In this document: positions 1 through 64,000 of the stretch, in pieces
Numbering within the stretch: the stretch's first letter is position 1
Layout of the letters: each line of letters starts with the position of its first letter
NCBI RefSeq assembly: GCF_000317515.1
Contig: NC_019738.1
Span: 6,226,001 to 6,290,000 of the forward strand
Source of the DNA: Allocoleopsis franciscana PCC 7113
GTDB taxonomy: Bacteria; Cyanobacteriota; Cyanobacteriia; Cyanobacteriales; Coleofasciculaceae
DNA: 64,000 nucleotides
Reading direction: 5' to 3'
Position numbers and translations under genes: made by a program
Notes under the pieces: generated by a model
Databases searched by the model: none
Told to the model about the DNA's origin: nothing
Seen by the model: only the letters and a program-made list of their open reading frames with translations

Positions 1-683
1 GTAAGCAACGCGAAAATCTACCCCCTTTTGGTAAGGGGGGGTTGACAGGGGATGCCCTCGTTGTCGGAAATCCGATCATGCCCAGCATACCGCCAGCACC
101 CGGAGAAAAGCCGCAACCGTTAGCCCCTTTACCCGGCGCACAAGAGGAAGCGCTGGCAATTGCCCCTCTTTTAAACACCAAAGCCATCATCGGCAAAGAT
201 GCCACCAAATCAACCATTGCTCAACTCATGCCCAAAGCCCAAATTATCCATCTTGCCACGCATGGAATATTAGATGATGAGCGAGGAATCGGAAGTGCGA
301 TCGCGCTTGCCCCTGATTTATCCTATAAAGAAGACATAGGGACGGTTAACGGCTTACTCACGGCGGAAGAAATCCTCGACATGAAACTCAATGCCGATTT
401 AGTTGTCCTGAGTGCCTGCGATACAGGTAGAGGCAAAATTACAGGGGATGGCGTGATTGGTTTATCTCGCTCCTTAATCTCAGCGGGTGTCCCCAGTGTT
501 CTAGTATCGCTTTGGTCAGTGCCAGACGCGCCTACAGCGGAGTTGATGAGAGAATTTTATCAAAACCTGCTCCATAACCCCGACAAAGCCCAAGCCTTGC
601 GACAGGCCATGCTGACGACGATGAAAAATCACCCCAACCCAAAGAACTGGGCAGCATTTACCCTTATTGGAGAATCCGATTGA
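1..683 (+). CDS. CHAT domain protein, 3' end only
   Basis: C-terminal part of a CHAT-domain (caspase-like, HetF-associated) protein. The reading frame is open to the left edge, so the start lies outside the window. The putative catalytic pair is visible: His in HLATHG and Cys in LSACDTG, about 52 residues apart, followed by the conserved GLSRSLISAGVPSVLVSLW segment and a terminal WAAFTLIG. In cyanobacteria such domains usually end long TPR proteins; the TPR part would be upstream and is not seen. A short palindrome (positions 21-41, CCCCCTTTTGG...GGGGGG) is translated in frame just before the domain as LPPFGKGG, a typical dispersed cyanobacterial repeat inside coding sequence. Substrate unknown. 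Confidence 0.9.
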   Translation, partial: KQRENLPPFGKGGLTGDALVVGNPIMPSIPPAPGEKPQPLAPLPGAQEEALAIAPLLNTKAIIGKDATKSTIAQLMPKAQIIHLATHGILDDERGIGSAIALAPDLSYKEDIGTVNGLLTAEEILDMKLNADLVVLSACDTGRGKITGDGVIGLSRSLISAGVPSVLVSLWSVPDAPTAELMREFYQNLLHNPDKAQALRQAMLTTMKNHPNPKNWAAFTLIGESD

Positions 684-695
684 CATTTCCTACGT

Positions 696-1862
696 TCAAA
701 GGAATTCTCGAACCCCAACTTGAGGCGTCGCCAGATATCGATAGAGTGTATCTCGTTGCTGGTAAGGACGCCCTAAAGAACTAATCGCCTGCTGCAACGT
801 TTCCACCTCCATGCAGGTGCCTCCCTTAGCCCCCGCCATTGTGGTGATATGCTCTTCCATCAAGGTGCCGCCAATGTCATTACAGCCCCATTCGAGGGCT
901 TCTGTCGCCCCATCCAAACCCAATTTCACCCAACTGGGTTGATGATTGCCAATCCAATTACCCAGGAAAATCCGAGCAACGGCTGTTAACAGCAGAGCAT
1001 CTTCTAACACTGGCTGATTTCGTCCAACCCGGCGACGGAGGGGTTTGGGGGCTTCTTGACCCACGAAGGGCAGCAGGATAAATTCAGTGATATTACTGAG
1101 ATAGCCCCGATCGCGAGCGATTTGTTGGAGCGATCGCAATTTCTCCAAATGCCCCATCTGCTGTTCAGGTGTTTCAATGTGTCCTGAAAGCATCGTGCTG
1201 GTGGTTGGCATTCCTAAGCGATGTGCCGTTCCCACAATCTCTAGCCAGGTGGCTGTATTCGTCTTCTCTGGGCACAGAATCCGCCGGACGTTATCATCTA
1301 AAATCTCTGCTGCCGTTCCCGGCATAGAACCAACACCCGCTTCTTGCAGTGCGGTAATGACTTCGGCATAGCTAATTCCGTCATGATCGGCGATAAACTG
1401 TACTTCTTGGGGAGAAAAGGCGTGTAAGTGCAGGTGAGGTTCTACCTCCTTAATAGCTTTAACCAACTGCTGGTAATGGGGCAAAAAGGCACCGTTAATT
1501 TTTGCCTCTGGGTTCAGTCCTCCCTGCATACATATTTCCGTAGCACCCCGCTGCACGGCGTCCCTTGTTTTTTCCTGGATTTGCCCCCAATTGAGCCAAT
1601 ACGCACCGTCTTCACCTGCATCACGGCGGAAGGCACAGAAGCTACAGTGCTGTTCGCAGATATTGGTGAAGTTGATGTTGCGATTGATCACGTAGGTTAC
1701 AGTATCCCCGACTTGCCGCTGACGTAGTTGGTCGGCTGTCTGGCGAATGGCTGCGATCGCTTGTGGTTCGGTTTGCTTGAGGAGTAAAACGCCATCTTCT
1801 GGCGATAAGTCTCCACCGGAAGAGGCACGGTTCAGAATAGTATCAACGGTTTTAGTAATCAC
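696..1862 (-). CDS. cofH: CofH, FO synthase subunit 2 (radical SAM)
   Basis: Radical SAM enzyme that joins tyrosine to 5-amino-6-ribitylamino-uracil on the way to 8-hydroxy-5-deazaflavin (FO), which cyanobacteria use as antenna chromophore of DNA photolyase. The 388-residue length fits the family. The iron-sulfur cluster motif CX3CX2C is Cys69, Cys73 and Cys76 (CEQHCSFC), followed by the conserved [12 protein letters not shown] and ICMQGGLNP segments. The C-terminal SWVKLG and [12 protein letters not shown] motifs also fit CofH rather than CofG. The gene lies alone, converging with the CHAT gene 12 bp away. CofG is not in the window. Confidence 0.93.
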
Positions 1863-2626
1863 GGCACATCCGGAAAAACCAGGTCATGTCCTTTTATATC
1901 CTTTTATATTTGGGATTTTGGATTTTAAAAGCTTTACCAGTAGGTCGTTTCAGAGCTTTGAATATCACAGCGCTCAACCCAAATGGTATCACTCATTTTA
2001 ATTTTGACAAAAAATAGTCATTCTGACTTGGACAGCTAACTTCATAGCTCTCAAGTCTGTAACTGTTGCTCCAACTCACTGAAACCGTGGAACACAACAA
2101 TATTTCCGCTTATTTTAAACCTCTAGGTTCAGCAATGAGGCTAATTCGATTCGCTAAAATATAAAATTCAAAATCGACTGATAGGACAAAATACATAGAG
2201 ATAATATGTACCTCAACACTCTTTATTTACTAGATAAATGTATTAATGAAAAGATTTTCATAACTTGAGTTATCGCCAAAAAAAGATGAGTATTTTTATA
2301 CTTTTCAGGGAAATTAATGGCACAATTATTTCTGTGTATAGTTTCTAGGCTGTGAAATTAACTCTTCAGCGCGAGGCTTCGCTCACACCAAATCACTACT
2401 TGCGAATATTCTCTGATCGAAGTCACAAAAAAGGCGTGATATCATCGATATATAAAAGTGATTTAAATGGGTTTAACCCTTTTCCAGTCAAAATAAGAGA
2501 GCTACGTATATTTACGGAAATACGCATATATACTGAGAGAACTTACGCGGCTTGGCGTAGGCGGAATCAACCTGAATGAAACCATAATATATGTAATGAG
2601 TGCTACAGAATACAGAAAACAGAACA
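1863..2626. other. Intergenic region, AT-rich, no gene recognised
   Basis: About 760 bases between cofH and the small unknown gene. AT-rich. Holds short palindromic snippets typical of dispersed cyanobacterial repeats (GCGAGGCTTCGCTC near 2370, GGCTTGGCGTAGGCGG near 2550). A 75-codon open frame at 2352-2579 starts with GTG and runs through these repeats; I do not regard it as a gene. Confidence 0.6.
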
Positions 2627-2953
2627 ATGCAAAGAACAGTCGCCCCCTTAAGCCAGTCCAAATCCCAGTATTCTTTTGAGATGTCAGACAATATTTACCA
2701 GCAGTTAGGGAGCCTTTCAAGCACAACCATCTCTCTTCAGTACGGACCGACTAGTTTTCTAACGTTCAAAGTTTATGAAGCTAGCGAAGGAATGATCCAG
2801 CGCCAAGGAGGTGAAGCGATTGCGCTTCAATGTTTGATTCGCGGCACTGTTTATAAATTGACCCACGAACATTTATACCAGCTCAGCAACCGTGAATTGA
2901 GTGAGCTACTCAACCACTTAGGAATTCAAGACAAACACTTCAACCTTGATTAG
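2627..2953 (+). CDS. Hypothetical protein, 108 aa
   Basis: I do not recognise a family. The protein is soluble, without signal peptide or membrane segment, mixed polar, with a C-terminal helical stretch (HLYQLSNRELSELLNHLG). The ATG at 2627 is preferred; a GTG nine codons upstream is in frame but has no better ribosome site. The coding frame uses ordinary codons and the protein looks folded, so it is probably real. It stands alone between repeat-rich intergenic stretches, so context gives no clue. Confidence 0.6.
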   Translation: MQRTVAPLSQSKSQYSFEMSDNIYQQLGSLSSTTISLQYGPTSFLTFKVYEASEGMIQRQGGEAIALQCLIRGTVYKLTHEHLYQLSNRELSELLNHLGIQDKHFNLD

Positions 2954-3227
2954 ATAGCCTTCCTTCATCGGGATACAAAAATTAATTCCTTATGGATGCA
3001 AGGAAGCTTTTCACTAGCTTGGATATAGGGATAGTTCAAGCTTCTAGCTACTTAAACCTGCATACGGCTAGAAGCGTTTCAATAGAGTACTTACGTAATG
3101 TTTGCTTGGTAGGGTAGGTATAGCCTACCCTCGGAGTATATTAGAGCCAAAAAAATAAATTAGCAAAAAATTGAATTATTTATAACGGTATATTTTTTAG
3201 ATATATTTTCTTCATTTTAGAGTTATC

Positions 3228-3929
3228 TTACTGAATATCTTCTCGCTCTGTTTGCTCCTCCGTTTCTCGAAGAGCCTGTTGAGGTGACTGGCGGCGGCGT
3301 CGATACCAATGAGCTCCGCCCACCAGAAGCCCTGTTAACGCCAATGCTCCCATTAACGGCAAATAATCACCAGTTTTCCTTGCTTGTAAGCCGGAACTTC
3401 CGATCATCACGAAAGGCAACACACCTGGAACTGTGCCCATCACTGTACCGAGGAAGTAGTCTCGGAAACGAATTGAGGTCAAACCCGCCGCAAAATTCAC
3501 CAAACCATAGGGAATCATCGGCAATAGCCGAATGGCAAACATATAAAATAATCCACCCTGACGCATTTCAGCATCCATCGCTTGCCAGGGTCCGGCTAAC
3601 CTTCGAGATCGAGCAATTGTTTCTCTTCCCACCGTGCGGGTAAAGGCAAACGACACCACTGCCGCAATGATTGCCGCAATAGTAGTCCAAAGTGTACCTA
3701 GCCAAAGACCAAAAATTGCGCCACCTGTAAGATTTAGAGGCGTTGAAGGCAATATCAATAGGGTTGCCACTATATAGAGAGCAATATAGATAATAGGTGC
3801 CCAAATCCCTGCCTGATTCAGCCATACCTGAAGTTGTTGGGGGTCAATACCCCCTAGAAAATATACTGCTAATCCTGTTACCAGAATGCAGAAGACGATG
3901 AGCAGGAAAATACCGCTTTTGACGTTCAA
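3228..3929 (-). CDS. TVP38/TMEM64 (DedA-like) family membrane protein
   Basis: Integral membrane protein of 233 residues of the TVP38/TMEM64 (SNARE-associated/VTT domain) family. Hydrophobic segments lie at about 5-27, 41-65, 75-97, 125-150, 160-178 and 188-208. The family core is visible: LILPSTPLNLTGGAIFG, then a central loop with RLAGPWQAMDAEM, then the IRLLPMIPYGLVNFAAGLT reentrant segment. Relatives are implicated in phospholipid scrambling and membrane homeostasis; the substrate here is unknown. The C-terminal tail is charged and cytosolic-looking. Single gene, no operon partner. Confidence 0.88.
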   Translation of the reverse strand: MNVKSGIFLLIVFCILVTGLAVYFLGGIDPQQLQVWLNQAGIWAPIIYIALYIVATLLILPSTPLNLTGGAIFGLWLGTLWTTIAAIIAAVVSFAFTRTVGRETIARSRRLAGPWQAMDAEMRQGGLFYMFAIRLLPMIPYGLVNFAAGLTSIRFRDYFLGTVMGTVPGVLPFVMIGSSGLQARKTGDYLPLMGALALTGLLVGGAHWYRRRRQSPQQALRETEEQTEREDIQ

Positions 3930-4678
3930 AACAACACTCCTCTTACAGTCTCGACACCTTCAAAAATCAGAGTTTTGTTAGTCACGATTTTGATCTAGTG
4001 CAGCATGGCAGAAATAACTGACCAGCTAAAATCTCCCCTGTCCTCGTATGAGCTCCGGCCCCGCTCCCCCGCTCTCCTGCTTGCACAGAGGTGGTCAGAA
4101 ACTTTTGCCGAGCTGGTCTAGTTAGGCGGATTGGGTATCAGGGCTTGGAATCTCATCAGTGTATAAGCCGCTCTCTTTGAGAGCATAACCTATTGACTGC
4201 TAATGCTAATCATAGAACCGAAACGGTTAATGCCTTGGGAAAGAAGGTTTTACCACCTCTGAGAAGAGTGAGGGAATAGGAGCGGTGATGAGAGCTAGAC
4301 TAAATCAGCAAAAAGCTTGCTAAGCTGCATAGCAGCTTATTTCTGCCATGCTGAACCAAGAGTAGAAGTTCGGGTGTTTCTAGGGAACTCGTTGTCAAGG
4401 ATTTTGGGTCTTGAGTGTCAGGAGAGAGGTATTTTACTGTAGCCTAACGGCAAAATAGAGTCTGTTTTTTTGAGCGTCAGAAGATCAAACTCGGTGGGGT
4501 TAGAAAAAAATTTTAGGTTCATGGCACCATAAACCCAGATGAGCCTTTACTCTGAACAAGGAAAGACTTTCTCGATTGCTGCGATCGCCCCGCAAGGGAC
4601 AGTACTATCGGCAATCGTTCTGTACTTGTCATGTCCAGAAGCCTCAAACCCCTGCGTGTAACCCTTGAGATGTGCTGA
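3930..4678. other. Repeat-bearing intergenic region
   Basis: About 750 bases with no gene. Contains repeat copy A (3995-4122). A perfect 17-bp inverted copy of its left end lies at 4337-4353 (TTATTTCTGCCATGCTG against 4001-4017), so a larger nested element of about 360 bp may be present. The remainder is the 5' region of the GT2 gene; no promoter could be assigned. Confidence 0.6.
3995..4122 (+). repeat. 128-bp CTAG-bounded repeat, copy A
   Basis: Starts and ends with CTAGT. The left end CTAGTGCAGCATGGCAGAA is followed by TCGTATGAGCTCCGG and GTGGTCAGAAACTTTTGCCG. The same 128-bp unit recurs at 25237-25364, and its left end also occurs in the insertion at 23658-23690. Probably a MITE-like element. 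Confidence 0.7.
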
Positions 4679-5968
4679 ATGAGTACCAACCAACTTCACT
4701 CCCTTCTACCCGTGCCCTCAGGCTCGTTGCAAATTCCTGCTTCTGCATTTACCTCATCAGAAGGCGATGATTCTCTGGAGTCACCGCTCAGGGTAAAGCG
4801 GAGTTATGCCATAGACAATAGGTCAATCATTCCTATAGGTTTGGGGAATAGCCCGATTCTTTTGTCGATGGTGATTCCAACCTATAACGAGAGTAACAAT
4901 ATTCAGCTCCTCGTTCAGCGCCTGAGCCAGTTGTTAGATAACGTCATTCCAGGGGCTTACGAACTAATTATCGTGGATGACAATAGCCCGGATCTCACCT
5001 GGGAAATCGCGACAGCGCTGATGCCAGAGTATCCACAACTCCGAGTCATGCGCCGAATTGAGGAGCGAGGGCTGTCTACTGCCGTTATTCGGGGTTGGCA
5101 GGCGGCACGAGGAGAGGTTTTGGGCGTGATTGATGCCGACCTCCAGCATCCTCCGGAGTTGTTATTGAAGCTATGGGGAGAAATTGCGCGGGGAGGTGAT
5201 TTAGCGGTTGCTAGTCGCAATGTGGACGGCGGAGGCGTCAGTGATTGGAGTCCGATCCGGCGATTTTTATCGCGTGGTGCCCAAACGTTGGGGTTAATTA
5301 TTCTTCCAGAGGTAATCGGTCGTGTCTCTGATCCCATGAGTGGCTACTTTATGGTACGCCGCAGTTGCATTGCCGATCGCACCCTCAGTCCACTGGGCTA
5401 CAAAATTCTGATTGAGGTGATTGCCAGAGGGAACGTGCCCTGGATTGGGGAAGTGGGTTATGTCTTCCAAGAACGTCAAGCGGGTGAGAGTAAGGTAACA
5501 GCAAAACAATATGTGGATTATCTGCGCCACCTCGTCCGCTTGCGACTTTCTCTGGGGCCGATTGCACGGTTTTTCCGCTTCGGTCTAGTCGGCTTCAGTG
5601 GGGTGTTTGTGGATATGGCAATTCTTTATCTGCTCAGTGACCCCACGACCCTAGGTTTGCCGCTGACCCGTAGTAAAATCATCGCCTCAGAATTTGCGAT
5701 TATCAACAATTTTTTGTGGAATGATTTTTGGACGTTTGCTGATATTTCCCGTCGTCAGCCTGGATTGCGTCAGCGATTGGAACGGCTATTGAAGTTTAAT
5801 TTGATTTGCCTTTCCGGATTGATTATTAATGTTTTGCTGTTAAATTTCTTGTTTAATGTTTTTGGGATCAATCGATATGTAGCCAATCTAATTGCGATCG
5901 CCGCTGTTACGCTTTGGAACTTTTGGCTCAATCTAAAGCTCAGTTGGCGTGTCACCGATGTCAATTGA
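4679..5968 (+). CDS. GT2 glycosyltransferase fused to GtrA-like membrane domain
   Basis: Two-domain enzyme. Residues about 62-290 are a family 2 glycosyltransferase of the dolichol-phosphate mannose synthase type: MVIPTYNESNNI, IIVDDNSPDLTW, and the nucleotide-sugar/metal motif DADLQHPPELL. Residues about 300-425 form a GtrA-like domain with four membrane helices (FFRFGLVGFSGVFVDM to the final LWNFWLNLKLSWR). Such fusions make a polyprenyl-phosphate sugar at the cytoplasmic face and may assist its flipping. The following gene, 8 bp downstream, encodes a GT39-type membrane transferase that could use the product. The N-terminal 60 residues are low-complexity. Confidence 0.88.
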   Translation: MSTNQLHSLLPVPSGSLQIPASAFTSSEGDDSLESPLRVKRSYAIDNRSIIPIGLGNSPILLSMVIPTYNESNNIQLLVQRLSQLLDNVIPGAYELIIVDDNSPDLTWEIATALMPEYPQLRVMRRIEERGLSTAVIRGWQAARGEVLGVIDADLQHPPELLLKLWGEIARGGDLAVASRNVDGGGVSDWSPIRRFLSRGAQTLGLIILPEVIGRVSDPMSGYFMVRRSCIADRTLSPLGYKILIEVIARGNVPWIGEVGYVFQERQAGESKVTAKQYVDYLRHLVRLRLSLGPIARFFRFGLVGFSGVFVDMAILYLLSDPTTLGLPLTRSKIIASEFAIINNFLWNDFWTFADISRRQPGLRQRLERLLKFNLICLSGLIINVLLLNFLFNVFGINRYVANLIAIAAVTLWNFWLNLKLSWRVTDVN

Positions 5969-5976
5969 GGTAACTT

Positions 5977-7938
5977 TTGTTGAAAACTTTCCTTTCGTCG
6001 CGCTGGTTCCACCCACTGCTGTTGTTGGTGTGGATTGCCATTGGTGCAGGCTTACGCTTTCTTGCGCTCACGGGAAAGCCCCCTTGGACTGATGAGTTTG
6101 CCACTCTCGTATTTAGCTTGGGCAATAGTTTTCAACCAGTACCCCTCGACCAAGCCATACCTCTGGCGACTCTCTTGCAGCCCCTACAACCCAACCCATC
6201 GGTGGGGGCGTCGCAGGTCATTCATCGCTTAATAACAGAAGATCACCATCCTCCCCTCTATTTTGTGCTGGCTCACTGGTGGATGCAGTTGTTCCCAAGC
6301 TCAGACGGGTATGTTTCTCTGTGGGCGGCGCGATCGCTTCCTGCCCTTTTGGGTGTGGTATCCATTCCAGCGGTTTATGGCTTGGGCTGGTTGGCCTTTC
6401 GCTCACGGTTGGTGGCTCAACTAGCCGCCGCCATGATGGCGGTTTCACCCTATGGCGTCTTTCTCACTCAAGAAGCTCGTCATTATGCCTTAGGGATTCT
6501 CTGGGTGATTGCCTCGTTATGTTGCCTCGTGATTGCAATACAACATCTCCAACGTCGGACACCTCTACCCATAGGGGTAGTTCTGTGCTGGGTGGTGGTG
6601 AATGCCTTAGGCATCGCCACCCACTACTTTTTTAGCCTAACCCTTTTTGCCGAAGCGATCGCTCTCGTCGGATTTTGGATTCTGGGCAGTCCCTTGGCTC
6701 CAATAGGGGGAAAACGATTTCCCATTCCCCATTCCCTTTGGTGGCGGATTTACGCCGTCGCGGCTGGTACATTGGTGGGCTGTTTAGTTTGGGTACCCGT
6801 ATGGCGGATGAGTTACGACTCTCAGATGACTCAATGGATTATGAGCGATGAGCGCAGCCTGTTAAGCTTGCTCAACCCCATCTTTCAGTCGCTGGCGGCT
6901 TGGATTACGATGCTAGCGCTACTGCCTGTAGAGTCGCCAAGACTGGTAGTGGTAATTACCTCTGGACTGGCGATGCTGATATTTTTCATCTGGGCTGTGC
7001 CCATTCTTTATCGGGGACTTAAAGCCCAATTAGAACTGCCGCAGACTCGCTGGACAACGGGGATTTTAGCGGGCTTTGTTTTAGGTGCGATCGCGCTATT
7101 TTTCGGGATTACCTATGGCCTAGGTACGGATCTGACACGAGGGGCACGATATAACTTTGTTTACTTCCCTGGCGTCATCGTCCTGTTGGGAGCCGCACTT
7201 GCCATGAGTTGGAATACGCCGAAAAAAGGGAAATCCTCTGCATTTAAAAGGGACAATCCTAAATCTCACCTTTTAGAAGGGGAATGGGAACATCAGGACT
7301 TATCAGGAAAACAAGAGTGGAAAAGTTTCACTCTCACACAGTCAGAGACATTCTCCCTATCCCCCCACTCTCCAGTCCCTTGGAGAAGCACTGGGAAACT
7401 CGCTGTTGCACTGATTTGGTTGATGAGTTTTTTCAGTGGCATCACCGTCATCAGCAATTTGGGTTATCAAAAATACTACCGTCCTGACCTGTTGGTGCCT
7501 GTGATTCAAAAAGCATCTTCAGCACCCATTCTCTTGGCTACAACCCACAATACCCTCGTGCAAACGGGTGAAATGATGGGGCTGGCTTGGGAGTTTAAAC
7601 GTGCTATCGATGTTCAGAATTCTCGCCTTAAGCCACAGTTTCTTCTGGCACATCAAGCACAAGAACAATGTGTGCTAGTCGAGGAAAGCGCCAACCCCCA
7701 AGGGACAGCAGAGGGAGAAGAGACAGGCTGTCGTGCCTCTAAAACGCTGGGAAAAGCGATCGCACAACTCCCCCGTCCCTTCGATTTATGGCTGGTGAAT
7801 TTCAAAGCGCCACTCGTCCCAGAACCCCCCAACTGTTTTGCCGAGGATATGACGCAATACCAGAGTTCAGTCAATGGCTATACGACGCGACTGTATCACT
7901 GTCTGGCTGAAGATTCTCAATCTGCCCAGAACCTTTAA
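5977..7938 (+). CDS. GT39/ArnT-like membrane glycosyltransferase
   Basis: Large polytopic membrane protein (653 aa) resembling the PMT/ArnT superfamily, which transfers sugars from polyprenyl-phosphate donors on the outer face of the membrane. The family acidic motif is near the N terminus: PPWTDEFATLVFSLG, followed by DHHPPLYFVLAHWW in the first periplasmic loop. There are about 11-12 hydrophobic helices. The start is a TTG 8 bp after the GT2-GtrA stop, which implies translational coupling. Residues about 410-470 are a hydrophilic, Ser/Lys-rich loop that looks like inserted repeat-derived sequence. The acceptor is unknown. Confidence 0.8.
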   Translation: MLKTFLSSRWFHPLLLLVWIAIGAGLRFLALTGKPPWTDEFATLVFSLGNSFQPVPLDQAIPLATLLQPLQPNPSVGASQVIHRLITEDHHPPLYFVLAHWWMQLFPSSDGYVSLWAARSLPALLGVVSIPAVYGLGWLAFRSRLVAQLAAAMMAVSPYGVFLTQEARHYALGILWVIASLCCLVIAIQHLQRRTPLPIGVVLCWVVVNALGIATHYFFSLTLFAEAIALVGFWILGSPLAPIGGKRFPIPHSLWWRIYAVAAGTLVGCLVWVPVWRMSYDSQMTQWIMSDERSLLSLLNPIFQSLAAWITMLALLPVESPRLVVVITSGLAMLIFFIWAVPILYRGLKAQLELPQTRWTTGILAGFVLGAIALFFGITYGLGTDLTRGARYNFVYFPGVIVLLGAALAMSWNTPKKGKSSAFKRDNPKSHLLEGEWEHQDLSGKQEWKSFTLTQSETFSLSPHSPVPWRSTGKLAVALIWLMSFFSGITVISNLGYQKYYRPDLLVPVIQKASSAPILLATTHNTLVQTGEMMGLAWEFKRAIDVQNSRLKPQFLLAHQAQEQCVLVEESANPQGTAEGEETGCRASKTLGKAIAQLPRPFDLWLVNFKAPLVPEPPNCFAEDMTQYQSSVNGYTTRLYHCLAEDSQSAQNL

Positions 7939-7971
7939 GCGAGGGGAAGAAAAACAAGATGGTGTTGTTGT

Positions 7972-8340
7972 TCACAGCGTATGAGTTAAGCGATTCAGCC
8001 GTTCCGAATAGATTTTCATCACCTTGAGCGCAAACATGGGAGTTTCTTGCACAGCGAAGAGAAACCGCTCCCGATCCAGAAACGCCAGTTGACAGTCTGT
8101 TTTAGCGATCGCGGTATAGGTTCTGGCTCCTACTCCTACTAACGCCCCTGCCCCAAACACTTCACCGATGGTGATCGTTTCCACTACCTTGTCGTTGACT
8201 AATAGGTCAACTTCTCCTGCTAAGATGCCGTACATAAAATCACCCGAATCACCTTCCTTAAAGATCACTTGTTCGGTGGAGAACGTTTTAGGGGCGGCTT
8301 GTTTTTGCAGGAGACTGACTGTTTTTGCGGGTTCTAACAT
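7972..8340 (-). CDS. Cyclic nucleotide-binding domain protein
   Basis: Single-domain protein of 122 residues with the cNMP-binding beta-roll: FKEGDSGDFMYGILAGEVDLLV, then GEVFGAGALVGVGARTYTAIAKTDCQLAFLD. There is no DNA-binding helix-turn-helix, so it is not a complete Crp-type regulator. The phosphate-binding Arg expected after GE-hA is not clearly present (GAGALVGVGARTYTA is atypical), so ligand binding is uncertain. An ATG at 8340 is preferred over the in-frame TTG just before it. Lies downstream of a strong hairpin terminator and so is transcribed on its own. Confidence 0.82.
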   Translation of the reverse strand: MLEPAKTVSLLQKQAAPKTFSTEQVIFKEGDSGDFMYGILAGEVDLLVNDKVVETITIGEVFGAGALVGVGARTYTAIAKTDCQLAFLDRERFLFAVQETPMFALKVMKIYSERLNRLTHTL

Positions 8341-8410
8341 CAATTTGTAGCACAGAGATTAACGCTTCAACTGTACCAAGGCGGGGATAATCTGATTAAG
8401 TTTCCATATA

Positions 8411-8445
8411 AAAAGACGGTTTGTGACTGGCACAAACCGTCTTTT
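8411..8445 (-). terminator. Intrinsic terminator (bidirectional) after secreted-protein operon
   Basis: Perfect 15-bp stem, AAAAGACGGTTTGTG at 8411-8425 pairing with 8431-8445, 5-nt loop. A/T tracts at both sides allow function in either direction. It lies just past the end of the minus-strand three-gene cluster. Confidence 0.85.
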
Positions 8446-8474
8446 AAGTGATTAGTTAAGACTATGTTCAAGTC

Positions 8475-9122
8475 TTAGCTAACGGGTGGACACCCAACCT
8501 CAATTAAATATCCCCCCGCCTCAATCACAAAGTCATCGAAGTCATCGTCTTTGCCGGGGGCTTGGGGTAACCCATCATCATCCCAGGCAATACGGCTGCC
8601 AACAATGCCGCCGCGATCGCCAGAGTTTAAGCTGCCATCAAACACCGCTGCTAGGCTACTAGAAGACAATACAGTGCGTCTGGTTTGACCTGTAGGACTT
8701 ACAGATTCTAGGTAAAACGCATAGCGTTTGTTGGCTTGAAACGTGAACTCATTGAGCTGATTTTGTACGGTTCCGCCTTGAACTGTCCCTACAAAATCTA
8801 GAGATGTGCCAATGTTGTTCTGACCCGGAGAACGAGTCTGAGACTGTCCTGTCCCAAACTGATCGTATGGTTTGGTTTCACTAAAAAGGACTTTCACCGG
8901 TTGACGCGTGTCGAGATCAACGATACCGATGCTTGATTGATAGGCTCCGTGGGACTCTTTGAATTCAAATTCAACGGTGGTATCGACAGGAAACTGGATC
9001 ACCTGATTCCCAAAAGAGTCCTGAGCTTGGACGGGTGCTGCAAAAGAACCAAACAGTCCTGATGCCATAGCTCCAATTAATAGTCCAAGCCCAGCCGTGC
9101 GCTTACGCTTGATCTGTCTCAT
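8475..9122 (-). CDS. Secreted protein with DUF4114-like C-terminal motif
   Basis: Exported protein of 215 residues. N-terminal signal peptide: Lys/Arg-rich start, hydrophobic GLGLLIGAMASGLFGSFA, cleavage near VQAQ. The C-terminal motif GKDDDFDDFVIEAGGYLIEV resembles the acidic, probably calcium-binding end of DUF4114 domains. The ATG at 9122 has a GAGGAG ribosome site; an in-frame TTG at 9143 lies inside that site and is rejected as start. Last gene of a three-gene cluster with the two genes upstream (33-54 bp spacing). Function unknown, likely periplasmic or extracellular. Confidence 0.75.
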   Translation of the reverse strand: MRQIKRKRTAGLGLLIGAMASGLFGSFAAPVQAQDSFGNQVIQFPVDTTVEFEFKESHGAYQSSIGIVDLDTRQPVKVLFSETKPYDQFGTGQSQTRSPGQNNIGTSLDFVGTVQGGTVQNQLNEFTFQANKRYAFYLESVSPTGQTRRTVLSSSSLAAVFDGSLNSGDRGGIVGSRIAWDDDGLPQAPGKDDDFDDFVIEAGGYLIEVGCPPVS

Positions 9123-9176
9123 GGTCTTGTTACTTCTCCTCAACTTACAGAATTGCTGTTTAATCGATTGCGGAAA

Positions 9177-9614
9177 TTACCAACTGGCGAAGTCCGAACG
9201 AGAGACACTGCGTTGAGCTTGTTCTACGGTGGTTCTCAAGCTTTCCGCTTCAGCTCGTAATTGTTCTAGCTGCCGACAAGCAACGGGAACTTCGGCGGTT
9301 TCAGTAGAAGGGCGTCGGGAAAAGCGGCGAGTCGTCGGGGCGCTTTGTTCGATTTGGGCGAGGGCGACATTGCAAGCCTCAAAGGCGGCTTCCGATTCCC
9401 GATTCACCCGTGAAATGTTCTCTAGTAAATTTGGGTCGAACTTGCCATCTGAACCCAGCATGGGTGGTATGTTGTTCCAAATGTTGGTTCCCGATATGTC
9501 GGAAAAGCTACCAAAGCTACTGGGAACTTTTTGGGCTTGTACAGAAGGAACCATTAGCCCTCCCGCGACAACGGATAGACTGACAACCCAAGCGATCGAT
9601 TTCATGGCATTCAT
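9177..9614 (-). CDS. Hypothetical exported protein, 145 aa
   Basis: Signal peptide MKSIAWVVSLSVVAGGLMVPSVQAQ at the N terminus, then a mature part of about 115 residues with a helical, Ala/Glu-rich C-terminal half (CRQLEQLRAEAESLRTTVEQAQRSV) that could form a coiled coil. Two Cys (about 80 and 112) could form a disulfide. An AGGAG ribosome site lies 8 bp before the ATG. Middle gene of the cluster between the barrel-like protein and the DUF4114-like protein. No family recognised. Confidence 0.65.
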   Translation of the reverse strand: MNAMKSIAWVVSLSVVAGGLMVPSVQAQKVPSSFGSFSDISGTNIWNNIPPMLGSDGKFDPNLLENISRVNRESEAAFEACNVALAQIEQSAPTTRRFSRRPSTETAEVPVACRQLEQLRAEAESLRTTVEQAQRSVSRSDFASW

Positions 9615-9632
9615 CTGATGTACTCCTCTTCC

Positions 9633-10865
9633 TTAAAACCGAAATGCGGTTCCAGCGCCTAAGACAAATCGTGGTGCGTCACCGGCCCCCACAAGGTCGC
9701 GCACGGCTGGGGTAATGACAAAGGGAATGTTTCTGAAGGGGGCGATGGAAACACCTAATCCTAGGTCTGTCCCCGTCCACTCCGCAATAAAACTCACCGG
9801 TCGGGCAACCCGGACAGCCATATTCCCAAACACGTTAGCGTTATTGTCACCGGCTTTCACCGCACCGTTGGAGCGGTACTGTCCATCTCCTACACCCACA
9901 GTGAAGGCAACGCGGCTGAAGGGTTTATTCAGAGAATCTTGGGTGCGGAAAACCTTGGTAATTACCCCATATTTCGACTGTTCAAAGTCGTTGCGACCGA
10001 TATTGACTAATCCATTTCCACCAACTGCAACCGATAGATCTTGCCCTAACCGACGATGCAGTTTGGCATTAAAGCCACCTTCACCAAAGGAGTCATTGGT
10101 GGTTTCAAAGGTATAAGATAGCTCGACACCAACGGCTTTATCCGCATCGCCTAAGCCAACGCCAATACCCCCAGTACCGACAGAACCTTCATCATCTTCG
10201 GTGGTGTCTCGCACGGTGGGTTGATAGGTACCGCCGAGAAATACGGTGTTTTTGTCAGCACCATATCCCACAGGGATATAGATACTCAGGGCTGGTGATG
10301 CGCCAGATTCTTCTTCTATTTCTGGCACTATCAGTTTAGGCACAGCGACGGGGCGAGGACAGCGACGGACTGCTCCTTGGGCAATCTGAGTGCCGTTAGT
10401 ATTAGCCATTGCGATGCAATTAGCCCCGGCTTCGGGTTTAGCCTCGGCAACCAACTGGCGGCTGTTTGTCGTGGATGGCTGGGCAACCTTTGCATCCGGA
10501 CGAAGTGCCTCCGCATTGGAGATAACGGTACCGTTCTCCCTTTGGGCTACAAGGGAAGATTTGGCGTTTAGGGTGTTATCAATTCCAGACGGGTAGACAT
10601 CGGGAGTTGATAAATTGGTGAGGTTGTGATCCGATTTAAGGGCTTGAACCTCTGACTGTAGAGTAATGGGGACAGCTTGCCCTTGATCGAGTTTGGCAGT
10701 GGCTTCCGTTTCCTTGGAAGTAATACTAGAAGTTTCACTAGTTGCCTCAGAAATTACGGATTTCGGGGCAGACTCTTCGGATGTTATACTGTCACTTGCT
10801 TGGGCTGTTAGTCCACCCGCTAAGAGAACAGTTAAAGTACAGAAAGCAACGGTAGGAAAGCGCAT
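9633..10865 (-). CDS. Putative outer-membrane beta-barrel protein
   Basis: Exported protein of 410 residues: signal peptide with cleavage near AQAS, a Ser/Thr/Glu-rich spacer to about residue 175, then a domain of alternating hydrophobic strands (SIYIPVGYGADKNTVFLGGTYQP, GIGVGLGDADKAVGVELSYTF) ending in ...VLGAGTAFRF. A terminal aromatic residue is usual for barrels inserted by the BAM complex. First gene of the cluster; GAGAGGAA ribosome site before ATG. The porin-like assignment is an inference from strand pattern, not from a recognised family. Confidence 0.6.
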   Translation of the reverse strand: MRFPTVAFCTLTVLLAGGLTAQASDSITSEESAPKSVISEATSETSSITSKETEATAKLDQGQAVPITLQSEVQALKSDHNLTNLSTPDVYPSGIDNTLNAKSSLVAQRENGTVISNAEALRPDAKVAQPSTTNSRQLVAEAKPEAGANCIAMANTNGTQIAQGAVRRCPRPVAVPKLIVPEIEEESGASPALSIYIPVGYGADKNTVFLGGTYQPTVRDTTEDDEGSVGTGGIGVGLGDADKAVGVELSYTFETTNDSFGEGGFNAKLHRRLGQDLSVAVGGNGLVNIGRNDFEQSKYGVITKVFRTQDSLNKPFSRVAFTVGVGDGQYRSNGAVKAGDNNANVFGNMAVRVARPVSFIAEWTGTDLGLGVSIAPFRNIPFVITPAVRDLVGAGDAPRFVLGAGTAFRF

Positions 10866-11280
10866 AAATTCCTCTCGCAGAACTCACACCACTTCGTGCG
10901 CGAAGTAGCTTTTTCCAAATCAGGTTTCGGCTTTTGCCTTACTCACTGATACAAACTTACAGGCGCAGATCCGGATTGAATAGTTCCTATGGCTTCCTCA
11001 GCTTCACAGAAGCCTCACAATTGAGTTGCTTGTGTAAATTCGCCGCGCTTTGTGGTGTTCGCCGTAGCGATTTTAGAGGTGTCGATGCCAGACGTAACCA
11101 GGGAAACGTCTTTCACCTAACCTTACTCTTGCACCTCATGGGCTAGGTAGTGGAAAATTGATATAGAGGGACTACATCACTTGATGCGGTTAACTTCTTC
11201 TTGTGTCTCTCGTTACTGATTATCTATTGAATTCGTCCAAAGACTACTTTGAATGGATTGGGTTCAGGAATAGTTCCATT
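10866..11280. other. Intergenic region between divergent genes
   Basis: About 415 bases between the barrel-like gene (leftward) and the acetyltransferase (rightward). It should hold both promoters. A short hairpin, ACTTCG/CGAAGT, lies near 10892-10908 in the leftward leader. A 70-codon frame at 10934-11146 looks random. Nothing else seen. Confidence 0.5.
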
Positions 11281-11652
11281 ATGAAAGTATCAATTGAAGC
11301 TTTTGAGCCAACGAACGGCATTCCTGGAGAAGTTCGCTATGAGTTTTCCCTCGGTGACATTTTGATTGGTATTGCCTTAATTTCGACAACGTCAGAATTT
11401 TACTTTCTCCACTTTATTACTGTGATGCCAGATGATCGAGGAAAGGGATATGGTTCGCTTATGCTGCAAACCATTTGCGATAAGTTTAATGATAAGCCCA
11501 TTCACTTAGAACTTGATGCCTCTAGTCCCTTAGGACTTGATAAGTTGAGAGCGTGGTACGAAAAGTATGGGTTTATTTATTTGGGGGGTGAAAATATGGT
11601 GCGAGAGGCATCTCCCCTTTGCAGACACTTCCAAACATTATGGTCTCGTTGA
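11281..11652 (+). CDS. GNAT-family N-acetyltransferase
   Basis: Small acetyltransferase of 123 residues. The acetyl-CoA pyrophosphate-binding signature is PDDRGKGYGSLML (R/Q-x-x-G-x-G/A type) after the beta-strand FLHFITVM. The C-terminal strand-helix KLRAWYEKYGFIYLG is the usual end of the GNAT core. The ATG at 11281 is preferred; a GTG at 11203 would add 26 residues that do not look like part of the fold. Substrate unknown; no linked genes. Confidence 0.8.
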   Translation: MKVSIEAFEPTNGIPGEVRYEFSLGDILIGIALISTTSEFYFLHFITVMPDDRGKGYGSLMLQTICDKFNDKPIHLELDASSPLGLDKLRAWYEKYGFIYLGGENMVREASPLCRHFQTLWSR

Positions 11653-11720
11653 GAAAGGGTTACCTTATTTTCGTACCCCTAGATAATAATATAAACCCAA
11701 GACGGTAATATCAGGAATTT

Positions 11721-12689
11721 TTAGGGCATCCACTCCAAAACAATCCCCACCCGACTATCTTTATCTTCCCGCGAATTTTGCTTCTGAATATCGGTAGATA
11801 AGCGCAAATTTTGGGTAACCGCATAACCAAAGGAAAGCGTCGTCATCCCCACTTCATCTCGACTACCGGGTGAGACAAAACTCTGAGTTAATGATACATC
11901 TGCCGCCCCTGTGCGAGATAACGCTAACATTAACCTTGCCCCAACATTGACGCCATCGGTTGAAAAATTCCCTGTCGTAAGATTTCGATAACCCACCTGT
12001 GGCGCAACATTCACATAACTCCCCAAGGGAAATACATAGTAACGCAAATCGGTGCCGAAGGACTCACGTTCCCCATTAAATGAGCGTTGATAATCTCCAC
12101 TCACTGTTAAGCCAGTGCGACCAATAAACACATCTTCCACACCCACATTAAACCCCCCCGCCTGTCCCGTCGAGGGAAATTGGGAGTAACCTAACCGAAC
12201 GCGAGTGCGAAAACTGGGTTCATGGCGAATCTCTTGCAAAACATTTGGCACTTTTTTCAGCCAGCGCTGCAAAACGGGACTATTTTCAATAATTTCCGGT
12301 TTTAAATCTAATTCCTGTGCGGCCGGTTGAGGCGTTGTTTCTAACTGAGGGGTTGTCTGTGTTTGACTCAGTTCTTGGACTACCCCCCTAGCCTCCCTTG
12401 GTAAGGGGGAAATAAGAGGTGGAAATTGGCTTTTCCCAGGCATAAAAGTTTCTTCTTGCACTCCCTCCTTACTCACGGGGGTAAGGCGGGAAGCAGGGGA
12501 ATCAACAACAAAAGTTTCTTCTTGCACTTCCCCCTTACTCACGGGGGTTGGGGGGGTAAGGGAGGATGGGAGGGTAAGAGGGAAATTAGGGGAATCAACA
12601 ACAATTGAGGAGGTTGTTTCCCCCCAAACCGGTGCATCTGTCAAAAACAAACCCATACCTAACAAGCACCATATCCATCTCAATCTCAT
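11721..12689 (-). CDS. Exported protein with C-terminal beta-barrel-like domain
   Basis: The ATG at 12689 is chosen because a strong AAAGGAG ribosome site stands 5-6 bp upstream; an in-frame ATG 24 codons earlier is not preferred. Signal peptide RLRWIWCLLGMGLFLTDAPVWG. Residues about 25-110 are low-complexity and built from duplicated DNA. Residues about 140-320 are strand-rich (YYVFPLGSYVNVAPQVGYRNLT) and end ...GIVLEWMP, suggesting an outer-membrane barrel. No family recognised. Downstream of acsF but separated from it by a terminator. Confidence 0.6.
   Translation of the reverse strand: MRLRWIWCLLGMGLFLTDAPVWGETTSSIVVDSPNFPLTLPSSLTPPTPVSKGEVQEETFVVDSPASRLTPVSKEGVQEETFMPGKSQFPPLISPLPREARGVVQELSQTQTTPQLETTPQPAAQELDLKPEIIENSPVLQRWLKKVPNVLQEIRHEPSFRTRVRLGYSQFPSTGQAGGFNVGVEDVFIGRTGLTVSGDYQRSFNGERESFGTDLRYYVFPLGSYVNVAPQVGYRNLTTGNFSTDGVNVGARLMLALSRTGAADVSLTQSFVSPGSRDEVGMTTLSFGYAVTQNLRLSTDIQKQNSREDKDSRVGIVLEWMP
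12444..12549 (-). repeat. Direct repeat within coding sequence
   Basis: A unit of about 40 bp beginning AAAAGTTTCTTCTTGCACT and ending CTTACTCACGGGGGT occurs at 12444-12482 and 12510-12549. The flanking GGGGAATCAACAACAA occurs at about 12497 and 12589. In protein it gives repeated TPVSK-GVQEETF segments. Confidence 0.75.
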
Positions 12690-12720
12690 CCCATCTCCTT
12701 TCGCATCAAGGCATGTGCAT

Positions 12721-12752
12721 AAAAAAAGCGGTTCTAGCACATGCAGAACCGC
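12721..12752 (-). terminator. Intrinsic terminator of acsF
   Basis: On the minus strand the stem GCGGTTCT (12745-12752) pairs with AGAACCGC (12728-12735) around a 9-nt loop and is followed by seven T. It sits 31 bp after the acsF stop. Confidence 0.88.
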
Positions 12753-12782
12753 CGAAATCACAAGTTAGCGGAGCAAACTTTA

Positions 12783-13859
12783 TTAGCGGGCAACCCCTTG
12801 TAGAGAAGCCGTCTCAATGGGCTTCATTAGGTATAACCGCAGGAACTGCCAACCATTAGACACATAGAGGGGCAGTTTTTGGAAGAATTGTAAGAATTTA
12901 GGCGTGTTGGAAGATGTGATCGCACCGAGTTTCTCATTATTCTTGACGCAGATTTCTAAGCGATCGTAAAACTCTGCCTTATCCACATCCAGAATCACTG
13001 GAAACACTCGTGCGGCTGTTTCGTTCGTCTTCTCAATCACATACTTGTCATACTCACGGGCATCTAAGCCTAAACTGGCATAGAAATCAGCCCGCTGGAT
13101 GTCGTTGAGATACATCGTCGCGAACACCGACAACAAGAAGAACCGACTCCACAGCTTCGCCTTCCAATCATTGAGAAACTGAGGCTGAGCCTTCATAATG
13201 GCGTCAAAGAAATCGCCATGACGGTTCTCATCCTGACACCAGTTTTCAAAGAATCGGAAAATGGGATAAATCCGATCTTCGGGGTGTTTCTCCAGGTGAC
13301 GGTAAATGGTGATGTAGCGCCAGTAACCAATCTTCTCCGAGAGGTAAGTGGCGTAGAAAATAAACTTGGGCTTAAAGAAGGTGTACTTGTGATTCTTGGT
13401 GAGGAATCCCAAATCCAGCGACAGGTTGAAATCGGACATCGCTTTGTTGAGGAACCCTGCATGACGTGCCTCATCACGAGACATCAGGGTAAAGCACTCT
13501 GCCAAAAGGGGATTTTTGTCTTTTAAACGGCGTCCCAGTTCTTTGTAGAGTAAGAAACCGGAAAACTCTGCCGTACATGAGCGCTCTAAAAACTCGACGA
13601 ATAATTGGCGCGTTTCCCCATCAATATGCTCCCAAGACTGCTCAAACTCGGCATCCCGAACAAAATGGTGACGATTGTAATCCACTCGGAACTCTTCGAG
13701 GATGGCTAAAAGCTCGTCCTCATTGGGCGAGAGATCCATCCGCGCCATTTCTTCAAAGTCGGTGGTGTAGAACCGGGGCGTCAGCAGGGTTTCCTTCGCC
13801 GGGACTTTCACCCCTGGTCGTATTTCTTCAAAGCCTGGTTTTTTAAGAGAATCTACCAT
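12783..13859 (-). CDS. acsF: Mg-protoporphyrin IX monomethyl ester (oxidative) cyclase
   Basis: Aerobic cyclase (AcsF/ChlA/CycI) forming ring E of chlorophyll from Mg-protoporphyrin monomethyl ester with O2. A diiron enzyme of 358 residues, the usual length. Iron ligands are in two carboxylate/His motifs: Glu region [11 protein letters not shown] with DEARH at 129-133, and [10 protein letters not shown] ending at 214. The N-terminal [15 protein letters not shown] is diagnostic. Monocistronic: own terminator, and about 200 bp of upstream region. Oxygen-dependent form; whether a second, microaerobic copy exists cannot be seen here. Confidence 0.97.
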
Positions 13860-14057
13860 TTCAAAAGCTGCTGTTTTGTTTGCTTATGATTTTGTATCGA
13901 GGGGGGTGGCGATATGTACGTGTTTTGATGCACGCCTATACGGAACTGCTTTTAGAGTCTACCAAGGTCTGGGTTAGTGAAAAACGCTGATTAGGTTAAG
14001 AGTTACAACGTTTTTTCAACTTTTGTTACCTTTTGCAGGTTTTATCAGTTCAAACCC

Positions 14058-14723
14058 CTAATTCCACGCTAACCACTTCTGAGCATTCAGTCGTTGTATC
14101 GTGTAAAACACCAACAAGTCTAGCGTCACCTTACGTTCATCAATCATGAAAGACTCTAAAATACTGGCTTTAGCACCATTTGTGGCACAGGAGAACGCTT
14201 TCTGTTTGTTGATATCCTCATCCGGGAAATAAACACTGAATTGACGTTGTCCGCTTTGCCAGTTTCCCCTTACCTGCCAGCAGCCACCATTCTGACTTAA
14301 GCCAGAAATCTGTATTTTGTCCTTGACAAATGTCACCTCTAAATCTTTAACGCCTTGTTCTGCTAAGGCACTCTTCAAGGCTGGTAAATATTCTTGCTCG
14401 ATAAATTCATTGAAGGGCTTATCTTCAGGTGCTGGCGGCTTCTCTTTCTTGGCTTTTGCGGCTGCGGCTGGCTTTTTCGCCGCCGGCTTTTCACCTACAG
14501 CCGTCGGTTTATCCCCAGTCGCGTTGGGGTTCACCTCTGGATTTGCGGCTGTTGGATCAGGGGCGTTAGCGGAGGGAAAATCCGTTGCCTGCTGTTCATC
14601 CGAACTTGGAGTATTTTCAATAGAGGCGGCTGGAGTTCCCGATTCTCCAGCGTTCGGATTAGAAGAAGGAGATTTAACTTCTGCTACCTCTGCCTCTGGC
14701 TGAGGACTTTTTTCTTCTGCCAT
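14058..14723 (-). CDS. DUF2996 family protein
   Basis: Protein of 221 residues in two parts. Residues 1-100 are a disordered Pro/Ala/Glu/Lys-rich tail (KPAAKKPAAAAKAKKEKPPAPEDKP). Residues about 102-221 match the cyanobacterial/plastid DUF2996 family as I know it: FIEQEYLPALKSALAEQG, then CWQVRGNW, FSVYFPDEDINKQKAF, and ESFMIDERKVTLDLLVFYTIQRLNAQKWL. Conserved in phototrophs, role not established. No signal peptide, so cytoplasmic or stromal-side. It is transcribed as a single gene upstream of acsF on the same strand, 198 bp away. Confidence 0.8.
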   Translation of the reverse strand: MAEEKSPQPEAEVAEVKSPSSNPNAGESGTPAASIENTPSSDEQQATDFPSANAPDPTAANPEVNPNATGDKPTAVGEKPAAKKPAAAAKAKKEKPPAPEDKPFNEFIEQEYLPALKSALAEQGVKDLEVTFVKDKIQISGLSQNGGCWQVRGNWQSGQRQFSVYFPDEDINKQKAFSCATNGAKASILESFMIDERKVTLDLLVFYTIQRLNAQKWLAWN

Positions 14724-15104
14724 AGCTCAAGTGTTCCTTATCTCTAGATCTGGGCGATCGCTTCGTTTTGGGTGTTTATATATTTCTCTTTAATATTGAC
14801 ACAGGATGTTCAACTGAAAGCTGAATGATGAACTCTGTGTTCACTGGGATTAGATTAAACTACTTCCTTCCTTGATGTTAAGTGTCAGTTCTCTAATTTT
14901 CCTTCTTAACTCTTTCCCCTGACAAAATCAATAAAGGGGCACGACATTGCCGTGCCCCTTCTCAATTGAAACTACCCGAAGAAAGGTATTGCTTATAGGT
15001 GGGACTTAAGGGAGTCATAGCTCCCAATCCCAAAAGAAATCCTACCGATTGATTGGAGTTTAACTAAACGGATAGATAAATCGTCAGTCAGTATTTTTTT
15101 GAGT
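14724..15104. other. Intergenic region with one terminator
   Basis: About 380 bases. Contains the terminator of the sulfur-carrier gene (14934-14960) and the promoter region of the DUF2996 gene. No gene seen. Confidence 0.5.
14934..14960 (-). terminator. Terminator downstream of MoaD/ThiS-like gene
   Basis: Perfect 10-bp stem AAGGGGCACG (14934-14943) with 14951-14960, 7-nt loop, followed on the minus strand by TTTATTG. Ends the thrC/sulfur-carrier transcription unit. Confidence 0.82.
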
Positions 15105-15380
15105 TCAACCACCTGCCACAGCGGGCACAATGCTGACTTCATCGCCATCTTTAAGAGGTGTATCGGTACCTTCTAAGAATCGGATGTCTTCGCTGTTCAC
15201 ATAGAAGTTCAAAAAGCGGCGGGGCTTACCATTCTCATCACAAAGACGAGATTTAATTCCAGGGCAGCTACTTTCCATGGACTCAATCAACTCACCCACA
15301 CTGTTGCCAGTGCAGTCGAGGGAAGCCTGGTTGTTGGTGAATTTTTGCAGAGCAGTAGGAATCAGAACTGTTATAGCCAT
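15105..15380 (-). CDS. MoaD/ThiS-family ubiquitin-like sulfur carrier
   Basis: Beta-grasp carrier of 91 residues ending in the Gly-Gly needed for adenylation and thiocarboxylate formation ([14 protein letters not shown]). Longer than standard MoaD, with an insert [20 protein letters not shown] that matches the ThiS-like/CysO subgroup (MoaD-related carriers feeding cysteine or methionine synthesis). It lies 126 bp after thrC on the same strand and ahead of a terminator, so the two are probably co-transcribed. A role in sulfur transfer to an amino acid is inferred. A second carrier, the MoaD-like one at 17511-17771, is more typical of molybdopterin synthesis. Confidence 0.85.
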
Positions 15381-15506
15381 AGACTCGTTATTGGTTGTTG
15401 GTAGTTGTGGTTAATCATGAGAGCTGTCAGAATTCTGGGTTGACAACTCTCGCCTGAGGCACCCTAAGTTTTAGTCAAGAGGCACCGCGCCTACCCCAGT
15501 TCAAAC

Positions 15507-16811
15507 TTAAATCAGAACTTGTTGCCATTCTAGGCGGTCGAGGGTGTGGGAACGCTCTAATGCCCGCTCAAAACTATCCAACTTCGGCTCAATCGTCAAG
15601 GGTTCCCCAATATAGCCTTGAATGGCTTCTTGAGTTTTCAAACCATTCCCCGTGATGTAAACCACGGTCGTTTCATCGGGGTCAATTTTCCCAGCTTCTA
15701 CCAATTTCTTCAAGACGGCGATTGTTGTGCCACCTGCCGTTTCGGTGAAGATGCCTTCAGTTTCTGCCAACAGCTTCATCCCTTCCACAATTTCTGCATC
15801 GCTGACGGATTCAATATTACCCCCAGTTTTTTGGGCAATGTCCACCGCGTACACGCCATCCGCCGGGTTGCCAATGGCAATCGACTTAGCAATGGTGTTC
15901 GGCTTAACCGGGGTGACAAAATCCCGTCCTTCGCGGAAGGCTTGAGCGATGGGGGAACAGCCCTCTGCCTGTGCACCACTGAAGCGAACTTTTTTATCGT
16001 CAACCAAACCCACTTGAATGAATTCTTGGAAGCCCTTGTAGATTTTGGTGAACAAGGAACCCGAAGCGAGAGGGGCAACAATGTGATCGGGTAGCTTCCA
16101 ACCTAATTGTTCAGCTACTTCATAGCCGAGGGTTTTAGAGCCTTCAGAGTAGTAGGGGCGTAAATTGATATTGACAAATCCCCATCCATGTGTATTAGCA
16201 ACTTCACAACAAAGTCGGTTGACTTGGTCGTAGTTGCCTTCCACAGCCATGACGGTGGGGCTGTAGATTAGGGTACCGAGAACTTTACCCGCTTCTAAGT
16301 CGGCGGGAATAAACACGCAACAGTCTAAACCGGCGTGAGCTGCGATCGCGGCTGTAGAATTCGCTAAATTACCCGTACTCGCACAGGATACCGTCGAGAA
16401 ACCAAGTTCTTTCGCTCTAGTTAGAGCAACGGACACCACCCGATCTTTGAAGCTGAGGGTGGGCATGTTAACGGCATCATTCTTGATATAGAGGTTTTTC
16501 AGACCCAAGCGTCGTGCCAAGCGGTTCGACTTCACTAAGGGCGTCATGCCGGTACCCACATCGATGGGGTTATCGGTCATAACGGGTAGGAAGGGACGAT
16601 AGCGCCAAATGGAATTCGGGCCAGCCTGAATTGTTTCGCGGGTGACATGACGGCGGAGGGCGTCGTAGTCATAGCTCACTTCCAGGGGACCAAAACACTC
16701 TTCACAAACGTGTATGGCTTGGGGTTCGTACTCTGTCCCACATTCTTTACACTTTAAGGCTTTAAACGTGGCAGATGTCTGTTGTGTCTGGTGTTGGGTC
16801 GCCTGGGTCAT
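15507..16811 (-). CDS. thrC: Threonine synthase
   Basis: PLP enzyme converting O-phosphohomoserine to threonine. 434 residues from the ATG at 16811, chosen because AGAGGA lies just upstream; the in-frame extension to 16886 lacks a site and a family counterpart. An N-terminal zinc-ribbon-like motif (CKECG at 21-25, CEECFG at 36-41) precedes the PLP lysine in TLSFKDRV (Lys122). The phosphate-binding loop is SCASTGNLANSTAA. A conserved sequence near the end is VVYITGNGLKT. Followed by a ubiquitin-like carrier gene. Confidence 0.96.
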   Translation of the reverse strand: MTQATQHQTQQTSATFKALKCKECGTEYEPQAIHVCEECFGPLEVSYDYDALRRHVTRETIQAGPNSIWRYRPFLPVMTDNPIDVGTGMTPLVKSNRLARRLGLKNLYIKNDAVNMPTLSFKDRVVSVALTRAKELGFSTVSCASTGNLANSTAAIAAHAGLDCCVFIPADLEAGKVLGTLIYSPTVMAVEGNYDQVNRLCCEVANTHGWGFVNINLRPYYSEGSKTLGYEVAEQLGWKLPDHIVAPLASGSLFTKIYKGFQEFIQVGLVDDKKVRFSGAQAEGCSPIAQAFREGRDFVTPVKPNTIAKSIAIGNPADGVYAVDIAQKTGGNIESVSDAEIVEGMKLLAETEGIFTETAGGTTIAVLKKLVEAGKIDPDETTVVYITGNGLKTQEAIQGYIGEPLTIEPKLDSFERALERSHTLDRLEWQQVLI

Positions 16812-16911
16812 GGCTGCAATCCTCTGTAGTCCGTATAGATCCGTCAACAATCGTCTGATAGTAACACGGGTTACAAATCCCGTCAAACATACCCGACTTT
16901 TTTTGTCGGGA

Positions 16912-17391
16912 TTAATTTTCGTAGAGTTTCCCAGGGTTCGAGTTCCTCGTCTCTATTGGTGTTGTTTTGGGACGTAAAACTATTCCTTTAGATGACGAGG
17001 GTTTGGGGATATCTCGCTGAAGATGAGCCGGAGAGGGATGAGCTAATCGAGTCGGAAAACCTTTTGCCACCATCTGGCGGTGAACCTCGTCCCAATTCGG
17101 GAGGCTACAGTCTTCTTGTCGCCAGTGAACTACAGACGCTTCATCACACCAATCCTGAATATGCGGCATCACGCTGCGATGTGCCCCTGAATTACGATAA
17201 ATCTTCATTGCCGCCTGTTCCTCCCAAGCGGTTATTGTCCAAAACGTTTGGTTTGCGTCTCTCAAAAGCTGCCCTCCCAGAAACCCAGGAGTGTTGGCAC
17301 TCTGCCTTGCCGTCAGCCAAACATTCCATAAGAACAGTGGGAGGAATAGAGGCGATCGCACATGTAGACGTGTCACTGAAATAAACGTCAT
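16912..17391 (-). CDS. DUF3291-like / antibiotic-monooxygenase-fold protein
   Basis: Protein of 159 residues. It begins MTFISVTRLHVRSPLFLPLFLW and contains FLGGQLLRDANQTFWTITAWEEQAAMKIYRNSGAHRSVMP, the pattern of dimeric alpha-beta barrel proteins (ABM/DUF3291-like): a strand ending in W-T-x-TAWE then a helix with M-x-x-Y-R-x-S-x-x-H. The start at 17391 is supported by AGGAGA 9 bp upstream; an ATG 12 codons earlier is not. The C-terminal 40 residues are basic and probably unstructured. Substrate unknown. Its 5' region has a dyad that could be an operator. Confidence 0.72.
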   Translation of the reverse strand: MTFISVTRLHVRSPLFLPLFLWNVWLTARQSANTPGFLGGQLLRDANQTFWTITAWEEQAAMKIYRNSGAHRSVMPHIQDWCDEASVVHWRQEDCSLPNWDEVHRQMVAKGFPTRLAHPSPAHLQRDIPKPSSSKGIVLRPKTTPIETRNSNPGKLYEN

Positions 17392-17445
17392 GGAAGACTT
17401 CTCCTGGAAATGCTGTTTTATATGCAACTAATCTAATATAAGATT

Positions 17446-17468
17446 TATCACTTATTCAACTAGTGATA
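17446..17468. promoter_or_regulatory. Inverted repeat, possible operator
   Basis: TATCACT (17446-17452) and AGTGATA (17462-17468) form a dyad about 55-75 bp upstream of the ABM-fold gene start; a further half-site GTGATAAG lies at about 17492. The spacing suits a dimeric regulator, but there is no independent support. Confidence 0.35.
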
Positions 17469-17510
17469 TATAAAACAATTTCTTAATCAGTCGTGATAAG
17501 CGGAAACTTT

Positions 17511-17771
17511 TCAGCCACCGCTAACGGGTGGAATCAGTACCACTTCATCGCCCTCTTGGAGAATGGCGTCTGACTCAACAAACTGGAGATTGACACCAAA
17601 GCGGGTGAGGTTGCGCCATTGAGCGAGTTCTGGGTGTTCGGTAATCAGGGTGTCTAGTACAGCCGATACGGATGTTTGTGGGGGAAATTTCAGCGCTAGT
17701 TCTGGAACACCGTAGGCTTCTTGGTAGGCAGCGAATAGTTTGACAGTGACAGTAACAGAAGATTCAGACAT
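17511..17771 (-). CDS. moaD: MoaD, molybdopterin synthase small subunit
   Basis: Beta-grasp sulfur carrier of 86 residues with the pattern VTVKLFAAYQEAYG at the start and EGDEVVLIPPVSGG at the end. The terminal Gly-Gly is the site of thiocarboxylate formation, used by MoaE to put dithiolene sulfur into molybdopterin. MoaE and MoeB are not in the window. Typical MoaD length, unlike the longer carrier next to thrC. The upstream P450 gene is divergent, so this gene has its own promoter within 17772-17872. Confidence 0.85.
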   Translation of the reverse strand: MSESSVTVTVKLFAAYQEAYGVPELALKFPPQTSVSAVLDTLITEHPELAQWRNLTRFGVNLQFVESDAILQEGDEVVLIPPVSGG

Positions 17772-17872
17772 AAGAAGTGATAAAAGAAGATTGCCCCACA
17801 GGAGCGGGATAAACTTAGGGTACGTCTCGATTCGAGTTGAAATCCAGAGCCAACGGACACAGCTAAACTGTC

Positions 17873-19285
17873 ATGGTGCAACAAATCAGCGAAGTACTTG
17901 TACTGGAGGATGGACAAACGCCGCCTTCAGGAACTACGACTCCACCCCGAAAGCCCAATTGGTATGACACATTTAGTTACATCGCGAATCCCGATCGCTT
18001 CTGCCGCCAAAATCTAGAACAGTTTGGCCCTATCTTCAACACGGGTGTTTTTGGTGGCACCACCATCTTTTTGGGTGATGCGAAGGCGATTCAAATGGCG
18101 TTTAATGGCGACTTGAAATATACAGAGATTGCCTTGCCCAGCACCACGATGGATATGTTCGGCGAGTACAGTCTGTTTCAGCGCCCTGATTTACATCGCC
18201 AACGTAAAAGTGCACTGCGTCCTGGACTGACGGGTCAAGCTTTGGATGGATACCTACCTTACATTAATGATGCGATCGCACAAGGCATTCAGAGCTGGAC
18301 TACCCCTAGTCGGATGGCATTGTACCCAGCCGTAGAGCCAATCTGCTTTGACGTACTCGTTCCCTTACTGCTGGGAGTTCGCTTGGATGACTCTGATCCA
18401 ACAACGTTCGAGGGATTGCCTGTATCCTCCAAAGCCGAACTGAAGGCGTTATATAAATCATTCTTTGACGGATTTTATGGCTTATCTAAGTGGAAGTCTT
18501 CCTTAACAGCTTACGGTCGAGGACTGAAGGCACGCGCCGCACTGATCGATTTTATGCGTGCAGTTGTCAAAAAGCGGCGGATAGAGGGTAAAGCGATCGA
18601 CCCCACGACGGACTTCCTCGCGATGATGCTGGTTAGCCAGCAAGAAAACCCGGATGGAGTCTTTAGTGATACCTTGATTGAGAACCAATGCCTTTTGGAG
18701 TTGTGGGCATCACATTACAATATCTCCGGACTGGTGTGTTCACTCATGTACCAACTCGGACGCCACCCACAAATAGTACAGAAGTTGCGGGAAGAGCAGG
18801 AACGGGTGGTAGATGGACAGAGCAATGTCAGCACATTCTCATCCGCTCATTTAAAGCAGATGGAATTTCTGGAGGTGGCAATCAAGGAGACACTGCGAAC
18901 CTTACCTCCCAGTTCCACCGCTAACCGCCGACTCACCAAGTCTGTAGTACTGGATGGCGTACTGTATGAAAAGGGCTGTGTCCTCATTGCAGAGCCTCGC
19001 CTTGCCCACATCAGGTCCGAACACTTTCAGGAACCAGAGGTATTTGCTCCGGAGCGTTTTCTGCCAGAACGGGGCGAAGGCAAGATGTATGAGTTCATCC
19101 CGTTTGGCGGCGGTGTCCATGCCTGCCTAGGGGCACAGATGGCGATGTTGGTGACTAAGGTGTTCGCCTCTCATCTGCTGCGTCGCTTTGACTGGACGCT
19201 AACCGGTGAGCCTCAGTTTGTGCAGTTTCCCCTCAAGAAGATGAAGGATAATTATCAAATTGACATCACACGGCGAGGGAATTAA
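17873..19285 (+). CDS. Cytochrome P450, CYP120-like, with atypical I-helix
   Basis: Heme-thiolate protein of 470 residues. The heme loop is FIPFGGGVHACLG with ligand Cys418. The ExxR pair is in KETLR (Glu339, Arg342), and the PERF element is FAPERFLPER. The C-terminal FDWTL and KMKDN patterns resemble CYP120 (the Synechocystis retinoic-acid hydroxylase family). The oxygen-activating I-helix motif, AGHETLTS in CYP120, reads ASHYNISG at 279-286: both the acid and the alcohol residues are replaced (Tyr and Asn). This suggests altered chemistry, such as peroxide use or isomerase/dehydratase activity, or a degenerating enzyme. The stop overlaps the convergent flotillin gene by 4 bp. Confidence 0.9.
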   Translation: MVQQISEVLVLEDGQTPPSGTTTPPRKPNWYDTFSYIANPDRFCRQNLEQFGPIFNTGVFGGTTIFLGDAKAIQMAFNGDLKYTEIALPSTTMDMFGEYSLFQRPDLHRQRKSALRPGLTGQALDGYLPYINDAIAQGIQSWTTPSRMALYPAVEPICFDVLVPLLLGVRLDDSDPTTFEGLPVSSKAELKALYKSFFDGFYGLSKWKSSLTAYGRGLKARAALIDFMRAVVKKRRIEGKAIDPTTDFLAMMLVSQQENPDGVFSDTLIENQCLLELWASHYNISGLVCSLMYQLGRHPQIVQKLREEQERVVDGQSNVSTFSSAHLKQMEFLEVAIKETLRTLPPSSTANRRLTKSVVLDGVLYEKGCVLIAEPRLAHIRSEHFQEPEVFAPERFLPERGEGKMYEFIPFGGGVHACLGAQMAMLVTKVFASHLLRRFDWTLTGEPQFVQFPLKKMKDNYQIDITRRGN

Positions 19286-20544
19286 CCTTGATGCTGACTG
19301 CCATTGCTAGTCGGTTCACCCCCTGCAAGATGACCGGCAACTTTAGCCACATCAACACCTGTGGCTTGACGTAGCTGTTCTAAGAAAGACGCCATCTTTG
19401 TCACATTGCTACCATTTTGAGCATCAATTACCGTTAAGTTTTGTACCTCCACCTCCGGCACTCCAGCCGCCATCGTTTTGAGCAGGGGTTCTAGCTTCTG
19501 CAAGAGGAAGATTTCGCGTGCAGATGCACCTGCTGTCTTCCAAGATTCCGCCAAGCGTTTTGTTCCGGCGGCTTGCGCCTTGCCGTCTTCCACGATGCGT
19601 GCGGCATCTCCTCTGGCTTTGGCGATCGCTCTTTTACATTCTGCCTCTGCGGGTGCCACGACATCCGCCTGTAACTGATTTTCTACCTGCTTGATGCGTT
19701 CAGTTTGCACCGCCACTTCAGCCTGAACCCGCGCCACCTCGGAACCCACGACAGACTCGACTTCAGCGACTACCGCCGTTCGCTTCGTCAGCGCATCTCT
19801 GACTCGACGTTCCGCCTCCGCCTTCGCCACTTGCAAATCCCGCTCAATGCGTCTAAGTGAGGTCACTCGTTCATTTTCCGAGGCTTGGATAATAGATTGT
19901 GCTCTAGCTTTGGCTTCCGCAATTCGTGCATCTCGCAACAACTCTGCCTGCTGTTTGCGTCCAATCGAATCTAGATAGCGAACTTCATCAGAGATATTTT
20001 TGATTTGCAAGTTGTCCAACACTAACCCCAGCTTTTCTAAGTCATCTTCCGCTTCTTCCAATAAGATTTTGGCAAAAGCTATTTTGTCTTCGTTCACCTG
20101 TTCAGGTGTTAGACTGGCTAAGACGCCTCGCAGATTACCTTCTAAGGTTTCTTTTGCTAATTGTTCAATGTCTTTACGGCTTTTGCCCAACAGACGCTCG
20201 ATCGCATTATGAATAGTGGGTTCTTCGCCCGCAATTTTGATGTTCGCTACCCCTTCTACGGTTAAGGGAATCCCCCCTTTCGAGTAGGCATTAGATACCC
20301 GTAGTTCGATAATCATGTTAGTCAAATCCATGCGGAAGGCACGCTCTAACAAGGGGACTTGAATACTGCTACCCCCTTTGACTAAGCGGTATCCGACTTC
20401 CTTTCCATCGGCGATTTGGGTACGATTTCCGGCAAAAATTAGTACTTCGCTGGGCTGGCAAATGTAGTAAAAGTTGCGAATGACGAGGAAACTTGCCCCA
20501 GCACCAGTACCGAAAATTCCTAGGAGTAAAATGATGAGTTCCAT
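19282..20544 (-). CDS. Flotillin-like SPFH protein
   Basis: Membrane scaffold protein of 420 residues. One N-terminal hydrophobic segment (about 2-25) anchors it. An SPFH/PHB domain follows (about 30-210: PSEVLIFAGNRTQIADGKEVGYRLVKGG, then VEGVANIKIAGEE, and EQVNEDKIAF). A long coiled coil rich in Ala/Glu/Lys (about 195-330) is typical of flotillins. Third gene of an NfeD-flotillin-flotillin operon. Bacterial flotillins organise functional membrane microdomains and work with NfeD proteins. It differs from the upstream paralogue throughout, so the pair is an old duplication. Confidence 0.9.
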   Translation of the reverse strand: MELIILLLGIFGTGAGASFLVIRNFYYICQPSEVLIFAGNRTQIADGKEVGYRLVKGGSSIQVPLLERAFRMDLTNMIIELRVSNAYSKGGIPLTVEGVANIKIAGEEPTIHNAIERLLGKSRKDIEQLAKETLEGNLRGVLASLTPEQVNEDKIAFAKILLEEAEDDLEKLGLVLDNLQIKNISDEVRYLDSIGRKQQAELLRDARIAEAKARAQSIIQASENERVTSLRRIERDLQVAKAEAERRVRDALTKRTAVVAEVESVVGSEVARVQAEVAVQTERIKQVENQLQADVVAPAEAECKRAIAKARGDAARIVEDGKAQAAGTKRLAESWKTAGASAREIFLLQKLEPLLKTMAAGVPEVEVQNLTVIDAQNGSNVTKMASFLEQLRQATGVDVAKVAGHLAGGEPTSNGSQHQG

Positions 20545-20550
20545 GATTTT

Positions 20551-20592
20551 TTAACGCAGAGGGACGCAGAGGTTTACGCAGAGGGACGCAAA
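20551..20592. repeat. Two tandem 21-bp repeats between flotillin genes
   Basis: TTAACGCAGAGGGACGCAGAG followed by a near copy (TTTACGCAGAGGGACGCAAAG) separates the two flotillin genes. ACGCAGAGG-type tandem repeats are common in cyanobacterial spacers. Confidence 0.7.
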
Positions 20593-20640
20593 GTTTTTTG
20601 TAGGATAGATGGAGGGGAAGGAATGTCTAACCTTCTCTTT

Positions 20641-22029
20641 TCATTTCCCATAAAATTGATTTTTTTGATTACTTTGACGGTTGAGGGTGCCTAGGACATC
20701 AATGCCTAAGGTTTTCTCAACATTTTCTAGGAAATTACAAACAATCTCTGGATAGACTTTGACTAAACTGGCTAAAGATTTACCATCGCCGTTGTCAATG
20801 ACATTCACTTTGTCAAGTTGAATTCGTTTGGGAATTTGTACGGCTTCCTTGAGTACCATTTCGATTTGCTGAATCAAGAACAACTCGGAAGCCTCGGTAC
20901 CGGTTTCTTGCCAAACTTGGGAGAGGATATCGTTGACTAAGGCGGCGGCTTTGGCATTTTCTTCTAAGAAGGCAGCATCTCCTCTGGCGCGGAGTTCTTT
21001 TGCCTGTCGTTGCGCTTCTGCTGGCAGGACTTCATCTACCTCTAGACGTAGGCGTTCTAACTCGGCTCTAAATGCTTGGAGTACTTGTTCGGCTTTGGCT
21101 TTTTTTTCTTTAGCTGCTGCTGTGGTGATTTCTTCTTCTGAGCGAGATTTTTGTTCAAGTTTTGCCTTAATTTTACGGAGTTCGTTCTCTTTTTCTAAGA
21201 TGATAATCCGGTTTTGAGTTTTGGCAACTTCGGCATGTTCTTCGCATTCGGCTTCTATCTGTTCAGCTTCGGCAATTGCATTGGATTCAGCAATTTCCGC
21301 ATCTCGGATAATTAGGGCAATTTGCCTGCGACCTAAAGATTTAAGATAGTCTACGTCATCGGAAACACTTTGAATTTTTAAGATATCCAATTGTAGTCCT
21401 AATTTAGTTAAATCCCGACTCACATCGGAGGCAATTCGTTCGGCGAAACTAAGCCGATCTTCGTTGAGTTCTTCAGGGGTTAGGGTAGCAACGACTCCAC
21501 GAAGATAACCTTCCAAAGTTTCTCGTGAAACGCGGGTAAGTTCGGAGCGATCACGATCCAGAAATCGCTCGATCGCATTGCCGACCACTGCCGGATCGGT
21601 GGAGATTTTCACATTAGCGATCGCCTGGATATTCAGAGGCGTTCCCCCCTTGGCATAGGCATTCTTCACCTCTACCCGTACTGGCATTGTCGTCACGTCC
21701 ATGCGCTTAATGGTTTCGACAATAGGGATGCGAATGGCTCGTCCTCCTGTTAGCACGCGGTAGCCAAGTTCTTGCCCATCTTTGGTACGTCGTTTGCGTC
21801 CTGAAAGGATTAAGACTTCGTTAGGTTTACAGATGCACAAAAAGGACTTGAGAAACCAAACAAATACAATAACGCCGAAGATAGAAAGAGCGATGGGAAG
21901 GCTGGTAAAAAATAGCCCTTCAAAGCCATTTCTTTGATTACGGGTTGGGCTATTGGGTGGAAGTTGTGCTAACTGTACGACTGCAACATCTTGCTCGAAA
22001 AATGATTTAAATTGAGGTTGAATGTTCAT
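20641..22029 (-). CDS. Flotillin-like SPFH protein, second paralogue
   Basis: 462 residues from the ATG at 22029 (an in-frame TTG 3 codons earlier is less likely). A longer N-terminal region precedes the hydrophobic segment IALSIFGVIVFVWFLKSFLCI. The SPFH domain follows (CKPNEVLILSGRKRRTKDGQELGYRVLTGG, then NIQAIANVKIS and EELNEDRLSFAERIASDV), and then a coiled coil with many Lys/Glu (about 240-380). Second gene of the operon; probably forms hetero-oligomers with the downstream paralogue. Confidence 0.9.
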   Translation of the reverse strand: MNIQPQFKSFFEQDVAVVQLAQLPPNSPTRNQRNGFEGLFFTSLPIALSIFGVIVFVWFLKSFLCICKPNEVLILSGRKRRTKDGQELGYRVLTGGRAIRIPIVETIKRMDVTTMPVRVEVKNAYAKGGTPLNIQAIANVKISTDPAVVGNAIERFLDRDRSELTRVSRETLEGYLRGVVATLTPEELNEDRLSFAERIASDVSRDLTKLGLQLDILKIQSVSDDVDYLKSLGRRQIALIIRDAEIAESNAIAEAEQIEAECEEHAEVAKTQNRIIILEKENELRKIKAKLEQKSRSEEEITTAAAKEKKAKAEQVLQAFRAELERLRLEVDEVLPAEAQRQAKELRARGDAAFLEENAKAAALVNDILSQVWQETGTEASELFLIQQIEMVLKEAVQIPKRIQLDKVNVIDNGDGKSLASLVKVYPEIVCNFLENVEKTLGIDVLGTLNRQSNQKNQFYGK

Positions 22030-22142
22030 AATTACCAAAGTCTAAAGACAGACGTCAAATGTCCAACGTTAAAACAGAAAACTTCGCTCTACAGTGGGAT
22101 TGAGCTATTTTTATAGACCCGTTCAAGGTGAAATAGGTTAGT

Positions 22143-22493
22143 TCATGACTGAGCAAGAGAATCTTCGGACACCACCCACACCTTATTTCGCTTCATTGCT
22201 ACCACAAATATGCGATCGCCTGGGCTAAATTCTCTCGGTTCGTCCGTGAAGGCAATAAAATCAACCAAAGATCCTTTCACATTCACACGCACTTTCCCTT
22301 GAGTGTTAGAGTCAAAAGGGATTTCGACGGTACCAGAACGACCCACTACATGATTGGCACGGACTAGACTATCCACCGCTTGGTATCGCTGTTGGATACA
22401 AATGAGCCACACGATCAGTGCACCCAACACAACACCAACAACAATTGAAATGCCAGTAACGATTAGGATGAGCTTATTCACAACCACCCCCAT
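22143..22493 (-). CDS. NfeD-like membrane protein (OB-fold), flotillin partner
   Basis: Short protein of 116 residues: one hydrophobic segment (about 6-33, ILIVTGISIVVGVVLGALIVWLI), then an OB-fold-like beta domain (VGRSGTVEIPFDSNTQGKVRVNVKGSLVDFIAF ... GDRIFVVAMKRNKVWVV), which is the NfeD C-terminal domain pattern. It is the first gene of the operon leading to two flotillin genes, an arrangement well known for NfeD and SPFH proteins. The ATG at 22493 is preferred over the TTG one codon before. No protease domain, so it is the short NfeD class. Confidence 0.82.
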   Translation of the reverse strand: MGVVVNKLILIVTGISIVVGVVLGALIVWLICIQQRYQAVDSLVRANHVVGRSGTVEIPFDSNTQGKVRVNVKGSLVDFIAFTDEPREFSPGDRIFVVAMKRNKVWVVSEDSLAQS

Positions 22494-22796
22494 CAAGGGT
22501 TTGATACAAACTTAGATTGGCATTCCTGCCGAACTCCTAGAGGTTCTGTGCGAGTTATAAGGGTTTACTACACCAGCGTTTGTCTCCATTCCTAACCGTC
22601 CTTTAATTTCTGGCAAAGGTTAATTTTGGTGAGGGCAGGCAGGAACGCTTGCCCCACTTTGTTGTACTTATCTCCGTGGGATTGTGACTTATGCAAAAAA
22701 ATCTAATGAAACTCTCGGCGCCTACGGGGGTTCGTGAAACAGCAACTTGGCATACACGCCCTCGCTTCCGGGCATAGATTGCAGCCAATAACCTTC
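22494..22796. other. Intergenic region upstream of the flotillin operon
   Basis: About 300 bases; must carry the promoter of the NfeD-flotillin operon. No gene or clear motif seen. Confidence 0.5.
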
Positions 22797-23297
22797 TTAA
22801 TCGCTGATTTTTGCGGGCAAATCATCCCCCTGCTCGATAACGCTCAATTCTGGTTCAATTTTTCGCGTCTTGCCATCAAGTAAGGCGCTAACCGTCATAT
22901 CCCCCATTACATTAATGGCAGTGCGACAGCGATCGAGGAACCAGTCTACAGTAATCAGTAAAGCGATGTACCGAGTCGGCAAGCCAACTGCCGTAAATAC
23001 CAGCGTCATCGTTACCAATCCCGCCTCTGGAATCCCGGCTGCGCCTACCGAGGCAAAGATAGAGGTAATTACGACAATTAACTGCTGGGGAAGACTCAAA
23101 TCTAGATTCAGGACTTGAGCAATAAACAAAGCCGACATCGCCTCATCCTCATAAAGAGCCGTGCCATCATTACTATCACTGCTACCACCACCAAAGCGGT
23201 TACTAGTGCTGTCATCACTACTGCTGTCACAGCTATCTAGTAAGTCACTCCAGTCACGGCGATCGCTGCTGTTACCAACAAGCAAAAACCCAAGCAA
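22797..23297 (-). pseudogene. C-terminal remnant of a dicarboxylate/amino-acid:cation symporter (SDF family)
   Basis: From DGTALYE onward the sequence matches the end of the sodium/proton-glutamate symporter family: [40 protein letters not shown], and [26 protein letters not shown], i.e. the HP2 loop and last helix. These symporters are about 420 residues long; here only about 125 residues are family-like. The preceding Ser/Asp-rich 45 residues ([18 protein letters not shown]) do not belong to the family, and an alternative frame there is hydrophobic, suggesting a frameshift. The first two thirds of the gene are missing. Next to another decayed gene. Confidence 0.8.
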
Positions 23298-24043
23298 AAA
23301 GTGACCCAGAGACTTTAATTTACCTGAATAATGCCCGAATTAATGCTCAGAAATCTCCGTTTTTTACGATTGCGGTAGCTGTCCCTCTGGATACGAGTTC
23401 AGAGGGTTTTAATTCGGGTTTATAAATTTTACGGGGCGTTGCCCAAGCCCAAAATGAATTTAACCAAAAACAAAAAGGAGTGAGGATTAAAATATTAATT
23501 GCGGATGATGGCAATAAATCTGCTCATGCTAAACAAATTGCCAAGGATTTAGTGAAAAAGAAAGAGATACTTGCCGTTGTTGGTCATTTCACCAGTGATT
23601 CAACCCTAGCTCCATCAAAAATCTATCAACAAAATCAGTTGCTTTCTATTTCTCCCACTAGTGCAGCGCGGCAGAAATAACCCACCAGTCCAAAAAGGTT
23701 AAAAAGCTTAGTTTACAAGCGTCCTTACCTTCTGCCTTCTGCCTTCTTTCTTCTGCCTTCTCCCACTAGTACGTCTGAAGATTTATCAGTCCGAGGAAAG
23801 TCTCATTCCCCCAATTTCTTTTTTCGCACTGTGCCGAGCGATCGCGTTACCGCTCAGGCATTGGCTAACTACTTGAGCCAACAAATAAATTTACAGACGG
23901 CTGTAGTATTTTATAATTCTGGTAGTCAATACAGTAAGTCTCTACAACATCAATTTCGCGAAAGCTTGGGTAAGCAGGGAGGTAATGTTGTAGACGAGTT
24001 AGACTTATCGACCCCTATGCTGAATTTTGGTTCAAGTCCAACT
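23290..24043 (+). pseudogene. Decayed branched-chain amino acid-type ABC receptor gene
   Basis: In one frame the DNA reads [22 protein letters not shown], then a TAA at 23423-23425, then ILRGVAQAQNEFNQKQKGVRIKI, ADDGNKSAHAKQIAKDLV, AVVGHFTSDSTLAPSKIY and SISPTS. After a 108-bp insertion it resumes in frame: TSEDLSVRGKSHSPNFFFRTVPSDRVTAQALANYL ... AVVFYNSGSQYSKSL, ending in a stop after about 250 residues. This is the ligand-binding receptor family (LivK-like), often fused to kinase or TPR parts in cyanobacteria. Nonsense codon, insertion and missing C-terminal half show it is dead. Confidence 0.85.
23651..23770. mobile_element. Small insertion flanked by 12-bp direct repeats
   Basis: TCTCCCACTAGT occurs at 23651-23662 and again at 23759-23770. 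Removing one copy plus the 96 bp between them restores the reading frame of the receptor pseudogene exactly. The insert begins GCAGCGCGGCAGAAATAAC, like the left end of the 128-bp repeats, and ends with CTTCTGC-type heptamer repeats (about 23729-23758). Confidence 0.75.
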
Positions 24044-24113
24044 TGATCCGCAGGGGAAACCTGTCTTTATCTCTTTACAACCAACCCGTTAAGGGGAGCG
24101 GGGGAGCATTTAG

Positions 24114-24134
24114 ATATAAACTCTCCTCACCCTT
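24114..24134 (+). repeat. Dispersed 21-bp repeat (copy 1)
   Basis: ATATAAACTCTCCTCACCCTT here and at 28188-28208, each time preceded by GGGGAGC-rich sequence. It lies after gene ends, so it is probably part of a small dispersed element. Confidence 0.6.
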
Positions 24135-24176
24135 CTTTCAATCGTGAAAGCGAGAACAATTGGGTGTTCCCATCTG

Positions 24177-24812
24177 TCACAGCATCTCCTCAATCCGTTG
24201 GAAATCTTTTTCGATTTCCGCCCAAAGAGAACGGTTATGGGGGTCTGTTTTGAGGGCTTTTTTCAGATAAATTCTCGCCTTATCCAATTGCCCTTCCTGG
24301 ATCAGATGGCGTCCCCAACTAATGTAAGCGATCGCCTGCCACTGGCGCACTTCTGGATCGAAAGGAATGCGCTGCGCTAAACCTTCAACCAGTGCGATCG
24401 CCCGCGCAAAACGTCGGCATTTCAGCAGTTGTTGAAGCTGTTCATAAGCATTCCACTTTAGCTGTTTGTCCATGTCCGACAGGGGTGGAGTGTAATGTAC
24501 TACCGGTGGCTTACGAGTCGCCTTCGCGGCTGCTGGCGATCGTGGCATTCCCCCAGCCTCCTGAGGGGCACTTTTCGCCGCCACCGTTTGGGAGGCGCTA
24601 GATACCGCCGCACTCCCCACCGGTTCGTTAATCACACTCAACAGAAGCTTATAGGCTTCCGTCAACTGAATAAATTTTTCTTGGGTGAGCCGATCTCCTG
24701 CATTGACATCAGGATGATACCGACGTGCTAGACGCCGATAAGACGCCTTAACTTCAGCCAGGGAAGCTCCATACGTTAAACCCAACAAGCGGTAGCAATT
24801 CGCCAGATCCAT
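24177..24812 (-). CDS. DnaJ-domain protein with TPR-like C terminus
   Basis: J-domain at residues 1-65: CYRLLGLTYGASLAEVKASYRRLARRYHPDVNAGD, with the HPD tripeptide needed to stimulate DnaK ATPase. A linker rich in Ala/Pro (about 70-110) follows. The C-terminal 95 residues contain helical repeats resembling TPR (AIAYISWGRHLIQEGQLDKARIYLKKALKTDP). No zinc-finger or substrate-binding DnaJ domains, so a type III co-chaperone. A DnaK lies 23 kb away in the window, but pairing is unproven. Confidence 0.9.
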   Translation of the reverse strand: MDLANCYRLLGLTYGASLAEVKASYRRLARRYHPDVNAGDRLTQEKFIQLTEAYKLLLSVINEPVGSAAVSSASQTVAAKSAPQEAGGMPRSPAAAKATRKPPVVHYTPPLSDMDKQLKWNAYEQLQQLLKCRRFARAIALVEGLAQRIPFDPEVRQWQAIAYISWGRHLIQEGQLDKARIYLKKALKTDPHNRSLWAEIEKDFQRIEEML

Positions 24813-25236
24813 CGATAAGGAAAAGCTGTGATGAACTTGACGCCTTAAAAAGGGAACTTTAGCATGTTTGAGCCTTCCACCGCTATAAACAGTGGAATTT
24901 TGGCAACTGGGGTAGCCCCATGGCTTGACCCAGAGCTAAGCTACACCTTTCTACGGCAAAGACAACAGTATAAAATGTCCGTTCTATCCTTATACGCACA
25001 AGACTCGACCCAAACCGCCATTTTTGTCGGGAATACGCTAATTTTTCTGCTCAAGGTTCTGGCGTTTAGGGACAGCCAATGCAGTAGATTTCCCCGATGA
25101 ATATCGTCATTTAGCAGGCAAGACGCCCCAAGAGGCGTCTCTACCCTAAATTAAGCCCACGAGGGAGCAAATCGGATTGTTCGCTAGCTTTCCGTTAAGA
25201 GTCACTCAGGAAACGACCTGATCGCTCCGTCTCATC
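24813..25236. other. Intergenic region with one hairpin
   Basis: About 420 bases upstream of the DnaJ-domain gene and downstream of clpP. Contains a hairpin AGACGCC (25121-25127) / GGCGTCT (25134-25140). A 78-codon frame at 24864-25100 has no recognisable features. Confidence 0.5.
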
Positions 25237-25364
25237 CTAGAGCAGGGTGGCAGAAATAACTGACCCGCTAAAATCTCCCCTGCTCCCCTGTCGTCGTATG
25301 AACTCCGGCCCCGCTCCCCTGCTTGCACAGAGGTGGTCAGAAACTTTTGCCGGGATGCACTAGT
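25237..25364 (+). repeat. 128-bp CTAG-bounded repeat, copy B, touching clpP
   Basis: Same unit as 3995-4122 (GGCAGAAATAAC, TCGTATGAACTCCGG, GTGGTCAGAAACTTTTGCCG). The right end TTTTGCCGGGATGCACTAG is an imperfect inverted copy of the left end. Its last CTAGT supplies the clpP stop codon (TAG on the minus strand at 25360-25362). Confidence 0.7.
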
Positions 25365-25956
25365 TTGGCCTCTCTTCAATCACGCGGTCAATCAGCCCAT
25401 ATTCCTTCGCCTCTTGAGCCGACAAGAAAAAGTCACGATCCATGTCTTTCTCAATCTTCTCAAGGGTTTGACCCGTATTGTTCGCGTAGATTTGGTTGAG
25501 TTGATGCCGGATGCGGATAATTTCTCTGGCTTCAATCTCAATATCAGTGGCTTGTCCGCGCGTACCCCCAGACGGTTGGTGAATCATAATCCGGGAGTGG
25601 GGTAATGCTAAGCGTTTGCCCTTCTTCCCCGCCGCGAGTAAGAAAGAACCCATCGACGCCGCCAGTCCGACACAAATGGTCACCACATCGGACTTAATGT
25701 GCTGCATGGTGTCATAAATAGCCATGCCGGCTGTCACCATGCCACCAGGGGAGTTGATATAGAGATAAATATCTTTGCTGTTGTCTTCCGAATCCAGATA
25801 AAGCATCACAGCAATGATCTGATTGGCAATTTCATCATCAACCTCTTGCCCTAGAAAAATGATCCGTTCCCGGTAGAGACGGTTGTAAATATCAACCCAC
25901 TCTGTGTACTGAGATCCAGGCAGCTGATAGGGGACTTTGGGGATGCCAATGGGCAT
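25360..25956 (-). CDS. clpP: ATP-dependent Clp protease proteolytic subunit
   Basis: Serine peptidase subunit of 198 residues. The catalytic Ser101 is in GLAASMGSF, His126 in [10 protein letters not shown], and the Asp follows in the [11 protein letters not shown] segment. It lies 80 bp downstream of clpR on the same strand; the clpR-clpP3 pair forms the mixed ClpP3/R core of cyanobacteria, so this is probably the ClpP3 paralogue. No propeptide of note. The stop codon coincides with the edge of repeat copy B, so the original C terminus may have been replaced or trimmed by a few residues (it ends RVIEERPN). Confidence 0.96.
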
Positions 25957-26036
25957 AATTCGCTCCGAATTAGAGAAAAGATTAATTAAAAAGTTAAACG
26001 CCCTTGAAAACAGCGGCTAGAAAGGAGAAAAAGGTC

Positions 26037-26693
26037 TTAAGAAACACCCGCCGCCAGGGCAGGGGGAACCTCCGTGGTTTCCAGCACGCGGTCGATCAGA
26101 CCATACTCTTTCGCCTGTTGGGGCGTCATGTAAAACAGTCGATCCATATCTTTGGCAATCTTTTCCGATGGCTGACCGGTGTTGCGAGATAGGATATCGA
26201 TCATCGTGGCCTTATTCGCCAACACTTCCTTCGCCCGAATTTGAATATCCGTGGCTTGACCGCGAGTATAACTCTTGGGCTGGTGTAGAACGATGGAGGC
26301 ATTCGGTAAACTGGCTCGACAGCCTTTTGTTCCGGCTGACAACAACATCGCCGCCATTCCCATCGCTGAACCCAGGCAAATGGTATGGATGGGGGGCTTG
26401 ATGTAACTCATCGTGTCACAAATGGCAAAGGCTTCTGTTTCAAAGCCAATGGGTTCGCCATCGTAACGAGAGGTGCCGGTGGAATTGACGTAGATTTTGA
26501 TCGGCTTGTCAGGGTCTTGGTACTGCAAAAACAGGAGTTCAGCTATGATTAATTGGGTTACTGCTGGCACCAAGGGCATACCCAGATAAACAATCCGCTC
26601 GTTCAGCAACAATGAAGGTAAGTCTGGCGGCGGTGTCCGGTAACTGGTATTACCGTAGTAGGGTGACTGAACAGCCTGAATGGGTAAGTTCAT
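26037..26693 (-). CDS. clpR: ClpR, inactive ClpP paralogue
   Basis: ClpP-fold subunit of the cyanobacterial/plastid Clp core. The nucleophile Ser is lost: the segment corresponding to AASMG reads AMGMAA (GSAMGMAAMLLSAG), so it is not catalytic. The ClpR-specific insert GTSRYDGEPIGFETEAFAI is present. The start at 26693 (MNLPIQAVQSPYYG) gives 218 residues, the usual size; upstream in-frame ATGs at 26732 and 26795 are not preferred. First gene of a clpR-clpP operon. Confidence 0.93.
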   Translation of the reverse strand: MNLPIQAVQSPYYGNTSYRTPPPDLPSLLLNERIVYLGMPLVPAVTQLIIAELLFLQYQDPDKPIKIYVNSTGTSRYDGEPIGFETEAFAICDTMSYIKPPIHTICLGSAMGMAAMLLSAGTKGCRASLPNASIVLHQPKSYTRGQATDIQIRAKEVLANKATMIDILSRNTGQPSEKIAKDMDRLFYMTPQQAKEYGLIDRVLETTEVPPALAAGVS

Positions 26694-26909
26694 GGTGTTT
26701 TGGGCTGCAATAATGACGCTATCTTTAAACATAGTAACGTGCCAGTGAGCCTGCCTGTGGCAGTCTTTTGAGATACTTCTACGTTGTTGTGGCACTCACG
26801 AGGGGGCGTCATTGTGAAGTGTCCTTATTGACCATCCCTATTCCGTAGTACTAGCGTATTGGCAGAAAGTTGCTATTAGTACGTTTTGCTTGCTCAGGAG
26901 CCTTTTGTC

Positions 26910-28151
26910 ATGAAAGTTGGTTTGCACTCTGCTCTAAATGATGCCCATGTTGATGCCAATCAACCCAGTAGTCAGCGTCAGCTGTCGATTGCGATCGGTG
27001 CGATCGCATCTGGGCAAGTTCGCAATGTCCCGTTGAATTTGTGCCTGGTTCTCGATCACAGTGGTTCGATGAACGGACGCCCTCTGGAAACCGTGAAAAA
27101 GGCCGCGATTCAATTAATTGAGCGCTTGAATCCAGGCGATCGCATTTCGATCGTAGCCTTTGATCACAGAGCCAAAATCTTGGTCAAGAACCAGGTGATC
27201 GATGACATCGATGGTGTGATCAAACAGATCAAACGTCTGTCGGCCGATGGGGGTACAGCGATTGATGAAGGTCTCAAGCTGGGAATTGAAGAAGTCGCCA
27301 AAGGCAAGACAGAGACGGTGTCCCAGGTGTTTTTGCTCACCGATGGTGAGAATGAACATGGCGACAACAAACGCTGCCTCAAATTAGCGGAACTGGCAAC
27401 CAGCTACACCATTACGTTGAACACATTAGGCTTTGGATCGAATTGGAACCAAGATGTCTTGGAAAACATTGCGGATGCTGGAGGGGGCACCCTATCCTAC
27501 ATCGAACGCCCAGAACAAGCCGCTGATGAATTTGGCAGACTGTTTGAGCGTGCTCAATCGGTGCAACTCACCAATGCCTACCTTCTCTTCTCTTTAATGC
27601 CTAAGGTGCGGCTGGCAGAACTTAAGCCCATTGCTCAGGTCGCTCCAGAGACGATTGAATTGCCCGTGCAACGAGAGGGTGACAAGTTTGTGGTGCGCTT
27701 GGGAGATTTGATGACGGATGCGGAACGGGTGATTTTAGCGAACCTTTATCTGGGACAACTGCAACAGGGGCGTCAAGCGATCGCCAATCTGCAAGTTCGT
27801 TACGATGACCCCGCCGTGGGGGCAGAAGGTCTACTCTCGGAAGTGGTGTCGGTCGAGGCAGATGTTCAGGGTGTTTATCAACCCGCTCTCAATTCTGAGG
27901 TGCAGAAGTCTATCCTAGCTTTGGCGAAGTATCGGCAGACTCAAATTGCGGAGGCCAAATTGCAAGAGGGCGATCGTGCGGGTGCGGCAACAATGCTACA
28001 AACGGCGGCAAAAACAGCCCTACAATTGGGTGATCAAAGTGCCGCTACCGTGCTACAAACCAGCGCCACTCGCTTGCAAGCCGGGGAAGAACTTTCGGAA
28101 GCCGATCGCAAGAAAACCCGCATTGTTTCCAAAACCATTTTGCAGGAATAA
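26910..28151 (+). CDS. VWA domain protein
   Basis: Cytoplasmic 413-residue protein. The von Willebrand factor A domain is at about 42-215 with an intact metal-binding MIDAS site: DHSGS (49-53), Thr in SADGGTAI and Asp in LLTDGENEHGD. A beta-sandwich-like region follows (about 230-310), then a helical C-terminal region (ALAKYRQTQIAEAKLQEGDRAGAATMLQTAAKTALQLGD). The ATG at 26910 is chosen for CAGGAG 9 bp upstream. It diverges from clpR. Such proteins often act as metal-dependent adaptors; the partner is unknown. Confidence 0.88.
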   Translation: MKVGLHSALNDAHVDANQPSSQRQLSIAIGAIASGQVRNVPLNLCLVLDHSGSMNGRPLETVKKAAIQLIERLNPGDRISIVAFDHRAKILVKNQVIDDIDGVIKQIKRLSADGGTAIDEGLKLGIEEVAKGKTETVSQVFLLTDGENEHGDNKRCLKLAELATSYTITLNTLGFGSNWNQDVLENIADAGGGTLSYIERPEQAADEFGRLFERAQSVQLTNAYLLFSLMPKVRLAELKPIAQVAPETIELPVQREGDKFVVRLGDLMTDAERVILANLYLGQLQQGRQAIANLQVRYDDPAVGAEGLLSEVVSVEADVQGVYQPALNSEVQKSILALAKYRQTQIAEAKLQEGDRAGAATMLQTAAKTALQLGDQSAATVLQTSATRLQAGEELSEADRKKTRIVSKTILQE

Positions 28152-28187
28152 GGGAGCTGGGGAGCTGGGCCGGAGCTCTGTCTTTTT

Positions 28188-28208
28188 ATATAAACTCTCC
28201 TCACCCTT
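28188..28208 (+). repeat. Dispersed 21-bp repeat (copy 2)
   Basis: Same ATATAAACTCTCCTCACCCTT as at 24114-24134, just after the VWA gene. Confidence 0.6.
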
Positions 28209-28557
28209 TTTTAAATGGGTACATTTGGGATGCTCCCGTCCTCAACTGATTAGAACTTTGCATAAATAGCTCTTAGCCCTTAAATCTAAAGGGTTCTAAT
28301 TTCTTTTGTGATATTTTTATTTTCGCTCAATTTTGTTTTTTAAAATGAGCTAACTGGATTGATCCATTTTATATTTATCAGAGATTTTTAGCTGAATTAA
28401 TACTTTTTAATTTCAATAATTTTATCCAATTAGAGTTTATTAATTGTGTAAATTCATCTAAAATACTTGTCATTTCTTGATTCCGTAAACTAACTTAAGA
28501 TAGTTGTCGCTTTGGAAATAATTTATTAGTTTGAGCCATGCATCCTGTATGATACAT

Positions 28558-28869
28558 GATACCGAGTTGCGTTCAAACGTAGTATTTTCTCTCCCCCTTG
28601 TCTTCCTTGTCTCCCTATCTACTATCTTTGACTGCAACTTGGTATGAATTACCAGCCTACAATTATTCTTCGGCTAACAGCAATAGCCTCTGAAATTATC
28701 CGGAATAACAGATTGTCAACTGAAAGTTGAAGTTAGGTGTTGCCAGAATTAATACCCAGTTGCTATCAAAGTTAGCAGACTTTTTCCCCTGCTCCCTTGT
28801 CCTCGTATGAGTTCCGGTTCTGCTCGCCTGCTATTTCTGATCTATTTTGTTTGAACGCAACTTCGTATC
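28558..28869. mobile_element. MITE-like element with 21-bp terminal inverted repeats
   Basis: GATACCGAGTTGCGTTCAAAC at 28558-28578 is matched by its reverse complement at 28849-28869 with one mismatch. The 312-bp span encodes nothing and holds other dispersed repeat fragments (GACTGCAACTTGGTATGAA near 28631). Probably non-autonomous. Confidence 0.65.
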
Positions 28870-29137
28870 AGCGGCTAGGCACCTCAACTGGGTACGACGA
28901 AAACGCCAAACCTTTACGCCTAAATTTTAACAGCGAATCTGAATCAGGAATTTAAAGGCTGAACAGCCTATCAAGTTAGTCTCATCATTGATTTCATTTC
29001 AGCTTGAGTGAGCTTAGGAGCATCCACAAAATAACTTACTGAATAAAACTGATGCAGACCCAATAGAGTAAATCAAAGAATTTTTATTATTAACATTTTT
29101 ATTGATTATCAATTGTAAGTCCCTAGGAAATATTTAC

Positions 29138-30337
29138 ATGAAAACTCAAATAGGTTCAAATTTTCTAGAGAGATACAGATTTAAACAATCTAAAAAAGCT
29201 CAAGTTATTGAAACTTTTCAGAAAGTCCAGTTTAGTGGTCAACTAATATGGGTAGCTCCTAACAATGAAAAAAGATGGAATCTTTATTTCTGTCAAGGTC
29301 GCATTATGTATGCCACAGGTGGAACTCATCCAGTCAGACGCTGGGCAAGAAATATAGCCGCTTATTGTCCTCAAATTCAGGTTAATCTGACCGAACTGCA
29401 AAACGAGCTTTTGAAGCTTAATCTTGATAGTTTCATCAGTAGCTGGGAATACCAGCTATTTGGCTTGTGGATAACACAGAAAAAAATTACCGAAGACCAA
29501 GTTGAACAAGTCATTCAATCCGTCTTAGAAGAGGTGATTTTTGATTTGTCGCAAGAGGATGGCTTGACTCATCAAATCAATGAATATCCATGTACATCTC
29601 AGCCACTTGCCGTGATTGATGAGCAACAAGTGATTGCAGATGTTCAGCAGCTTTGGCAAGCGTTGTGGAATGCTCAAATTGTTGACTATTCTCTCAATCA
29701 GGCACCTATTATTAAGCAGCCCAAACTCTTAAAAGACTGCACATCAGAAAGGGTTTATCAGGCTCTAATTAAACTGCTCAATGGAGAAAATACTCTGCGC
29801 GATTTAGCAATCAAAATGAAGCGCAATGTCGTGCAAGTGATTCGTTTACTTCTCCCTTATCTTAAATCAGGAGTTGTAGAATTTATTAGCATCCCCGATT
29901 TACCTGATCCAGTGGGTCGAACAGTGCTGAATCTACCGTCTCAGCCGCTCAATCCCACTAAACCACTCATTGCCTGTGTAGATGATAGTGCTGCCGTTTG
30001 TCAAACTCTAGAAAAGCTTTTAACCGCCGCAGGTTATCGATTTATCAGCATTAATGATGGCCTGAGAGCGCTGACAAGTCTCTTATCCTCTAAGCCAGAT
30101 TTGATATTTTTAGATTTGATGATGCCCAATACCAATGGTTATGAAATTTGTAGCCAATTACGCAAGGCTCCGTCGTTTCGGAATACTCCCATTGTAATTT
30201 TGACGGGTAATGATGGCATTGTCGATCAAGTTCGAGCTAAACTTTTCGGTGCATCAGATTTTTTGAGTAAACCCGTCGATGCGGGGAAAGTCCTCAGCAC
30301 AATCTCTAAACATTTATCGCCGAATGAGTTAACTTAA
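29138..30337 (+). CDS. pixG: PatA/PixG-type response regulator
   Basis: Response regulator of 399 residues. The N-terminal PATAN-like (DUF4388-type) region begins with a strand/turn pattern VQFSGQLIWVAPNNEKRWNLYFCQGRIMYATGG and HPVRRWARN. The C-terminal receiver domain is at about 280-395: CVDDSAAVCQTL, phosphoacceptor Asp in LIFLDLMMP, and Lys in FLSKPVD. The ATG at 29138 is preferred over an upstream in-frame ATT-rich start. First gene of the pix-like cluster. PixG/PatA/PilG proteins control type IV pilus motility or cell pattern in cyanobacteria. Confidence 0.88.
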   Translation: MKTQIGSNFLERYRFKQSKKAQVIETFQKVQFSGQLIWVAPNNEKRWNLYFCQGRIMYATGGTHPVRRWARNIAAYCPQIQVNLTELQNELLKLNLDSFISSWEYQLFGLWITQKKITEDQVEQVIQSVLEEVIFDLSQEDGLTHQINEYPCTSQPLAVIDEQQVIADVQQLWQALWNAQIVDYSLNQAPIIKQPKLLKDCTSERVYQALIKLLNGENTLRDLAIKMKRNVVQVIRLLLPYLKSGVVEFISIPDLPDPVGRTVLNLPSQPLNPTKPLIACVDDSAAVCQTLEKLLTAAGYRFISINDGLRALTSLLSSKPDLIFLDLMMPNTNGYEICSQLRKAPSFRNTPIVILTGNDGIVDQVRAKLFGASDFLSKPVDAGKVLSTISKHLSPNELT

Positions 30338-30479
30338 AAAAGGGTGCAAGTTAAAGGTTAAAAAATTGTAGACGCTTTCATTAATTTATCCTAAGATAGC
30401 GACCCATTTTAACCTTGAATCTAACCAATATCGGTTGTTTGATCACTACATTCTGTTGTTTTGCACTCCCATTAACTCT

Positions 30480-30845
30480 ATGAACACTGCCCTAATCATT
30501 GAAGACTCCTTGAGTGAACAAGAAATCATATCAGGTTGTCTGCTGCAAGGAGGTCTTAATGTTTTAAAAGCCAACAATGCAGAAGAAGCGATCGCCAAAA
30601 TCAATCACCAAAAACCGGATGTGATTATCTTAGACGTAGTCCTACCCGATCGCAGTGGATTTGAATTGTGCCGTGAACTCAAAGCCAAAGCAGAAACCAA
30701 GCAAATTCCAATTGTGATCTGCTCAACCAAAGGAGGCAAGCTGAATCAACGGTGGGGCATGAAGCAGGGAGCAGACGCTTACTTAGTCAAACCGATCGAC
30801 CAAGTAGAACTCGTGGATACTGTTAAAAATCTGCTCAAAAGCTAA
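30480..30845 (+). CDS. pixH: CheY-like response regulator (PixH type)
   Basis: Stand-alone receiver domain of 121 residues. Acidic pocket ALIIEDSLSEQE, phosphoacceptor Asp in VIILDVVLPDRSGFELC, Thr/Ser in VICSTKGG, Lys in YLVKPIDQ. No output domain. The ATG at 30480 is used rather than an upstream in-frame start. Located 142 bp after pixG and 16 bp before pixI. Probably receives phosphate from the CheA-like PixL and acts on the pilus motors. Confidence 0.9.
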   Translation: MNTALIIEDSLSEQEIISGCLLQGGLNVLKANNAEEAIAKINHQKPDVIILDVVLPDRSGFELCRELKAKAETKQIPIVICSTKGGKLNQRWGMKQGADAYLVKPIDQVELVDTVKNLLKS

Positions 30846-30861
30846 GCCTTAACGAGAATCC

Positions 30862-31419
30862 ATGTCCAATTCTTCCTCAGTTCCTAACTCCTTATTATCA
30901 CTGCCGAATTCAGCGTCTTCCAGTGAAAGAGAACCGTTTTTGCGGTTTCATCTAGAGCCGGATACAACCGCACTCTTACCCTTACCTCAATTGGCTGAAG
31001 TATTTAACATTCACATCAGTCAAATTGTGCCCATTGCTCACATGCCATCATGGATTAGGGGAGTCTACAACTGGCGGGGCGAAATTTTATGGATAGCGGA
31101 TTTGGGGCACTTAGTTGGACTGACTCCCAGCTACCAACAGCGTCGCAGTACTTTAATGTATACAACTGTTGTACTGCACTCGCTCTCTAATCCTGCAACT
31201 TCTACCACAGTTAAGCCACAACTACTCGGTGTTATTGTTAATCGACTGGAAGATATTGAGTGGTGTGATTTAGAACAAATTTACTCCCCACCATCATCTA
31301 CCGTTCATCAAGATTTACTGCCCTTTTTGCGCGGCTACTGGGGGAAATCAGATGATGAAATGTTAGCCGTTTTCGATGGTGAAGCGATTATGGCGGCGAT
31401 GCCGAAGCACAATGTTTAA
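30862..31419 (+). CDS. pixI: CheW-like coupling protein (PixI type)
   Basis: CheW domain of 185 residues that links the receptor to the CheA-type kinase: LRFHLEPDTTALLPLPQLAEVFNI, IAHMPSWIRGVYNWRGEILWIADLGHLVGL, LGVIVNRLEDIEW. The N-terminal 30 residues are Ser-rich and disordered. It follows pixH by 16 bp, so the two are likely co-translated. Adaptor role inferred from family and position. Confidence 0.92.
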   Translation: MSNSSSVPNSLLSLPNSASSSEREPFLRFHLEPDTTALLPLPQLAEVFNIHISQIVPIAHMPSWIRGVYNWRGEILWIADLGHLVGLTPSYQQRRSTLMYTTVVLHSLSNPATSTTVKPQLLGVIVNRLEDIEWCDLEQIYSPPSSTVHQDLLPFLRGYWGKSDDEMLAVFDGEAIMAAMPKHNV

Positions 31420-31779
31420 ATAGGAACTCTCTTGAGCCTTGAACGATCCAAACTAAGGTTCAAGTTGGGTCACAACAGTAGACTTTCACTCAACTTTTGT
31501 GACCCATTTACCTAACCCTACAGGTAACGGTGTAAGCTTACCGTGCATCTCCTTGGCAAACATTTAGGTTGAGGGAAAAATCAGCAATCCCTCTTCCGTT
31601 TTCTCATCCCTCCCTCAGCCCGAAGCAACAATTAAAATACCTCGTCCCTGAGAAGATATCCCCGTTTTCTACCTTTTCTCGTATTCCCTTCAACGACATC
31701 AACACTCTCCTTTGCTTTCCTGGGGTTTGGACAAAATAACCAACCATCAGCTACTTAGCCCCCATACAGAATTGCTTCT
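31420..31779 (+). other. Spacer between pixI and pixJ with a long hairpin
   Basis: 360 bases. TGGGTCACAA (31466-31475) pairs perfectly with 31497-31506, and a second small hairpin ACGGT/ACCGT follows near 31527-31545. These may reduce read-through, so pixJ-pixL could have their own promoter here. No gene. Confidence 0.5.
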
Positions 31780-34128
31780 ATGACACAGATTCCCCCTCAA
31801 AATTCCTTTACTAAAACTTCCAATGAGTACCCTTTCGCTCCTAACAATTTACCCGTTGGGGATGAAACGCCTGTGATGGAAGAATCGGCCTCTTCCCCTA
31901 CTCTGCTGTCTTCCGAAAAACCTGAATCTTATTTACAGAATTTAGACCTTTCTGTGCAAGAGCAGCAAACTCCTTGGAAGCGCTTCTCCAATCAAGCTTT
32001 TATCAGTTTACGAACCAAGGCAACAGCACTGGCTCTCGCCATCGGCACAATTCCCGTGGCGCTAGTTGGAACAACTGCCTATTTGACCGCTAGTACAGGA
32101 ATTAAGGCGGAAATTATTCAAAATGAACAACATAATACTGCAAGCCTGCAACAAAAATTAAATCTCTTTGTCAAACAGCGCTATGAGGACATCGTCATAC
32201 TGTCTAAGTTCGATGCCTTCACCAATTCTCAGGTTCGGAATTCCCTCACCTCTGAGGGAAAAAATGCCATCCTCAAGGATTGGATAGACTCTGGCAAAAT
32301 CTACAACAGTATAGTTGTATATAACCCTCCTCAACGGGAAACCATTGCCTCAGCAGGCGATAAATTTGACCTAGAGCCGGTGTTGAAGGCGGACTATACT
32401 CAAGCTGTGTTGGAAACCGATCGCCCCATCATTGTCGATCCGCGACAAAGCCTAACTCAGGGTGTGGGTTTTAGTTTTTATACCGCTGCTCCTGTTAAAG
32501 ATAAATCCACGAACAAAACAGTCGCCCTTGTCCGTACCCGTGCCTCAATGGCTGCCGTGAAAGACTTCTTCTATCAGGGCGAAGCCAATCTGGGTCGAGA
32601 ATTTTATATCACGGATTCTCAAGGGAAAATTACGGCATCTAGTAACCCCAAGGCAGTCGAGAAAAACCTAGCAGACCTATTCCCCAAACTATCTTCCCGG
32701 CTCCAGAAAGGGGGTAAGCAAAAGCTCACCACGATCCTTTCTGAGAAAGGGCAGGAACAAATTTTCACCTACGTTCCCAACGAAGAACTGCGTCGAGCTT
32801 ATGGATTGAATTGGAGTCTGGTGGTTGCCCGCCCTACAGTGGTGGCGTTTGCTCCTCAAAGACAGCTTCTCATCACCCTGCTTTTGGGGACGGTTTTTTT
32901 CACGGCGCTAGTAGCTGTAATTGCGATTACAATCGCCAACCGAGCCACACGTCCAATTTTAGAAGCGACCGATGCTGTGGTCAAAATTGGTCAGGGAGAC
33001 CTGAATACTCGCTTGATCGTACAAGGTGATGATGAACTGGGCTTGTTAGTCAATAACATCAACGATATGGCGGGTCAGTTGGGCATACTCTTGCACGAAA
33101 AAGAACGAGTCGCCGATGAGCAACGCCAACTCACGGAACTCTTGCAAAGTCGGGTGTTGGAACTCTTAGAAGAAGTCGAACCCATTAATGATGGAGACCT
33201 CACCATTCGGGCAACTGTGACCGCCGATGACATTGGGACAATTGCAGACTCCTACAATTTCATGGTGTCCAACTTGCGTGAAATTGTCACAAAGGTGCAA
33301 TTTGCCGCTACTAACGTTGCTACAACCACCAGTAACAACGAACAGTCGATCCAAGCGCTCTCCCAAGAAGCAGTACGTCAAACCGAGGAAATTACAGTAG
33401 CCCTCAAGCAGGTGCAAGAGATGGCTCAATCGGCGCGACAGGTGGCACTCAGTGCGGAAAAAGCAGCAGAAGTGGTACGCAGAGCCAGTCAAACCGTGGA
33501 AGAAGGCGACGCGGCAATCAACCGCACGGTAGAAGGGATTGTGGCAATTCGAGAAACGGTTTCACAAACCCGACAAAAAGTCAAGTATCTTGGGGAGTCG
33601 TCGCAAAAGATTTCCACGGTTGTTAACCTGATTAGTGAATTTGCCTCTCAGACCAAGATGTTGGCGTTTAATGCCTCGATTGAAGCCACGCGTGCTGGGG
33701 AACAAGGGCGAGGGTTTGCGATCGTTGCAGATGAAGTGCGAACACTAGCGCAACAATCGGCAGAAGCTAGCCGAGAAATTGAGAAGTTAATTGCCGCCAT
33801 CCAGGGAGAAACCAATGAGGTAATCGCCGCCATGGAAGAGGGTACTGAGCAGGTGGTGATGGGAACCAAGTTGGTGGATGAAACACGGCATACGTTGAGT
33901 AAGATTACCGTTGCATCTGCTGAGGTGAGCCAATTGGTCGAAGAAATCGCTCAAGCGGCGATCGAGCAATCCGGTGTATCGGAAACGGTGACTCAAACCA
34001 TGACGAATGTGGCTCAAATTTCCGACAAAACCTCCCAAGAAGCCACTGTTGTATCCTCCTCCTTTGAAGAACTCCAACGGGTTGCCAAGGCTCTACAAGA
34101 AGATGTTGCCCAATTCAAAGTCAGTTAA
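31780..34128 (+). CDS. pixJ: Methyl-accepting chemotaxis protein (PixJ position)
   Basis: Transmembrane receptor of 782 residues. TM1 lies at about 84-107 (ALALAIGTIPVALVGTTAYLTA), followed by an extracellular Cache-like sensor (about 108-360), TM2 at about 365-388, HAMP (NRATRPILEATDAVVKIGQGDLNTRL), a second HAMP-like unit (GDLTIRATVTADDIGTIADSYN), and a cytoplasmic signalling domain with hairpin tip (EATRAGEQGRGFAIVADEVRTLA). No GAF or phytochrome domain is present, unlike Synechocystis PixJ, so light sensing through a bilin is unlikely. It probably senses a small molecule and sets the activity of the kinase encoded next. Confidence 0.92.
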   Translation: MTQIPPQNSFTKTSNEYPFAPNNLPVGDETPVMEESASSPTLLSSEKPESYLQNLDLSVQEQQTPWKRFSNQAFISLRTKATALALAIGTIPVALVGTTAYLTASTGIKAEIIQNEQHNTASLQQKLNLFVKQRYEDIVILSKFDAFTNSQVRNSLTSEGKNAILKDWIDSGKIYNSIVVYNPPQRETIASAGDKFDLEPVLKADYTQAVLETDRPIIVDPRQSLTQGVGFSFYTAAPVKDKSTNKTVALVRTRASMAAVKDFFYQGEANLGREFYITDSQGKITASSNPKAVEKNLADLFPKLSSRLQKGGKQKLTTILSEKGQEQIFTYVPNEELRRAYGLNWSLVVARPTVVAFAPQRQLLITLLLGTVFFTALVAVIAITIANRATRPILEATDAVVKIGQGDLNTRLIVQGDDELGLLVNNINDMAGQLGILLHEKERVADEQRQLTELLQSRVLELLEEVEPINDGDLTIRATVTADDIGTIADSYNFMVSNLREIVTKVQFAATNVATTTSNNEQSIQALSQEAVRQTEEITVALKQVQEMAQSARQVALSAEKAAEVVRRASQTVEEGDAAINRTVEGIVAIRETVSQTRQKVKYLGESSQKISTVVNLISEFASQTKMLAFNASIEATRAGEQGRGFAIVADEVRTLAQQSAEASREIEKLIAAIQGETNEVIAAMEEGTEQVVMGTKLVDETRHTLSKITVASAEVSQLVEEIAQAAIEQSGVSETVTQTMTNVAQISDKTSQEATVVSSSFEELQRVAKALQEDVAQFKVS

Positions 34129-34228
34129 TCTGTTCAGGTTATAGCCTTCAGCCTTCAAAATTCCAACTTTCAACCTTCCAACGTACCCCTACGGGGAACG
34201 CTCTCGCGTTCAACCTTCAACTCGTGAA

Positions 34229-37200
34229 ATGGCAGTCAACCCTGATATCCGCGACCACGCTTATAAGTTTTTCATAGAAGAAGTTCCTGAGTTTTTGCAG
34301 GTACTCGAAGCTGGGTTACTGACACTCAAGCAAGAGCGTAGCAATACCCACATCCATAGCTTAATGCGAACCGCTCACTCCATTAAAGGAGGAGCAGCGG
34401 GGGTAGGATTAGAGGCGATCGCCACCTTGGCTCACCGCTTGGAAAATCTGTTCAAGGCTCTCTACAGCGAAACTGTAGAGGTCGATACTGAACTAGAAAG
34501 CCAACTGCTCTCGGCTTACGACTGCCTGCGCTTCCCTCTTATGCAGCAGATGGCATCCGGTCAATTTGACGCCGCGCAAGCCTTAGCAACAGCCGAACCC
34601 ATCTTCACCCAGTTGGAACAGCGATTAGGGGACGCCTTTGCCCAAGTGGAACATTTCGACATCCCCACCTCGGCTCAATTAGGGGTCGATATGACGATAT
34701 CGATCTTTGAAGTGGATGTTGGACAGGGACTAGAGCAGCTTGCCAGGGTTATCCGTCACCCGCAAGATTACCAAGTGGCGGGAGAATTACGTCAACAAGC
34801 AGAGGTATTTGTCGAGCTAGCTGAAATTCTCAACAAGCCAGGATTAGGGGTAATTGCTGAAGCCGCTCTATCTGCACTCAACGTTCATCCGGAACAGGCA
34901 CTCAAAATTACACAACTGGCTCTGGCGGATTTTCAAGCCTACCGAGAAGCTGTGCTAACGGGGAATGCGACCCCCGACGGAAACCTCTCGTCGGCTTTGT
35001 TGGAACTGTCTCAGGCATCCGTCGAGTTTCCGGCTGAGCAGGAGCCACTCGTACCCAACTGGAGTGTTAATCAGCAGAACGAGTTCGGGGCTAATCACCC
35101 TTTTTTTGAGTTTGATGCACTCGACGATGCGATCGCGGAATTAGAGAATTTCGCGTTTGCTTCTGACGAGAGGGAGGGCAACCCATCCACAACCCATGCC
35201 ACCGATCCAAATCAACCCTTCTTCTCGCTCCTACTTGATTCAGAACGGACGCAGGGGGAGAGAGGAGGTAATGGCAGCGAAGTAGAAGAACTGGCAAGCT
35301 GGGAGGAACTGTTACTCGACGCGGCAGCGAGTGCCGAAATAGAGGCGTCTGCCCCAAACTCCCTGATTCGGCTGACCTCAACGCTCAAGGGACTTCAACA
35401 CCAACAGGGAGACAAAGCGACAGGGACAAATACCTCAGAAACTATTGATGTAACGGCTCAAGCGATTGAAACCCCCTCAATCGAGAACAGCCCCAACCAC
35501 ACATTCCAGTTATCACCAGAGACAACGCCACTCAAGCCAAGCTCAACCCCAATTCATCAGGAGAACATACCCGTCACGCCAACGGTTACGGTGCGGGTTG
35601 ATGCCGAACGCCTGGAACGGATGAATAATCTAGTCAGTGAGTCTGCTATCCGCCGTAGTGGTCTTTCCCTGGAGAATCGTCAACTTCAGAGTTCGGTGCA
35701 AGAACTGCTGAATCGAGCCGATGCGATCGAGCAAATCGTCGAACAGTTGCGGAAGGTATCCGACCAAACCCTTGTTCCTGAGCGAAACTATAACCCCCAA
35801 ACCGTTCCAGATTCAGTCAGTCAAATCAGAGAATTCGCCACAACTCAGGCTGATTTTGACGCATTGGAAATGGACAGTTACGGAACCTTGCACTCGTTAC
35901 TGCAACGGTTTCTAGAAGACATGGTTCAGTTGAAAGAATCCGTGGCGGATATTGGCTTATTTGCGAAGCAATCCGACCGAACCCTAGACCAACTGCGTAA
36001 AATGCTCACGAACCTCCAGGATGAGTTCGTTTGGGCGCGGATGTTACCTCTAGGTGAAGTTCTCAACCGTTTTCCGCGCATGTTGCGTGATTTATCCACC
36101 ACTTATCACAAACCCGTGACGCTGAAATTAAGCGGGACAGAGGTACTGGTTGACAAAGGTGTCTTGGAAAAAATATATGACCCTTTGTTACACTTGCTGC
36201 GGAATGCTTTTGACCACGGCATCGAACTCCCAGAAGTGAGGCGTCAGCAGGGGAAATCCGAGCAAGGTGTGATTGAAATCAAAGCCTACCACCAAGGAGG
36301 GCAAACCATTATTGAAATCAGGGATGATGGTCAAGGTCTAAACTTAGAAGCGATTGGTCGTCGCGCTTTGGAACGGGGATTAATTTCACCCGAACAACTG
36401 TTACATGTGTCGGAAAATCAGCTAAGGGATTTCATTTTTGTGCCGGGATTTTCTACCGCCAAGCAGGTGAGTGAACTGTCAGGGCGGGGAGTGGGGATGG
36501 ATGTGGTGCGATCGCAACTCGAAATCCTCAAGGGCACACTCACCGTGAACTCCACACCAGGAGTAGGCACCACCTTTACCATCGGCTTGCCGCTTACGCT
36601 GACAAGTGCCAAATTAATTGTGGGCTTGGTGGGTTCCAAAGCAATTGCACTGCCGTCTGACAGCATTGAAGAAATCGTCTTGCCCAAAGCCAACCAGATT
36701 CAACGCCACGGGACTCAGCGATTTTTGCCGTGGCGAGGACAAACCGCGCCCATTTATCGAGTCGCCGACCTCTTGGATTATGGCTATCCGGTGCCAGAAA
36801 CACCTCTGGGTCGGGCATTGGTTGTAGAATCGTCTTCAGCGGATTTAATCCCACCGTTGCTAGTTTTCCATCGGGGGCAACAGGTGTTTGCCCTGGAAGT
36901 TGATCATTTGGTAACCGAACAAAAACTGGTGATCAAACCCTTTGGTGGGGTGGTGGCTCCCCCTAGCTATACCTACGGCTGTACAATTTTAGGGGATGGC
37001 AGCTTGATTCCTGTGATTGATGGTGTGACCTTAGTGGAGCAATCACTCGGTCAAGAGTCTCAGACCACTGCGATCGCTACTCTATCAGAGTCAGAGCCAA
37101 GCATCGAATTCGACCCTGATCGCACCACCACAGATCATTCCCATGCATCGGTTAACCCAACCTTGACATCGCTCAATACGGCAACCACTCCTACGGTTTT

Positions 37201-37552
37201 AGTGGTGGATGATGCGGCTTCTTTACGGAAAACTTTGGCAATGAGCTTGGAAAGAGCGGGTTACCGAGTCTTGCAAGCTGGGGATGGTTGGGAGGCGCTC
37301 AAACATTTGCAATCCAATGCCCAAGTGAATCTAGTCATTAGTGACATTGAAATGCCGAATTTGAATGGCTTTGACCTTTTGAACCATCGTCGCCAAGACC
37401 CTCAACTTCAGAAAGTTCCGGTCATGATGCTTACCTCCCGTAGCAACGACAAGCACCGACGCTTAGCCATGCACTTAGGCGCGACGGCTTATTTTACCAA
37501 GCCCTACATTGAACAAAGCTTTTTAAAAGCGATCAAAGATATTCTCAACTAA
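34229..37552 (+). CDS. pixL: CheA-type hybrid histidine kinase (PixL type)
   Basis: 1107 residues. HPt domain at the N terminus with phosphoacceptor His50 (MRTAHSIKGGAAGVG). A long variable linker follows (about 130-450). A P3 dimerization region comes next (about 455-640), then HATPase with HLLRNAFDHGIELPEVR (N box), DDGQGLN and GRGVGMDVV (about 655-790). The CheW-like domain is at about 800-930, and the C-terminal receiver at about 988-1107 has Asp1039 (ISDIEMPNLNGF). Receives signals from the adjacent receptor via PixI and phosphorylates PixG/PixH. The 100-bp spacer before it carries TTCAACC-type heptamer repeats (about 34150-34220). Confidence 0.94.
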   Translation: MAVNPDIRDHAYKFFIEEVPEFLQVLEAGLLTLKQERSNTHIHSLMRTAHSIKGGAAGVGLEAIATLAHRLENLFKALYSETVEVDTELESQLLSAYDCLRFPLMQQMASGQFDAAQALATAEPIFTQLEQRLGDAFAQVEHFDIPTSAQLGVDMTISIFEVDVGQGLEQLARVIRHPQDYQVAGELRQQAEVFVELAEILNKPGLGVIAEAALSALNVHPEQALKITQLALADFQAYREAVLTGNATPDGNLSSALLELSQASVEFPAEQEPLVPNWSVNQQNEFGANHPFFEFDALDDAIAELENFAFASDEREGNPSTTHATDPNQPFFSLLLDSERTQGERGGNGSEVEELASWEELLLDAAASAEIEASAPNSLIRLTSTLKGLQHQQGDKATGTNTSETIDVTAQAIETPSIENSPNHTFQLSPETTPLKPSSTPIHQENIPVTPTVTVRVDAERLERMNNLVSESAIRRSGLSLENRQLQSSVQELLNRADAIEQIVEQLRKVSDQTLVPERNYNPQTVPDSVSQIREFATTQADFDALEMDSYGTLHSLLQRFLEDMVQLKESVADIGLFAKQSDRTLDQLRKMLTNLQDEFVWARMLPLGEVLNRFPRMLRDLSTTYHKPVTLKLSGTEVLVDKGVLEKIYDPLLHLLRNAFDHGIELPEVRRQQGKSEQGVIEIKAYHQGGQTIIEIRDDGQGLNLEAIGRRALERGLISPEQLLHVSENQLRDFIFVPGFSTAKQVSELSGRGVGMDVVRSQLEILKGTLTVNSTPGVGTTFTIGLPLTLTSAKLIVGLVGSKAIALPSDSIEEIVLPKANQIQRHGTQRFLPWRGQTAPIYRVADLLDYGYPVPETPLGRALVVESSSADLIPPLLVFHRGQQVFALEVDHLVTEQKLVIKPFGGVVAPPSYTYGCTILGDGSLIPVIDGVTLVEQSLGQESQTTAIATLSESEPSIEFDPDRTTTDHSHASVNPTLTSLNTATTPTVLVVDDAASLRKTLAMSLERAGYRVLQAGDGWEALKHLQSNAQVNLVISDIEMPNLNGFDLLNHRRQDPQLQKVPVMMLTSRSNDKHRRLAMHLGATAYFTKPYIEQSFLKAIKDILN

Positions 37553-37649
37553 TGCATCTAGGAGAGAGATTTTCAGCCTTCAAGCCAGAACCGATGCCCA
37601 TTAGAGGCACCGGCTCCATCGTTTGACCTGAACTAAACGACTCATCGCC

Positions 37650-38729
37650 TCAAGCCGCAACCGAAGCTTGGGGTCGGGCAAAAATCATCCGCCCTGCTGA
37701 AGTTTGCAACGCCGATGTGACAACAACCCGCAGTTCGCCACCAAGGTGATTCAGCCCCTCTTCAACCACAACCATTGTCCCATCGTTGAGATAGCCTACT
37801 CCCTGCGACGGTTCTTTGCCCTCCTTGAGGATTTTTAACTCAATACTGTCGCCGGGTAGATAAATCGGACGCACGGCTTGAGCCAGGTCGTTCACATTGA
37901 GTACAGGTACCTTCTGTAAATTGGCAACTTTACTCAGGTTGTAGTCGTTCGTTACTAGGATGCCATTGATATCCTGGGCAAAACGCACCAATTTAGCATC
38001 TACGGTGTTAACGTCTTCATAATCAGCCGGGTGAATCACCAAACGGTCTGGATAAGCTTGTTGCATCCGATTGAGGATTTCCAAGCCACGACGTCCTCGA
38101 ACTCGTTTTTGATCGTTGGCGGCATCAGCCAGTTGCTGCAACTCCTGCAAGACGAACTGCGAGACCAGAATTTGTCCTTCGACAAAACCTGTATTCAGCA
38201 GTTCTTCGATGCGACCATCAATAATGCAGCTCGTGTCCAAAACTTTGCTAGAAGAGGGTTTCAGGGTGCCTTCTGCCACCAAAATGGATTCTATGCTGTT
38301 GGGGTTAATTAGCCGCAACAGCGCTCGACCGTGAGTATCGGCTAAGCTGACTCCTAAAAAGGCAAACATGACACTGCCCAAAATCCCAGCCAGGGGCTTA
38401 ATAAAACCAAAATCCAAGGGGAGGGGTATTAAGAAAATGGGTGCCAGCATCAAGTTGGCGATCAGGAGTCCCAGTACCAAGCCAACGGCTCGAGTCAAAA
38501 GCACCTCGATGGGCATCTTGCGAACTTGCGCTTGGAAGCGACGGTAGGTTACCTGCGCCATCAAGCCCACCGCAAATCCAATGATCGCACCAAAGCCCGC
38601 TGTGACCCAGCGTAACGCCTCCACATTGGAAACCTGAGCCTGGGCGGAGTGAGGCAGCAATTCAACGGCATCGAACCCGATCCCTGCTGCTGCTAGGATG
38701 AATAAAAGAATGATGACAAAATCAAGCAT
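37650..38729 (-). CDS. PIN-TRAM domain membrane protein (YacL-like)
   Basis: 359 residues. Four hydrophobic segments lie within residues 1-135. A PIN ribonuclease-like domain follows (about 165-280) with the acidic residues intact: LDTSCIIDGRIEEL, FVLQELQQLAD, VDAKLVRFA, LVTNDYNL. A C-terminal TRAM RNA-binding domain spans about 290-350 (KILKEGKEPSQGVGYLNDGTMVVVEEG). This is the architecture of YacL-type proteins, likely membrane-bound nucleases. Single gene, converging with pixL. Confidence 0.9.
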   Translation of the reverse strand: MLDFVIILLFILAAAGIGFDAVELLPHSAQAQVSNVEALRWVTAGFGAIIGFAVGLMAQVTYRRFQAQVRKMPIEVLLTRAVGLVLGLLIANLMLAPIFLIPLPLDFGFIKPLAGILGSVMFAFLGVSLADTHGRALLRLINPNSIESILVAEGTLKPSSSKVLDTSCIIDGRIEELLNTGFVEGQILVSQFVLQELQQLADAANDQKRVRGRRGLEILNRMQQAYPDRLVIHPADYEDVNTVDAKLVRFAQDINGILVTNDYNLSKVANLQKVPVLNVNDLAQAVRPIYLPGDSIELKILKEGKEPSQGVGYLNDGTMVVVEEGLNHLGGELRVVVTSALQTSAGRMIFARPQASVAA

Positions 38730-39033
38730 CGTTCCAATCCAAGTAATTTGGGTGATATTCCATAAGGAATTGAATAGACAAAAGAATGATATTCGACAAT
38801 CAGATTCATTATATCTTTCACCTCATTTTGTCTCCTTGTGCCGATCGGCTTAGATAAACTTCCAATTTACTGGTATAACGAGCAACAATATTTAATCTTT
38901 AGATTGTCTACCTCAAACTGTATTTCTCACTTCAGCTTTACTGGTGCATCTATAATGGCAGCCCTGAACTGAAATTTTTTGAGTTGGACTTGTCTAGCCC
39001 TAAATCCGAGCAAGAAACTCATTTTATTCATCA
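38730..39033. other. Intergenic region between PIN-TRAM gene and hemW
   Basis: About 300 AT-rich bases separating divergent genes; must carry both promoters. Nothing distinctive seen. Confidence 0.45.
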
Positions 39034-40353
39034 GTGTTAATCAAGTCTTCAGAATTAGGGTCATCATTGAAGCCTGAGGGCGAAAAGAAAGTGGTCAATT
39101 CATTACAAAACGCTGAGAAAGTTATTCATTCTAAAGCTCCTCGTTCTGCCTATATCCATATTCCCTTCTGCCGACGCCGCTGCTACTACTGTGATTTTCC
39201 GGTTTCTGTGGTGGGCGACAAAGCGACGGGGAGTACCTCAGGCACCATCGAGCAATATGTGGGTGTATTGTGCCAAGAAATTGCCACAACAGTAGCGTCT
39301 GGCTGCTCTTTAGACACCGTTTTCTTTGGCGGTGGGACGCCGTCGCTGCTATCGGTAGAACAGCTAGGACGCATTTTACAAACCATTGACCAACAGTTAG
39401 GGATTGCCCATCAAGCCGAGATTTCCATGGAAATAGACCCAGGAACATTCAGCCTGGAACAGCTTAAAGGATACCAGACTGCCGGGGTGAATCGAATCAG
39501 TTTGGGGGTTCAGGCGTTTCAGGATGAATTGTTGAAGGCTTGTGGGCGATCGCACAACGTTACAGATATCTTTGCATCTGTGGATTTACTGCGCCAAGTA
39601 GAGGTTCCCGACTTCAGCCTTGATTTGATTTCTGGCTTACCCCATCAAACCTTAGATCAATGGCAGGAATCCCTGGAAACGGCAGTTCAGCTAGCCCCCA
39701 CCCATATTTCCTGCTATGACCTGATTATTGAACCCGTTACCGCCTTTGGACGGCAGTACGCGCCGGGTGCAAAGCCCCTGCCAACCGATGACACCGCCGC
39801 CCAGATGTACCGCCTCGCGCAGCAAATTCTCACCCGTGCGGGTTACGAGCATTATGAAATCTCTAACTATGCTTTGCCCGGTCATCAGTGCCGTCACAAT
39901 CGAGTCTATTGGGAAAACCGACCCTACTATGGTTTTGGCATGGGAGCGGCTAGCTATGTACAAGGTCGTCGGTTCACTCGTCCTCGGACTCGGTGGGACT
40001 ATTATGCTTGGGTACAACAATTAATTGAAGCGGATGGTGTCCTAGATGAGCCGGAGCTATCCGAAACAGATGTTCTGTTAGAAACTCTCATGCTAGGACT
40101 ACGTTTAGCAGAAGGAGTCAATTTATCTACCCTAATTCAGAAGTTTGGAGATAAGACGTTAGAACCGATTTGGACGGCTTTACACCCTTACTTCTACAAG
40201 GGCTGGATAGAAGTGGTTGAGGAAGATAGAGCCGTTATTGATCAGCCAAACCCCCAAAAACTGCCCTCGAATGGACGGCTAAGGCTAAGTGACCCAGAAG
40301 GATTCTTATTTTCCAATACAGTTCTCGCTGATTTATTTAAGAATTTAGACTAA
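39034..40353 (+). CDS. hemW: HemW, radical SAM heme chaperone
   Basis: Radical SAM protein of the HemN/HemW family. The cluster motif in IHIPFCRRRCYYCDF (CX3CX2C) sits at about residue 47. TVFFGGGTPSLL, EISMEIDPGTF and RISLGVQAFQDELL are family hallmarks. It lacks the N-terminal extension with the extra Cys of coproporphyrinogen dehydrogenase HemN, so heme-transfer HemW is more likely than the anaerobic oxidase. The start is unclear: the GTG at 39034 has no good ribosome site, and a GTG about 20 codons later is an alternative. Confidence 0.9.
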   Translation: MLIKSSELGSSLKPEGEKKVVNSLQNAEKVIHSKAPRSAYIHIPFCRRRCYYCDFPVSVVGDKATGSTSGTIEQYVGVLCQEIATTVASGCSLDTVFFGGGTPSLLSVEQLGRILQTIDQQLGIAHQAEISMEIDPGTFSLEQLKGYQTAGVNRISLGVQAFQDELLKACGRSHNVTDIFASVDLLRQVEVPDFSLDLISGLPHQTLDQWQESLETAVQLAPTHISCYDLIIEPVTAFGRQYAPGAKPLPTDDTAAQMYRLAQQILTRAGYEHYEISNYALPGHQCRHNRVYWENRPYYGFGMGAASYVQGRRFTRPRTRWDYYAWVQQLIEADGVLDEPELSETDVLLETLMLGLRLAEGVNLSTLIQKFGDKTLEPIWTALHPYFYKGWIEVVEEDRAVIDQPNPQKLPSNGRLRLSDPEGFLFSNTVLADLFKNLD

Positions 40354-40515
40354 AGTCTTAACTAAATGAAATGATTGATAGCTTTAGTTGAGTGGGTCAA
40401 AATGACTGTGTAGCCAAAATTACAAAACGCTGGATTGGAATTACACATCCGGAACAACAGGTCGCAACATTGTATCAAGTTATAGATATTGCTAGGCTAT
40501 AATGCCGCCTCCGAC

Positions 40516-40968
40516 ATGGTTAAGTATTACTGGATGAACCAGGCTGCTGGACACAAAATCATTACGCTCATGGATCAAGATGAGATTACGGCACTGGGTG
40601 CTTCCCTAAGACTTATCGATCAAAAGCTATTAACCCCCACCAAGGAGGAAGGCACACGTCGAATCTGGTACCAGGGTGGGGAGCCTTATTTTGATGTGTT
40701 TGTGGAACTACGTCAGGGGAAAATAGAGTGGTTTCAATTTACGTTACGTGGTAAATCACTTTCGTGGAATCCACGCACTTTTGGCTGGCAAACTGGCAGA
40801 ACTAATGAAATGCGAACCGATGACCTTACCTTCTATCCCGCGAGTAAATTGATTGAGAGCGATAAGCAGCCAGATGCTCAATTAATCACATTAGCCCAAT
40901 CAATTCTGCAAACTCGTGCGGGGGAAGAAATTTTTGACCAGCTATTAACCTTGTTTGATAACCTATAG
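40516..40968 (+). CDS. Hypothetical protein, about 150 aa
   Basis: No family recognised. Soluble, no signal peptide. Contains a strand-rich middle (RRIWYQGGEPYFDVFVELRQGKIEWFQFTLRGKSLSW) and a helical C terminus. The start is uncertain: ATG at 40516 is taken, TTG at 40489 and ATG at 40531 are possible. It lies between hemW and speE on the same strand, 124 bp before speE, so it could share transcription with either. Codon use is like its neighbours. Confidence 0.65.
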   Translation: MVKYYWMNQAAGHKIITLMDQDEITALGASLRLIDQKLLTPTKEEGTRRIWYQGGEPYFDVFVELRQGKIEWFQFTLRGKSLSWNPRTFGWQTGRTNEMRTDDLTFYPASKLIESDKQPDAQLITLAQSILQTRAGEEIFDQLLTLFDNL

Positions 40969-41091
40969 AACACTGATCATTCAGTATAGAGTTAAAGCCC
41001 TAAACTCAATCTTTCCGTCAGCCAGATAGAAATTTAACCTTGTTCTGTAATAATGGCTATTTGTGCCAATTACGGAAAAGGAGGGTATTTT

Positions 41092-42042
41092 ATGGCTGGC
41101 AGTAACGTTGGTGCAGATTTGTGGGTGAGCGAGTACATCACGCCTTGGGATATCTATGTTCATGGCATAACAAAAGTTCTGGCCTACAAAAAAACCGAGT
41201 ACCAAGAGATGTACATCGTTGAAACGGGTGCTTATGGCAAAGGGCTAGTGTTGGATGGAAAATGGCAATCTTGTACAGGCGACGAGTTTCTCTACCATGA
41301 ACCCCTTGTCCATCCAGCGATGATTTGTCATGGAAATCCTCGGAATGTTCTCGTTTTGGGAGGCGGTGAAGGCGCTACAGTACGAGAAATTCTGCGGTGG
41401 AAGACGGTTGAACAGGCGATGATGGTGGACATTGACGGTGAGGTGGTAGAGGCTTGCCGCGAACACATGCTGGAGATGCATCAAAATGCCTTTGAGGATG
41501 CGCGTACCAAGTTGGTGATTGGTGATGCTCTGGAAGTGTTAGATACGACGGATCAGAAGTGGGATATTGTGATATCAGACCTCTCTGACCCGATTGAAGA
41601 GGGACCATCGTTTCAACTGTTTACGAAAGAGTATTTTGAGAGAGTGCAGCGAGTGCTCGCACCGGGCGGATATTTCGTGCTACAAGCTGGCTCTGTTTCT
41701 CCTGTGGAACTGACTCTACACGCTCGTTTGGTGAAAACTCTGAGTACCGTGTTTCCTCACGTTCATTCCTATAGCTCTCATACCCCTAGCTACGGTGCAC
41801 CTTGGGGTTTTGCGATTGCTTCAGCCGAAGCGATTGCTACCCAACCCGATCCTGCAACAATCGACCAGTTGTTGAGCGAAAAAACAACAGGTGGCTTTCG
41901 CTTAATTGATGGGATGAGCCTGTTGGGACTTCTGCAAACCCCTGCTCATATCCGTCATGCGATCGCCCAAGAAACTCAGGTCTATACTCTGAAAGAACCA
42001 CCGAAGTTTTTTGGAAAAGGATCACGCGGAGCAGAGGCTTGA
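41092..42042 (+). CDS. speE: Polyamine aminopropyltransferase (spermidine synthase family)
   Basis: 316 residues from the ATG at 41092, which has AAAGGAGG 8 bp upstream; the in-frame ATG 13 codons earlier is rejected. Nucleotide-binding glycine motif VLVLGGGEGATVREIL, acidic residue in MVDIDGEVV, GDALEVL, and the catalytic-loop Asp in VISDLSDPIEEGPS. The family transfers an aminopropyl group from decarboxylated SAM to putrescine or a longer polyamine. Loop DLSDP replaces the common DSTDP, so the acceptor might be a different diamine. Confidence 0.9.
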   Translation: MAGSNVGADLWVSEYITPWDIYVHGITKVLAYKKTEYQEMYIVETGAYGKGLVLDGKWQSCTGDEFLYHEPLVHPAMICHGNPRNVLVLGGGEGATVREILRWKTVEQAMMVDIDGEVVEACREHMLEMHQNAFEDARTKLVIGDALEVLDTTDQKWDIVISDLSDPIEEGPSFQLFTKEYFERVQRVLAPGGYFVLQAGSVSPVELTLHARLVKTLSTVFPHVHSYSSHTPSYGAPWGFAIASAEAIATQPDPATIDQLLSEKTTGGFRLIDGMSLLGLLQTPAHIRHAIAQETQVYTLKEPPKFFGKGSRGAEA

Positions 42043-42513
42043 AGCTACCTCTGGCATAAGTGTGCGCTTCATCTTAGCTAGCCTGGGTGAGCCTTAGCCC
42101 AGCCATGAATCAGGACAGGACAAAAACTGGGCGTTTGGCTGCCTACTGCAAACATTGGCAATCGTTGGGGCGTTATTTCAGTAATAGGTAATGGGTGATC
42201 AACAACTGATGACCCATTACTTCACGACCTGAAAATTGTCAAAATGGGTTACCAGAATGTAAGGATTTATTGCAATAGCTAAAAAATTAACCTACCTGTT
42301 ACTGTACCACAGCGTACAATTGCCTACATTACCTGTACTGTTTAAAATTCCATTCTCTCAGGGTGCAAATACTCTTACTCCTAGCGTAGCGATCCCATCC
42401 TAAAAAAGCCAAAGAATGGCTTGTGGTTGACAGTACGACAACCTTGAAGGGGAATAAGAACCCCTACGCGAATATAGCCATGCAACATCAACGCTAATAC
42501 CTGGAAATTACTC
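42043..42513. other. Intergenic region speE to CBS-kinase
   Basis: About 470 bases holding the hairpin at 42188-42220 and otherwise nothing recognisable. Presumably contains the promoter of the kinase gene. Confidence 0.45.
42188..42220 (+). terminator. Hairpin downstream of speE
   Basis: GTAATGGGT (42188-42196) pairs perfectly with ACCCATTAC (42212-42220); further ATCA/TGAT pairing lies inside. There is no strong T-run, so it could be a repeat rather than a working terminator. Confidence 0.45.
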
Positions 42514-44793
42514 ATGCAGCCTAATGGCCTGTCCATTCAGTCATTAGCTTTAACTCATGCGATTGACACTCATTTTATGACCGTGGCACCCGATACCCCA
42601 CTGGTTGATGTCTTAGCGTTGATGAGTCAATTTCGGAGCTGTATGCTGCCTGATGGCGATCGCAATTTCCACAAAAACCCCTATGAAGTGAACAGGGACA
42701 GAACTGAGATTGACTGCATGGGTCAGGCAGGAAACGCAATTTTTGAGCTCAGCGATACAGCAGATGGCTGCGTCTTGGTAACTGAAAAATTGCAGCTAAT
42801 TGGGATTTTCACAGAACGAGATATTGTCAGGCTAACGGCTGACGGTATTTGCTTAAAAAGCCTCAACATGGCTGAGGTGATGACACGACCTCCGGTGACG
42901 CTGAGACAATCACAGGAACATGATGTTTTCACGGCACTTGGGCTATTTCGTCAACACCACATTCGCCACCTCCCCATTGTGGATGAACAGGGGCAACCGG
43001 TGGGAATTGTCACCCACGACAGTATTCGCCGTGCTCTGCAACCCGTCAATCTGCTGACACGACTGCGGTATGTCAAAGATGTGATGACAACCCAGATTGT
43101 TCATGCTTCTGTCAATTCTTCCGTGCTCTATTTAGCCAAACTGATGACAGAACATCAAGTTAGCTGTGTGGTGATTACCGAAGAAACAAAACTGCAAGAG
43201 ATTAACACTCAACATTCTAATTCTTCATTCCCAATTTCCAGTTCTCAATCTCTCATTCCCGTTGGCATTGTCACAGAACGAGACATCGTGCAGTTTCAGG
43301 CATTGGAACTGGATTTGTCGCGCATGATTGCTCAAGATGTGATGAGTACACCACTCTTTTGTCTACGTCCCTCCGATTCTTTGTGGCACGCTCATGAAGA
43401 GATGCATCGCCATCATGTGCGACGCTTAATTGTCATTGGTAGCGAGGGAGAATTAATTGGCATTGTTTCCCAAACCAGTCTGCTACAAGTGCTGAACCCA
43501 GCAGATATGTATGGGGTGATTGAAGTCTTACAACAGGTAGTGGAAGAACGAACGGCTGAGTTAAAGAAAACCAATGAACGACTGCGCCATGAGATTGTTG
43601 AACGCGAACGTGCGGAATTAGCTCTGTTAGAGGCGCATGATCACTTAAAAATACAGGTTGAGGAGAGGACGGCACAGCTAACCCAAGCCAATGCCCAGTT
43701 ACAGCAAGACATTTTGGAACGCCAACGGGTAGAGGCAGCACTGCGGCAAAGTGAAGCAAAATTGAGACAACAGGCAACCCAGCTAAGACTGACTCTCGAA
43801 GAACTGCACTCCTATCAAACGCAGCTAATTCAGACCGAAAAAATGTCAGCGCTGGGTTTGTTGGTTGCGGGTGTAGCTCACGAAATTAACAATCCCATTA
43901 ATTTTATTTACGGCAATATTGCTTACGCCAGTCAATACATAGAAGACATCATGGATTTGCTGCAACTGTATGAGCAGCAATATCCCCAGTCCCTCATAGA
44001 AATTCAGGAAAAAGCCGAAAAGATTGACCTAGATTTTGTGAGAACCGACCTACCTAAACTACTCAGTTCCATGAAGCTGGGAGCTGATCGCATCCGAGAT
44101 TTAGTCCTCTCTTTACGGAATTTCTCTCGCTTGGATGAAGCGGAGATGAAATTTGTTAATCTGCACGAGGGACTTGATAGCACTTTATTGATTTTACAGA
44201 ATCAGCTCAAAGCAATAACTGGGCGTTCGGAAATTAAAGTGATTAAAGAGTATGGCAATCTGCCCCTAGTGGAGTGTTATCCAGGGCAACTTAACCAGGT
44301 CTTTATGAATCTTTTGAGCAATGCAATTGATGCCCTAGAAGAATTGAGAACCCTGAGTGCACATTGTGCCAATTGCAATTCTCAACATTCCCTCCATGCC
44401 CCGACCATTACCATTCGCACGGGGCTTAAGGAAGTGAGGAGTAAAGAGTCGATTGCTGACTCGCCATCCGATCGGATGGCAACACCACCCATGTCCACCC
44501 TGCACGCGGTGATCCGAATCGCCGATAATGGTTCGGGGATGACAGAGTCTGTATGTCAACATTTATTTGACCCTTTTTTTACAACAAAAGCGGTTGGCAA
44601 AGGTACAGGCTTGGGTTTGTCAATTAGCTATCAGATTGTGGTGAAAAAACATGGTGGGCAGATCAAGTGTATTTCTGCCCTAGGGCAAGGCACTGAGTTT
44701 GTGATTGAAATTCCAATTGCACAACGAAATCCGGCGACAGGATTTGTCCTAGACAGCTTGAAGTCGTCTTTTATTGAAGACTCTAAGGTATAA
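42514..44793 (+). CDS. Sensor histidine kinase with four CBS domains
   Basis: Soluble kinase of 759 residues. Two CBS pairs (about 10-175 and 185-335; HHIRHLPIVDEQGQPVGIVT and HHVRRLIVIGSEGELIGIVS mark individual repeats) probably bind adenine nucleotides. A coiled coil follows (about 345-440). The phosphoacceptor His456 is in LLVAGVAHEINNPINF, followed by an N box NQVFMNLLSNAIDALEE, then ADNGSGM and KGTGLGLSIS of the HATPase domain. No membrane segment, no receiver. Energy-state sensing through CBS is inference. An unusual linker rich in Ser/Asn (about 230-245) splits the third CBS. Confidence 0.92.
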   Translation: MQPNGLSIQSLALTHAIDTHFMTVAPDTPLVDVLALMSQFRSCMLPDGDRNFHKNPYEVNRDRTEIDCMGQAGNAIFELSDTADGCVLVTEKLQLIGIFTERDIVRLTADGICLKSLNMAEVMTRPPVTLRQSQEHDVFTALGLFRQHHIRHLPIVDEQGQPVGIVTHDSIRRALQPVNLLTRLRYVKDVMTTQIVHASVNSSVLYLAKLMTEHQVSCVVITEETKLQEINTQHSNSSFPISSSQSLIPVGIVTERDIVQFQALELDLSRMIAQDVMSTPLFCLRPSDSLWHAHEEMHRHHVRRLIVIGSEGELIGIVSQTSLLQVLNPADMYGVIEVLQQVVEERTAELKKTNERLRHEIVERERAELALLEAHDHLKIQVEERTAQLTQANAQLQQDILERQRVEAALRQSEAKLRQQATQLRLTLEELHSYQTQLIQTEKMSALGLLVAGVAHEINNPINFIYGNIAYASQYIEDIMDLLQLYEQQYPQSLIEIQEKAEKIDLDFVRTDLPKLLSSMKLGADRIRDLVLSLRNFSRLDEAEMKFVNLHEGLDSTLLILQNQLKAITGRSEIKVIKEYGNLPLVECYPGQLNQVFMNLLSNAIDALEELRTLSAHCANCNSQHSLHAPTITIRTGLKEVRSKESIADSPSDRMATPPMSTLHAVIRIADNGSGMTESVCQHLFDPFFTTKAVGKGTGLGLSISYQIVVKKHGGQIKCISALGQGTEFVIEIPIAQRNPATGFVLDSLKSSFIEDSKV

Positions 44794-44990
44794 CATTTGT
44801 CAGCCACCCCAATGGAAAACTTTACACAGTAAGCTACTCGGCATTCAAGTGCCAAGGTTAAGAAGCTCTTAAGGCTGGGGGAGAAGATTATGCCAATTAA
44901 AGGCACATCAGTTTATTCGCTTAACCCAAGCTTTTTTGAGTAGAGTGGAAGTAATAAGAAAGCAAAAGCTAGCGTAGAGTTTCCAAAACC

Positions 44991-46196
44991 ATGAGTTTAT
45001 CCCTAAAGCAGCTAACCCTTTATCTGACTTTGCTAGGCATAGGCGGGGGTGCAGGGGTGTTGGGTAGTCGTTATCTCATGGCAGAGCAGCAGGTGGCAAG
45101 CTCCCCACAGGCAGTTCCCGCTGTCTTGCAGCCCTTGCCGCCTAGGTCATCCATTCCTGCTCCCGACGCCAACGTCAACTTTATTGCTCAGGCTGTAGAG
45201 CTCGTGGGGCCAGCGGTTGTGAGGATTGATTCAGCGCGTAAACTCTCATCCAAAGATGTTCCAGAACCGTTCAAAAATCCCTTCTTCCGGCGCTTTTTTG
45301 GGAATGAGACGCCCCCTCCTGAACAACGGGTGGAACGAGGAACTGGTTCAGGATTTATTATCAGCTCAGATGGACGTTTGATTACCAATGCTCACGTTAT
45401 TGCAGGTGCAGATAATGTGAAAGTGACGCTGAAGGATGGTCGGACGTTTTCAGGACGGGTGGTAGGTGTAGATTCAGTCACCGATGTGGCTGTGGTCAAA
45501 ATTGAGGCGAAGAATTTACCCACCGTTCGTTTAGGAACAGCCCAGAAGCTAATTCCAGGGGAGTGGGCGATCGCGATCGGCAATCCCTTGGGTTTGGATA
45601 ACACGGTAACGGTTGGCATCATCAGTGCGTTGGATCGCTCTAGTTCTCAAGTCGGTGTTCCCGAAAAACGGGTGAGCTTTATCCAGACGGATGCCGCCAT
45701 TAACCCTGGTAATTCTGGAGGGCCTTTGTTAAATGCCAAAGGTGAAGTAATTGGAATTAACACAGCCATTCGTGCTGGTGCTCAGGGATTAGGCTTTGCC
45801 ATCCCGATTGAAACCGCCCAGCGAATTGCCAATCAGCTCTTCACTAAAGGTCGGGTTGAGCATCCGTACTTGGGCATTAAGATGGTAACGCTAACACCAG
45901 ATTTAAGGAAAGAACTGAATGAAGACAAGAGTTTCGGGGTCAAAGTAACGCGAGACACCGGTGTCGTCATTGTCAGCGTTGCCAAAAACTCACCAGCCGC
46001 TCAGGCGGGTTTTCAACCCGGAGATGTGATCGAAAAAGTGGCTGGTAAACCTATTAAGAGTGCAGCAGAGGTACAACAGCAGGTTGAAGTCAGTACGGTG
46101 GGAGCCAATTTAGATGTTGAAGTGTCTCGTCAGGGTAACAGACAAAGGCTCCAAGTCCGACCTGGAGCTTTCCCGACGGAGTCATCAGAAGAGTAA
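44991..46196 (+). CDS. HtrA/DegP-type serine protease with PDZ domain
   Basis: 401 residues. N-terminal signal/anchor (about 5-28), a Pro-rich linker, and a trypsin-like domain with His135 (TNAHVIAG), Asp in SVTDVAVVKIE, and Ser242 (NPGNSGGPLLNAKGEVIGIN). A single PDZ domain spans about 300-390 (VVIVSVAKNSPAAQAGFQPGDVIEKVAG). One PDZ domain fits the cyanobacterial HtrA/HhoA/HhoB group, which acts in periplasmic or thylakoid protein quality control. Which of the three it is cannot be decided here. Monocistronic, about 200 bp after the CBS-kinase. Confidence 0.94.
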   Translation: MSLSLKQLTLYLTLLGIGGGAGVLGSRYLMAEQQVASSPQAVPAVLQPLPPRSSIPAPDANVNFIAQAVELVGPAVVRIDSARKLSSKDVPEPFKNPFFRRFFGNETPPPEQRVERGTGSGFIISSDGRLITNAHVIAGADNVKVTLKDGRTFSGRVVGVDSVTDVAVVKIEAKNLPTVRLGTAQKLIPGEWAIAIGNPLGLDNTVTVGIISALDRSSSQVGVPEKRVSFIQTDAAINPGNSGGPLLNAKGEVIGINTAIRAGAQGLGFAIPIETAQRIANQLFTKGRVEHPYLGIKMVTLTPDLRKELNEDKSFGVKVTRDTGVVIVSVAKNSPAAQAGFQPGDVIEKVAGKPIKSAAEVQQQVEVSTVGANLDVEVSRQGNRQRLQVRPGAFPTESSEE

Positions 46197-46465
46197 TACG
46201 AAGTGGCGTTCCCAGAGAGCTGGGGAGCTAAGGATCGGCGGCAAAAGTCGGCTATTTTTGACGGCAACTGGGTATAAGCTTATGTGCATTCAAGCTGCAT
46301 CAAGATAGGGAATAAAAATACTGTGCTTTTCCTACGAAGCTGCCAGCCTTCGTCGCCGTTGTGGAGATTTGCGGTTTAGCATCCCAGCTTTCATCAAAAA
46401 CCTCCTTGTGGACACCCCCACCTCGCGCAGCAGGTGGGGGAGGAAACAAGGTCAATTATTGGGGT

Positions 46466-47596
46466 TCAATACCCCAGCAATTGACAATAACGTAGTGGGC
46501 TAACCAGCAACCCTGTTGCGCGACAAAGTAGCTGGACTTTAGATGCAGTAAACTGCCCCAATCGTTTCCAATTCAAATCAGAAACACTTACTTGTTTTTG
46601 GGTGTCTCCACTTACCCACCCTACGCAAACCCGACCCGCCATTTCTGCCTTAACTAAATCGCCTTTACGGAAATCATGACGAGTAGTTGTACCCCCATAT
46701 TTTCTACGTTTTCCTCCTTTTGCAGGAATCATTAAATGTAGTTGGCGACGACTGACTGGTGGACGACGAATCACAACGAATGGGGCTGGGGTTATAGACA
46801 CAAACCCATCCCACCATCCCTGCTTACCTTTAAGTTGTCGGTACTGAATAAACTGACTTGATGCCAGACTTATTCCATCGACAGCATGGGTTTCGGGTGA
46901 CTGGTTAGATTTATCCTTCTTTTCCTTAACTAATCCAATCTGCTGTCGAATAGCTGCTGTTTCCCATCCGTACAGAGTAGATGTAGGTGCAAGCTTAGAC
47001 AAATGCTCTAACATCCATTTTTGTCCTACCATCACAGGTGAGAATCCATTGCCTGAACGAGCTTTTTTGCGTCCAGAGGTTAAGTCAACATCAGCTTTAA
47101 TGTACTCATAGACAACTTGGCTAATCGGAAAGATCTGACATAACTCAGTAGCAACTCTTAGCTCCAATTGCCGATTAGCTCGAACACTTGGAGGCAGTTT
47201 ATTGCCTCTGCGATTAGCAAATCTTTTCTGACGATGCGCCCTTTGGTTGTAGGGAGCTTTCCGATTAATTCGTCTCCCTCTACGTCCGCGTCTCATCATT
47301 CGACGCTGCTCCATTCGGTCTTTGATTGACTGAAATGGCAGCACCAAATGAGCCATAAATAACGTCACTTTGGATGACTGCACTCCAATACCCGAATAGT
47401 GCTTACCAGGGTCAATGCCTATTGCTATAGGCTGAGTTTTTTCTCCTGATGGTTGGTTGATTAACTGAATATAAAACACCCCTAAGTCTGACCACTTTTT
47501 TACCGCCAATCCATCCTGAATCCAACGACGTGCGCGGCTCGGTTTGGTTGGCATCAATGGCTTTCCTTCTGGTGATACAACTGGAATTCGTAGCAT
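46466..47596 (-). CDS. isrB: IsrB, RNA-guided RuvC nickase of the IscB/Cas9 lineage
   Basis: 376 residues from the ATG at 47596 (MLRIPVVSPEGKPLMP). The PLMP motif is at 13-16, then RuvC-I AIGIDPGKHYSGIG with Asp62. An arginine-rich bridge helix follows (about 95-130, RRMMRRGRRGRR), then RuvC-II QVVYEYIKADVD with Glu164, and RuvC-III ETHAVDGISLA with His237/Asp240. Only about 73 residues separate RuvC-II and RuvC-III and no HNH Cys/His motif is found, so this is the IsrB type rather than IscB. A C-terminal domain (HDFRKGDLV, FTASKVQLL) completes it. All catalytic residues are present. It probably nicks DNA with the upstream omega RNA. Confidence 0.88.
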   Translation of the reverse strand: MLRIPVVSPEGKPLMPTKPSRARRWIQDGLAVKKWSDLGVFYIQLINQPSGEKTQPIAIGIDPGKHYSGIGVQSSKVTLFMAHLVLPFQSIKDRMEQRRMMRRGRRGRRINRKAPYNQRAHRQKRFANRRGNKLPPSVRANRQLELRVATELCQIFPISQVVYEYIKADVDLTSGRKKARSGNGFSPVMVGQKWMLEHLSKLAPTSTLYGWETAAIRQQIGLVKEKKDKSNQSPETHAVDGISLASSQFIQYRQLKGKQGWWDGFVSITPAPFVVIRRPPVSRRQLHLMIPAKGGKRRKYGGTTTRHDFRKGDLVKAEMAGRVCVGWVSGDTQKQVSVSDLNWKRLGQFTASKVQLLCRATGLLVSPLRYCQLLGY

Positions 47597-47812
47597 CGTG
47601 ATAAACCTATGCGCGAGTAATTGTCTCTTCGCCCACCGAATCCAACATGCTTGGCTTGTGCCCAACGCCTCTAACCAGGAGGCTTGCAGATAATCCGAGC
47701 TAGAGAAGTACTCTTGATGTGCGTAGCAGGATTCGGCTCAAGGGCTATTCAATGTTTCAGTGAGACTGGCTTCTCACTCCCCCACCTCGCGCTCTTCAGG
47801 TGGGGGTTATTG
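47597..47812 (-). ncRNA. Probable omega RNA of IsrB
   Basis: Structured non-coding stretch directly 5' of isrB, where IscB/IsrB guide RNAs are encoded. Read on the minus strand it starts with hairpin CCCCCACCT/AGGTGGGGG, then GTGAGA/TCTCAC (47760-47777). A long-range pair CCGAATCC / GGATTCGG (minus-strand helix from 47729-47736 and 47636-47643), a GCCTC/GAGGC hairpin (47667-47683) and CCAA-CATGC-TTGG (47642-47654) follow. The guide would be the flanking sequence just beyond about 47812. Boundaries are inferred. Confidence 0.55.
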
Positions 47813-47944
47813 AAGTCCAAAGCAAAAGGGTTAACAGGTGTACTCACAAACTCTGTGAACGCTACCTATCAACCCTTGACTTCATTAGAGGTTTCAGTGG
47901 CTAGAGACTGAATTACTCCAGCCTTAACCTCTAATCCTCACAGT

Positions 47945-49864
47945 TTATTTGCTTTCTGAGAACTCAGCGTCAATCACATCATCACCACCGGAACTCCCTG
48001 CGCCTGCGCCTGTGTCGGAACCGCCTGCACCCGGAGGTGTGGGGCCACCATCTGCATCACCACCGGCTTGTTGATACAGGTTGGTGCTGATGCTGTAGAG
48101 TACCTGCTGTAATTCTGGAGTCAGCGTTTTAATCCGCTCGTCGTCTTCTTGCTGAACCGCCTCACGCAGGTCTTTGATTAACCCTTCTACCTTCGTCTTG
48201 TCAGCTGCGGGAACTTTGTCACCCAGTTCACTCATCTGTTTTTCAGCTTGATAAGTGAGGGAGTCGGCTTGGTTCTTACGGTCAATCTTCTCACGACGCT
48301 CTTTGTCAGTAGAGGCATTCTTTTCAGCTTCATTCACCATGCGCTCCACTTCGTCCTTGGGTAGAGTGGAAGCACCTGTAATGCTGATCGATTGCTCTTT
48401 ACCAGTTCCTTTGTCCTTCGCGGTAACATTGAGGATACCGTTGGCGTCGATGTCGAAAATCACTTCAATTTGGGGAACGCCACGAGGAGCCGGTGGGATA
48501 CCATCTAGACGGAACAGACCTAGGTCTTTGTTGTCGTTTGCCATCTCACGCTCACCTTGAAGAACGTGGATTTCAACGTTGGTTTGACCATCCACAGCCG
48601 TGGAGAAGGTTTCCGACTTCTTGGTGGGGATAGTCGTGTTGCGAGGAATAATCTTGGTCATGACACCACCCAAGGTTTCGACACCCAGAGACAGTGGTGT
48701 GACATCAAGGAGCAGGATATCTTTGACTTCACCAGCCAATACACCGGCTTGGATAGCCGCACCGACAGCGACCACTTCATCCGGGTTAACGCTTTGGTTA
48801 GGCTCTTTACCTAACACCCGCTTGACCAATTCTTGCACCGCAGGAATCCGGGTGGAACCCCCAACCAAGACGACCTCATCAATCGCGTTCTTGTCAATTT
48901 TGGCGTCACGCACCGCGTTCTCGACAGGGATGCGGCAACGGTCGATCAAGTCCGCGCAGAGTTCTTCAAACTTGGCACGAGTTAACACCAAATCCAGGTG
49001 CTTCGGGCCATCTTGGGTTGCCGTGATGAAGGGTAGGTTGATTTCAGCTTGGGTAACGCTGGAAAGTTCGATTTTCGCTTTTTCAGCCGCTTCGGTTAAG
49101 CGTTGCAGCGCTTGCTTGTCTTTACGTAGGTCAATGCCTTCGTCTTTCTGGAAAGTTGCAGCGAGGTAATCAACGATTTTCTTGTCGAAGTCGTCACCCC
49201 CTAGGTGAGTATCACCAGAGGTCGCTAATACTTCAAACACACCGTCGCCAACTTCAAGGATAGATACGTCGAAGGTACCACCACCAAGGTCAAACACCAG
49301 AATGGTTTCTTGAGTCTTCTTGTCTAAACCGTAGGCGAGAGACGCGGCAGTCGGTTCGTTGATAATCCGCAGCACTTCAACACCAGCGATTTTACCCGCA
49401 TCTTTGGTGGCTTGGCGCTGAGAGTCGTTGAAGTAAGCCGGAACAGTAACAACGGCTTGGGTCACCGTTTCACCCAGGTATTTGCTGGCGTCCTCAACTA
49501 GCTTACGCAGCACTTGAGCCGAAATCTCTTCGGGCGCAAATTGCTTGCCTTGAGCAGGACTATCAATTTTGACGTTACCGTTGACGTTGAGGGTTTTGTA
49601 AGAAACTTCGGTTGCCTCATGGGTGACTTCGCTATGTTTGCGCCCGATGAAGCGTTTGACAGAGTAAAAAGTATTTTCGGGGTTCATCACCGCCTGACGC
49701 TTGGCGATTTGACCGACTAGGCGATCGCCATTTTTGGCATAGGCTACAACCGACGGTGTCGTCCTAAACCCCTCTGCGTTAGCAATAACGGTCGGTTTAC
49801 CACCTTCCATTACGGCGACGCAGGAGTTCGTTGTACCTAAGTCAATTCCAACAACTTTTGCCAT
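47945..49864 (-). CDS. dnaK: DnaK, Hsp70 chaperone
   Basis: 639-residue Hsp70. ATPase signatures are [48 protein letters not shown] and [13 protein letters not shown]. The substrate-binding domain starts at about 390 ([17 protein letters not shown]). A Gly-rich tail ends in [14 protein letters not shown], the EEVD-like acidic end of the DnaK2-type proteins. No GrpE, DnaJ or CIRCE operator is adjacent, so expression is monocistronic. The transposon-like IsrB element lies about 130 bp beyond its 3' end. Confidence 0.97.
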
Positions 49865-50383
49865 AAGAGTGTTCCAGTTTCGTTTAACTACAAATAAGGA
49901 TTGGGCAGGGGAGCATCAAAATTGAACCGTTTAAGAATTCAACCCGCAGTTGTTTCCCATTTCAATACCATTGGCTCTGCTACCATTCTCTATACTGAGC
50001 ACTTTCCACCTGTCTCATGAAGGGGGGGTTCCCGAACCTGAGATGGGACGGTTCTGAAAAGGTGATGGCTTTTGCCACTTCTTTCAGAAATGAATGGCTA
50101 TCGGTAACTTTTTATGACCAATCGCTTTCACTGTGTCTAATGTATGAAAGTTAGGGGCATCAGGGATTGGGGTGAACCGTAATTAATCAGTTGTGTTTGC
50201 CGCCTTGAGCGAGTTTTACCTTCCCTTCACTGTGTTTTGATCAACAATGAAGTTATCCCTTGATTAAGAACATTTGTACTGAATCGGATGGAAAGGGATG
50301 CGATCGCCAAAATTTAAAGCCTCAAGAATGGCTGGCTGCTACTGAGTAGAATAAAAAAGCTAAATTGCTGCAATATCACTTCT
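49865..50383. other. Divergent promoter region dnaK / dusB
   Basis: About 520 bases. No CIRCE (TTAGCACTC-N9-GAGTGCTAA) found. No gene, no repeat of note apart from HIP1-like sites near 50301. Confidence 0.5.
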
Positions 50384-51391
50384 ATGGTTTCCCTATCTCC
50401 TAGCTTGAAAGCCCAACTCTCCACGCCGCTGAAGATAGGTTCTGTGGAAGTGAACAGCCGAGTTTTACAATCACCCCTCTCTGGTGTCACAGATTTGGTG
50501 TTTCGCCGTCTGGTGCGACGCTATGCCCCAGAGTCGATGATGTATACAGAGATGGTTCATGCATCCGGACTGCGCTACGCTAAAGCTCTGCCTAAAATAA
50601 TGGAGGTAGACCCCAACGAACGACCCATCAGTATTCAACTGTTTGACTGCCGTCCAGATTTTTTAGCGGAAGCCGCACAGAAGGCAGTGGAGGAAGGGGC
50701 GGATACGGTGGATATTAATATGGGTTGCCCGGTTAATAAAATAACGAAAAACGGTGGCGGTTCCTCTCTATTGCGGCAACCGGAAACCGCTGAGGCGATT
50801 GTGCGGGCTGTAGTCCAAGCGGTTTGTGTCCCCGTTACCGTAAAAACCCGCATTGGTTGGAGTGATGGGGAGATTAATATCCTAGAATTTGCCAAACGGA
50901 TGGAAGATGCTGGGGCGCAGATGATCACCATTCATGGACGGACTCGCGCCCAAGGATACAATGGGAATGCCCAATGGGAATGGATTGGACGAGTGAAGGA
51001 GATTCTCTCGATCCCGGTGATTGCCAATGGAGATATCTTCTGTGTCGAGGCAGCCGTCAATTGCTTAAAACAAACGGGTGCGGATGGGGTGATGTGCTCG
51101 CGAGGGACACTCGGCTATCCCTTCTTAGTCGGAGAAATTGATTACTTCCTGAAAACCGGACAATTATTGACGCCCCCGACACCAGAAGAACGCCTAGAAT
51201 GTGCGCGAGAACATCTGGAAGCCTTGTGGCAGTATAAAGGCGATCGCGGCATTCGTCAGTCCAGAAAACACATGACTTGGTATACTAAAGGTTTTCCTGG
51301 GGCAGCTGAATTGCGAGGGCAGTTGGCTGTGATTGAAACCGTTGAGCAGGGTGTTGAATTAATTGAGCAGGCAATAGCCGCCTTACCATAA
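50384..51391 (+). CDS. dusB: tRNA-dihydrouridine synthase DusB
   Basis: FMN enzyme reducing uridine to dihydrouridine in the tRNA D-loop. 335 residues. TIM-barrel motifs: LQSPLSGVTDLVFRRLV, YTEMVHASGL, DINMGCPVNKITKNGGGSSLL with catalytic Cys115, TIHGRTRAQGYNG, IPVIANGDIF, GVMCSRGTLG. C-terminal helical domain (HMTWYTKGFPGAAELR). Often next to fis in proteobacteria, but here it stands alone, diverging from dnaK. Confidence 0.95.
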   Translation: MVSLSPSLKAQLSTPLKIGSVEVNSRVLQSPLSGVTDLVFRRLVRRYAPESMMYTEMVHASGLRYAKALPKIMEVDPNERPISIQLFDCRPDFLAEAAQKAVEEGADTVDINMGCPVNKITKNGGGSSLLRQPETAEAIVRAVVQAVCVPVTVKTRIGWSDGEINILEFAKRMEDAGAQMITIHGRTRAQGYNGNAQWEWIGRVKEILSIPVIANGDIFCVEAAVNCLKQTGADGVMCSRGTLGYPFLVGEIDYFLKTGQLLTPPTPEERLECAREHLEALWQYKGDRGIRQSRKHMTWYTKGFPGAAELRGQLAVIETVEQGVELIEQAIAALP

Positions 51392-51653
51392 GCTTGCTCT
51401 GTTCACAATTTAAAACAGCTATCTAGGCTAATCAAAAGATGAGCTGTAAATCGGCGAAAGCCGAAATGATCAACTCGGTTAGCCTTAGGATATGTCTAGA
51501 GGCATCCGAGTCCTTAGATCAACTGGCTAGTTAACAAGTTGATGTGCTAGGGTAGTTAGCGAGAATTATGTTCGGTGGCAGTTTTTGTGTTGGGTATTTA
51601 CAGGCTTCTCTCCGGATCTAAATCTCTGCGTTATTTGATTCTGGAGACTTTTT

Positions 51654-51935
51654 ATGTCAATCTATGTAGGTAACCTTTCCTACCAGGTTACATCAGAAGA
51701 TCTGAGTAGCGTTTTTGCGGAATACGGAACTGTAAAACGTGTTCAAATTCCAACAGACCGTGAAACAGGTCGCTCTCGCGGGTTTGGTTTTGTGGAGATG
51801 GAAACAGAAGCTGAGGAAGATGCAGCGATTCAAGAGCTTGATGGTGCGGAATGGATGGGTCGTAGTTTAAAAGTAAACAAGGCAAAGCCTCGCGAAGATC
51901 AAAAACGCAGTGGTAGTTACTCACGCCGCTATTAA
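51654..51935 (+). CDS. Glycine-poor RRM RNA-binding protein (Rbp)
   Basis: Single RRM of 93 residues: RNP2 IYVGNL (3-8) and RNP1 RGFGFVEM (42-49). The C-terminal tail SGSYSRRY is short. Cyanobacterial Rbp proteins are often cold-induced and sit next to rpsU, as here (279 bp upstream). The 262-bp leader before it contains inverted repeats (AGGCTAA/TTAGCCT at about 51425 and 51478) and could be a temperature-responsive 5' UTR; that is inference. Confidence 0.94.
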   Translation: MSIYVGNLSYQVTSEDLSSVFAEYGTVKRVQIPTDRETGRSRGFGFVEMETEAEEDAAIQELDGAEWMGRSLKVNKAKPREDQKRSGSYSRRY

Positions 51936-52213
51936 GGTAAGCGTTGCTCTCCAGACACCAACTCTTTAGTTTTAGTTAATTGACATTTAGTCACCTGATG
52001 CAACTCAACACTCAGAAGTTGCTCTCCCTTTACTCCAGTAGTGTGAGGTGATCAACGTGCGGTGAGCATATATTCGATAGCGCTGCTTTGACGCTAATTT
52101 ATAAACAAAGCAGTGCATCCAACTGCTTGTTATCACCCAGTTTGTTAGAAATTTACATGGATGATAGACATCATTCATACTAAATTATTTGTTCACGCTC
52201 AGGAGAAGATAGC

Positions 52214-52393
52214 ATGACCCAAGTGGTTGTCGGTGAAAATGAAGGACTTGAGTCTGCACTGCGGCGCTTCAAGCGTCAAGTGTCAAAGGCTGGAATATTT
52301 GCAGATATGAAGCGTTTACGTCACTTTGAGACCCCCATCGAAAAGAAAAAGCGGAAAGCTGTTGCCAGAAGGCGCAAGCGGCGGATGAACTAA
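52214..52393 (+). CDS. rpsU: 30S ribosomal protein S21
   Basis: 59 residues. Starts [19 protein letters not shown], contains [19 protein letters not shown], and ends in a basic tail [24 protein letters not shown] ribosome site at 52201 before the ATG. Located downstream of the RRM gene as in other cyanobacteria (rbp-rpsU), and ended by a strong terminator. Confidence 0.96.
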
Positions 52394-52431
52394 TTTGTCC
52401 CACTATCGATGTTTGCTCTAATACGATAACT

Positions 52432-52470
52432 CTGTAGAGGCGTGAGTGACGCCTTTACAGCTTTGTTTTA
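52432..52470 (+). terminator. Terminator of rpsU
   Basis: CTGTAGAGGCGT (52432-52443) pairs with 52449-52460 through 12 bp including one G-U, 5-nt loop, then a T-rich tail. Confidence 0.88.
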
Positions 52471-52555
52471 TTCAAGATTAAAGAGCGATCTAAACAGTAA
52501 ACAGCAGGGTACGTTAGAACGCACCCTAATCCTGATTCAGAATCATGATTTACAA

Positions 52556-53719
52556 TTACAATAACCCGACAAAATGCAAAGGTCCCTGACCACTAATTAA
52601 TTCCAACACTAAAGCCAGAAAACCAATCATCGCAAGACGACCATTCCACACTTCTGCGGCTGTGGTCATTCCCCACTCCCAACGTTCTTGGGGATACATC
52701 TTGACTTTCTTCGTGGGACGGATGACTTCAGAAAACTGGCGACTAGGGGCGTCAAGTGAGTCAACCACCAAAGTTGCCAAGGACTCGATAAACATCGGAT
52801 GGGTATTGAGGGCGGGTACACGATGGAAGCTACCAATACCCGCTTCTTCTGCAAGGTGTCGATACTCCATATCAACCTCTTGTAGCGTTTCGATGTGTTC
52901 TGAGACAAAGCTAATGGGTACCACGAGCAAATTTTCGATGCCTTGAGCACCTAACTCTTGAAGGGCGTCTTCTGTATAGGGTTTGAGCCACTCTACCGGG
53001 CCAACTCGACTTTGATAAGCCAAAGTATGGGGGTTAGGACGGTTGAGGGTTTGCATAATAAGGGCTGTGCAATCCTCAATTTCTTTTTGGTAGGGGTCAC
53101 CGGCCTCTGTGACATAACTAACAGGAACGCCATGAGCACTGAAGAAAATGTGAACAGAGTCAGGGTTGGGCAACTGATCGAGTTCTTGGGCGATTAACTG
53201 CGCCATCGCTTGCAGGTAACCGGGCTGCTGATACCAGGAAGGAATGACCGTATAGTTAATTCGGTTAAGGGCTGGGTCTTCTTGCCAAATTTTTTCGAGT
53301 AAACGGAAGCTGGAACCGCTGGTACTGATGGAAAATTGAGGATACAGAGGAAGAATGACTAAATCTGTAATCCCGTCGCGCTTAATCCGGGCGATCGCTT
53401 CTTCTGTGAAGGGATGCCAGTAACGCATTCCGATATAAACTCTGGCGTCTTTCCCGTTTTGTTGCAAATGTTCTTGGAGAGCTTGAGCCTGAGCCTCTGT
53501 AATGCGCCGCAACGGTGAACCCCCACCGATTTGTCGGTAGTTTTCTTGAGATTTTTTCGCACGTAATGTGGAAATTAACCAAGCCAGGGGACTTTGCAGC
53601 CAGGAGAAGGGTAAACGAATAATTTCGGGGTCCGAAAATAAGTTGTATAGAAAGGGACGGACATCCCTTAACTCATCGGGTCCTCCCAAATTTAGTAATA
53701 AAACCCCAACACGGCCCAT
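52556..53719 (-). CDS. hemH: Ferrochelatase with C-terminal chlorophyll-binding (CAB) helix
   Basis: Inserts Fe2+ into protoporphyrin IX. 387 residues from the ATG at 53719 ([17 protein letters not shown]), the normal cyanobacterial length. The catalytic His is in [13 protein letters not shown], with [11 protein letters not shown] earlier. After about residue 340 comes a one-helix CAB extension, [32 protein letters not shown], with the E-x-x-N/GR chlorophyll ligands as in HLIPs. The extension is linked to regulation and chlorophyll synthesis in cyanobacteria. No linked genes; two separate HLIP genes lie 5 kb away. Confidence 0.96.
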
Positions 53720-54012
53720 AGTAGTTACAGCTTCCAAAAACTTTCATATTTGTTACTGATTTTAACAATATATTCTCTTAGTGGTTTGAATTCTCAGTAA
53801 TAAACATACATCTTTACCAGGACGTGAGCAGTGGCAACTCTTTCAAGGACTTGGAGTTATAAATACCCCTGGCTGTCTAATGGCATTTTTCAACGGGTAG
53901 CCATTGGCGTAGGCTCAAAAGGGCGATTTCACCCACTTCCCTGACAAAGCTTAATAATTTCTTTATATTTTAGGTTTTAGACCTGTTGATTCAGGGCGAG
54001 AAGTGAACGGCT

Positions 54013-54387
54013 TTATCTGCGTGGCTTTTGGAGTTCAGCTACTTGTGATTCTAGGGATTGTACACGCTCTTTGAGTTCAATGACTAAGGTAGCAAGGCGC
54101 TCAAACATCGGATCGGAGGAAGACACTTGCCGACGATTGCTTCTAGAGGAAATTTGGGGAGTGGGTGAATTTGGAATAGGTTTTTGAGGGGATGAGAGAG
54201 GACGCCCACTTAGTTGAGCGAGTTGAGACTCAATGCGGCTAACTTGCGATCGCAGTTGGAAATTTTCAGATTCTATTCGAGCAATCCGAGATTCCAGTAA
54301 CCCTGGTGATTGAGCAAGGGTTAAGCGCGGTAGAAGGACTAATCCCAAAATTAAGGCAAGGCAAATGATCCCGTATTTGTTGATCAT
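54013..54387 (-). CDS. Exported coiled-coil protein, 124 aa
   Basis: Signal peptide MINKYGIICLALILGLVLLPRLTLAQ, then a mature part with two coiled-coil stretches (LESRIARIESENFQLRSQVSRIESQLAQLS and MFERLATLVIELKERVQSLESQVAEL) separated by a Pro/Ser-rich linker. No family recognised. The start is the ATG at 54387, 85 bp after the kinase-like gene ends. Probably periplasmic. Confidence 0.65.
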   Translation of the reverse strand: MINKYGIICLALILGLVLLPRLTLAQSPGLLESRIARIESENFQLRSQVSRIESQLAQLSGRPLSSPQKPIPNSPTPQISSRSNRRQVSSSDPMFERLATLVIELKERVQSLESQVAELQKPRR

Positions 54388-54471
54388 GATGTTTTATCCC
54401 GGCAAAAAGCAGCATCGTGATTGCCCAAAGGGCAGCGCCAAAGGCGATCGCTTTCAGGCGAATCACACTTT

Positions 54472-55014
54472 TTATACTGTCAAATTTGCCAGCCAAGTGC
54501 CTGTAGCTTTGGGTGAAGATAAATGCACTACCTTGAGATGGATATATTCAGGTTGAGCCAAAAGAATGGGATACTTGTTTCGATTTTTGCGATAAGTCTT
54601 TAGCGCCCACAGCAAGATGGAATCATGGCTGAATGTTTGTCGCCACGTTTCCCGGTTTCCACTCCAAAGTTCTTCTTGCATCACAACTCGTCGCCACGTT
54701 CGCCCTAACAGTCGCCCCATAATCACAGGTAGGGGGTAGTCGAGCCAGACAACTGTATTAGCCCGACTCCAGATCAGCGGGCGTATTTTACTGTAATTGC
54801 CATCAACCACCCAGCTATTAGTACTTAGCGACTGTTCTACACGTTTTTGGAAAATATTAATCGGTGCTTCTGTCCAATTCGCTTCCCAGTGGAGTGAATC
54901 TAGCTCTATATGGGGAATAGCAAGACGTTGAGAAATCTGACGCGCCAAGGTAGTTTTACCTGAGCCAGATGTGCCAACTACAGAAATTCGCTGATTGTAA
55001 CTGGAGGACAGCAT
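54472..55014 (-). CDS. P-loop NTPase, adenylate kinase-like
   Basis: 180 residues. P-loop VVGTSGSGKTTLARQIS at about 14-30, then HIELDSLHWEANWTEAP, WVVDGNYSKIRPLIWSRANTVVWLDYPL. This matches the small P-loop kinase group annotated as topology modulation protein or shikimate/adenylate kinase-like. The substrate is not known. The ATG at 55014 is preferred over the preceding in-frame TTG. The downstream gene is 85 bp away on the same strand. Confidence 0.85.
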   Translation of the reverse strand: MLSSSYNQRISVVGTSGSGKTTLARQISQRLAIPHIELDSLHWEANWTEAPINIFQKRVEQSLSTNSWVVDGNYSKIRPLIWSRANTVVWLDYPLPVIMGRLLGRTWRRVVMQEELWSGNRETWRQTFSHDSILLWALKTYRKNRNKYPILLAQPEYIHLKVVHLSSPKATGTWLANLTV

Positions 55015-55144
55015 CAATTCATTATGGGTAAACAGGTCTATCTCTTCTGCTTCAGACGCTACACCTTACAGCTCTGCCCCTTTTTTAAGAGTAGAGAAAG
55101 ATTACATCTGTTGTAACTTTTTGAGAAAACGGTATCAGCGAGTA

Positions 55145-55165
55145 GGACAGGCGTGCCGCCTGTCC
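55145..55165 (-). repeat. Short hairpin repeat after argJ
   Basis: GGACAGGC (55145-55152) and GCCTGTCC (55158-55165), the common cyanobacterial GGACAGGC-N-GCCTGTCC palindrome. No T-run, so it is more likely a dispersed repeat than a terminator. Confidence 0.6.
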
Positions 55166-55209
55166 GTTGTCCGTTAAATTAGAAGACACAGAGCTGACGC
55201 CTGACAAAT

Positions 55210-56451
55210 TTAAGTTGTATATTCCGCGTTAATCTTCACATAGTCATAACTCAAGTCACAACCCCAAGCTTTACCCGTGCCATGTCCATTACCAACACTT
55301 ACGGAAATTAAAACAGTATCTTCTTTTAAGTACTCACCTGCCGCCGCTTGTTTGAGATAATTACTAGCGGCTGCACGGTCAAAAGGAAGAGGTTGACCAT
55401 TTTCCATCATCAAGAAATCCCCTAACTGAACTCGGAGATTTTCTTGCTCAAAGGGTACTCCTGCATAACCTGCGGCGGCGGCAATTCTGCCCCAATTGGG
55501 ATCGCGACCAAATATCGCCGATTTAACTAAAGATGAGCCAGCAATACTTCGGGCAATTTGACGTGCCGCTTTGTCATCGGCTGCGCCCGAAACTTGTACT
55601 TCAATCAGACAAGTTGCGCCTTCTCCATCCCGTGCGATCGCTTTGGCTAAATGTTGACAAACGGCTGTTAGCATTGCCTCCAATTTTTCCGCTTCTGGCC
55701 CCATTTCCGTAATGGCTGCCGTTCGGGATTGACCATTTGCCAGAGCAATTAAGGTGTCGTTGGTACTAGTATCACCATCAACCGTAATTTGGTTAAAACT
55801 TTTATCCGCTGCCCGACTTAACATCTGTTGCCACAGTGATGTTGAGACAACAGCATCACAAGTAACAAAGGCCAGTAGGGTTGCCATATTGGGATGAATC
55901 ATGCCAGAACCTTTACAAATGCCACCCACCCGCACGGTGCGATCGCCAATGGTGGTTTCCAGCGCAATCGATTTAGGCACTAAATCTGTAGTCATAATGG
56001 ATCGCGCGGCTGAGTCCGAACCCGTTTCTGAGGCAGCGGCGACAAGTTGAGGAATTCCTGACAATAGGGCATCCATGCGGATTCGTTGCCCAATCACACC
56101 CGTTGAAGCGATCAAAATTGATTCGGGTGGAATATTCAGCGCTTGCCCCAAGGCTTTCGCACTTTCCAGAGCATCTTTCCCACCTTGCTCACCCGTTGCG
56201 GCATTCGCTTGCCCTGCATTGACTAAGATGGCACGAGTACTCGCTTTGGCTTGCAGTCGTTGACGACAGTATTCTACGGGAGCCGCGCACACTTGGTTGG
56301 TTGTGAACACACCCGCTGCGATCGCATCTACATCTGACAAAATCAATGCTAAATCTGGAAGTCCTGAAGGTTTCAGTCCAGCGGTAATTCCTGCCGCTCG
56401 ATATCCTCTGGGAGCTGTAACACCGCCTGTAATTTCTTGCCAGTCTGACAT
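55210..56451 (-). CDS. argJ: ArgJ, bifunctional ornithine acetyltransferase / N-acetylglutamate synthase
   Basis: 413-residue member of the family that recycles the acetyl group in arginine synthesis. The self-cleavage site and nucleophile Thr191 is in HPNMATLLAFVTCDA, with ICKGSGMI before it. The active-site N-terminal half includes LVNAGQANAATG and the C-terminal half DGEGATCLIEVQVSGA. Splits into alpha and beta chains between Ala190 and Thr191. Single gene ahead of a region with duplicated terminators. Confidence 0.95.
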   Translation of the reverse strand: MSDWQEITGGVTAPRGYRAAGITAGLKPSGLPDLALILSDVDAIAAGVFTTNQVCAAPVEYCRQRLQAKASTRAILVNAGQANAATGEQGGKDALESAKALGQALNIPPESILIASTGVIGQRIRMDALLSGIPQLVAAASETGSDSAARSIMTTDLVPKSIALETTIGDRTVRVGGICKGSGMIHPNMATLLAFVTCDAVVSTSLWQQMLSRAADKSFNQITVDGDTSTNDTLIALANGQSRTAAITEMGPEAEKLEAMLTAVCQHLAKAIARDGEGATCLIEVQVSGAADDKAARQIARSIAGSSLVKSAIFGRDPNWGRIAAAAGYAGVPFEQENLRVQLGDFLMMENGQPLPFDRAAASNYLKQAAAGEYLKEDTVLISVSVGNGHGTGKAWGCDLSYDYVKINAEYTT

Positions 56452-56540
56452 GACGCCTCCTGAAAACCTTGACTCCTGTTTGAGAGGCGATTATATCAAG
56501 TCTCAGGGGGTTAGACAGCGAAGCGACTAGTATTGATACA

Positions 56541-56572
56541 AAAAAAAAGAGAGCCACTTGAGGCGACTCTCC
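56541..56572 (-). terminator. Distal terminator copy after gatB
   Basis: On the minus strand GAGAG...CTCTC with inner GG/CC closes a hairpin and is followed by a run of nine T. Second in line for gatB transcripts. Confidence 0.75.
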
Positions 56573-56671
56573 CGATCATCAGGGTGCATCTACTTCTCAC
56601 AAGTATAAAGGTTCGGGGTGGGGGGTGTCACCCCCTATTCAGATTTTTTTCTGATTGGCGTTTATAGGCAC

Positions 56672-56702
56672 AAAAAAGGAGAGCCACTTAAGCGACTCTC
56701 CC
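56672..56702 (-). terminator. Proximal terminator copy after gatB
   Basis: GGAGAG (56678-56683) pairs with CTCTCC (56696-56701), followed on the minus strand by six T. Near-identical to the copy at 56541-56572. Confidence 0.75.
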
Positions 56703-56825
56703 GACTATCAGGGTGCATCTACTAAGCACACTATAACAATACGGGGGTGAGGGGTGATACCCCTTATTGTGTGATTTTTGTGAAGTTTACATCTGAATTT
56801 GATGAACTCAGATAAGTCGCCACTC

Positions 56826-58310
56826 CTAGCCATTCAGCTTCTTACCCAAGATTTGGTTAGTGAGCTTAGGATCAGCCCGCCCACTGCTTTTCTTCATCAC
56901 TTGCCCAACAAAGAAGCCTTGGAGCTTAGTTTTGCCCTTGCGATATTGTTCTAGTTCCTTGGGGTTAGCCGCAATCACTTCATCGATAATGGCTTCGAGT
57001 TGACTCGTATCAGAGATTTGGATCAGACCCTTACGTTCCACCAATTCTTTAGCCGAACCCCCTTGAGCGAGCAGTTCGGGTAAAATCTCTTTGGCAATCT
57101 TACCGCTAATGGTGCCGTCTTCAATCAAGTTGATCAGTTCTGCCAGGGTTGTTGGCTTGAGGGCAATTTCTGCGATCGCCACTTTCTCATTGTTGAGATA
57201 AGCCGCAATATCTCCCATCACCCAGTTAGCCGTTTGTTTGGCATTAGCCCCTGTAGCCACAGCCGCTTCAAAATACTCTGCTACTTGGCGATCATCTGTT
57301 AGTACACGCGCATCGTAGGCAGAAAGCCCCAATTCACTTTCATAGCGATGCCGTTTTTGGGCAGGAAGTTCGGGAAGTTCGCTACCCCATTGCTCTAATT
57401 GCTCTTTAGATACCTCAATTGGAGGTAAATCGGGTTCGGGGAAGTAACGATAATCGCTGGAACCTTCTTTTACCCGCATACTAATCGTGCGTTGGCTACC
57501 TTCTTCCCACAGGCGAGTTTCTTGAATAATGCGCTCTCCAGCTTCAACCGCTGCAATTTGCCGCTCAATTTCGTATTCAATCGCCTTTTGGATGGCGCTG
57601 AAGGAGTTCATGTTTTTGATTTCGACTTTGGTGCCAAACTCCTCCTGTCCGACGGGACGCACGGAAATATTCACATCGCAGCGTAGCGAACCTTCCTGCA
57701 TATTGCCGTCGCTGACACCGATGTAGCGCATAATTCGGCGCAATTCTTGGGCATATTCTGCCGCCTCTTGCCCAGAACGCATATCGGGTTCTGAGACAAT
57801 TTCGATCAGAGGTACACCCGCACGGTTGTAATCGACTAAAGAGTAAGTGGAACCGGAAAGGCGATCGCTCCCTGCGTGAACCAATTTTCCTGCGTCTTCC
57901 TCCATGTGCAGACGAGTGATACCAATCCTTTTGCGGATGGGGTTACCTGCTTCATCAGGAAGTTCAATTTCCAGCCATCCGTGTTCGGCAATCGGTAAGT
58001 CAAATTGAGAAATCTGGTAATTCTTAGGCAGATCGGGATAAAAATACTGTTTCCGGTCAAACTTACTGTAGGGGGCAATCTTGCTATTCAGGGCTAAGCC
58101 TGCTTTTACAGCATATTCCAGTACCTTTTGATTCAGGACGGGCAATACCCCAGGCAGTCCCAAACAAATTGGATCGATGTTTGTATTCGGAGTCCCACCG
58201 AATTCTGTAGAGGAATGAGAGAAAATTTTAGTTTCCGTACTCAGCTGACAATGGGTTTCTAGACCAATAATTGCTTCATACTGAGTTTTAATCGGTGCAG
58301 CAGTGGTCAT
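56826..58310 (-). CDS. gatB: GatB, Asp/Glu-tRNA amidotransferase subunit B
   Basis: 494 residues. Recognises Glu-tRNAGln (and Asp-tRNAAsn) and phosphorylates the carboxylate in the GatCAB complex. Motifs: [98 protein letters not shown], and the C-terminal YqeY-like tail ([20 protein letters not shown]). GatA and GatC are elsewhere. Confidence 0.97.
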
Positions 58311-58384
58311 AGGCGTTTTGTTTGCTGTCTTATCGCAACAGGTCTTTACTCTAGTTTAGGAGACGCCAAACACCAGACATAAAT

Positions 58385-58418
58385 AAACCTAGGAGGTCTG
58401 ATCAAACCTCCTAGGTTT
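58385..58418 (-). terminator. Terminator downstream of the first HLIP gene
   Basis: Perfect 13-bp stem AAACCTAGGAGGT (58385-58397) with 58406-58418, 8-nt loop. It ends the two-gene HLIP unit before gatB. Confidence 0.78.
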
Positions 58419-58450
58419 CTCCTATTAGATTAATGGGGCAATACATTTAC

Positions 58451-58630
58451 CTATTGAAGTCCCCAAAAGTGTAGAACACCTTGATTCGTAAACAATTCAA
58501 TGGCGATGGCAATAACAAAACCAAGCATTGCCAAACGTCCATTCCAGATTTCGGCTTGGGGGGTGAAGCCGAACTTGACAGCGTTACGGTCTTCGGGGTT
58601 AGTAATGGGTGTGTTTGGTGTATTTGTCAT
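58451..58630 (-). CDS. High-light-inducible one-helix protein (HLIP)
   Basis: 59 residues, single CAB-type helix: [32 protein letters not shown]. The chlorophyll-binding E-x-x-N-G-R motif is intact. The N terminus is polar ([20 protein letters not shown]). Sits 52 bp after a second HLIP gene on the same strand, so both are probably one transcript. HLIPs bind chlorophyll and carotenoid and protect during photosystem assembly. Too short for a usual ORF cutoff. Confidence 0.93.
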
Positions 58631-58682
58631 GGTTGATTTTCCTTTTCTTAAAATTTGAGTGAAACTTGTGAGTGTTAAGGAC

Positions 58683-58862
58683 TTACATTAAGCCCCAGAA
58701 GTGCAGCACCCCTTGGTTCGCTAATATCTCAGTCAGCAGGGCAGCGACAAAGCCAATCATTGCAAGGCGTCCATTCCAGATTTCTGCTTGAGGTGTTATA
58801 CCTGTCTTCCAAGCATTACGCTCTTCAGGATTGATGATGGGAGGAGTGTTTGAGGGTTGCAT
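58683..58862 (-). CDS. High-light-inducible one-helix protein (HLIP), paralogue
   Basis: 59 residues, [36 protein letters not shown]. Same length and layout as the neighbour and about two thirds identical, so a tandem duplication. First gene of the pair. The same motif also ends ferrochelatase at 52556. Confidence 0.93.
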
Positions 58863-59008
58863 GATTGCCGATTCCTATAATGAATATTTTGTTGCTTTCG
58901 TCAAGCTTACTTTAATAAAGTTAACGAAGACTGAGGCTAAAGCTATCTCTCCCAGGTCAGAAGCTGCTGGGTTGGGGAACTCACTCTTTAGAAGGACAAG
59001 GCTTAACC

Positions 59009-60352
59009 CTAAGAATCAGGTCGAACGGCTAAACCTGTTTGGGGGTCAAAAAAATGAATCTTATCAACTACTATTGATAGCCAAAGTTGATCGCCCATTT
59101 GAACGAGTTGATCGGGTGCGGTTCTCACCTGTAAAGGAGATGCTTCAGCTAGCGACACGGTTAAATAAGTGTCGTTTCCCAATGCTTCTACCAGTTCAAC
59201 TTGTACGGGTAGGTTTTTGGGCGCAGGCACGCTAACGATGAGATGTTCGGGACGAATGCCTAACGTGAGGGAACGTCCGTCGTATTTTTTCAGAATAGGT
59301 GCCCAGGCTTCGGGAAGGGTGAGGCGGAACTGAGGATGGGTAATGAGAAGCGGCGCTTTAATCTGAACGGAGATAAAGTTCATCGGCGGTGAACCGATGA
59401 ATTCCGCCACAAACTGGTTGGCGGGATGGTTGTAAAGTTCCAGCGGGGGAGCAAGTTGTTGGATTTGCCCGTGATTCATCACAGCGATGCGATCGCCCAT
59501 TGTCATCGCTTCGGTTTGGTCGTGGGTGACGTAAATTGTGGTGGTTCCCAACTGCCGCTGAAGTTTCACAATTTGGCTGCGTGTTTCCGCCCGGAGTTTG
59601 GCATCCAAGTTGGAGAGGGGTTCATCCATCAAAAACACTTGAGGATTGCGAGAAATTGCCCGTCCTAGCGCAACTCGTTGCCGTTGTCCCCCAGAGAGAT
59701 GCTTGGGTAGTCGGTGCAGCAGTGGCTCGATTTGTAACAACTGCGCCACCCGACGGACTTGCTCATCAACGGCTTTCTCCTTGTCAGAAAAATAGCGGAT
59801 TCCTTTGGGAAGCGATCGCGTCATTGCGACGAAGAAATCCTCTACCCACTGGGGAATCTCCTGTGCAGATTGCTCTTCCCCACTGGAAATCTCCGTTTCC
59901 GGAGTTAGCATTTTTGTGCGCCGTAGTCCAAAGGCTATGTTGTCATAGACTGTTAAATGGGGATAGAGGGCATAGTTCTGAAACACCATGGCGATGTCTC
60001 GTTCTTTGGGGGGGAGGTCATTAACTAAGCGATCATTCACCCAAATATTGCCGCCCGTCATTTGCTCCAACCCCGCAATCAATCGCAGCAAGGTACTTTT
60101 GCCGCAACCGGAAGGGCCAACCAGCACCATAAACTCGCCATCATTTACGGTGAGGTTAATGCGTCGCAATACATTGACATTTGTTGATTTTTGTGCAGTA
60201 GAATTTTCTTTAGAAGAAAATTTGTCAACGGCAACCACCGGCGCTTCATCCACCGGCGAGAGCAGAGGTTCTGCTGTTACTGGTGTGACGGTTCGCTCTC
60301 CCTTACGACCTGAAAAGCTTTTATAAATATTTTCTAGAACAACCTGCGCCAC
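59009..60352 (-). CDS. Sugar ABC transporter ATP-binding protein (UgpC/MalK type) with two insertions
   Basis: ABC ATPase of about 447 residues from GTG at 60352. Walker A GPSGCGKSTLL, Q-loop MVFQNYALYPHLTVYDNIAFGL, signature LSGGQRQRVALGRA, Walker B QVFLMDEPLSNLDA, then His in VTHDQTEA. A TOBE-type regulatory domain ends the protein (about 330-447). Two non-family insertions stand out: residues about 18-58 after KSFSGRK, and about 150-200 (SGEEQSAQEIPQWVEDFFVAMTRSL) in the helical domain. GgtA-like proteins energise osmolyte or sugar uptake. No permease is next to it. Confidence 0.92.
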   Translation of the reverse strand: MAQVVLENIYKSFSGRKGERTVTPVTAEPLLSPVDEAPVVAVDKFSSKENSTAQKSTNVNVLRRINLTVNDGEFMVLVGPSGCGKSTLLRLIAGLEQMTGGNIWVNDRLVNDLPPKERDIAMVFQNYALYPHLTVYDNIAFGLRRTKMLTPETEISSGEEQSAQEIPQWVEDFFVAMTRSLPKGIRYFSDKEKAVDEQVRRVAQLLQIEPLLHRLPKHLSGGQRQRVALGRAISRNPQVFLMDEPLSNLDAKLRAETRSQIVKLQRQLGTTTIYVTHDQTEAMTMGDRIAVMNHGQIQQLAPPLELYNHPANQFVAEFIGSPPMNFISVQIKAPLLITHPQFRLTLPEAWAPILKKYDGRSLTLGIRPEHLIVSVPAPKNLPVQVELVEALGNDTYLTVSLAEASPLQVRTAPDQLVQMGDQLWLSIVVDKIHFFDPQTGLAVRPDS

Positions 60353-60489
60353 GATCAATTCCCATTCCGTTACGGCCTCTTATTCAGTTATTCTTCCCTG
60401 TCGCTAAGGCGATCGCAACAGGAGTCTAAATACTTACTTGAGTGTATGAAGTGCGGTGGTTATATCCGAGGTTAGAGCAAACCCCTAAT

Positions 60490-60567
60490 TTCATACATAG
60501 TAGTTGAGACAGACACCCAGAGGCGGGGACGCGGGAACACCCAGAAAATGAATCTACTATGTATGAA
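60490..60567. repeat. Small element with 14-bp perfect inverted repeats
   Basis: TTCATACATAGTAG (60490-60503) and CTACTATGTATGAA (60554-60567) flank 50 bp containing GGCGGGGACGCGGG. The outside continues with GCAACTTGGTGTGA, related to the ends of the 28558-28869 element. Confidence 0.6.
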
Positions 60568-60599
60568 TGCAACTTGGTGTGAGCGTCCTCTGTTTAAGA

Positions 60600-61460
60600 T
60601 TAAGACGCGATCGCCAATTGTGGCAGATTTAAAGGTTCCGCAATCTGTCGTCCAACGGCGACGGCAACAGGTCGTAAACTCTCGACTAAATCCACCATAT
60701 CGTCCAAAGAAAGTGCCTGACGTGCATCGGAAACTGATTTTTCCGGTTCGGGGTGACATTCAATCATCAGTCCATCAGCTCCACAAGCCACAGCCGCTTT
60801 AGCCAGAGGGGCGACCAATTCCCGCTTGCCCACAGCATGAGAGGGGTCTACAATCACGGGCAGGTGAGTAAGCTGCTTGAGTGCTACGACGGCTCCTAAA
60901 TCCAGCACATTGCGAGTGAAGTTATCGAAACTGCGGATACCGCGTTCACACAATACAACTTGAGAGTTACCGTGGCTGAGAATGTATTCGGCTGCCATGA
61001 CAAATTCCTCAAGCGTTGCAGCTAACCCTCGCTTCAGCAGGACTGGCTTGTCGATTTGACCGAGTGCTTTGAGTAAATCAAAGTTTTGCATGTTGCGGCT
61101 ACCAACCTGAAGCATATCCCCATGGGGTGCAAGGGATTCGATTTGATCAATGGTCATGACCTCGGTGATTACCGGAAGATTGTAGCGCGATCGCACTTCT
61201 GACAATATCTCTAATCCTTCCACACCTAAGCCCTGAAACGAGTAGGGAGATGTCCGGGGTTTGAAAACACCACCCCGTAGCGCCTGAACGGGTGCGTGCT
61301 GAAGTTGTTGAGCAACGAGTTCCATTTGTCTGCGATTTTCAACGGCACATGGCCCCCCAATAATTACAAGTTCTCTTGCCCCGAAGGTGACGTTATCCGA
61401 GAGTTTGACAAGGGTGTTGTGGTTAGGATGAGATTGTGTAGCAAGTTTGGCATTCAACAT
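60600..61460 (-). CDS. aroF: 3-deoxy-7-phosphoheptulonate synthase (DAHP synthase)
   Basis: First enzyme of the shikimate pathway: joins phosphoenolpyruvate and erythrose 4-phosphate. 286 residues of the short AroF type (type I beta), without an N-terminal ferredoxin-like allosteric domain. Motifs: IIGGPCAVENRRQMELVA, RGGVFKPRTSPYSFQGLG, LLKRGLAATLEEFV, CERGIRSFDN, VDPSHAVGKRELV, DGLMIECHPEPEKS. Preceded by a leader of about 300 nt with two aromatic leader peptides and two terminators, so end-product control is probably by attenuation. Confidence 0.96.
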   Translation of the reverse strand: MLNAKLATQSHPNHNTLVKLSDNVTFGARELVIIGGPCAVENRRQMELVAQQLQHAPVQALRGGVFKPRTSPYSFQGLGVEGLEILSEVRSRYNLPVITEVMTIDQIESLAPHGDMLQVGSRNMQNFDLLKALGQIDKPVLLKRGLAATLEEFVMAAEYILSHGNSQVVLCERGIRSFDNFTRNVLDLGAVVALKQLTHLPVIVDPSHAVGKRELVAPLAKAAVACGADGLMIECHPEPEKSVSDARQALSLDDMVDLVESLRPVAVAVGRQIAEPLNLPQLAIAS

Positions 61461-61488
61461 GTGGTCGGATTCCTTTGTTAGATGGGTG

Positions 61489-61526
61489 AAAAATCAAAAA
61501 CCCGGTTCCTTTGCAGGTTCCGGGTT
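61489..61526 (-). promoter_or_regulatory. aroF attenuator terminator 2
   Basis: On the minus strand AACCCGG (61520-61526) pairs with CCGGGTT (61499-61505); inner CC/GG extends it, and TTTTTGATTTTT follows. It lies between leader peptide 2 and the aroF start. Confidence 0.82.
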
Positions 61527-61552
61527 GTCGTAGAAAGTTGGCGTGACTTTAC

Positions 61553-61618
61553 CTACCCGGAAGCGTATCGGGGCCAAAAATAAAAGCCGTAAAGCCAGCT
61601 ATTGAGGGAAAGGGTCAT
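61553..61618 (-). CDS. aroF leader peptide 2 (aromatic-rich)
   Basis: 21-codon ORF, ATG at 61618, TAG at 61553-61555. Core SWLYGFYFWPRY: seven of 21 residues are Trp, Tyr or Phe. Coding sequence contains TTTTATTTTTGG, identical to leader peptide 1. It ends 26 bp before hairpin terminator 2. Function as translated sensor is inferred from codon content and position. Confidence 0.7.
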   Translation of the reverse strand: MTLSLNSWLYGFYFWPRYASG

Positions 61619-61643
61619 GCTTGGATTTTGAGGTGTATTTACC

Positions 61644-61682
61644 TTAAAAAAATAATGGACCACAGCCTTTGTTCTGCGGTCC
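61644..61682 (-). promoter_or_regulatory. aroF attenuator terminator 1
   Basis: GGACCGCAG/CTGTGGTCC stem on the minus strand (9 bp with one G-U; plus-strand 61657-61665 and 61674-61682), then ATTATTTTTTT. It lies 26 bp downstream of leader peptide 1. Alternative pairing of CCGGUGGA with an upstream UUCACCGG could serve as anti-terminator (inference). Confidence 0.8.
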
Positions 61683-61710
61683 ACCGGGTCGGTTCCATGG
61701 GGAACTGTTT

Positions 61711-61767
61711 TCACCACCGGTGAACCTCCCTAAACCAAAAATAAAAGTAATGGCGGCTGCTGAACAT
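61711..61767 (-). CDS. aroF leader peptide 1 (aromatic-rich)
   Basis: 18-codon ORF, ATG at 61767, TGA at 61711-61713: MFSSRHYFYFWFREVHRW. Eight of 18 residues are aromatic, six of them consecutive (YFYFWF). No clear ribosome-binding site was seen. Placed before terminator 1. Confidence 0.7.
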   Translation of the reverse strand: MFSSRHYFYFWFREVHRW

Positions 61768-62057
61768 GGCTGTAGCGCTAGTGAGACTATTTGTTGAGTT
61801 CTGTAATGCGCCTACCCTAGCAAGCTTATCAGGACTTAGTCAATACCCGTGGGGAGTGAAATTGCCATCTCAACCACAAAATCCTGAATTCTAATTTTTT
61901 CCAAGGGGGCATCTAACCAAAAATCTATCTTTGCTAGGGGCAAGGCAACCCTAATATATCGGCTTAGGCACAATGAATGATTGATGATGCTGTGCCCCTA
62001 CTGCCTTGGTTGTGTCGTCATGCTTGCTACGGATATAACAGCGATCGCCACCTAGGT
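61768..62057. other. Probable promoter region of the aroF leader
   Basis: About 290 bases between the pentapeptide gene and leader peptide 1. No gene and no separate terminator for the pentapeptide gene was seen other than attenuator hairpin 1 downstream. Confidence 0.4.
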
Positions 62058-62561
62058 TCAGCAATCATCATTTCTCATGCTCCCATCAGGCATGATTGTA
62101 TTGCAAAATTTAGCACCGCTTAGGTCTGCGCCCTCTAGGTTAGCGTTCTTCAGATCGGCCTTACGCAGATTCGCCCAAGTTAAGTTGGCATTATTCAGGT
62201 TTGCTCCACTCAGTTTAGCCGCGCCCAAGTTAGTATGAGTTAGACTTGCCCCTTTCAGGTTAGCTTCACACAGATCGGCCTTGATCAAGCTAGCTCGATG
62301 TAAATTGGCTCCAGTGAGTTCAGCACCATGTAATATTGCCTCATTGAAGATTGTTTGGCGCAAATCGGCTTTACTCAGATTGGCTTGGTAAAGGTTTACC
62401 CTCGTGAGGTTCGCTCCACTTAAGTTAGAATTGTGCAAATTTGCCTTCAGCAAGTCGGCTCTCATTAATGGGATTTTACGCAAATCTGAGCCGTTTAAGT
62501 TTGCCCGATGAAAATTTCGTTCTCCAGCCAGATAACGCCGCTTCAGTTCATCCGTATCCAT
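62058..62561 (-). CDS. Pentapeptide repeat protein
   Basis: 167 residues made almost wholly of A(D/N)LXX pentapeptides (RANLNGSDLRKI through LEGADLSGAKF), about 26 repeats, which fold as a right-handed quadrilateral beta-helix. Short N terminus MDTDELKRRYLAGERNF. The C terminus ends CNTIMPDGSMRNDDC, the common capping segment with two Cys. No transmembrane segment. Many cyanobacterial members exist; role unknown. Confidence 0.93.
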   Translation of the reverse strand: MDTDELKRRYLAGERNFHRANLNGSDLRKIPLMRADLLKANLHNSNLSGANLTRVNLYQANLSKADLRQTIFNEAILHGAELTGANLHRASLIKADLCEANLKGASLTHTNLGAAKLSGANLNNANLTWANLRKADLKNANLEGADLSGAKFCNTIMPDGSMRNDDC

Positions 62562-62600
62562 TACGTATCAACTAACTAGATACCACCATAATCTTAATCA

Positions 62601-62656
62601 GAAAATACCCTACCTGTTCGTGTAGCTTTCGCTTAGCGCCTAGGCAGGGCATTTTC
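62601..62656 (-). terminator. Long hairpin downstream of psaI
   Basis: GAAAATACCCTACCT (62601-62615) with 62642-62656 forms a 15-bp stem (two G-U pairs in the minus RNA). It follows psaI but has no T-run, so it may be a repeat element that stabilises the transcript end. Confidence 0.45.
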
Positions 62657-62696
62657 AAAAATTAATTAAAAATGGCGTTTAGGCTTTGAAAATGGG

Positions 62697-62813
62697 TTAA
62701 GCGTCGCTTTCAATGTAGATAAATAAAAGACCCATTACCACAGCAGGCAGGAGCCAAGTCACGACGGGAATCAAAATCCAGGGCAAGAATGAAGCTGCGT
62801 ATGCACCTGTCAT
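62697..62813 (-). CDS. psaI: Photosystem I reaction center subunit VIII
   Basis: 38 residues. [18 protein letters not shown] followed by a single membrane helix ([17 protein letters not shown]), as in other PsaI. It lies 109 bp after psaL on the same strand, the standard cyanobacterial psaL-psaI operon. PsaI packs against PsaL at the trimer interface of photosystem I. Too short for a usual ORF cutoff. Confidence 0.96.
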
Positions 62814-62922
62814 ATCAAACTTTCCTCGCTAAATTTACAGGGTTTCAAAACGGATATTACCAAGAGCTGACGGATGGCTTAAGTCAAACACTTAAAGCCA
62901 AGGACTGCCAGCCCAAAAATGG

Positions 62923-63438
62923 CTATGTATTGTGAACGACGCCACGGAGGATGGCATCCACAACATCAAAATTGGCCAGCAGGAAGTAAGCCACGAAAGC
63001 GCCACCCATGCCACCAATAAAGAACCCACCCGCAAACTGGCTCCAGCCGTCAGCCGTAGTTAGTTCAGCAGGGGTTTTGGGGTTTTGCTTAGCAACGGCA
63101 TTATTATGGCCTTCTTGGAAATTGGCAATGCCATAGGCAGCCATAGCGGCGGTTGCAATGATAATCAAAGCTACGCCTGAAATTAATCCACCTAAACTGG
63201 CGGCACCCGGATAGTCCCGCAGTGGGCCAAAGATGACCCAAGGGCCGATGATGAAATAACCGTGAGCCAAACCAATCTCTAGACCTCGCAGAAGGGGTGA
63301 TATGCCTTTGCGGTAGGCGGGGAGATTGTTGAGGAAAGCCCTAACGATACCGGAATCACTGATGGGAGTTGATAAATGCCCCGTAAAAGGGTCACCATTA
63401 AACGGTTTTATAAGCTCTGTATCTCTGGGATCAGCCAT
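62923..63438 (-). CDS. psaL: Photosystem I reaction center subunit XI
   Basis: 171 residues, two to three membrane helices. Typical start DTELIKPFNGDPFTGHLSTPISDSGIVRAFLNNLPAYRKGISPLLRGLEIGLAHGYF and GPWVIFGPLRDYPGAA, the PsaL core that supports PSI trimerisation. The C terminus extends to GVVHNT, in line with longer cyanobacterial forms. First gene of psaL-psaI. Confidence 0.97.
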   Translation of the reverse strand: MADPRDTELIKPFNGDPFTGHLSTPISDSGIVRAFLNNLPAYRKGISPLLRGLEIGLAHGYFIIGPWVIFGPLRDYPGAASLGGLISGVALIIIATAAMAAYGIANFQEGHNNAVAKQNPKTPAELTTADGWSQFAGGFFIGGMGGAFVAYFLLANFDVVDAILRGVVHNT

Positions 63439-63705
63439 GCTGAACGTCTCCTATTTGTCTAAAAGGTTACAGAAGAACTTGAGATCACATTCTACGCAAG
63501 TAGGGGTTACCCAATGGCAGAATCTGCTGTGACCTTTAGAAAAGTTCATTAAACTTTCTTTCACTGGCGATTTCATCCCTCTTCCAGAGGAAGCGAAAGC
63601 AGGTGCATAGGACGCGAGCACCTTAGCTGTTAAGGAACTGGGGGAAAATTAGGCTACCGGACACCAACAGGCAGCGAGGGGATTGAGGTAACCCAAGTGC
63701 TTGGG

Positions 63706-63942
63706 TCAAAACGGAATGTCGTCGTCGTCAAAGTCAGGGGGAGGCGAATCACTCGGTTGAGGTTTAACTCGATCTGGTGTCATTTGCAGATCGATCCAGC
63801 GCTTGGCAAAATGCAGTGCTTCTTCCTCGGTCTTAGCATTATGAATGGGAATCACGCATTCACCCGTAGCACTCCAGACCTGAACGCAGAATACGGGTCT
63901 AGCCTCAATTATCCAACCTCGATAAATTTCTGCTGAACTCAT
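63706..63942 (-). CDS. Small protein ending in an SSB-like acidic tip
   Basis: 78 residues from ATG at 63942 (a GTG three codons earlier is possible). Folded N-terminal part (IYRGWIIEARPVFCVQVWSATGECVIPIHNAKTEEEALHFAKRWIDL), then a Pro/Ser linker, then DFDDDDIPF as the last nine residues (70-78). That end equals the C-terminal tip by which bacterial SSB recruits DNA-repair and replication proteins. The rest is not an OB-fold SSB. A competitor or recruiter of SSB partners is inference. Confidence 0.75.
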   Translation of the reverse strand: MSSAEIYRGWIIEARPVFCVQVWSATGECVIPIHNAKTEEEALHFAKRWIDLQMTPDRVKPQPSDSPPPDFDDDDIPF

Positions 63943-64000
63943 TGCTGGCACTCCCAGTGAGCAAGCTCAAGGCTTTCCTTCAACCGTAACACGGCTTTCA

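Follow-up and report, generated by a model that had tools for sequence, protein, structure and literature searches.

Two leader-peptide attenuators in series are predicted upstream of a cyanobacterial DAHP synthase gene

What governs the transcription of a DAHP synthase gene whose leader carries two short reading frames, both crowded with codons for phenylalanine, tyrosine and tryptophan? The question is raised by aroF, on the minus strand of the window (the whole stretch of DNA analysed here, 64 kb in length), where sequence and comparison with relatives give the order promoter, ORF1, terminator 1, ORF2, terminator 2 and aroF. We propose that two ribosome-mediated transcription attenuators very probably follow one another in this leader, each of them sensing how far tRNA-Phe, tRNA-Tyr and tRNA-Trp are charged. 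All the parts by which an attenuator is recognized were found: an ORF with cognate codons, a terminator before the structural gene, an antiterminator exclusive with it, and an upstream promoter sequence. The two mini-ORFs had already been singled out in an initial annotation of this DNA, with the lengths and aromatic contents listed below, and they exceed chance: among 5000 dinucleotide shuffles of the 400-nt leader, none held two such ORFs and three held one, and these are the sole ORFs of their kind on both strands of the window. The aromatic-coding block said to be shared by the two frames is an exact match, TTTTATTTTTGG being identical in ORF1 and ORF2. DNA coding for FYFW occurs at 27 places in the genome, and a mini-ORF followed by a terminator is seen only at the two leader ORFs.

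61711..61767, minus strand: leader ORF1, MFSSRHYFYFWFREVHRW and stop (ATG at 61767, stop at 61711); 18 aa, 8 of them Phe, Tyr or Trp; conserved in relatives
61732..61749, minus strand: putative sensing codons of ORF1, Tyr-Phe-Tyr-Phe-Trp-Phe; aromatic class kept, with Phe, Tyr and Trp interchanging
61553..61618, minus strand: leader ORF2, MTLSLNSWLYGFYFWPRYASG and stop (ATG at 61618, stop at 61553); 21 aa, 7 of them Phe, Tyr or Trp; conserved in relatives
61574..61597, minus strand: putative sensing codons of ORF2, Trp-Leu-Tyr-Gly-Phe-Tyr-Phe-Trp

Elsewhere in the same genome (G000), an 11-codon frame, KAYTFYFWLFH, is identical at three loci (L143, L144 and L156) and is followed by nearly the same downstream sequence; it is a dispersed repeat unrelated to the leader.

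Each mini-ORF had been described as followed by a hairpin and a T-run, and both hairpins are indeed more stable than shuffled sequence; against this, the fold energy of the whole leader is only modestly better than that of shuffles (z about -1.6). An alternative pairing had also been suggested before terminator 1. It exists and is longer than proposed, with 10 base pairs between GGUUCACCGG at the end of ORF1 and CCGGUGGACC, which extends into the 5' arm of terminator 1; but an equivalent second one, at ORF2, had been missed, in which UUCCGGGU, reaching into the ORF2 stop codon, pairs over 8 bp with ACCCGGAA.

61646..61685, minus strand: intrinsic terminator 1; hairpin 61685-61654, about -19 kcal/mol, z -4.0, then a T-run
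61489..61526, minus strand: intrinsic terminator 2; hairpin 61526-61499, about -15 to -17 kcal/mol, z -4.3, with the T-run ending at 61489
61717..61726, minus strand: antiterminator 1, 5' arm GGTTCACCGG, within the 3' end of ORF1; partner 61678-61687
61678..61687, minus strand: antiterminator 1, 3' arm CCGGTGGACC, overlapping the 5' arm of terminator 1
61555..61562, minus strand: antiterminator 2, 5' arm TTCCGGGT, extending into the ORF2 stop codon; partner 61518-61525
61518..61525, minus strand: antiterminator 2, 3' arm ACCCGGAA, wholly inside the 5' arm of terminator 2

The pairings were examined for covariation in alignments of 60 diverse sequences for module 1 and 53 for module 2, and tested against 500 shuffles and against slid controls. 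In the first alignment 93.8% of cells are paired for antiterminator 1 and 99.8% for terminator 1; in the second the values are 96.2% for antiterminator 2 and 93.3% for terminator 2. For all four helices the covariation score was matched by none of the 500 shuffles and lies well above every slid control. As kinship alone can beat shuffles without any structure, weight is put on the slid controls combined with two-sided changes, which occur at 7 of 11 pairs of antiterminator 1. Compensating arm pairs are found in the Microcoleus group (GTTCGCCCGG with CCGGGCGAAC), at locus L063 (GGTTCACTGGG with CCCAGTGAACC) and in family f45 (GGTTCACCGGAAGT with ACTTCCGGTGAACC). One strand therefore has two covarying partners, which is direct support for a two-state switch. 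The 5' arm of the antiterminator mostly starts 3-6 nt after the last codon of the aromatic run in ORF1, and 8-12 nt after it in ORF2, and its end mostly lies 2-6 nt short of the last base of the stop codon, a spacing that fits the two ribosome positions, stalled and terminating.

A transcript start upstream of ORF1 (61767) had been named as something that the attenuation reading depends on, and conserved promoter sequence lies there. Of 45 diverse loci, 37 carry the motif TTGAC-N17..19-TANNNT at the expected spot, about 75 nt upstream of ORF1 (shuffles give a mean of 0.16 and a maximum of 2). Transcription of the leader thus most likely begins shortly before ORF1, with a start expected near 61807 from the position of the promoter. 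The -10 element TAGGGT was not listed by a stricter promoter scan that asked for 9 of 12 positions.

61838..61843, minus strand: -35 element TTGACT, at a conserved position across diverse loci
61814..61819, minus strand: -10 element TAGGGT, 18 nt from the -35 element, at a conserved position across diverse loci

In the proposed mechanism, when aromatic amino acids are plentiful the ribosome would reach the stop codon of each ORF and cover the 5' arm of its antiterminator; with that arm covered, the terminator would form and RNA polymerase would halt. When any one of Phe, Tyr or Trp runs short, the ribosome would stall within the aromatic run and leave the downstream end of the ORF free, and this free end would allow the antiterminator to form and transcription to continue. 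Transcription of aroF would need both modules to open, and overall read-through should then approximate the read-through of one multiplied by that of the other; as the same codons occur in both, the pair is expected to make the off-state tighter and the response steeper, not to integrate two signals.

The two modules appear to differ in what an untranslated RNA would do. For module 1, a protecting strand 1 of the trp type is unsupported (the best upstream pairing reaches -5.0 kcal/mol, versus -6.1 kcal/mol in shuffles), which makes module 1 a three-strand switch, expected to let RNA polymerase pass when ORF1 goes untranslated. In module 2, the start region of ORF2 pairs with the spacer past its stop codon: across 56 loci the observed pairing energy was reached by none of 300 permutations of the partners, which co-vary, and no equivalent signal between start and spacer was seen in module 1. 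Because this helix crosses the antiterminator, it may mask the start codon of ORF2 and, when that ORF is not translated, tip the balance towards termination; it is possible that it gates the translation of ORF2.

61614..61620, minus strand: ORF2 start region GCATGAC, pairing with the spacer past the ORF2 stop; one mismatch in the copy of the window
61541..61547, minus strand: spacer element GTCACGC (consensus GTCATGC), partner of the ORF2 start region

How widely the leader is shared was assessed with a search of named genomes, which yielded 80 loci encoding close relatives of the enzyme (among them Symplocastrum, Coleofasciculus, Moorena, Microcoleus, Trichocoleus, Scytonema, Calothrix and many Nostoc), and with a phylum-wide search that added more distant ones; 99 distinct orthologous loci have enough upstream sequence. 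Absence of the mini-ORFs and hairpins from relatives would speak against attenuation, and the reverse is found: both modules are present in 97 of the 99 (95 by script; L101, whose ORF2 stop is displaced, and L106 on reading), they covary as described above, and the loci range from Nostocales to far more distant cyanobacterial families. The two remaining orthologues have a single module, L099 only module 1 and L103 only module 2. A covariance model of module 1 has exactly one match per genome in 142 of the 388 genomes of the class (16 families, 72 of 160 genera), and the gene that follows is this aroF wherever it is readable; the module 2 model also gives one match per genome. Forty further loci matched by module 1, mostly divergent, comprise 36 with both modules, three with module 1 only (L192, L197 and L213, all of family f45) and one relic; as they were picked by their module 1 match, they bear on module 2 and on the association with the enzyme, not on the frequency of module 1. 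That a few loci and family f45 keep one module implies that one suffices in some species. In the relic (L189, G030:C48:72535-74552) ORF1 and the antiterminator region are readable and aroF is decayed and internally deleted; no intact copy of this DAHP synthase isoenzyme was found in that genome.

Distances within the leader vary. Several Nostocales (L006, L007, L022, L079, L064 and others) have 260-350 nt between the ORF2 stop and aroF instead of about 100, and the extra length seems to stem from insertions past terminator 2; the two modules stand farther apart in L006, L013 and L082. The module 1 model (R1) also detects module 2 of the window (E 0.003) and, weakly, that of 4 of 34 other loci (E 0.08 to 0.8), and a common origin of the two modules is possible. 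No leader with an aromatic run was found at trpE, a trpE-like gene or pheA of the same genome, nor any comparable conserved leader at 24 further loci of other aroF types.

What the leader ORFs conserve is the class of codon. In the best five-codon window of ORF1, all five codons are aromatic (TTT, TTC, TAT, TAC or TGG) in 55 of 60 copies; the first codon position within the run is T in 294 of 300 cases, and the second and third positions vary as aromatic codons permit. Per 16 codons, ORF1 has 6.5 aromatic codons in frame versus 3.7 and 1.6 in the other frames, and ORF2 has 7.2 versus 3.1 and 2.7. Phe, Tyr and Trp are all present in 60 of 60 ORF1 copies and 52 of 53 ORF2 copies, and they exchange positions freely between loci (FYYWYFF, RFYFWFF, AFYFWWQ, SFYFYWF), a pattern predicted by codon-based sensing of any aromatic amino acid but not by a specific arrest peptide. 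Graded control by all three aromatic amino acids, as the initial annotation had suggested, fits the codons; with a ribosome stalled at the last aromatic codon of ORF1, however, the antiterminator arm would be partly covered, and some of the codons may therefore not sense effectively. Phe codons of the runs are nearly always TTT (128 versus 12 TTC in ORF1, 118 versus 11 in ORF2), while Tyr uses both of its codons; TTT may be favoured because it is decoded slowly or because a U-rich stretch has to stay unstructured. A Shine-Dalgarno sequence precedes ORF1 in 0 of 28 loci, ORF2 in 9 of 28 and aroF in 27 of 28. Translation of the leader ORFs without one is thus an assumption, for which the conservation at the codon level argues; the ilvBNC leader of C. 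glutamicum is a precedent, according to the title of a paper cited in PMC4046766.

Other explanations of such a leader have to be weighed against attenuation. The leader peptides might arrest the ribosome themselves, with the nascent chain as sensor of the free aromatic amino acid, in the way that TnaC senses tryptophan, and in close relatives FYFW and FYFWPR do look like motifs; we judge this very improbable, because in distant loci the runs (RFYFWFF, FYYWYFF, FYFWYWF, SFFSTYFFW, LFSFYFY, VYWF) keep the aromatic class and not the identity, length or register of the residues. The conserved peptide tails past the run, VHR and SG, are accounted for by the antiterminator arms of the RNA and change together with their RNA partner. 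Least probable of all is a metabolite-binding riboswitch or T-box in which the ORFs are accidental: a conserved structured RNA before a biosynthetic gene is what either would look like, yet the leader has no match in Rfam at the gathering cut-off or even at E 10, the alignments of 60 and 53 sequences contain no conserved aptamer-like core beyond the switch helices, and the conservation of aromatic codons is specific to one frame.

The remaining rivals accept the ORFs and change their role. That the mini-ORFs act on the translation of aroF, by reinitiation or by sequestering its ribosome-binding site, is slightly less probable still than peptide arrest, even though they precede a gene with a good Shine-Dalgarno sequence: T-runs follow the hairpins, which lie tens to hundreds of nucleotides away from the aroF start, the ORF2 stop and aroF are separated by anything from about 80 to 350 nt, and no conserved helix was seen over the aroF start. 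Rather more room, although we consider it unlikely, is left for a single module being the working sensor and the other a constitutive or vestigial terminator. Family f45 and L099, with module 1 only, and L103, with module 2 only, agree with this; against it, nearly all orthologous loci retain both modules, and both antiterminators covary, for which a fixed terminator would have no need. Two attenuators acting in series thus remain the reading that we prefer.

The gene behind the leader, annotated from the outset as a DAHP synthase, is confirmed as a type-I enzyme (PF00793 at E 6e-77; TIGR01361 above its cut-off). The eighth residue of its product aligns to residue 74 of the Thermotoga enzyme 1rzm, and the closest solved structure, aligned over nearly the whole length, is 1zco, the barrel-only enzyme of Pyrococcus. 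PF18152, the ferredoxin-like regulatory domain, is absent from the product and from 12 relatives. By contrast, the genome encodes a paralogous DAHP synthase about 21 kb away from the first aroF (L002 1474-2553, G000:C1:6308311); PF18152 is present in this paralogue (E 3e-17), and no leader ORF was found upstream of it. According to the literature on such structures, feedback inhibition by aromatic amino acids resides in the ferredoxin-like domain, and barrel-only DAHP synthases are not known to be inhibited. Since the leader-controlled enzyme lacks the allosteric domain of the paralogue, attenuation probably replaces feedback inhibition on this isoenzyme, and the pair suggests a division of labour in which one isoenzyme is feedback-inhibited and the other controlled by attenuation.

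60600..61460, minus strand: aroF, DAHP synthase of 286 aa, catalytic barrel only (PF00793); Shine-Dalgarno-like AAGGA at 61471-61475

How far does this arrangement resemble known systems? With trpL and pheL of E. coli it shares the run of cognate codons and the mutually exclusive antiterminator and terminator, but those are single, four-strand attenuators, whereas the cyanobacterial module 1 is without a conserved strand 1 and its untranslated RNA is predicted to read through. Tandem T-box and tandem riboswitch leaders place elements for the same signal in series before one operon; these sense by direct contact of RNA with ligand or tRNA, unlike the translating ribosome invoked here. In Corynebacterium glutamicum, aroF is subject to ribosome-mediated leader-peptide attenuation at aroR (Neshat et al. 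2014, as reviewed in PMC11802643), an attenuator predicted in PMC4046766. As described in the review, the aroR leader peptide contains Phe-Tyr-Phe and likewise controls a DAHP synthase gene, and the effect comes from Phe and not from Tyr, although both codons are present; compared by description, aroR is a single attenuator of another phylum with a Phe response, whereas the cyanobacterial leader has two modules, three aromatics and conserved Trp codons. A candidate Phe-coding short ORF with a terminator also precedes aroF in Acholeplasma (uORFC-13-1, PMC8632094), but it is a single module known from 24 sequences, of Acholeplasma and environmental origin only, with at least one Phe codon and no aromatic run. 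Two short ORFs and two attenuators do stand in series in the mgtCBR leader of Salmonella (PMC3641672), where they respond to two signals (ATP and proline-charged tRNA) before a magnesium transporter and virulence operon, while the cyanobacterial pair apparently reads the same signal before a biosynthetic gene.

The initial annotation knew of no description of two stacked attenuators on one biosynthetic gene of a cyanobacterium. This holds in part: tandem attenuators are known from mgtCBR (PMC3641672) and aroF attenuation from Corynebacterium (PMC11802643), but in the open-access literature we found no description of this element, nor of two same-signal attenuators on one gene. A 2016 survey reported no reliable data on attenuation in cyanobacteria (PMC4833913), and nothing later on the subject was found in the open-access literature. 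New here is the combination of an apparently shared signal, a tandem arrangement and a three-strand first module, in a phylum without a documented mechanism of this kind; aroF attenuation and tandem attenuators each have precedents. The fullest version of our account is that tandem attenuators for the same signal, whose ORFs are each translated with no Shine-Dalgarno sequence, form a multiplicative AND gate on an allosterically unregulated cyanobacterial DAHP synthase; that the gate predates the divergence of many families and is the first well-supported case of ribosome-mediated attenuation in the phylum; and that without translation module 1 opens and module 2 closes. To this whole, drawn from sequence comparison, we give an even chance.

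If the attenuation reading is true, transcription and translation in cyanobacteria would be coupled closely enough for the position of the ribosome to set termination. It suggests that the means of feedback may be exchanged between isoenzymes of one cell, with an allosteric domain on one and two RNA attenuators in a row on the other. Loci that naturally keep a single module provide a comparison that makes the added value of a second attenuator for the same signal directly testable, and the element may offer a handle for engineering the production of aromatic compounds in cyanobacteria.
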